Shown here in pieces: positions 1-25,907 of a stretch of DNA of 25,907 nucleotides. Origin of the DNA: Planctomycetota bacterium (GTDB lineage Bacteria > Planctomycetota > Phycisphaerae > WQYP01); assembly GCA_021798635.1 (NCBI GenBank), contig JAJZGH010000030.1, forward strand, positions 1-25,907, read 5' to 3'. Position 1 is the stretch's first letter; every line of letters begins with the position of its first letter. A program made the translations under genes and the position numbers. The notes beneath the pieces are model-generated. The model searched no databases. It worked only from the letters and a program-made list of their open reading frames with translations, and had not been told where the DNA came from.

Positions 1-2
1 TT

Positions 3-149
3 TTCGGTTGGGGGACGCGGGCCCGAGCGGATTCGTGGCGAAACAGTGAGGAAAGCCGCAGCGCGGGGTTAATACGGAACACTTGTGAAGCTTATACTTG
101 CTGCGCGGAAACCACGAAAACTAACATCGGCCGCATAAAAAAAGAGTGA
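3..149 (+). CDS. Possible 3' end of an upstream gene (partial)
   Basis: A frame open from the window edge ends at TGA 147-149 with the residues Ile-Lys-Lys-Glu. It is 48 codons long and I recognise no family. Its last bases (AAAGAGTGACG) match the end of the membrane-protein gene that finishes at 8148. That gene, like this one, is followed by the repeated promoter/leader module, so this may be the tail of an equivalent gene whose body lies outside the window. A frame this short can stay open by chance in GC-rich DNA, so support is weak. Confidence 0.25.
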   Translation, partial: FGWGTRARADSWRNSEESRSAGLIRNTCEAYTCCAETTKTNIGRIKKE

Positions 150-262
150 CGTTTCTCCGCCTGTTAAAGCACATGAAAAGGGGACATCTGTCGATTCCAC
201 GGGCCGGTGCGGAAATGGCGGCCAGCGAGTAACTGCACGGGTGCAGCCTTGTGTGACATGAC

Positions 263-349
263 TTGGCACACTGCGGTTGGAGAGGTAGAATTTAGCTGTT
301 AAAACAACTTCGGCCTTTTTTCGGGCGGGTTATGATTGCACTGAACGAA
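263..349 (+). promoter_or_regulatory. Promoter/leader module, copy 1
   Basis: TTGGCA (263-268), a 17-bp spacer and TAGAAT (286-291) form a good sigma70-type promoter, five of six consensus bases in each box. A leader follows to an ATG at 332. The promoter, the leader and the first codons recur at 8227-8313, ahead of the third RHS frame, with the same 17-bp spacing. The first residues are alike in both copies (M-I/V-A-L-N-x-Q-F), partly through synonymous codons, which supports 332 as a true start codon. Here the downstream RHS body is missing. Confidence 0.6.
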
Positions 350-377
350 CAATTTCACCACAACGACACGCCGTCGC

Positions 378-406
378 GGTTACAGGTTACGGGTTACAGG
401 TTACGG
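378..406 (+). repeat. GGTTACR heptamer array (4 units)
   Basis: Four GGTTAC units begin at 378, 385, 392 and 399, exactly 7 bp apart, with A or G alternating as the seventh base. Related arrays lie at 10756-10790, 10916-10929 and, degenerate, 19491-19504. This one sits where the RHS leader stops resembling its paralogue. Confidence 0.85.
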
Positions 407-426
407 CAACACGGACCCGGCGAGTG

Positions 427-472
427 CCTCCCTCTATCCCCCATGCGGGAGCCCTTCGGGGGGAGGGGCGAA
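427..472. other. GC-rich stem-loop-prone segment
   Basis: A C-rich run (CTCTATCCCCC) and a G-rich run (GGGGGGAGGGG) flank GAGCCC-TTCG-GGGGG, which can fold into a hairpin with a TTCG tetraloop. It is not followed by a T-tract, so it is not a typical terminator. It fills the gap between the leader remnant and the small membrane-protein gene. Confidence 0.35.
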
Positions 473-566
473 GTAGTGGCCCGGCCCCGGCGTGTACCGG
501 CGGAAACCTGCGACGGTCAGGCTGCTACGCCCTTGGCGGAACGCCCTTAGATAGGGAGGTTTTACA

Positions 567-905
567 ATGCAGATTCAGCCGTGGCCTGTTGGCATGCTCG
601 CGTTCGTGATCCTTCAGACACCGACGAACGAACTGCTATTTTACCGTGTGCCAGCAATCAAGCGAAGGGACACAGCGGAGCTCCGGGAAATTCGCCTTGC
701 CGAGGCGACATTGGTAATCTTGGTTATGTTCGTGACCGAACTTCAATACAGCCACCAATACTCAGGCCTTGCCCAGTCCTTAAATATCACCGTGGCCGCG
801 ATTTGGATCCTTTTGGCGCGGAATCCCGATTTGCTCATCAGAACGCGGCAAATGATACGGGCCTGGCACCGCCACCATGGGGGCGGCGAAAAGCCGGAAG
901 CGTGA
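567..905 (+). CDS. Small membrane protein, possible cassette partner
   Basis: 112 aa with no family I recognise. The start is well supported: AGGGAGG lies at 553-559, seven bases before ATG 567. Hydrophobic segments near residues 45-58 and 71-85 suggest two membrane spans, with charged Arg/Lys/His-rich ends. It lies in the cassette island just before an RHS remnant (930). The same order, an RHS gene then a small membrane-protein gene, recurs three times downstream. By that analogy it could be the partner or immunity gene of an RHS module lost to the left. That role is inferred from position only. Confidence 0.55.
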   Translation: MQIQPWPVGMLAFVILQTPTNELLFYRVPAIKRRDTAELREIRLAEATLVILVMFVTELQYSHQYSGLAQSLNITVAAIWILLARNPDLLIRTRQMIRAWHRHHGGGEKPEA

Positions 906-929
906 GCCATTACTGCGGTTGCCCAATTT

Positions 930-1029
930 CAGGATGGATCAAGCCGGGAATTTGTTTATGATTTGGCCAATGATGTGGTAACATACACCGATGAAAATGG
1001 TTCGGTGTTCTCCAACACTTGGGATCTTG
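930..1029 (+). pseudogene. RHS core remnant cut off by an inserted element
   Basis: The frame from 930 encodes QDGSSREFVYDL and continues to FSNTWD, parallel to residues around HDGSTESFTYNT to FTNTWDPMTR of the RHS protein at 4920-7772 (DNA about 5570-5670). Similarity ends at GGGATC (1021-1026), where a 278-bp element begins. It resumes at about 1311 in the same reading frame, inside the 1119-3647 coding sequence. The remnant is therefore the 5' side of that RHS frame. Its translation stops at TAG 1047-1049, inside the element's left inverted repeat. Confidence 0.8.
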
Positions 1030-1307
1030 GAGCCTGCTTGGGAGGCTAGCGAGAGCCGCGTTCGGCATCCAATCGGTCAGATGCAAGGCAGGGCGACGAG
1101 TAATATTGAGGTGTAAATATGGCGAGAAGCGATAACACCGCAGATGGCCGATTGGAGGCCGAACCCGAAGGGACGCGGTCCTGTCGGCCGCATGCGGCGT
1201 CGCTCCGGCTCCACGACCCGTCTACATCAGGGTCGCGATCGCCGTCACTTCTTGCCTGCAGCCAACATGCCCAGCGTCGCGGCCTCGATAGCCTCCCAAA
1301 CAGGCTC
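1030..1307. mobile_element. 278-bp MITE-like element with terminal inverted repeats
   Basis: The left end (1030-1060) begins GAGCCTGCTTGGGAGGCTAG. The reverse complement of the right end (1278-1307) begins GAGCCTGTTTGGGAGGCTAT. The two arms agree at 28 of 31 aligned positions with one 1-base gap. The element sits exactly where the RHS remnant at 930 and the RHS frame downstream lose their match to the uninterrupted paralogue near 5645-5690. It is too small for a transposase, hence a non-autonomous element. No clear target-site duplication is visible, and about 5 bp of RHS sequence seem to be missing at the junction. It carries a ribosome-binding site and the ATG used by the downstream frame. 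Confidence 0.75.
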
Positions 1308-3647
1308 GGAGACCGAAAGACAAATACAACCATCGCACCGGCATCAGGCATCGGCGGCACGACCGCTCAGAGCTTCCAGTATAACGGCTTAAGCCAGACC
1401 ACGTTTGCCAGAGATACCGCCCAGGGCAACAATGCCGATGTAACAATAGTGTATGATTCCATCGGAAGAACTGTGGAAGAAGTACAAACATACAGTGGCA
1501 ATACACGCTATGTCACCAACGATGCGTTCACGTCATTGCCGGTAAGCCAATTTACATATCCCAACAGCAGGCAGATTAACAATAGCTTCGACAACCTCTA
1601 TCGTCGCCAACTGATTGTTGAGGCGGCAACAAGTGCTGTGATTGCCAGTTGGCAATACTTTGGAGCCAACCGAATTGCCACGGTAACACTGGGTAATGGT
1701 TTGGTGTGTTCCAACATGAACAACGCCCAGGCCAGATCGGCCATCCAATCCGGCCTGCCCACACCCGCATGGGGTAGCATTGCTACCGACCAACTGGGTT
1801 ATGACGGTGCAGGCCGCATGATCGGCAAACGCTTCATCAATGGCACCAATGTCACTGTGGGCTTTACCAGTGCTTATGATAAGAGTTCTGACAAACTCTT
1901 TGAACGCCCCCTGCACGCCGAAGAACGCAGCAGCCTGTATGATTCCTACGATTCCATGAATCGGCTTCTGGATTATCAGCGTGGCATATTAGCCACCGGC
2001 GGTGGCAGCGTTACCACGCCTGTTGCGTTACCTGGTACGGATCAGGGCCGAAGTTATAATCTGGATGCGTTGGGCAACTGGACCAGCAGTGTGTATACCT
2101 CGGAGGGTGCCACTAGCGCGATAACCGATCAGAGAAATCACAACAAGCTCAATGAAATTATCCAGCGGACCGTTGGCAGCGGTCCGGCGGTGACGTTCCA
2201 ATATGATGGCGTATCCGGGGCAAGTAACGGTAATCTGGCCAATGACGGCACGCTGATTTATTTTTATGATGCGTTCAACCGCCCCATTGAGCTCCGGGTC
2301 GCCAGCTACGGCGGGGTCATCGCGGTATACGCCTATGATGCGCTGAACCGCAGAGTTCGCAAGAACATCGGCAGCGGCGGCCTGCCCGGGAATGTTCCAA
2401 ACGGCACGACGGATTACATCTACATGGGCAATCAGGTGGCGGAGGAAAGCAACCCGTTCGGGGGAACAGGTTCCACTGATACGCCGATAAGGCAATATGT
2501 CTGGGGCACCTATCCCGGCGCTGCGGCGCTCACTCGGCCGTTGGCCTCGACGGGATTTCGGCAACAAAATACGGGCTTGGGAAGCCTCAATATTGACGAG
2601 TGCATCCAGTTGACGACACTGGAGCCGCTTGGACCGCAATCCCTGCCCGCAGGTGCCTATTATCCATTACAGGATTTGCTGTATCGCGCGGTGGCGCTCA
2701 CCAATTCCAGCGGCGGCATCGTGGAGACAAACGACACCGACGCCTATGGAAATACGATTATTTTCACTGGCCCCGGTGCGGATGGCATCTGGTTCACGGA
2801 TGACGATGTGCAAAGCAGTTACGGAGCCAATGACATTATTTATTGCGGCTATCCCGATAACAAACGTGTTTCAACGGATATCGGGACGGGTCTAAACGAT
2901 CCAGAAACGGAACTGTATTACGTCCGCAATCGCAGCTACAACTCGATTCCTGGCAAGGTGTTGAGGCAGGAGCCGAAATCCCGACAGGCCACAGGAGTGG
3001 CGACTCGGGTGCTGCAGCGCGATCCGATCGGCTACGCTGGCGACGTGAATTTGTATGAGTATGTCGGGGGAAGAGCAGTGGTCTCGGCGGATGGGACCGG
3101 ATTAGTTGAGTCATACCTGTGGCACGGGGGAATTCCGCTCGACGTGCCCGAGATCGTTGGCCGTGGTGCGCCGGTGAACATGGGTAGAGGGCCGGATGGC
3201 AAATGTCGATTCTACCGAAATTACTATTATAAGGAATTTCTCGGAACAATTTACAACGGTGGAAGCAGAACATTCTCCGGCCTTGGGGAGGAGCTGGTGA
3301 ATGCCGCCGTCAGGGGTGTGGCCAACCGCGCCCCGGTCACGCGGCTGGTGAGCTTATGGACCAGCGACCTGACGGCAAGCAGTGCGACCTTTATTTGGGA
3401 CGCTTACGGGACCTTTGAGAAGACGATGGTCTTCACGTATACCTGCTGCACTGACTACAAGAACATAGAATACGAATCAACGACGCTCAAGAACGGGGTG
3501 CTCTCGCTGGTGGCCGCAAATTTGAGCGCTGCGGACGTGAACAATGTGGCATATCCGCAGTCCGGTGTCAACGCGAGGAAGCGAGCCGCTGAAACAATCC
3601 TCGAAGCAATGAAGGGATTCATCGATACGCTCTCTGAGGAAAAATGA
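1119..3647 (+). CDS. RHS/YD-repeat protein 1, 5' end rebuilt by an inserted element
   Basis: 842 aa. Residues 1-64 are encoded by the inserted 278-bp element. ATG 1119 has GAGG at 1108-1111, seven bases upstream. True RHS sequence begins near residue 68 (TIAPASGIGGTTAQ) and runs through YD-type repeats (YDALNRRVRK, YDAFNRPIEL) to the conserved end of the core, QRDPIGYAGDVNLYEYVGG, with Asp635 in the DPIG motif. Residues from about 655 to 842 form a tip unlike the other two RHS proteins, with no toxin family I recognise. Compared with its paralogues it has three in-frame insertions: a 78-bp block shared with RHS 3, and 39-bp and 51-bp additions unique to it. There is no signal peptide. Its stop overlaps the start of the next gene. 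RHS proteins usually encapsulate a variable C-terminal toxin; toxicity here is unproven. Confidence 0.75.
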   Translation: MARSDNTADGRLEAEPEGTRSCRPHAASLRLHDPSTSGSRSPSLLACSQHAQRRGLDSLPNRLGDRKTNTTIAPASGIGGTTAQSFQYNGLSQTTFARDTAQGNNADVTIVYDSIGRTVEEVQTYSGNTRYVTNDAFTSLPVSQFTYPNSRQINNSFDNLYRRQLIVEAATSAVIASWQYFGANRIATVTLGNGLVCSNMNNAQARSAIQSGLPTPAWGSIATDQLGYDGAGRMIGKRFINGTNVTVGFTSAYDKSSDKLFERPLHAEERSSLYDSYDSMNRLLDYQRGILATGGGSVTTPVALPGTDQGRSYNLDALGNWTSSVYTSEGATSAITDQRNHNKLNEIIQRTVGSGPAVTFQYDGVSGASNGNLANDGTLIYFYDAFNRPIELRVASYGGVIAVYAYDALNRRVRKNIGSGGLPGNVPNGTTDYIYMGNQVAEESNPFGGTGSTDTPIRQYVWGTYPGAAALTRPLASTGFRQQNTGLGSLNIDECIQLTTLEPLGPQSLPAGAYYPLQDLLYRAVALTNSSGGIVETNDTDAYGNTIIFTGPGADGIWFTDDDVQSSYGANDIIYCGYPDNKRVSTDIGTGLNDPETELYYVRNRSYNSIPGKVLRQEPKSRQATGVATRVLQRDPIGYAGDVNLYEYVGGRAVVSADGTGLVESYLWHGGIPLDVPEIVGRGAPVNMGRGPDGKCRFYRNYYYKEFLGTIYNGGSRTFSGLGEELVNAAVRGVANRAPVTRLVSLWTSDLTASSATFIWDAYGTFEKTMVFTYTCCTDYKNIEYESTTLKNGVLSLVAANLSAADVNNVAYPQSGVNARKRAAETILEAMKGFIDTLSEEK
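2511..2602 (+). repeat. 92-bp identical block, copy 1 (in-frame insertion in RHS 1)
   Basis: These 92 bases are identical to 8840-8931 in RHS 3, while the sequence on both sides is clearly diverged. RHS 2 lacks 78 bp of it and goes straight from Thr-Tyr to Leu-Asp-Glu-Cys-Ile. Short stem-loops are visible: GGCC-GTT-GGCC and GGCTT-GGG-AAGCC. Confidence 0.85.
2853..2897 (+). repeat. Small palindromic in-frame insertion in RHS 1
   Basis: Fifteen codons, PDNKRVSTDIGTGLN, replace the two residues Arg-Phe found at this spot in RHS 2 and RHS 3, a net gain of 39 bp. The inserted DNA has a perfect 7-bp inverted repeat, CCCGATA (2853-2859) and TATCGGG (2879-2885), enclosing AAAC-GT-GTTT. Confidence 0.6.
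2955..3005 (+). repeat. 51-bp hairpin-forming in-frame insertion in RHS 1
   Basis: Seventeen codons, KVLRQEPKSRQATGVAT, are inserted just before the conserved QRDPIG motif and are absent from RHS 2 and RHS 3. The DNA contains GCCAC-AGGA-GTGGC (2988-3001) as a perfect stem-loop, with CCGA (2973) and TCGG (3005) able to pair outside it. Its reverse complement shares CGGGATTTCGGC with the 92-bp block at 2511. Confidence 0.65.
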
Positions 3648-4846
3648 TGGAGCGGAAATCGACAGGCTTGCGTTCTCACCGGCCGCATTTTTCAGTGTGG
3701 GTTGTTTGGGCGGCGATGCTGATATCGGTGGCGATCGCGTCGCTTCTGCTGATATGGCATTTGGCCACACGGCAGCCAGGCCTATGGAGCAGCTTCAATG
3801 CGGTCAACCACCTTGCCGATAAGGAGCCGCGATTCCGTCTCCTGCCCGGAAAAATCACGGAAATCACGGCCGCCCGACTTTCCCGAATAGTCCAAAATAA
3901 CTCCGCCGGCTTCAGGCTGAGGATCCTCAATATTTCCGTTGCTTGGCCCTCGCAGCCCGACGGCATAAGTGCGTCTGCCTTCTCCGAGGGAAGTGGCCGT
4001 CCCGCCGGTGCGTGGCAACTGGAATGGGGCAACGGGGCCGCAGTAGGAGGAAAGGTGGTTTTTCCAATAGCGGCCTCGCCACGGCTTGAGGGCAGGTACA
4101 GAATTTTTACTCCCTTCGACATGAGCATTAATTTCTGGTTCCTTGGCCCGGGCGCTGATATAGGTGCCCATGTGCCGAGGGAAGGCACGACTTGGCTGGC
4201 CCTGGGAATCCGCCATAATTCGCCGGGCTTTCGACCTCGCCTGACCGAGGTCGACGCCAGTGGCAGCTATGCGAATCCGTGGAGCGCAGATACATGTGTT
4301 GGCGTGACATCTCATTGGCATCCCGTCGGGGCGGCGCTGATGCTTTGGCGCTACCAACTGAACCGCCAGGGAACTGAAAAGCGTTTTACAGCCACGCTCT
4401 CGCGTGCGGCGTGGGGGCACCGGCGCACGGCACGGGCCGTGATACAGGTGGAGCGTGAAGCCAAACTTCTCTCCCCGGAGGCCTTTATCAATCTGCAATT
4501 AACCGGGGTTGCTCCGCGGCGGTTGAAACTTAGCGCGGCCCGGCAACGCTTGCTACAACTCTTTGCGCTTTCCGCATTCTACGGAAATTATGCCTTTCCA
4601 CCGAGATGCGTACGCGTCCTACGCGTGTCGATCGGAGGCGGTACCTTGTACGTCCTGCACCTGCAATCTGCCTCATTCGTGCGCGGAGCGCAGGAGGGCT
4701 GGATGGACTACTTTTTTTTCGGCAATGGTGGGGTGTTGGCCGCTTGCGGTGGTTTTCATCCCGTGGCCGCCCGTGCTACCTCATCGCAATTGGCATCCTT
4801 AGCGATTAGCATTTCTGGAATCTTGCACGCACCGAGGATCAGGTAA
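3644..4846 (+). CDS. Membrane-anchored hypothetical protein coupled to RHS 1
   Basis: 400 aa with no family I recognise. The ATG at 3644 overlaps the TGA of RHS 1 (ATGA), and GAGG in the end of that gene provides a ribosome-binding site, so translation is probably coupled. A single strong membrane span lies at about residues 16-40, after a short basic N-terminus. The remaining 360 residues would be outside the membrane and hold no motif I can name. Coupling to a gene with a variable RHS tip suggests a partner or immunity role, though it is larger than typical immunity proteins. An antisense frame (3782-4498) is open across part of it, so some doubt about the frame remains. Confidence 0.55.
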   Translation: MMERKSTGLRSHRPHFSVWVVWAAMLISVAIASLLLIWHLATRQPGLWSSFNAVNHLADKEPRFRLLPGKITEITAARLSRIVQNNSAGFRLRILNISVAWPSQPDGISASAFSEGSGRPAGAWQLEWGNGAAVGGKVVFPIAASPRLEGRYRIFTPFDMSINFWFLGPGADIGAHVPREGTTWLALGIRHNSPGFRPRLTEVDASGSYANPWSADTCVGVTSHWHPVGAALMLWRYQLNRQGTEKRFTATLSRAAWGHRRTARAVIQVEREAKLLSPEAFINLQLTGVAPRRLKLSAARQRLLQLFALSAFYGNYAFPPRCVRVLRVSIGGGTLYVLHLQSASFVRGAQEGWMDYFFFGNGGVLAACGGFHPVAARATSSQLASLAISISGILHAPRIR

Positions 4847-4919
4847 ATGCCCTTAATTCTGGAGCAGCAAGCCATGGGAAAATCCTGCGGCGCCGGGCCT
4901 GTCGGCAGAGCGCGTCGCT

Positions 4920-7772
4920 TTGCTCGCCGTGCCCAAAATAACGCCCTCCAGAGATTCGACAACGCTGCTGCCAGCACCACCGCTTATGACGGGGGCCAAT
5001 CGACCTATTTTGACCACCGATACTCTGGGCAACACCACCGCTACAGCCTTTGATAACAATGGCAATCCGGTAAGCATCACGCGCACCGAACTATCCACCA
5101 TCACCCAGCCCGTGCATACCGCCGAGGTATTTACCACCCTGATGGCATGGGATTGCATGAACCGCCAAGTGCTTTTAGCCCAGAATGGATCGGATGGTTC
5201 AATATCTCCAGTCAAGGGTGTAAATCTCGCCAGAATTACCCTTACCGGTTATGACAGCCGGGGCAATGTAACATTAAATATTGACCCCAAGGGCAATACC
5301 ACCGTCGCACTCTGGGATGGAGCCAGCAGAACGCTGGAAACCCACCAGCATTTACGCCAGAAAGGTTTGGGTAATAATCCCCCGGTCAACAATGGCAATG
5401 GCCAAAGCACCACGTTTAATACCTCCGGTCAGGGCCAGATCGCCGGGAGCATTCAGACCAGCTTGGAATATGATGCCAATTTCAATCAGATTGCCATGGT
5501 CGATGACCGGGGCGGCGTGACAAGATGGGCCTTTGATTCGCATGATCGTAAAACATCCATGACGTATCACGATGGTTCAACCGAAAGTTTTACTTACAAC
5601 ACCGCAAGCAATGTGGTACAATTCACCGATTGCAATGGATCGAAGTTTACTAACACTTGGGATCCTATGACTCGGAAGATAGGCACAACCATCACTCCCG
5701 CAGCAGGCATCGGCGGCACCACGGCCCAGAGCTTCCAATACAACGGCTTAAGCCAGACCACCTTTGCCCGTGATACCGCTGGCACCAACAATGCCGATGT
5801 CACATTGGTATATGATTCCATCCAGAGGACCATCGAAGAAGCGCAGGCCTTCGGCGGCAACACACGCTATGTCACCAACGATGCCTTTACCTCCCTGGCC
5901 GTAAGCCAGTTTACCTTCCCCAATGCACGCCAGATCAATAACAGCCTGGATAAGCTGTACCGAAGGCAGCAGATTATCGAAGCGGCAACAAGTGCTGTGA
6001 TTGCGACTTGGCAATTCTTCGGACCACAGAGAGTCGCGGAAGTGGCTCTGGGCAACGGCATCATTCAAACCACGCTCAATAACGCCAGAACGCACAGTGC
6101 GGTACAATACAACAGCGTTCCCAACCCCGCCTGGGGCACACCCTCCAGTGACCGATTGGGCTATGACGGCGGCGGAAGAATGATCGCCAATCGCTATCTA
6201 TCCGGCGGCATCAATTCCAGCACCTTTGCGTACAACAACGCCACGCCGGTAGTCGGCAACACCACCGCCTTTGATCCGGCGGATAATAAATATTATGAAA
6301 GGGCTTTGCATGCCGAAAGCAGAAGCTTTCTATATCAACCAGTGGATAACACCGGCAATATCGCCTCGCCGGCACCGGGGTACGACAGTGTTGATCGGTT
6401 GCTGCAATATCAGCGCGGAACCCTAAGTGGCGCGGGCGGCTACCAGAACAACGGCGGTGGCGGCGTGGCTACGGGCATCGCACTGCCCAACGCCTACGCG
6501 CAGCAGACTTGGAATCTCGATGGCCTTGGCAACTGGCGGGAGCGGCCAATGACCCCGGTGAGCGGCAGCGCGATCGCGGACCAGCGCAACCATAATCGGC
6601 TCAACGAAATCACGCAGCGAAATTCCGTAACCTTCCTATACGATGGAACCAATGGTGCCAGCAACGGCAACCTTGCACGGACCGGTGGATGGATTCTCGC
6701 CTACGACGCGCGCAACCGCCTGATACAGGTCAACATCGCCGCCAGCGGCGTCCTTGTCGCGGCCTATGTCTATGATGCATTTAACCGCCGGATACGAAAA
6801 ACCATTTCCAACGGAGGGACGCCGGGCAACATTCCCAATGGCACAACGGATTATGTATGGCAGGGCTGGCAGGTGGCGGAAGAGAGAAATCCTCTCGGCG
6901 GCAGCGGCGGTACCGACACGCCCATAAGGCAATATATTTGGGGCACATACCTTGATGAATGTATCCAACTCACCACGCTGACGACACTCGGCCCACAAAA
7001 CGTGCCCGCCGGAACGTATTACCTGCTGCAGGATCTGCTTTATCGCGCCGTGGCATTGACCGACGGCAGCGGCAACGTCGTCGAGGCCTATGACACCGAT
7101 TCGTATGGGGTGACACTGATCTTCACCGGCCCCGGGCCGGATGGTATATGGTTTACCGACGACGACACCCAATCGAATTATGGCGTCAATGAAATCATCT
7201 ATTGTGGTTATCGGTTCGATCCGGAGGCCGTGGGGTATTACGTGCGTAACCGGTACTACGTACCATTCTTTGGCCGCTGGCTGCAACGCGACCCGATCGG
7301 CGCGACGCCGAGCCCTTGGGCGGGCGGGGTGATCTCGGGGCCGATGCACCGGCTGTTGCCCGCTGACGCCCGAAACGGGCGAGGCCATTCGCCGAACACC
7401 TATGAGTACGCCGCAGGCCGGCCGAACAACGAGCTTGATCCCCTTGGCCTGTTTCCGTGCAACGTCGGCACAGCGTTGAATTGTGCGGCGGGGTGTCGCG
7501 TCAAGTACCCGATTCCGTACGTCCAGATTGGTAGCAATTGCCAGCAGTGGCTCTGGTGGGATTGCCCGCCAATCTGGAGTGTATCGTGCAACTGCATTTG
7601 TGAATGTGGGCTCACCATTGGAAGACCAGCATTTCCGGATCCAAGAAATACCTCCCTAATGGTTTGGGAATGTGAGTACCGCTGCCCCGGGGCCGCGCCC
7701 GGGAAGCGCTGGCCAGGGCAATATATAGGGGGGTGCCCTGCGGTACAAAGCATATATTGCCAGAACATCTAG
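4920..7772 (+). CDS. RHS/YD-repeat protein 2 with cysteine-rich tip
   Basis: 950 aa, the longest RHS frame here. The frame opens at 4857 with no ATG before RHS similarity begins. TTG 4920 is the likely or arbitrary start, and neither a signal peptide nor the usual N-terminal part is present, so this is probably a 5'-truncated module. YD-type repeats run through the first 650 residues, for example YDSRGNVTLNIDPKGN and YDAFNRRIRK. A DGIWFTDDD segment lies near residue 740 and the core ends at QRDPIG (Asp791). An insertion separates DPIG from NTYEYAAG, compared with RHS 3. The tip (about 844-950) begins after DPLG and holds more than a dozen cysteines, for example CNCICECG, suggesting disulphides or metal binding. 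A membrane-protein gene follows 22 bp downstream. Confidence 0.75.
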   Translation: MLAVPKITPSRDSTTLLPAPPLMTGANRPILTTDTLGNTTATAFDNNGNPVSITRTELSTITQPVHTAEVFTTLMAWDCMNRQVLLAQNGSDGSISPVKGVNLARITLTGYDSRGNVTLNIDPKGNTTVALWDGASRTLETHQHLRQKGLGNNPPVNNGNGQSTTFNTSGQGQIAGSIQTSLEYDANFNQIAMVDDRGGVTRWAFDSHDRKTSMTYHDGSTESFTYNTASNVVQFTDCNGSKFTNTWDPMTRKIGTTITPAAGIGGTTAQSFQYNGLSQTTFARDTAGTNNADVTLVYDSIQRTIEEAQAFGGNTRYVTNDAFTSLAVSQFTFPNARQINNSLDKLYRRQQIIEAATSAVIATWQFFGPQRVAEVALGNGIIQTTLNNARTHSAVQYNSVPNPAWGTPSSDRLGYDGGGRMIANRYLSGGINSSTFAYNNATPVVGNTTAFDPADNKYYERALHAESRSFLYQPVDNTGNIASPAPGYDSVDRLLQYQRGTLSGAGGYQNNGGGGVATGIALPNAYAQQTWNLDGLGNWRERPMTPVSGSAIADQRNHNRLNEITQRNSVTFLYDGTNGASNGNLARTGGWILAYDARNRLIQVNIAASGVLVAAYVYDAFNRRIRKTISNGGTPGNIPNGTTDYVWQGWQVAEERNPLGGSGGTDTPIRQYIWGTYLDECIQLTTLTTLGPQNVPAGTYYLLQDLLYRAVALTDGSGNVVEAYDTDSYGVTLIFTGPGPDGIWFTDDDTQSNYGVNEIIYCGYRFDPEAVGYYVRNRYYVPFFGRWLQRDPIGATPSPWAGGVISGPMHRLLPADARNGRGHSPNTYEYAAGRPNNELDPLGLFPCNVGTALNCAAGCRVKYPIPYVQIGSNCQQWLWWDCPPIWSVSCNCICECGLTIGRPAFPDPRNTSLMVWECEYRCPGAAPGKRWPGQYIGGCPAVQSIYCQNI
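7303..7395 (+). repeat. Hairpin-bearing in-frame insertion in RHS 2
   Basis: Between DPIG and NTYEYAAG, RHS 2 has about 31 residues where RHS 3 has five (FAGGV), a net gain of about 78 bp. The extra DNA contains CGCCCG-AAA-CGGGCG (7367-7381), a perfect stem-loop. RHS 1 and RHS 3 have no counterpart here. Confidence 0.5.
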
Positions 7773-7794
7773 CCCGTTTGGAACGGAGGTGCCA

Positions 7795-8148
7795 ATGTTT
7801 CGCGTTGCTGTGGTTGCGGCATGGTTGCTCTGGTCCGCTGGCCTGCTTTCTTGCCTGCTGGCACTGGTAATAGCCTCAGTGGTGCCGGCGCTGGGCTACG
7901 ACAGCCACCTTGCGTTCGGGCTCCCTTGGGGCGGTGAAATGCGATCATCTGTTCAGGCGGCCGTGATGATTATTGGCGGGATCGGGCTGCTGCTGCTGGG
8001 AATAGGCAGCACGCTCCTTGTACATCGCCTGCCGCAGTCACCGCTGGGAAGCGGACTCAGCCACGCTGTCCATGGGAAGGCGGGCAAAAACGCCCCAGCC
8101 GCGTCGCGCCTCGCCGGGGCCAACAAAAGCGGGGGAGCGAAAGAGTGA
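7795..8148 (+). CDS. Small two-span membrane protein following RHS 2
   Basis: 117 aa, family not recognised. ATG 7795 is chosen because GGAGG (7785-7789) lies five bases upstream. Two clear membrane spans are visible: about residues 3-30, rich in Ala, Leu, Val and Trp, and about 47-66, including IIGGIGLLLLGIGSTLL. A short basic Ala/Lys/Gly-rich tail ends in Lys-Glu. It starts 22 bp after RHS 2 and is followed by the promoter module of the next cassette, so it belongs to the RHS 2 unit. By position it is a candidate immunity protein for the cysteine-rich tip; the sequence alone does not prove this. Confidence 0.65.
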   Translation: MFRVAVVAAWLLWSAGLLSCLLALVIASVVPALGYDSHLAFGLPWGGEMRSSVQAAVMIIGGIGLLLLGIGSTLLVHRLPQSPLGSGLSHAVHGKAGKNAPAASRLAGANKSGGAKE

Positions 8149-8226
8149 CGGCGACGGCCCCGACTGGCGGGCGCGGGAACAGGCCGCGGCGAATCGGCGT
8201 TCGAAATGTCGCGGAACATAATTTGC

Positions 8227-8313
8227 TTGGCACCCCGCAACTGGAGAGGTAGAATTTGACTACCAAAGCAACGCGAATCTTTTCAGGCAGGTTATGGTCG
8301 CATTGAACAGACA
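8227..8313 (+). promoter_or_regulatory. Promoter/leader module, copy 2 (drives RHS 3)
   Basis: TTGGCA (8227-8232), 17 bp, then TAGAAT (8250-8255). Conservation continues through GGAGAGG in the spacer, the leader, and ATG 8294 with the codons after it. The distance from the -35 box to the ATG is 67 bp here and 69 bp in copy 1 (263-349). The bases before the ATG (CAGGCAGGTT) give only a weak, very close ribosome-binding site. Confidence 0.65.
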
Positions 8314-9700
8314 ATTTCAACACAAAAGCATAACGACACCAAGCAGTGGCGGAAGTATGGCTACGCCAACCACGTTGCCAAACGTCGACGCGCAGGAATC
8401 ATGGAATCTTGACGGCATGGGAAATTGGCGATCTCTGACCTACACGGCTATGGGCGATACCCCCTCCGTCCAACAGCGCAGCCATAATCGCCTCAATCAG
8501 ATCACAAATCTCGGCGGACGGGCATTCACATACGACGGATTGCCGGGAGCTTCCAACGGCAACTTGGCCGATGACAGCTTCCGTGCTTATCAATTTGACG
8601 CGCTGAATCGACAGATTCAGGTCAACTCGGCGGGAAGTGGAACCGTTCTGGGCAGCTACGTCTTTGACGCGTTTAACCGACGAATCCGCAAGACGATCAG
8701 TAACGGCGGCTTTGGCGGCGGAATTGCCAATGGCACCACAGATTATATACACCTTGGCAATCAGGTCATGGAGGAACGCAACCCCTTTGGCGGAACAGGC
8801 AGCACCGATACGCCCATAAGGCAATACATCTGGGGCACGTATCCCGGCGCTGCGGCGCTCACTCGGCCGTTGGCCTCGACGGGATTTCGGCAACAAAATA
8901 CGGGCTTGGGAAGCCTCAATATTGACGAGTGTATCCAATTGACCACGCTTATTCCCCTGGGCCCGCAAAGCCTGTCACCTGGAACCTACTTCCTGTTACA
9001 GGATTTGCTGTATCGCGCGGTGGCACTGACCAGTTCCAGCGGCAACAATGTGGAAGCGTACGACACCGACGCGTATGGTAAGACGTTGATCTTCACGGCA
9101 CCTGGCCCGGATGGCATCTGGTTTACGGATGACGATGTGCAATCTTCCTACGGCGCAAATGATATTATTTATTGCGGGTACAGGTTTGATCCCGAAACAG
9201 AACTCTACTATGTCCGCGCGAGAACGTACAACCCCACCCTCGGTCGTTGGATTCAACGCGATCCGATCGGCTTTGCCGGTGGCGTGAATTTGTATGAATA
9301 TGTTGGTGGGCGAGCGGTGGTGGGGCTTGATGCGATGGGGAGAGGCGGTAGGGTGCCACCCGGCTTCAACCAAGGAGGAAATTCACATCCACCGAATCCG
9401 CGGATTCGCGATGGTGGCGCATGCTGCTTGAGATGGGGCGAATTCTGGCAGGAGTTCGGGTACAGATCCTACAGCCAATGCGTACAACAAGAACACGACA
9501 TGCTTTCGCCGTTTCCATCCCAGCCCAGTGACTGGATCGGGCTGGGCCTCGGGCTGGCGGGGAAAACCGGGGCGGTCACAGTGGTTTCGATTGGCCTTTC
9601 CGTGTACGAGGCATTTCTATGGGATACGGTGGAAGACCAGTGCTCGGAACAGCTTTGCCTCGAGGCCGGGACCTACAATTGCCAAGGGCAGTGCGTCTGA
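8294..9700 (+). CDS. RHS/YD-repeat protein 3, short orphan cassette
   Basis: 468 aa. It starts MVALNRQF inside the repeated leader module. Within about 20 residues it enters the middle of the RHS core: its TPTTLPNVDAQESWNLDG parallels TPVALPGTDQGRSYNLDA of RHS 1. The leader is thus fused directly to an internal RHS position, with no signal peptide and no N-terminal half. YD-type units include YDGLPGASNGNLADD and FDAFNRRIRK. The shared 92-bp block encodes part of residues 183-213. The core ends QRDPIGFAGGVNLYEYVGG (Asp323). The tip (about 349-468) is cysteine-rich (GACCLRWG, CSEQLC, CQGQC) and holds a hydrophobic stretch, WIGLGLGLAGKTGAVTVVSI. The structure fits an orphan RHS C-terminal module carrying its own promoter. 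Confidence 0.75.
   Translation: MVALNRQFQHKSITTPSSGGSMATPTTLPNVDAQESWNLDGMGNWRSLTYTAMGDTPSVQQRSHNRLNQITNLGGRAFTYDGLPGASNGNLADDSFRAYQFDALNRQIQVNSAGSGTVLGSYVFDAFNRRIRKTISNGGFGGGIANGTTDYIHLGNQVMEERNPFGGTGSTDTPIRQYIWGTYPGAAALTRPLASTGFRQQNTGLGSLNIDECIQLTTLIPLGPQSLSPGTYFLLQDLLYRAVALTSSSGNNVEAYDTDAYGKTLIFTAPGPDGIWFTDDDVQSSYGANDIIYCGYRFDPETELYYVRARTYNPTLGRWIQRDPIGFAGGVNLYEYVGGRAVVGLDAMGRGGRVPPGFNQGGNSHPPNPRIRDGGACCLRWGEFWQEFGYRSYSQCVQQEHDMLSPFPSQPSDWIGLGLGLAGKTGAVTVVSIGLSVYEAFLWDTVEDQCSEQLCLEAGTYNCQGQCV
8840..8931 (+). repeat. 92-bp identical block, copy 2 (in RHS 3)
   Basis: Base-for-base identical to 2511-2602 in RHS 1 while the flanks differ at many positions. The corresponding place in RHS 2 lacks 78 bp. 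It is read in frame in both cassettes. Confidence 0.85.
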
Positions 9701-10065
9701 TTGCCCGTGTTCCGGCACTTGCTCTCAGGACGCGGAGGGACAAAGGTAGAACCCTGCGCCCCAGAGGCCGGTTTTCGTAGGCGCGGCCCTCGACGCTGGC
9801 CGCCGCACCGGAAGGGCACTTGGCGGTCTCTGCCTGCCGCCATCGCGTTGGCCGGGTGGCGTATGGCACGGTGGCACCAAGGCTGGTCGGCCCCCTGGCA
9901 TATTTCTGGGCGGGCGCGCAGATGCGCGACACCCCCGGGATGTCACCGGCGGTGCCGCGACCGGAGGGTGGCGGCACGACATCGCCGGGAGATCAGCGGC
10001 GCAAACTTCGCCGGTGTCTTCCGATAGTTGGCACGCTCGGCCGGGAATGTTCTTGGAGAATTGAA
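9701..10065 (+). other. 365-bp gap between RHS 3 and its downstream gene
   Basis: I see no convincing gene. The open frames here are arginine-rich with only TTG-type starts and no ribosome-binding site, so they look like GC-rich background. It may hold the remains of a deleted gene, because RHS 1 and RHS 2 have their partner genes directly adjacent. Confidence 0.4.
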
Positions 10066-10461
10066 ATGAATAACATTGCCTCTGGCCTTATCGCTACCGG
10101 GGTGGTGCTCAACCTCGCGATAGTGTCACTGGAGCGACGGTGGGGGAATAATCCGCGATCTGCGAGAATTCTGGCGGAAATCCGGCTCGCCTTCATCGGG
10201 GCCATTATTTTCTGCTGCGGACTGCTCGCCGGAATGGGTGATGCAAACTCGGCGGCTCGGGCGGCCTGGGCACACTCGGCTGGCGGCGGCACTCAGGCGA
10301 TGTCCTATTCAGCTTGGGCCGCGGTGCTCTGCCACGCTTCCGGGTGGCAGTTTCTGCTCAGCGGGCGCGCGTGGCCGGGACTTATGCTCGGAATAATGGG
10401 GATATTGGCAATGACTTGGGGCAGGCCGTGGTTCGTAGGCAAGATGGGGAAAGGAGGTTAG
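10066..10461 (+). CDS. Small multi-span membrane protein downstream of RHS 3
   Basis: 131 aa, family not recognised. ATG 10066 follows GGAG at 10055-10058, seven bases away. The frame stays open upstream to 9820, but that extension lacks a start site with a ribosome-binding site. Membrane spans are likely at about residues 3-22, 38-57, 80-100 and 104-118. It lies 365 bp after RHS 3, further than in the other two cassettes. By analogy it is the third RHS-associated membrane protein and a candidate immunity protein. No pairwise similarity among these membrane proteins is evident, as expected if each matches a different tip. Confidence 0.55.
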   Translation: MNNIASGLIATGVVLNLAIVSLERRWGNNPRSARILAEIRLAFIGAIIFCCGLLAGMGDANSAARAAWAHSAGGGTQAMSYSAWAAVLCHASGWQFLLSGRAWPGLMLGIMGILAMTWGRPWFVGKMGKGG

Positions 10462-10525
10462 GGATCTGCGACCAAGCCGGGCCTCCGACGCTTGCAATGA
10501 TAGCAGCTTCAAGTTGCCCGCAACA

Positions 10526-10656
10526 TAACTGTTTACCGTGCACCGGGGTGCCGTGAAACAAATCAGAACTCAGCCGTCGGCGGTGGGCGAGGCGTGCCGG
10601 CATAGCGGCATTCTTCGCTAATTCGCAACTTGCGCGGCGGACCCGGTAAACAGTTA
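10526..10656. repeat. 12-bp inverted repeat pair
   Basis: TAACTGTTTACC at 10526-10537 is the exact reverse complement of GGTAAACAGTTA at 10645-10656. The 107 bp between them encode nothing evident. This could be a tiny element end pair or a chance match in repeat-rich DNA. Confidence 0.5.
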
Positions 10657-10755
10657 CCCCGCAACCTACATGGGTCGTACAAACGCGTTTGTGGCCGGCC
10701 GGTTGCGTGCAGGGGTGGACGAGCATTCAGAACCTGGGAGTTGGGAGCCGGCCGA

Positions 10756-10790
10756 GGTTACAGGTTACAAGGTTACAGGTTATAGGTTAC
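10756..10790 (+). repeat. GGTTACR heptamer array (5 units, one degenerate)
   Basis: Units begin at 10756, 10763, 10771, 10778 (GGTTATA) and 10785. They are the same heptamer as at 378-406, so this sequence family occurs near both ends of the RHS island. Confidence 0.8.
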
Positions 10791-10989
10791 GGGGGACAGC
10801 GTTGCTTCAATTAATAGTGAGTAATGAATAATGAGTAGAGACGAGAAGAGGAGTTGGGAATTAGAAGGGTTTGAAGCGCTTCGCTGCCATTTTTCCTGAT
10901 GCAGGATGCTTTCCGGGTCACGGGTTACGGCGGGGATTGGAGTTGGTATACGCGCAAGTGGATGGCGGTGTTGCGGTCGGAAATTGAAC

Positions 10990-11016
10990 CGCGGATTACG
11001 CGGATAACGCGGATAC
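10990..11016 (+). repeat. CGCGGATNN nonamer, three tandem units
   Basis: CGCGGATTA, CGCGGATAA and CGCGGATAC follow one another without gaps. Confidence 0.8.
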
Positions 11017-11052
11017 GGGCTGCGGCCCGATAGACCGGAGAAAGTCGAACAG

Positions 11053-11220
11053 GTGAGCAGTAGAGCAAATAAGGATGATGCAAAAGCGTGGCCGAAACAC
11101 ATCATGGGAGACTACTGGCGCAGTCCGATGCTCGCTGGCGGCACCCACGGTGGGTATTACGAGGCAATCACGGGCCAGCCCTTAAGCGGAGATCCTACCA
11201 AGCCGCCCAGCGGCGATTAA
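11053..11220 (+). CDS. Possible small hypothetical protein (55 aa)
   Basis: GTG 11053 to TAA 11218-11220 encodes 55 residues, including IMGDYWRSPMLAGGTHGGYY and ending PTKPPSGD. The composition (Trp, Tyr, Gly and balanced charges) looks protein-like, unlike the arginine-rich chance frames nearby. GGAG lies at 11037-11040, 12 bases before the GTG, which is longer than ideal. I recognise no family. It ends 16 bp before the minus-strand toxin gene. Confidence 0.4.
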   Translation: MSSRANKDDAKAWPKHIMGDYWRSPMLAGGTHGGYYEAITGQPLSGDPTKPPSGD

Positions 11221-11236
11221 AGGGAAAGTCGTGGGT

Positions 11237-11692
11237 TCAATATCTGGGGATGGCCACGACATCGAAAGGGGAAAGAGGCTCAATCTCGGTGAAGCGGCGG
11301 AAGTCGGCATCATTGAAGGTCAGCAGTTTAGCGACGCGGTGTTGGATCATCAGGGCAACCAAGCGAAGGTCATGGGCACGCTTGCCGACGACGGCATATT
11401 TGGCGATCAAGCCCTCCCAAATAGGGTAAACCTGAGGCGTTTCTGGAAGCAGTTCAAATAATGTTCTGGCGACGGCGATCTCGGCCCCAGCCTGTTGGGA
11501 CGTCAGGCCGAAGCCGTTGACCTCAGCGGGCCGGGCGCAGACGACGTACATCTCATAAAGGCTCTGGGGTGCAACGGCGAATTGCTCCTGATCGCGCAAG
11601 GTAAGCACCTGCAGTGCGTCGAGGGCTATCTGGCGGTGCGGGTGGTCGATCTGGACCAGACGCAGTGGGATATTGGTGTCAACGAGGATCAT
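11237..11692 (-). CDS. vapC: PIN-domain ribonuclease, VapC-type toxin
   Basis: 151 aa, close to the usual VapC length. The acidic residues of a PIN active site are in order: Asp5 in MILVDTN, Glu47 in SLYEMYVV, Asp108 in KRAHDLRLVAL and Asp128/Asp130 in TFNDADF. PIN toxins are Mg-dependent RNases that cut specific tRNA, rRNA or mRNA and are blocked by a partner antitoxin. The start overlaps the end of the upstream minus-strand gene by 14 bp, the usual antitoxin-toxin arrangement with coupled translation. Free-standing PIN nucleases exist, but the overlap makes a toxin-antitoxin pair the best reading. Confidence 0.85.
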   Translation of the reverse strand: MILVDTNIPLRLVQIDHPHRQIALDALQVLTLRDQEQFAVAPQSLYEMYVVCARPAEVNGFGLTSQQAGAEIAVARTLFELLPETPQVYPIWEGLIAKYAVVGKRAHDLRLVALMIQHRVAKLLTFNDADFRRFTEIEPLSPFDVVAIPRY

Positions 11693-11894
11693 CAGCCATC
11701 CCGGAGTAAAAACCGTCGCGGCTGTCGTCTATTTTGTGCCCCAGAGGTTTGTGGCTGTCTGCCCAGGCACGCAGGGATTTGAGCCAGGGGTTGTCTGAGC
11801 GGGGCTGGTCCAACACGATGACGCGCACAGTGTGGCCGTGCAAGTCATGATTTTTGATCAGGTCGTCCCATTTACCTTGAAGAATATCGGGCAT
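11679..11894 (-). CDS. Putative antitoxin of the VapC-type toxin
   Basis: 71 aa, starting MPDILQGKWDD. I chose the ATG at 11894 because GAGG lies seven bases upstream; an in-frame ATG at 11918 is possible but has no such site. It overlaps the toxin gene by 14 bp, so the two are coupled. The protein is acidic and hydrophilic, with Trp-rich stretches such as NPWLKSLRAWADSH. I see no clear AbrB-, MetJ/Arc- or Phd-type DNA-binding motif. The antitoxin role is inferred from gene order and size. Confidence 0.6.
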   Translation of the reverse strand: MPDILQGKWDDLIKNHDLHGHTVRVIVLDQPRSDNPWLKSLRAWADSHKPLGHKIDDSRDGFYSGMADDPR

Positions 11895-11918
11895 TTTGGT
11901 TACCTCAAAAGCTACCAT

Positions 11919-11954
11919 CAGTATAACAATTCATATTCCCTTGCGTCCAGCCTA
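11919..11954 (-). promoter_or_regulatory. Possible promoter of the toxin-antitoxin pair
   Basis: On the minus strand, TATACT lies just before the in-frame ATG at 11918, and TGGACG lies 18 bp further upstream. The -10 box matches consensus at five of six bases; the -35 box is weak. Confidence 0.35.
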
Positions 11955-12001
11955 TGCATTGGGGATGGGCGTCTTGTTCGACGGTTTCGTTCGGCGGTTC
12001 C

Positions 12002-13148
<1,147 letters not shown>

Positions 13149-13182
13149 TTCGGCGTTGCCGGCAAATGAATGTATAGTAGAG

Positions 13183-13212
13183 GCCCCGGGCGAAACTGCC
13201 CGGGGCTTTTTT
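13183..13212 (+). terminator. Rho-independent terminator after gapA
   Basis: A perfect 9-bp stem, GCCCCGGGC (13183-13191) and GCCCGGGGC (13198-13206), with loop GAAACT, followed by six T (13207-13212). It lies between gapA and the next gene's start (13240), so that gene depends on read-through or a promoter I could not see. Confidence 0.9.
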
Positions 13213-13239
13213 CATAAAGCGTTTCCCCTGGAGCGTAAG

Positions 13240-13749
13240 ATGCGGTGGATCTGGATCGACAAATTTGAACTCTTTGAACCCGGTAAACGGGCGGTGGCGG
13301 TAAAAAATGTATCGCTTGCGGAAGATCATCTGCACGATCATTTCCCTGGCTTTCCGGTGATGCCTGCAAGCCTGATGATTGAAGGCATGGCCCAGACCAG
13401 CGGCATTCTGGTGGGGGCGGCGCGGGATTTTAAGGAGAAAGTGATCCTGGCAAAAATTGGCCGCGCTACTTTCAGCCGCATCGTGCGTCCCGGAGAACAA
13501 CTGGTTTATGATGCCTCCATCGCCAATGTTTCGCCCGCGGGCGCTTCTATTTTTGGTGCCATCCGATCCCGCAGTGCCGGTGCGGATAATAAAATTGAAG
13601 AGCTTGCCGTTGGAGAAGTGGAATTAATGTTTTCCCATATTGATCAGAATATGGCGGGCATGAAATTTCCGGAATTTAATTTTGTATTCAACAGCGAATT
13701 TATGGCCCTGTTTGAAACGTATCGGCGTAACATCAACGTCACGTTGTGA
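13240..13749 (+). CDS. FabZ-like 3-hydroxyacyl-ACP dehydratase family protein
   Basis: 169 aa with a hot-dog fold. FabZ enzymes dehydrate 3-hydroxyacyl-ACP to trans-2-enoyl-ACP in fatty-acid synthesis. The active-site pair is visible as His34 in HDHFPGFPVMP and Glu48 in MIEGMAQ, 14 residues apart as in FabZ. The family usually has PG where this has PA after the Met-Pro. ATG 13240 is chosen because GGAG lies at 13230-13233; the open frame upstream reads through the gapA terminator and is not coding. It ends 14 bp from a convergent gene. Planctomycetes often have several FabZ-like paralogues, so it may serve a special lipid rather than core synthesis. Confidence 0.88.
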   Translation: MRWIWIDKFELFEPGKRAVAVKNVSLAEDHLHDHFPGFPVMPASLMIEGMAQTSGILVGAARDFKEKVILAKIGRATFSRIVRPGEQLVYDASIANVSPAGASIFGAIRSRSAGADNKIEELAVGEVELMFSHIDQNMAGMKFPEFNFVFNSEFMALFETYRRNINVTL

Positions 13750-13763
13750 GCAATATATCATCA

Positions 13764-15275
13764 TCAGTGCGTCATGGCGTAAACGAGAATATTTGTCCCG
13801 ACCTTTAACGAATCCTCGGTTGAATATGCCTTGGCATACGGATTGGGCAAATCTTCCCATCCGTTGGAAAGCGACAGGCGGCTGTATATCACCACCGGCG
13901 TTCCATCAATGCTGATCGCTTCGAGTACCGGACGGTGAAGCGTCGGGGCGGTGCTTTGCACCACGGCTGAATAATCCACATGTTCCACGTTAAACACGTC
14001 GTGATAGACAGGTGAATCCATCGGCAGCATTTGCAACTTGTGGTGCGGCAGGGCCAGTTTAATTTCCTTGCGGAAGGCCTGGTCAAAGGCGCTGGCACCC
14101 ATGGCATCATCGGCGATCAACACGCCGCCGGCGTGCAGATAATTGTGAAGATTTTTAATTTCCGTTGCGGTCCACGCGAAATTGCGCAGGCCCGTCATGT
14201 AGAGAATGGGATAGGCCCCAATTTTCAAAGAATCCAAGGTGACTTTCTGGCGTTTGAACTGCACGCTTAACGTGGTCTTCTGGTCGATGAACTTCAGTAA
14301 ATTGGGCAAGCCATGGGGCGTGGGATTCCAATCGCCGTTGTTCACCACTTGAGCCACCACTAACTGATCCCGCGTCGGGATTCGTTGCTGCTGATAGATT
14401 TTCTGAATTTCAAACGCTCTGCCATATTGGAAATTGGCCAGCACATACGTCAGGATATTGGCACCCAGGCGCAGAGCGTCCTGCTGGGCGTATAGCGTGC
14501 CGCCCTTGATCGGATGCGACGCGGCATTCCAGCCCCAGCTCATATCAATGGGCGAGAAAATAATTGCCGCTCGGCAGCCCATGTACATCACGTCCAGGTA
14601 GGCGGGAATCTTTTTCCATGATCCAAGGCCCTTACGGTAGCGCAAGGTGCTGATACGGTTCAGATCATGATACAAGGCATCATCAAGTGATAAGGGGCCG
14701 AACGGACGATCCGGAAACAGATCATGCTCAAATTGAATCACGCTTTGATTAAATTCGGGGCGGCCGCAACTGGAGTTAATCAGCAGCGTTCCGCCGGCGG
14801 TGATGTACCCGCGGATACGAGCCAGCACCGCCTGACTGAAATGCGGCAGCGGCGTCCAACCGGTGATATAGAGGACAGGTAATTGTGTAGGACTGTAACT
14901 GAACTTCATGGGATCCACCTGCACATACCGATAATGCAGGCCCAGCTGGGAATTGGTCCAGTTCATGAGCGTTTCAATGTCAATGGTTTCGGTGGGGTAA
15001 TTCTCCACGCGATGATCTTTAATCACGTTAAGGTTTAACATGCCGATCAGGGCCGGCGGGGCGGGCTTGCGGTGATGTTCCGACCTGCGAACGGGAGTCG
15101 CGGGCAAGGGCAGCGGGGCGGTGGCTTCACCGCCGGACATGCGCACGCGATGGGCACGCGGTGGAATATGTGCTTTAGGATTAAAAAACGCGGCCCGTGC
15201 CGCCAGAGTTGGAATAAGGATTCCCAATCCGGCCAAAGTCATGACTGCACGACGGGTTACATTTGCGAATTGCAT
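13764..15275 (-). CDS. Tat-exported protein with two DUF4159-like domains
   Basis: 503 aa. ATG 15275 follows GAGG by six bases; a TTG four codons upstream is less likely. The N-terminus NVTRRAVMTLAGLGILIP has a twin arginine and a hydrophobic core, suggesting Tat export. After a proline-rich linker (to about residue 75) come two halves of the same kind. Each has a P-V/I-L-Y-I/M-T-G strand followed by an A-G-G-x-L-I/L strand: PVLYITGW with TAGGTLLINSS, then PILYMTGL with HAGGVLIADDA. This fits two tandem DUF4159 domains, a Rossmann-like family of unknown function common in planctomycetes. It stands alone, convergent with the FabZ-like gene and divergent from the GYF-like gene. Confidence 0.75.
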   Translation of the reverse strand: MQFANVTRRAVMTLAGLGILIPTLAARAAFFNPKAHIPPRAHRVRMSGGEATAPLPLPATPVRRSEHHRKPAPPALIGMLNLNVIKDHRVENYPTETIDIETLMNWTNSQLGLHYRYVQVDPMKFSYSPTQLPVLYITGWTPLPHFSQAVLARIRGYITAGGTLLINSSCGRPEFNQSVIQFEHDLFPDRPFGPLSLDDALYHDLNRISTLRYRKGLGSWKKIPAYLDVMYMGCRAAIIFSPIDMSWGWNAASHPIKGGTLYAQQDALRLGANILTYVLANFQYGRAFEIQKIYQQQRIPTRDQLVVAQVVNNGDWNPTPHGLPNLLKFIDQKTTLSVQFKRQKVTLDSLKIGAYPILYMTGLRNFAWTATEIKNLHNYLHAGGVLIADDAMGASAFDQAFRKEIKLALPHHKLQMLPMDSPVYHDVFNVEHVDYSAVVQSTAPTLHRPVLEAISIDGTPVVIYSRLSLSNGWEDLPNPYAKAYSTEDSLKVGTNILVYAMTH

Positions 15276-15545
15276 CGACCACCTCAACGCGAACCATCAC
15301 CACATGCTACTACTGTACAACGCTAATATCGTTACAGCGATGCAAAAAAATGAAGAATCCATTATTTCGCAATTAAGAATAAATACTCGGACTTCAGCCG
15401 AGTTTACTGAACTATTTATCAGAATCTCTCATTTCGCCGATAAATCATAACCGGAGAACGCTGCGAACCGCGGAGGCGCTGGATCAGGGGCAGCACCACT
15501 GACAGATACTTTGTGCAGCCACGGATCACAGGAGATAGCTTCATT
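15276..15545. other. Divergent intergenic region
   Basis: 270 bp between two divergent genes, expected to hold both promoters. It is A/T-rich around 15340-15430. I found no pair of -35 and -10 boxes good enough to call. Confidence 0.4.
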
Positions 15546-17594
15546 ATGCCGGATGAAAACACACGATACTACACCCGGTATCTATCGCAAATAACCGGAC
15601 CCTATCCGCGCTCTACGATTGGGCGCATGGCGCAGACCCGGCGTTTAACCCGTGGCCATGAAGTTTCCTCTGACAAGCAACATTGGATTCCGCTGGAAGA
15701 GTTTCTGGTTCAGGATGGATCCGGTAACAAGAAAGCGTCAACCCTGACGATTTCGGGACCGAGTTATCGCGCCACTTACCGTATGGAAAAAATTGACGAA
15801 AGGTTCGGGCCGGAGGCGGGCGGTTCCCGGACCCGCTCCGCTGATCACAGCCGATCCCACGTGAGTCCCAAAGTCTGGATCGCAGGGGCGGCCTGCTTTG
15901 TGCTGGCCATCGCAGGCCTGGTGATTTTCCTGTCAGGCGGTGGATCAAATAATCAATCCTCCGAGCCTGCGGCCTCCTATACTGCACCAGCATCAGGCAA
16001 CAACTCGTATACGGCACCGACGCCGCAGGCGACCTATACGCCCGCGCCTTCCCCGGCCCCCAGCCGCAATACTTATGTTTCTGATGCCTCGGTAACGCCC
16101 CATACCACTGCCAATGCGGTTGCCAGCGGCAATGAAACATCCGGCTCCGCAGTTGCTGCGGGATCGGTCCTGCTGATCAACGGTACAACCAGCACGATTC
16201 TCAATCCGAATAATCAGGCAACTCAGGAAGGCGCACTGGCGACACGCACCAGCTTTACCAAGCCATGGGTGACCCTGGGTGCCCAGGATCGTGCATTCGG
16301 CCATGATGGTTATGTTATCGTGGCCACAACGCCGGCCGGCACCGGTTCCGGTGTGTGGGTGAACGCCAATCCGTTTACCCATACCCTGATTCCCGCGGGT
16401 CAAAAAACGTCAACGGATATGTACATCGGCCCCAGTCCGCTCAAATACAGCTTAAAAACTCTTATCCACGTGCCGGCATATCTCAAGGTGTCTGTGCATG
16501 GTTATATCAATGGCATTACCGCGGGCTATAACTATCCTCAGGTTTACGCGCGGGACGGTTCAACGGCCGATGTTCGTGAGGCGGGTATCGCCAGCCGGGG
16601 CGGAGCGATCGCTTTCGGGACGCCCACGACCATGGCAAAACTCCGCATCACCGCAAAGCCGCCAAACAATTTATATGTGGGTGTGATGGCTAATCAATAT
16701 TATGACAGCCTCTCGGCCATCACGCTGGTGAATACCCGGTCCGGCCAATCCGCCACAGCAGTGCCGCAAATTTATTACAACAATACCGTGCCCGGTGCGC
16801 TCTGGTATTTTTTTGATGTCGCCGGTGCCAGGCGGGGTGATGTCATAAAGCTCATTGAAACGCAATACAACACCGGAGCTTCAGATGATCAGCATCCGGG
16901 GCTGCCCGCGTTGACCTTTGATTCTGTTAATCCAATGAATCCCAATGCCCCGCCGCCCTATTCGCCGGCCCCCAAGATCGTTCCGGTCGTGCAGCACCAT
17001 GCCGACACCCACTTCAGCGACAAAGCTGTTTCCCCATATACCGGATCAGTAACGGTGGCCGGCATACAGACGCCGATCTGGCTTAAACTTGTGCGCCGGG
17101 GCAACCGCGTATCCGCGTATTATTCCCGCGGCGGCCGGCAGTGGACGCAGTTAGGCACTTCGCAGCAGATTGCATTTGGCGGTGCAACGATTTGTGCCGG
17201 CATGGCGGTTTGCGCTCATAATGACGGAGCACTGAACACCGCCCGCTTTTCCCACGTTACGGTTACCCGCACGCGTTCCGGCTGGTCGGATGCGAACATC
17301 GGCTATCCTGCGAAACTGGGATCCGCTCGCGAATCCGGCGGAACCTGGACGGTGACCGGCGGAGGATCAGATGTCTGGGATAAACATGATCAATTCAATT
17401 TGTACAGCCGAAAAGTAAATGGCGATACGGTCATCGAAGCCCGAGTAGACAGCCTGACCAATACGAATCCATGGGCCAAAGTCGGCGTGATGTTGCGCGG
17501 ATCAATTAATGATCGCGCACCATTTGCTTATATGTTTGTCACGCCAAACCTCGGGCTAGCCTTTCAATACCGGCCGCACGGTACCGGCAGTTAA
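15546..17594 (+). CDS. Membrane-anchored GYF-like protein with split beta-sandwich modules
   Basis: 682 aa. ATG 15546 follows AGGAG (15530-15534), 11 bases away. Residues 7-55 resemble a GYF_2 domain (YYTRYLSQITGPYPRSTIGR, then a Trp followed by PLEEF). One membrane span lies at about 109-130 (VWIAGAACFVLAIAGLVIFL), followed by a Pro/Thr/Ser-rich linker to about 200. The outer part ends with pieces of a DUF1349/concanavalin-like sandwich in unusual order: the C-terminal half of one unit (about 490-577), then the N-terminal half of the next (about 578-682). The chain stops at FQYRPHGTGS, mid-domain, 22 bp before the convergent helicase gene. It probably senses or binds something outside the membrane; the 3' end looks truncated. 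Confidence 0.7.
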   Translation: MPDENTRYYTRYLSQITGPYPRSTIGRMAQTRRLTRGHEVSSDKQHWIPLEEFLVQDGSGNKKASTLTISGPSYRATYRMEKIDERFGPEAGGSRTRSADHSRSHVSPKVWIAGAACFVLAIAGLVIFLSGGGSNNQSSEPAASYTAPASGNNSYTAPTPQATYTPAPSPAPSRNTYVSDASVTPHTTANAVASGNETSGSAVAAGSVLLINGTTSTILNPNNQATQEGALATRTSFTKPWVTLGAQDRAFGHDGYVIVATTPAGTGSGVWVNANPFTHTLIPAGQKTSTDMYIGPSPLKYSLKTLIHVPAYLKVSVHGYINGITAGYNYPQVYARDGSTADVREAGIASRGGAIAFGTPTTMAKLRITAKPPNNLYVGVMANQYYDSLSAITLVNTRSGQSATAVPQIYYNNTVPGALWYFFDVAGARRGDVIKLIETQYNTGASDDQHPGLPALTFDSVNPMNPNAPPPYSPAPKIVPVVQHHADTHFSDKAVSPYTGSVTVAGIQTPIWLKLVRRGNRVSAYYSRGGRQWTQLGTSQQIAFGGATICAGMAVCAHNDGALNTARFSHVTVTRTRSGWSDANIGYPAKLGSARESGGTWTVTGGGSDVWDKHDQFNLYSRKVNGDTVIEARVDSLTNTNPWAKVGVMLRGSINDRAPFAYMFVTPNLGLAFQYRPHGTGS

Positions 17595-17616
17595 AGCCTC
17601 CTTGGGGCAAACGCGA

Positions 17617-19188
17617 TTATCGTGGGCCGCGCCGCGCCGGCTTGCCGCGTCCGCCTTGACCACCATCACCGCGCTGCTGCCAGAAGGGCACGCCGCCGGA
17701 CCGTGCAGGTCCGGAGCGGGGATGGTTCGGCTTGCCGCCAAAGCGACGCCCCGATTCTCCCGCACCGGCACGATTACCCTGGCCGGGTGATTTTGGATGA
17801 AATGTCCGCGGCGCATCGCCCTGTTGACGCGGTTGAGACCTGTCGGACGCGCCGCGATGTTGGAACTGATTGGCCCGTGGAGGATGCTGCGCCGCTGCAT
17901 CCGGGTGGGCCGTGCGTCCAAAGGGGCGCGGGGCATTGCCGTCCGGGCGGTTGGGAGCGTTTTTTTCACGCCGCGCCCGCTCGTCGGCTTTTCGCTGACG
18001 AATGGCCGCGATCCTCTGGGCGATCGGAACTTCCAGTGCTTCAACAGATTTCTGGGCGTAATCAAAATCCGGTAACGTCACGCGCGGCAGTCGCTTGCCA
18101 ATAGTCTTTTCGATATAACGGACGTTAGATTCCTCATCCGGAGCTACAAATGTAAACGCGTCGCCCGTAGCGGAGGCTCGGCCCGTTCGGCCGATCCGGT
18201 GTACATAATCTTCCGGAATATGCGGACAATCAAAATTAATAACGTGCGAAACGTCGGCGATGTCAATTCCGCGTGCCGCGATATCCGTAGCCACCAGCAC
18301 CCGGAATTTGCCCGCTTTAAAGCCGGCCAATGCGCTGGTGCGCTGCGCCATGGACCGATTACCGTGAATCGGGGCGCAGGAAATATGACTTTTATCCAAC
18401 GTGGCGGCCAAACGATTTGCGCGGTGTTTAGTGCGGGTAAAGCAGATGACCGATTCCAGTCCCTGATTGTCCAGAAGTTTGATCAGCAGGGCGGATTTTA
18501 GGTGCTGTGCCACCGGATAAATGGCCTGCGTAATAGCAGCCGGCGGAGTGGTTTGCCGATCAATTTGTATCGTTGTCGGGTCCTTGAGCATCTCGCGTGT
18601 CAGTTGGCGGATTTCCGAGGGCATCGTCGCGGAGAAAAACAATGTTTGCCGCTTGACGGGCAGCATCTTGAGAATTCTCCGGATATCCGGAAGAAAGCCC
18701 ATATCCAACATGCGGTCAGCTTCATCCAGAATCAAAATTTCCAGGCCGTCAAATTTGGCGTAGGATTGCCGAAGATGATCGAGAAGCCGTCCCGGCGTGG
18801 CAATTAAAATTTCCGTTCCCGTGCGAAAGGCGTGGGCCTGCGGCCCCATGCTCATACCGCCGATAATGACCGCCCCGGAGATCGGCGTGTGAACCGCGAG
18901 AGAATTAAGATTTTCAAGAATCTGTGTGGCCAGTTCGCGCGTCGGCGTCAGGACTAATGCACGCGCCGTGCGGCGGGGTTGTTGAGGTTGACGATTCATC
19001 AAATGGTGAATCGTGGGCAACATGAACGCGGCGGTTTTGCCTGATCCAGTGGCGGCGCAGGCCAATACATCCTTGCCTTCCATGGCCGGCGGAATCGCCT
19101 GGGTCTGAATGGGTGTCGGATGGGTAAATGCGAGGTCTTTAATACCGCGCAGAATGTCGGCATGAAGGCCGAAAGAGGAAAAGGCCAT
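17617..19188 (-). CDS. DEAD-box RNA helicase, RhlE type
   Basis: 523 aa. An ATP-dependent RNA helicase of the kind used in ribosome assembly and RNA decay. All core motifs are present: Q motif (FTHPTPIQTQAIP), motif I AATGSGKT (Lys51), Ia PTRELA, motif II DEAD in LILDEADRMLDMGF, SAT, CFTRTKHRANRL, ATDIAARGID and HRIGRTGRA. After about residue 380 comes a long Arg/Gly/Pro-rich tail ending GRGKPARRGPR, typical of RNA-binding extensions in this group. ATG 19188 is preferred (GGAG four bases upstream) over a start ten codons earlier. It faces the truncated GYF-like gene tail to tail. Confidence 0.95.
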   Translation of the reverse strand: MAFSSFGLHADILRGIKDLAFTHPTPIQTQAIPPAMEGKDVLACAATGSGKTAAFMLPTIHHLMNRQPQQPRRTARALVLTPTRELATQILENLNSLAVHTPISGAVIIGGMSMGPQAHAFRTGTEILIATPGRLLDHLRQSYAKFDGLEILILDEADRMLDMGFLPDIRRILKMLPVKRQTLFFSATMPSEIRQLTREMLKDPTTIQIDRQTTPPAAITQAIYPVAQHLKSALLIKLLDNQGLESVICFTRTKHRANRLAATLDKSHISCAPIHGNRSMAQRTSALAGFKAGKFRVLVATDIAARGIDIADVSHVINFDCPHIPEDYVHRIGRTGRASATGDAFTFVAPDEESNVRYIEKTIGKRLPRVTLPDFDYAQKSVEALEVPIAQRIAAIRQRKADERARREKNAPNRPDGNAPRPFGRTAHPDAAAQHPPRANQFQHRGASDRSQPRQQGDAPRTFHPKSPGQGNRAGAGESGRRFGGKPNHPRSGPARSGGVPFWQQRGDGGQGGRGKPARRGPR

Positions 19189-19648
19189 AAGGCTCCAATA
19201 GAATAACCGATCCCGCAAACGCTAAACCGCAGGCTTCGGTGAAATTTCCCGCGTAAGCAACTCAACATAGAGGGGTTCATCGTCGGGAAGGATGATTGTT
19301 AAATGGTAGCCGATCACGTAAAACAAAGCAAATTGCAGGAAAACGCATCACTTGCTACGCTTCATGTGCCAGTCTGATTTCCCGGCGGCCCCGTGCGCTG
19401 GCATTCTTAAAAATCCATGCGATACTATTCTTCCGAATGAATATATGCTTTGGCCTGCCGTGCCGGGCATGAAGAGCAAAGGGTTATCAGGGGTACGGGT
19501 TACAATTGACGCGCCACAGAAATTATTTCCCGAATTCCACTAAGTTCATCGCCAGCGGACGTTTTTGCCGACGGCTCTCGAAGCGGTAACTTTCCGCCTG
19601 CAACGCGGAGCAGGATGCCCCAGTGTTAAAAGAAAAGGAACCCATACA
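19189..19648. other. Divergent intergenic region
   Basis: 460 bp between the helicase and the glycosidase genes. It should hold promoters for both, but no box pair is convincing. It includes degenerate heptamers GGGTACG-GGTTACA at 19491-19504. A coding frame extends upstream of the glycosidase start to 19565 but lacks a start site. Confidence 0.4.
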
Positions 19649-22123
19649 ATGTTAAAGAACCGGAAATATCACGCCCTGCATTCCTCGCCGAATAAATCAA
19701 CGCTTGGATTGGCAGATGCACCGAAAGTGCCACAGGGGGCCGGTGCCATGGTCTCATCACTATTGCTGTTGGCATTCCTGCTGGTTTTCCCGCACAGCGC
19801 CGTCGCTGGGCCGCGGTCACGCATGAACCTGGATTTTCACTGGCGATGGCATCAGGCCGGCCGCTTGTCTGCCGTACCATCGGTCAATGCCTCGTGGCGC
19901 AAAGTTCAGGTTCCCAATGATTATATTGTGCGGGGGAAATTCTCCCCCCATGCCGACACGGGCCATGGATCGCTGGCGGTCTACCCCGCCTGGTATCAGC
20001 GCACCGTGAATCTGCCGTCTTCAGATAAAGGCAAAATGCTGTGGCTCTATTTTGAAGGCGTCTACCGTGATGCGCATGTCTATATCAATGGACGTCTGGT
20101 GGGCCAACACCCCGGCGGCTATACCGGCTTTCGCGTGAATATCACCCGCTTTGTTCATTTCAAGAAAGCCAATACCCTGGCCGTGTATGTCAATCCCACC
20201 CATTTCGAGGGCTGGTGGTATGAGGGCGGTGGCATTGACCGCAATGTCTGGTTAGTGGCCAAACGTCATCTGCACATCACCCGTTACGGCACCTATGTAA
20301 TAAGCCAGGTTCCGGGGACCATCCATTACGGCTCAAACACAGGGGATCATGCCAACGCGAATTTGACCATTCAAACCACGGTCGCCAACCATCGTTCACA
20401 CGCAGTAGTATTTTCAATTATTTCAACCATTTACAATCCCGCCGGCCGGGCCGTAGCCGCCGTGCATAATGCAGAAATGCTTTCTGCCGGGCAGCACGCC
20501 ACATTTAATCAGCACGCCACCCTGGCGCATGCGGCCCTGTGGAGCCTGCATCACACCAATTTGTACAAACTTCATACCGTCATAGAATCCGACGGTCAAA
20601 TGACGGATGCCAAATTCACCACGTTTGGCATTCGCACGCTTCGCTTTGACCCCGCCAACGGCTTTTTCCTCAATGGCAAACGCGTGGAAATAAAAGGCGA
20701 ATGCAACCATGCCGATTTTCCCGCAGTGGGCATCGGGGCACCCAATAACCTCTGGTGGTGGCGCGTGATGATGTTGAAAAAGGAACTCAACGCCAACGCG
20801 TATCGCACGTCACATAACCCCGTTTCACCGGCGTTTTACCGTGCCTGCGATCACCTGGGAATGCTGGTCATGGATGAAAATCGTCACCCGACCGATACGC
20901 AGAATTCCAAATCCGCGGTAGGCCAGCCATACAATAATATGTCAGCGATTAAGTTTTTGATTCTCCGTGATCGTAATCATCCCAGTGTAATTATGTGGTC
21001 CATGTGCAATGAGGAATGGAATATTCAAGCCACCAAATATGGCGCAAAAATGTTTCGCGCTCTGATGCATGAAGTGCATAAATATGACCGCACCCGCCCG
21101 ATCACCTGTGCCATGAACGGCGGCTATCCGCATGGCTTTACCCATGTGGAAAATCTTCAGGGTATTAACTACCATCCGCAGGATTATGTCTGGATGCACA
21201 AACTCCTGCCGAACCTCCCTATTTTCGGCAGTGAAATGGGCAGCACCTGCAGTGATCGCGGCGTACTGACCAGCAGCAAAAACAAAGGACTGGTCACGCA
21301 GTACACCATGCACACCAACTGGTCGCAATACGCCTGGGACACCTGGAAGCCCATTGCCACGCAAAAATTTGTGGAGGGCGGTTTTAACTGGACCGGTTTT
21401 GATTACCGCGGCGAAACCACGCCTGACGGATGGCCGGATGTAAATTCTCATTTTGGCGTCTTGGACCTCTGCGGCTTTCCCAAGCCCGATGCGTATTACT
21501 ACAAAGCTTGGTGGGGTAAAAAGCCGCTGGTATATATTTGCCCGCAATGGAATTTACCAAAGACCATGCTCGGGAAGAAAGTGCTGGTGCGTTGCTATGG
21601 CAATTGCGATACGGTGGCGCTATTTCTTAACGGCAAAAAAATCGGTCAAAAGAAAATGCCCAGATATTGGTATCTGGACTGGCAGGTTCCCTATCAGCCC
21701 GGCAAGCTTGTTGCACGCGGCTATGACCATGGAAAACTTGTGGCCACATGGACGCAACGTACCACGGGTCCGGCAGCAGGCTTACGTCTGGTGAATCAAT
21801 GGCCAAAAATACGGGCCAACGGTGAAGATATTGCGCCCATTGCCGTATCGGTGATGGATGCCAATGGCCACGTGGTTACCAACGCCATGAATCTGGTGCA
21901 CTTCACCATCACCGGCCCGGGCAAAATTGTGGGCTCCGGAAATGGCGATCCGGCGTGTCATGAGCTTAATGAGGCGCATGACCACAAAGCATTTTATGGC
22001 TATTGCATGGTACTGGTACAGGCCGGTCGCACTGCGGGACTTATTCACGTTACCGCAACGGCCAATGGTCTGGCTCCGGAAACTATTGCGATTCACACGA
22101 TCGCGCTGAAAAGTAAAAACTGA
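19649..22123 (+). CDS. Secreted glycoside hydrolase family 2 enzyme (beta-galactosidase type)
   Basis: 824 aa. GH2 enzymes hydrolyse beta-galactosides, beta-mannosides or beta-glucuronides with a retaining mechanism. The order is: signal segment (SSLLLLAFLLVFPHSAVA, about residues 35-53), jelly-roll domain with the GYTGFRVNIT region, Ig-like domain, TIM barrel, a DUF4982-like domain (about 640-715) and a C-terminal Ig-like domain. The acid/base is Glu455 in MCNEEWN and the nucleophile is Glu529 in FGSEMG. ATG 19649 follows AAGGAA; ATG 19748 would give a conventional short signal peptide. The substrate cannot be told from sequence. A ROK kinase gene follows 28 bp later, so released sugar may be phosphorylated by its neighbour. 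Confidence 0.9.
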   Translation: MLKNRKYHALHSSPNKSTLGLADAPKVPQGAGAMVSSLLLLAFLLVFPHSAVAGPRSRMNLDFHWRWHQAGRLSAVPSVNASWRKVQVPNDYIVRGKFSPHADTGHGSLAVYPAWYQRTVNLPSSDKGKMLWLYFEGVYRDAHVYINGRLVGQHPGGYTGFRVNITRFVHFKKANTLAVYVNPTHFEGWWYEGGGIDRNVWLVAKRHLHITRYGTYVISQVPGTIHYGSNTGDHANANLTIQTTVANHRSHAVVFSIISTIYNPAGRAVAAVHNAEMLSAGQHATFNQHATLAHAALWSLHHTNLYKLHTVIESDGQMTDAKFTTFGIRTLRFDPANGFFLNGKRVEIKGECNHADFPAVGIGAPNNLWWWRVMMLKKELNANAYRTSHNPVSPAFYRACDHLGMLVMDENRHPTDTQNSKSAVGQPYNNMSAIKFLILRDRNHPSVIMWSMCNEEWNIQATKYGAKMFRALMHEVHKYDRTRPITCAMNGGYPHGFTHVENLQGINYHPQDYVWMHKLLPNLPIFGSEMGSTCSDRGVLTSSKNKGLVTQYTMHTNWSQYAWDTWKPIATQKFVEGGFNWTGFDYRGETTPDGWPDVNSHFGVLDLCGFPKPDAYYYKAWWGKKPLVYICPQWNLPKTMLGKKVLVRCYGNCDTVALFLNGKKIGQKKMPRYWYLDWQVPYQPGKLVARGYDHGKLVATWTQRTTGPAAGLRLVNQWPKIRANGEDIAPIAVSVMDANGHVVTNAMNLVHFTITGPGKIVGSGNGDPACHELNEAHDHKAFYGYCMVLVQAGRTAGLIHVTATANGLAPETIAIHTIALKSKN

Positions 22124-22151
22124 CTTGTGATCTTTTGAAACAGGAGTTGCT

Positions 22152-23126
22152 GTGGCTGATGGCTTGTATATTGGTTTGGATTTAGGTGGAACCAATATCA
22201 AAGCCGGTGTGCTGGATTGTGAGGGTAAAGTCATCTCCAAGGCCAGCGTGCCCACGGGTCGCGGCCCCGACGCGGTGATTGCTAATATGATTGTCGCCGC
22301 CGGCCAGGCGGTTCGGACGGCGGGCTTGACGCTCGATGCCATCGCTGCGGTGGGTATTGATTCCCCCGGGCCATTGTCCACTGAAAAAGGCATTGTTATC
22401 CGCAGCGCTAATTTGCCGGGCTGGGAAAATGTTCCATTAAGAGATCGTATCTCGGCAGCGTTGGGTAAACCGGCGATTCTGGAGAACGACGCGCGGGCTG
22501 CCGCCTACGGGGAATTTTTTGCCGGGGCCGGAAAAAGCTTAAATGTGCGCACGATGATGATGATTACATTGGGCACGGGGGTGGGCGGTGGCATTATTGT
22601 TGATGGGCGGCTGATTCGCGGCCACACGGATATGGCGGGGGAACTGGGTCATGCGATTGTCGTGCCCGACGGAGCCTTGTGTGGGTGTGGACAAAAGGGA
22701 TGCCTGGAAATGTACACAGCGGCCAGCCGGGTGGGGCAGCGGGCTGGGCAGGCGCTGCGCGACCCGGACGTGACTTCCAGCCTGCGTGATGCGCTAAATC
22801 AACTCGGAGAACTTACAGCACGCGATGTGGAAGATCATGCCCGGAGGGGCGATGAACTGGCTTTGGAAATCTGGAATCAGACTTGCCGCTACCTGGCTGT
22901 CGCCTGTATCAGTGCGGTGCATTGGCTGGATCCGCAGACGATTATATTTGGCGGTGGTATGGCGGCGGCCGGGGAGTTCCTTTTGCAGCCGGTGCGACGG
23001 CATTTTGAGGAAAATTATTGGAAAATGGACCCGCCCGCGGTGACTATTCGCGCCGCGGAGCTTGGTAATGATGCGGGCATAATCGGTGCGGCTGCACTGG
23101 CCTGTGCTATGATGCATGAGCGTTGA
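22152..23126 (+). CDS. ROK-family sugar kinase (glucokinase-like)
   Basis: 324 aa. ROK kinases phosphorylate glucose or similar hexoses with ATP in the cytoplasm. The phosphate-binding motif GLDLGGTNIKAG lies at residues 8-19, catalytic Asp in LENDARAAAYGE, TLGTGVGGG near 138-147, and the ROK zinc motif CGCGQKGCLE near 178-187. GTG 22152 follows AGGAG (22142-22146) by five bases. There is no N-terminal DNA-binding domain, so it is an enzyme rather than a ROK repressor. It lies 28 bp after the glycosidase gene and 17 bp before purU, indicating one transcript. Confidence 0.93.
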   Translation: MADGLYIGLDLGGTNIKAGVLDCEGKVISKASVPTGRGPDAVIANMIVAAGQAVRTAGLTLDAIAAVGIDSPGPLSTEKGIVIRSANLPGWENVPLRDRISAALGKPAILENDARAAAYGEFFAGAGKSLNVRTMMMITLGTGVGGGIIVDGRLIRGHTDMAGELGHAIVVPDGALCGCGQKGCLEMYTAASRVGQRAGQALRDPDVTSSLRDALNQLGELTARDVEDHARRGDELALEIWNQTCRYLAVACISAVHWLDPQTIIFGGGMAAAGEFLLQPVRRHFEENYWKMDPPAVTIRAAELGNDAGIIGAAALACAMMHER

Positions 23127-23143
23127 GATGGAAGGATTGAAAT

Positions 23144-24067
23144 ATGTCGGAAACCCCGAAGGTCCTGGCGGTGATATCGGTACAGGGTAGAGATCAAAAG
23201 GGCGTGGTCGCAAAATTCGCCACTTTTGTGGCCGCCAATGGTATTAACATTGAGGATATGGAACAGCGCGTTGTTCGCGGCATATTTGTCATGGATATGC
23301 TGGTGGATATGCAGGATATGACCATTTCCCTGGATCAACTGATTACCGGATTACTGGATTTGGGCCGGCAAATCGGCATGGAAGCCCGTATTACGCTCCG
23401 CCAAACCCGCAAGGCCAAGCGCGTGGTGGTGCTGGTCAGCAAAGAACCGCATTGCCTGCAAAAGTTGCTGGATATGAATCGTCAAAATGAACTTAACGGC
23501 CAGATTGTTTCTGTTCTAGCCAATCATCCAATGCTGGAAGATGTGGCCCGCACTGCTGAATTGCCGTTCGCCTTTACGCTCTCGGGCCCGGAGGAATCGG
23601 CAAAAATCGCGCATCGGCACTGGCTGCTGGAAAAGTTGAAGTCTTTGGAACCGGATCTAATTATTCTGGCCCGCTATATGCAGATTCTTTCACCGGAAAT
23701 CATCGCGGCCTTCCGCGCTAAAATTATCAATATCCATCCTTCCCTGCTGCCTCATTTCCCCGGGGCCAATCCGTATCGGCAGGCCTTTGAAAGTGGTGTG
23801 CGCGTGACCGGGTGTACCGCTCATTTTGTCACCGAAGAACTCGACAAAGGTCCAATTATTCTGCAGGATGTTTTCCATATTAACGTCGGTGTGGATCAAG
23901 CCGAGGACGTACGCCAGCGCGGCTTGGAACTTGAAGCCCAGACTCTGGGTAAAGCCGTCCGATATTTCCTCAATGAGGAACTCGTCGTTGTGGAAGATAA
24001 AGTGGTATTCAAGCCCGGAATAAGCTCGTTTCATAAAATCAACGACAATGCGATTCCCGGAAATTAG
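23144..24067 (+). CDS. purU: Formyltetrahydrofolate deformylase
   Basis: 307 aa. PurU hydrolyses 10-formyl-THF to formate and THF, balancing one-carbon pools and supplying formate to PurT. An ACT domain lies at about 6-85 (VISVQGRDQKGVVAKF), then a formyltransferase-fold domain with Asn196 and His198 in INIHPSLLPHFPGANPY and Asp234 in ELDKGPII. The 36-residue spacing of His and Asp matches GAR-transformylase-like enzymes. ATG 23144 follows GGAAGGA. It starts 17 bp after the kinase gene and ends 16 bp from a convergent gene. The N-terminal ACT domain separates it from PurN. Confidence 0.93.
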   Translation: MSETPKVLAVISVQGRDQKGVVAKFATFVAANGINIEDMEQRVVRGIFVMDMLVDMQDMTISLDQLITGLLDLGRQIGMEARITLRQTRKAKRVVVLVSKEPHCLQKLLDMNRQNELNGQIVSVLANHPMLEDVARTAELPFAFTLSGPEESAKIAHRHWLLEKLKSLEPDLIILARYMQILSPEIIAAFRAKIINIHPSLLPHFPGANPYRQAFESGVRVTGCTAHFVTEELDKGPIILQDVFHINVGVDQAEDVRQRGLELEAQTLGKAVRYFLNEELVVVEDKVVFKPGISSFHKINDNAIPGN

Positions 24068-24083
24068 CGTTGATCAATAAGGT

Positions 24084-25166
24084 TTACTTCGACGCTTGAC
24101 CGGTAGCCGCCCCCGATGTTGGCGCTGTATCGTTCATGATGCCATAACTGTGCGGCGGATACCGCAAAGATTCGATCCAGTCGATGACTTTATTTTCGCC
24201 CGAGTTCAGCGGTCTGGGGCTATTTTTTCCCGGATGCCTGTAGGCTTGAAGTTCCTTGGGTTGCAGATATTGCAGCAAGAGAGACATACGCGGATTATGC
24301 AGGCTGATCAGCGGCATGTTTTTATAACGGAATCGTGTCAGGGTCAGGAAATTGGTGTAGGTTTTCAGGGTATTGCCGCTGCCCTGATCGCCGTAAATCC
24401 GAAAGCCCGGCGCGTTTTGCCCGCGATGACAGCCCACCGTCCCGCAGCTTTGCAACACAATAGGCTGGATATCCGTACGGAATATTTTCATCACCTGCGG
24501 ATCGCTCTTGACTTGAACCTTATCCCAATATTTTTTTGTACCCAGTCGGCGGATCAGATAAATCTGTCGGTTAAAATTATTCGGGCTGATAAAGTTTTCA
24601 TAATCCCGGCGCGTCATGGTGCGGTTTTCGAACATGGGATTTCGCAGAATAATATTACGCCAGAAGGCCATGAGCGTCTTACGCCGGTGTAGAATTTTCC
24701 CCTCAATCGGGGCTGTTTCATGGCGTTGGAGCTGCCAGAAGCGAATTTTGTAAACATCCCGCATTGTCAGAAGACGTTGGCCGCCGGCCGTGGGGGCGGC
24801 TGCGGAGCTTTCCGTGGAATTGCCGCTTTGCACCGGGGTAGCAACATTACCGGTTCCGGATTGCCGCTTTAATTGTGATTCAATGAGATTCCTAAGTAAT
24901 TGCGCATTCTGAAAATCGGGTTTGATTTTCAACGCCTGGTTGACCTGTTGCAGGGCTTGATGGTAAAGGTGGTTGTTGAATAAATATTGTGCCATGGCCT
25001 GATGGCCTGCGGCGTCATCAGGCTTAATCGCCGCCTCACGTTGCTGAATTTGCGCGGCCATCGCGGGGGTTTCCTGCGCGTTGGCTGATGCGGCACACAC
25101 GAAAATCGCCGCACCGGCACTACACAAAGCTGCTGTGATAAGAGGAAATCGGATGGACTGTTTCAT
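24084..25166 (-). CDS. Secreted TPR-containing protein with CX4CH haem-like motif
   Basis: 360 aa. An N-terminal signal peptide (about 1-30, ending SANAQ) is followed by one or two TPR-like repeats (about 45-95, YHQALQQVNQALKIKPDFQN). A Ser/Thr/Gly-rich linker leads to a C-terminal domain with SCGTVGCHRG: Cys241, Cys246 and His247. Canonical c-type haem sites are CX2CH, so this CX4CH could be a variant haem site or a metal or structural site. Planctomycete secreted proteins often carry cytochrome-like modules in this position. ATG 25166 has AGGAG 14-15 bases upstream and GGAA nearer. Function unknown; probably periplasmic. Confidence 0.7.
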   Translation of the reverse strand: MKQSIRFPLITAALCSAGAAIFVCAASANAQETPAMAAQIQQREAAIKPDDAAGHQAMAQYLFNNHLYHQALQQVNQALKIKPDFQNAQLLRNLIESQLKRQSGTGNVATPVQSGNSTESSAAAPTAGGQRLLTMRDVYKIRFWQLQRHETAPIEGKILHRRKTLMAFWRNIILRNPMFENRTMTRRDYENFISPNNFNRQIYLIRRLGTKKYWDKVQVKSDPQVMKIFRTDIQPIVLQSCGTVGCHRGQNAPGFRIYGDQGSGNTLKTYTNFLTLTRFRYKNMPLISLHNPRMSLLLQYLQPKELQAYRHPGKNSPRPLNSGENKVIDWIESLRYPPHSYGIMNDTAPTSGAATGQASK

Positions 25167-25282
25167 GGCCGGGATTCCTTTCTCCTTGTCCGGGTTTCAA
25201 CCCCGGAGCCGTTGATGTTTCCAATCGGGCCGCCTTTTTCCCGATGTCCCGTCGTCGGGACTTCCTTTTTGCCGCAAAGCAC

Positions 25283-25288
25283 TATAAT
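25283..25288 (+). promoter_or_regulatory. Consensus -10 box upstream of the small conserved protein gene
   Basis: A perfect TATAAT 33 bases before ATG 25321. No good -35 hexamer is present at 16-18 bp spacing, so the promoter may need an activator, or this may be chance. Confidence 0.4.
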
Positions 25289-25320
25289 CTTGACGTGCCC
25301 GACTCACAAGGAAAGTGTCA

Positions 25321-25629
25321 ATGAATTCAGCGCCTCTGCATCCGGTTGAAGCCTCACCGCAAACCGACCCTCTGTTAGCCTGGCTGAACCGTGTCGTCAT
25401 TCTCGACACCATGGGTCCTTTTATATATATCGGCACTTTAAGCGAAATTCATGGACATGTCCTGATTCTCACGGCGGCGGATGTCCATGATTCAACGGAT
25501 AGCTCCTCCACCAAGGAATATTATATCGCCCGCAGCCGAGAGCTTGGTGTCCATCCCAACCGTGATATTGTAGCCGTACAGCGCCGGCACGTCGTGTCTA
25601 TAAGCCCACTGGACGCCGTGCAGATATAA
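25321..25629 (+). CDS. Small conserved planctomycete-type protein of unknown function
   Basis: 102 aa. ATG 25321 is chosen because AAGGAAAG lies five to six bases upstream; a GTG two codons earlier is less likely. The sequence pattern, a hydrophobic strand pair (RVVILDTMGPFIYIGTL, HGHVLILTAADVHD) followed by TKEYYI and a PNRDIVAV-type strand, fits a small all-beta Sm-like fold. It resembles a small protein I recall as widespread in planctomycetes, but I cannot name a family. It is cytoplasmic, with no signal or membrane segment. It is divergent from the TPR protein gene. Confidence 0.7.
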   Translation: MNSAPLHPVEASPQTDPLLAWLNRVVILDTMGPFIYIGTLSEIHGHVLILTAADVHDSTDSSSTKEYYIARSRELGVHPNRDIVAVQRRHVVSISPLDAVQI

Positions 25630-25704
25630 GCCGGTCGTGCCGGTGGGAGAAAACACGGCGTGATCCCACTGCATTCCGATTCGAACTCAACGCTGCCGCA
25701 TTGA
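25623..25704 (+). repeat. Direct repeat, copy 1
   Basis: Starts GATATAAGCCGGT (25623-25635), overlapping the last codons of the small conserved gene, and ends with a 24-bp block (25681-25704) identical to 25851-25874. The middle is diverged. Confidence 0.7.
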
Positions 25705-25738
25705 CCTACTGACGGGTCAAGCTTGGATGCGAAATTGA

Positions 25739-25791
25739 AAAAAAAGGTGTCAGGTACCTTTTTCAAATAAAGGTACCTGACACCTTTTTTT
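25739..25791. repeat. Perfect palindrome on GGTGTCAGGTACC (REP-like)
   Basis: A 23-bp perfect stem, 25739-25761 and 25769-25791, with loop TTCAAAT. Each arm holds A7-GGTGTCAGGTACC-TTT or its complement. Repeats of this kind are associated in many bacteria with IS200-like REP transposases (RAYT), from memory. It ends in T7, so it could also terminate transcription. Confidence 0.85.
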
Positions 25792-25793
25792 CG

Positions 25794-25874
25794 GATATAA
25801 GCCGGTTGCGACGGGCGAAAGGGTGTCGTGCGGTTCAATCATATCCCGCATCGAACTCAACGCTGCCGCATTGA
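25794..25874 (+). repeat. Direct repeat, copy 2
   Basis: GATATAAGCCGGT recurs at 25794-25806 and the identical 24-bp end block at 25851-25874, about 170 bp from copy 1. The pair flanks the palindrome at 25739-25791. Confidence 0.7.
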
Positions 25875-25907
25875 GCTAACCGCGTGCATTTTGAACGATG
25901 GCTCTGC

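Follow-up and report, generated by a model that had tools for sequence, protein, structure and literature searches.

Retention of orphan RHS tips is often explained as a silent archive or as a collection of immunity genes, because orphan pieces usually lack start signals. For the orphan rhs-CT/rhsI and cdiA-CT/cdiI modules of Enterobacteriaceae, the cited sections of PMC3967940 and PMC3150448 describe such signals as usually absent, and those of PMC2935791 report one Serratia orphan fragment that has a start site. In Salmonella, orphan Rhs toxins are expressed from a promoter (P2) inside rhs, located in a part conserved between main and orphan rhs genes, with start sites 89 nt ahead of the sequence for the DPxG motif (PMC7043789, section on P2). 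The variable C-terminal modules and partner proteins of polymorphic toxin cassettes are comparable to the genes described below; in the sections of PMC3482391 cited here, however, standalone cassettes are toxin-domain donors and a shared start module is absent.

We analysed a 25,907-nt stretch of DNA from a Planctomycetota bacterium (the window), in which the initial annotation had noted that a promoter (TTGGCA-17-TAGAAT), leader and first codons at 263–349 recur at 8227–8313. The two 87-nt stretches are indeed identical in 65 of 89 aligned columns (Table 1), and a blastn search of the window with 262–373 returned 8226–8325 (74.5% over 102 nt, E 1e-13), the next-best match being 24 nt long at E 0.026. 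The annotation was also right that one leader is fused to the middle of an RHS core, since copy 2 heads an ORF with a TIGR03696 match, and that the RHS body is gone from the other, the ORF of copy 1 being short and without RHS sequence. Window positions 1–10600 contain no Rfam match at or above the gathering score. Phage and plasmid collections gave no match to window positions 255–400 at E ≤ 1e-5, and thus no known mobile carrier; as to terminal inverted repeats, the sole inverted pair in the window repeat scan (arms of at least 25 nt) does not lie at the module. A leader hairpin (GCCT-loop-AGGC) was dismissed by eye in the alignment, being broken in several copies.

Table 1. Features of the two module copies and of the RHS genes in the window
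Feature	Position	Strand	Basis or remark
−35-like hexamer TTGGCA, copy 1	263–268	+	sequence
−10-like hexamer TAGAAT, copy 1, spacer 17	286–291	+	sequence; promoter test at family level
Leader, copy 1, 40 nt	292–331	+	ends before ATG 332
72-aa ORF of module copy 1 (MIALNEQFHHND...), RHS not in frame	332–550	+	ORF list
Four GGTTACR heptamers; join to foreign sequence at their end	378–405	+	repeat scan, comparison with relative
Tip (putative toxin) gene remnant, last ~23 codons and stop, off the module's frame	404–476	+	G007 C31
Immunity-like gene, 112 aa	567–905	+	89% over 111 aa to G007 gene behind tip gene
Long RHS ORF, 842 aa	1119–3647	+	tip shared with module-headed G001 orphan
Partner of 1119–3647 tip, 400 aa	3644–4846	+	99.75% identical to gene behind G001 orphan
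Second long RHS ORF, 950 aa	4920–7772	+	ORF list
Small ORF after second RHS ORF, possible partner	7789–8148	+	no Pfam match
−35-like hexamer TTGGCA, copy 2	8227–8232	+	sequence
−10-like hexamer TAGAAT, copy 2, spacer 17	8250–8255	+	sequence
Leader, copy 2, 38 nt	8256–8293	+	ends before ATG 8294
Orphan RHS gene, 468 aa: starts MVALNRQFQH, enters the RHS core at its middle, ends in a tip	8294–9700	+	headed by copy 2
RHS tail within orphan gene, residues 287–349	9152–9340	+	TIGR03696 match, E 1.7e-18
Candidate partner ORF after orphan, uncertain (alternative 9701–10027)	9820–10461	+	no Pfam match

By profile search, related planctomycete bins together with the window contain a family of 91 copies, retained from 115 hits by dropping duplicate positions and any copy mismatched at over 12 sites of a 33-nt start consensus; the copies are related, so that the counts below are not independent. 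The nearest genome (G001) gave 12 matches at E ≤ 10 in the first search, eight of them at E ≤ 0.03, and contains 13 of the 91 copies in the merged set. An exact pattern search of 41 genomes found nothing, because the copies are too variable. RHS core sequence is in frame with 42 of the 91 copies and not in frame with the other 49. At loci selected solely for containing the module (unselected for RHS) and with at least 500 nt downstream, 21 of 59 copies run in frame into RHS and 38 do not.

Where an RHS tail lies within 1.5 kb of a copy, it is in frame 0 in 37 of 39 cases and in one open ORF with the module in 35; the two alternative frames stay open through 2 and 1 of these 35 intervals. Slippage of the heptamers, in which each 7-nt step would shift the frame, is disfavoured as a source of phase variation by the same 37 of 39. 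Among the 67 copies from loci selected for the module alone, all 18 such tails are in frame 0, 17 of them in one ORF, and this share of unselected copies (18/67) compares with about 0.6% expected, a rough figure taken from the density of tails in G003 (35 matches in 4.7 Mb). A valid start (ATG, TTG or GTG) stands at the first codon of 88 of the 89 copies left after removal of repeats. In the fused copies of this set (n = 41), codons 2–12 have a dN/dS of 0.37 and the second codon position is least variable; in the unfused copies (n = 48) dN/dS is 0.49, these values carrying no significance figure. The coding signal is weak in unfused copies, because their codon positions vary near-equally (0.16, 0.15, 0.18), and in G012, where dN/dS is 0.85 across 14 copies.

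These data bear on whether the module is a dispersed non-coding repeat, MITE- or heptamer-array-like, with RHS pieces behind it by chance and an incidental start codon. The 38 unfused copies, the faint codon-position signal within unfused copies, and the occurrence of the linker heptamers in genomes where the module was not detected (for example G004) are all consistent with such a repeat, but the frame test disfavours it, as do the start codon, the codon signal of fused copies, the excess of nearby tails and the recurrence of the same start-Val-Ala behind unrelated promoters. In a MITE there would be no coding constraint and frame would be irrelevant, whereas in fused copies frame and dN/dS indicate otherwise, and we consider this explanation very unlikely. 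We favour instead a coding module: the repeat would be the 5′ end shared by a family of short RHS genes that stand on their own.

A promoter score of at least 8.5 was found for 73% of 88 upstream regions (repeats removed) against 10% of shuffled sequences and 8% of 86 control stretches. The predicted promoter is σ70-like and common to unrelated upstream regions, and its −10 element ends 32–42 nt before the start codon (73 of 88). Grouping the regions upstream of RHS ORF starts gave 32 clusters, some of which come from spurious starts in long ORFs (starts assigned within long RHS ORFs, 18/22 of that cluster set, are mostly spurious). The proposal that the cassettes use the same promoter thus stands for geometry and start peptide, but the 32 clusters speak against one conserved promoter sequence.

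In 51 of 56 short RHS-tail genes (tails at stretch edges omitted) start-Val-Ala opens the frame, compared to 4 of 1100 control windows and none of 112 other frames; 74 of 85 short or mid-length frames have a start followed by VA, VT, IA or MA. The peptide reads MVALNE in the majority of copies, is variable afterwards, and loses conservation past about residue 8. In a set of 58 orphans (57 of 59 chosen references plus the window gene) the invariant V2 and A3 are circular, the orphans having been chosen by a V-A (or V-T) requirement; the unselected positions 4–6 are L in 38, N in 40 and E in 38. The start peptide is not confined to short genes, since it opens two longer RHS frames as well, G007 C9 (493 codons) and G003 C53 (573 codons). 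In two other planctomycete bins, inspection by eye found their own repeated promoter-leader before genes starting MVAFAENK or MVAINEKL. The search patterns for these loci included a start-peptide part (NEQFHHNG), which biases the main genus towards it, while the MVAFAENK and MVAINEKL genes are free of that pattern; two loci of the set (L174 and L176) overlap, and some genes are therefore counted twice. Residues 1–70 of one orphan, searched against a large protein set, gave 18 of 19 candidates at E ≤ 1, none of them named.

Such a peptide could be a sorting or loading tag, in which case its proteins would be effectors, either exported by a secretion system or loaded in trans into an RHS shell that is produced elsewhere. 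Across many tips and across bins the peptide recurs even though promoter and linker change, and one near-complete RHS frame (G007 C53, 1825 codons before the tail) starts without it. The arrangement can be likened to that of an insect pathogen in which three cytotoxic components from distinct loci are reportedly packaged by one ABC toxin shell. However, conservation fades after about residue 8 and no known signal was recognised, and a tag therefore seems unlikely. Since a strongly hydrophobic stretch occurs in just 1 of 58 N-termini, the product of the module-headed genes is most likely intracellular.

Downstream of the peptide the genes resemble orphan Rhs-CT modules, with an RHS core tail carrying a DPxG-type motif before a variable tip. 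Only 25–130 open codons precede the tail in the 56 tail genes, and of 10 orphans scanned with TIGR03696, eight scored above the cut-off, one reached 32.4 against 32.5 bits and one had no match. As described for Enterobacteriaceae in the cited sections of PMC3967940, PMC3150448 and PMC2935791, they lack a delivery part, are followed by a putative partner and share tips with long RHS genes. Unlike those orphans, for which a missing translation initiation signal is a usual though not universal trait, most of the short genes here have a start with its V-A, and the module upstreams carry a promoter-like site.

The core is joined at many points: first aligned core residues, a proxy for the junctions, fall at more than 10 well-separated positions across 73 orphans (one row, G003 C54, being spurious). 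The same tip can stand behind more than one module and also on long RHS frames; the tip of the window's 842-aa RHS ORF matches the tip of a module-headed G001 orphan (C76) at 99.5% identity over 184 aa, and tips have probably been exchanged within the RHS tail. Together with the in-frame copies, the many core positions and shared tips support the view in the initial annotation of a conserved expression module that takes up RHS C-terminal pieces. Tips common to orphans and long frames would equally be expected of a silent archive, in which modules serve as recombination anchors for moving tips onto full-length RHS genes and expression is irrelevant, and this fits the displacement model in the cited part of PMC2935791. 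Yet an archive needs no start codon, no promoter and no open repeat-made linker, and all three are kept in fused copies; we regard it as improbable, and prefer an expressed module.

An ORF follows in 67 of 68 cases, a count made without a chance control. Among 56 putative partners scanned (of 65 references; mechanical picks of ORFs after the stop) were four Sel1, two LRR, one Barstar and one HEAT protein. Sel1 and Barstar proteins are known to serve as immunity proteins. HEAT, ankyrin and LRR proteins are listed among immunity proteins of polymorphic toxin cassettes (PMC3482391, section cited above). An Ntox24 match was found in one of 58 orphans; the other 57 had no Pfam toxin at E ≤ 0.01, and PADLOC reported nothing for the 58.

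Cyanobacterial STRRs are short tandem heptanucleotide repeats, degenerate and intergenic. Here too degenerate heptamers (GGTTACR and GGAGTTR) lie between genes, but, unlike STRRs, they are often read as the protein linker, and they mark the join in copy 1. Beyond that join, 404–1025 aligns with G007 C31 over 622 nt at 91% identity, and by this comparison copy 1 is a remnant: a module, an out-of-frame tip-gene end and an immunity-like gene. Deletion of tail and tip would leave such a module plus immunity gene. A partner-like gene lies within about 450 nt of four unfused copies (one only 34% identical). For 13 of the 49, some relative of a tip or partner is found no more than 2.5 kb away, several of these being part of the next cassette. 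Turnover at one site is visible behind one conserved gene, where two genomes have neither module nor RHS tail (within the DNA examined), a third has a lone module and a fourth a complete orphan.

We suggest that the module makes orphan RHS tips into free-standing genes, in the order σ70-like promoter, start codon, N-terminal peptide, linker, last part of the RHS core, variable tip and partner gene. Displaced tips, which elsewhere usually lack start signals, would thereby become expressed genes, each forming with its partner a probable toxin-immunity pair of the type II toxin-antitoxin-like kind inside the cell; the pair would also keep the immunity gene expressed. On balance we find this reading moderately probable. 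A more far-reaching version would be a dedicated system of one planctomycete lineage: displaced tips would be captured at repeats by an exchangeable promoter-start-peptide module, MVAxNE would itself act as a sorting or loading tag, and the many short tip proteins of a genome would form an expressed, swappable arsenal apart from its full-length RHS genes. This version is speculative and rather doubtful.

The Salmonella P2 system is alike in its orphan Rhs tips, shared promoter and type II toxin-antitoxin-like pairs (here predicted), but in the cited section of PMC7043789 the promoter is within the conserved rhs core, whereas here promoter-like sites are upstream of the module start, the promoter, the leader and the opening codons are no part of RHS sequence, and the core is joined to them at many positions. 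Relative to a promoter inside rhs, a start module that is separate from it is new, and the open-access literature searched with our terms gave no description of one in planctomycetes. The initial contrast with known orphans as usually silent is accurate in that start signals are usually absent from them, but does not extend to the orphan Rhs toxin expressed in Salmonella.

The module suggests that orphan pieces that are normally silent are made as protein in these uncultured planctomycetes. Many of the pieces have been joined to promoter-like sites, a leader, a start codon and one common start peptide, which makes expression directly testable. They provide a clear case of how a gene fragment can be turned back into a gene, with linkers read from intergenic repeats and a remnant that keeps the immunity gene alone.

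The initial annotation had one promoter, leader and start codon shared by two places in the window, and this is borne out: in both, TTGGCA-17 nt-TAGAAT leads to an ATG, which lies at 332 in copy 1 (leader 40 nt) and at 8294 in copy 2 (leader 38 nt). We refer to the promoter-like site, leader, start codon and first dozen or so codons as the module. The two 87-nt stretches are identical in 65 of 89 alignment columns, copy 2 is found by blastn with 262–373 as query against the window (E 1e-13), and the similarity dies out about 11–15 codons inside the reading frame. As also proposed, one leader is joined to the middle of an RHS core, where the open reading frame (ORF) of copy 2 enters it, and the RHS body is missing from the other copy, the ORF of which has only 72 codons, with the end of a tip gene and a partner gene beyond. 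Window DNA from about 404 matches, at 91% identity over 622 nt, a stretch of a related planctomycete genome (G007; such genomes carry G numbers below) in which a tip-gene end precedes a 112-aa gene, and the junction falls where the last of four GGTTACR heptamers ends. Since the tip-gene end is out of frame and the 112-aa gene open, copy 1 looks like a cassette deprived of its RHS tail and tip, with its partner gene still in place. Heptamers of degenerate sequence (GGTTACR, GGAGTTR and CTGATCA-like forms) occur in intergenic DNA of the window (378–405 and 10771–10800) and of ten genomes, and are translated as a protein linker in fused orphans.

Features at the two module copies in the window
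Feature	Position	Remark
Module, copy 1	263–349	
Tip-gene end, about 23 codons, stop at 474–476	from about 404	out of module frame (copy 1)
112-aa gene, open	567–905	89% identical to G007 counterpart
Module, copy 2	8227–8313	
Orphan ORF of copy 2, 468 aa	8294–9700	RHS core from its middle, variable tip at end

The nearest genome, G001, gave 12 matches at E≤10 in a first search, ranging from 8e-26 to chance level. When the family was searched for in 28 genomes, mostly metagenome bins with numerous contig ends, 10 had matches, several through the heptamers alone; matches covered the module start in G001, G002, G003, G005, G007, G008 and G012, and none did so in G006. G001–G008 belong to one genus, and G012 belongs to another of the same family. 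A profile built from 18 copies yielded 115 hits in 102 merged stretches, window counted, of which we kept the 91 distinct copies that differ from the start consensus by no more than 12 mismatches. Residues 1–70 of one orphan (a short free-standing RHS gene made of a core tail and a variable C-terminal tip) retrieved 18 proteins from a large protein set, none named, so the start region looks rare there. In two other planctomycete bins, WY1.bin118 (L182–L208) and LL4.bin22 (L173–L181), a Val-Ala start is present in 17/18 and 9/10, respectively, and inspection by eye suggests that each has homogenised promoter-leader-start modules of its own ahead of many orphan RHS genes, with a repeated leader before MVAFAENK- or MVAINEKL-type starts.

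That RHS pieces become joined to the module is supported: RHS core lies in frame within the ORF of 42 of the 91 copies. Because loci fetched for RHS tails would bias the count, the 67 copies from loci fetched for the module alone were counted separately; 23 were fused (21/59 where at least 500 nt of downstream DNA was present), and each of the 18 tails within 1.5 kb lay in frame 0, with a single ORF in 17 cases. For the loci taken together, 37 of 39 tails were in frame, 35 of them within one ORF, and the two exceptions stand behind weak copies (11 mismatches); across the 35 fused intervals the other two frames were open in 2 and 1. As a proxy for the junction we took the residue at which alignment to a reference core begins. 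Of 74 orphans tested, 73 had it about 38 to more than 800 residues before the end of the reference (one of these through a spurious start), and the commonest core remnant was about 57–74 residues. Given this spread, joining seems to have occurred repeatedly. Unfused copies make up more than half of the total. Four have a partner-like gene at a distance of about 450 nt or less, in one case with only 34% identity; the others may be decayed cassettes, immunity-only units or something of another kind. In G007 contig C31 (oriented position 16045) a lone module precedes a partner-type gene 96% identical to a G008 partner; in G003 C86 (4917) the gene behind the lone module shares the module's frame and is related to a Sel1 partner (36%). 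Judged from sequence, both are possible immunity-only cassettes.

Scored with a simple sigma70 measure, 73% of the 88 unique module upstreams, which are related and non-independent, reached 8.5 or more, compared with 10% of dinucleotide-shuffled sequences and 8% of the 86 control stretches 500–600 nt upstream. The −10 ends 32–42 nt ahead of the start in 73/88, and mean scores were 9.11 (fused) and 8.56 (unfused). Upstreams of RHS ORF starts form 32 clusters, part of them from spurious starts. Of 89 copies, 88 have ATG, TTG or GTG as start codon. Over codons 2–12, dN/dS was 0.37 in the 41 fused copies and 0.49 in the 48 unfused ones (0.85 for the 14 copies of G012). Variation in unfused copies is nearly equal at all three codon positions, so the coding signal is weak there. 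Among RHS-tail genes with 25–130 open codons ahead of the tail, 51/56 begin with a start codon and Val-Ala, versus 4/1100 windows inside long RHS ORFs and 0/112 in other frames of the same DNA. For named loci the figures are 46/49 short-frame tails of planctomycete bins, a set that overlaps the former, was partly selected for the start peptide and counts some genes twice, and 0/3 in Rhodobacteraceae, Pseudomonas and LacPavin Planctomycetia records. The peptide also opens two longer frames (493 and 573 codons), and does not open the near-complete RHS frame of G007 C53.

One tip family stands behind upstream clusters 10, 4 and 6 in G001, G003 and G007, and in G006 it sits on a long RHS frame. 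In G001 a TTG-started module carries the tip of window ORF 1119–3647 with its 400-aa partner (99.75%). Downstream of one conserved gene lies a lone module in G003 and a complete orphan in G008; in the DNA examined from G001, G004, G005, G006 and G007, no module or RHS tail turned up on that side, and G002 gave no match. The first RHS ORF of the window starts with about 60 residues (MARSDNTADGRLEAEPEGTRS..., 1119–1310) that are not RHS-looking and are common to G003 C152. An in-frame insert of about 20 residues (...LRQEPKSR...) splits RHS tails or cores at unrelated places (L075, L077, L089, G003 C8, G004 C93 and G006 C154), resembling a mobile protein-coding mini-element.

TIGR03696 matched 9 of 10 orphans, one slightly under cut-off. 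Ntox24 matched one of 58, the remaining 57 having no Pfam toxin match. The 56 partners scanned include four Sel1, two LRR, one Barstar and one HEAT protein; most have no match at all. A membrane-like stretch is present in 41 of the 56 partners and in one of 58 orphan N-termini. This fits, and does not prove, the prediction that orphan and partner form cytosolic toxin-immunity pairs. A VapC-like PIN toxin gene (under the curated cut-off) lies on the minus strand of the window at 11237–11918, with a small ORF alongside.

Translation initiation signals are usually absent from orphan rhs-CT genes (PMC3967940, PMC3150448), and displaced tips are termed likely silent (PMC2935791). In Salmonella, a promoter within the conserved region of the gene expresses main and orphan Rhs tips, which act as type II toxin-antitoxin pairs (PMC7043789). 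Whereas that promoter lies within rhs, the planctomycete start module lies outside the RHS sequence and is joined to it at many points. The planctomycete orphans may well have a function of the Salmonella Rhs type.
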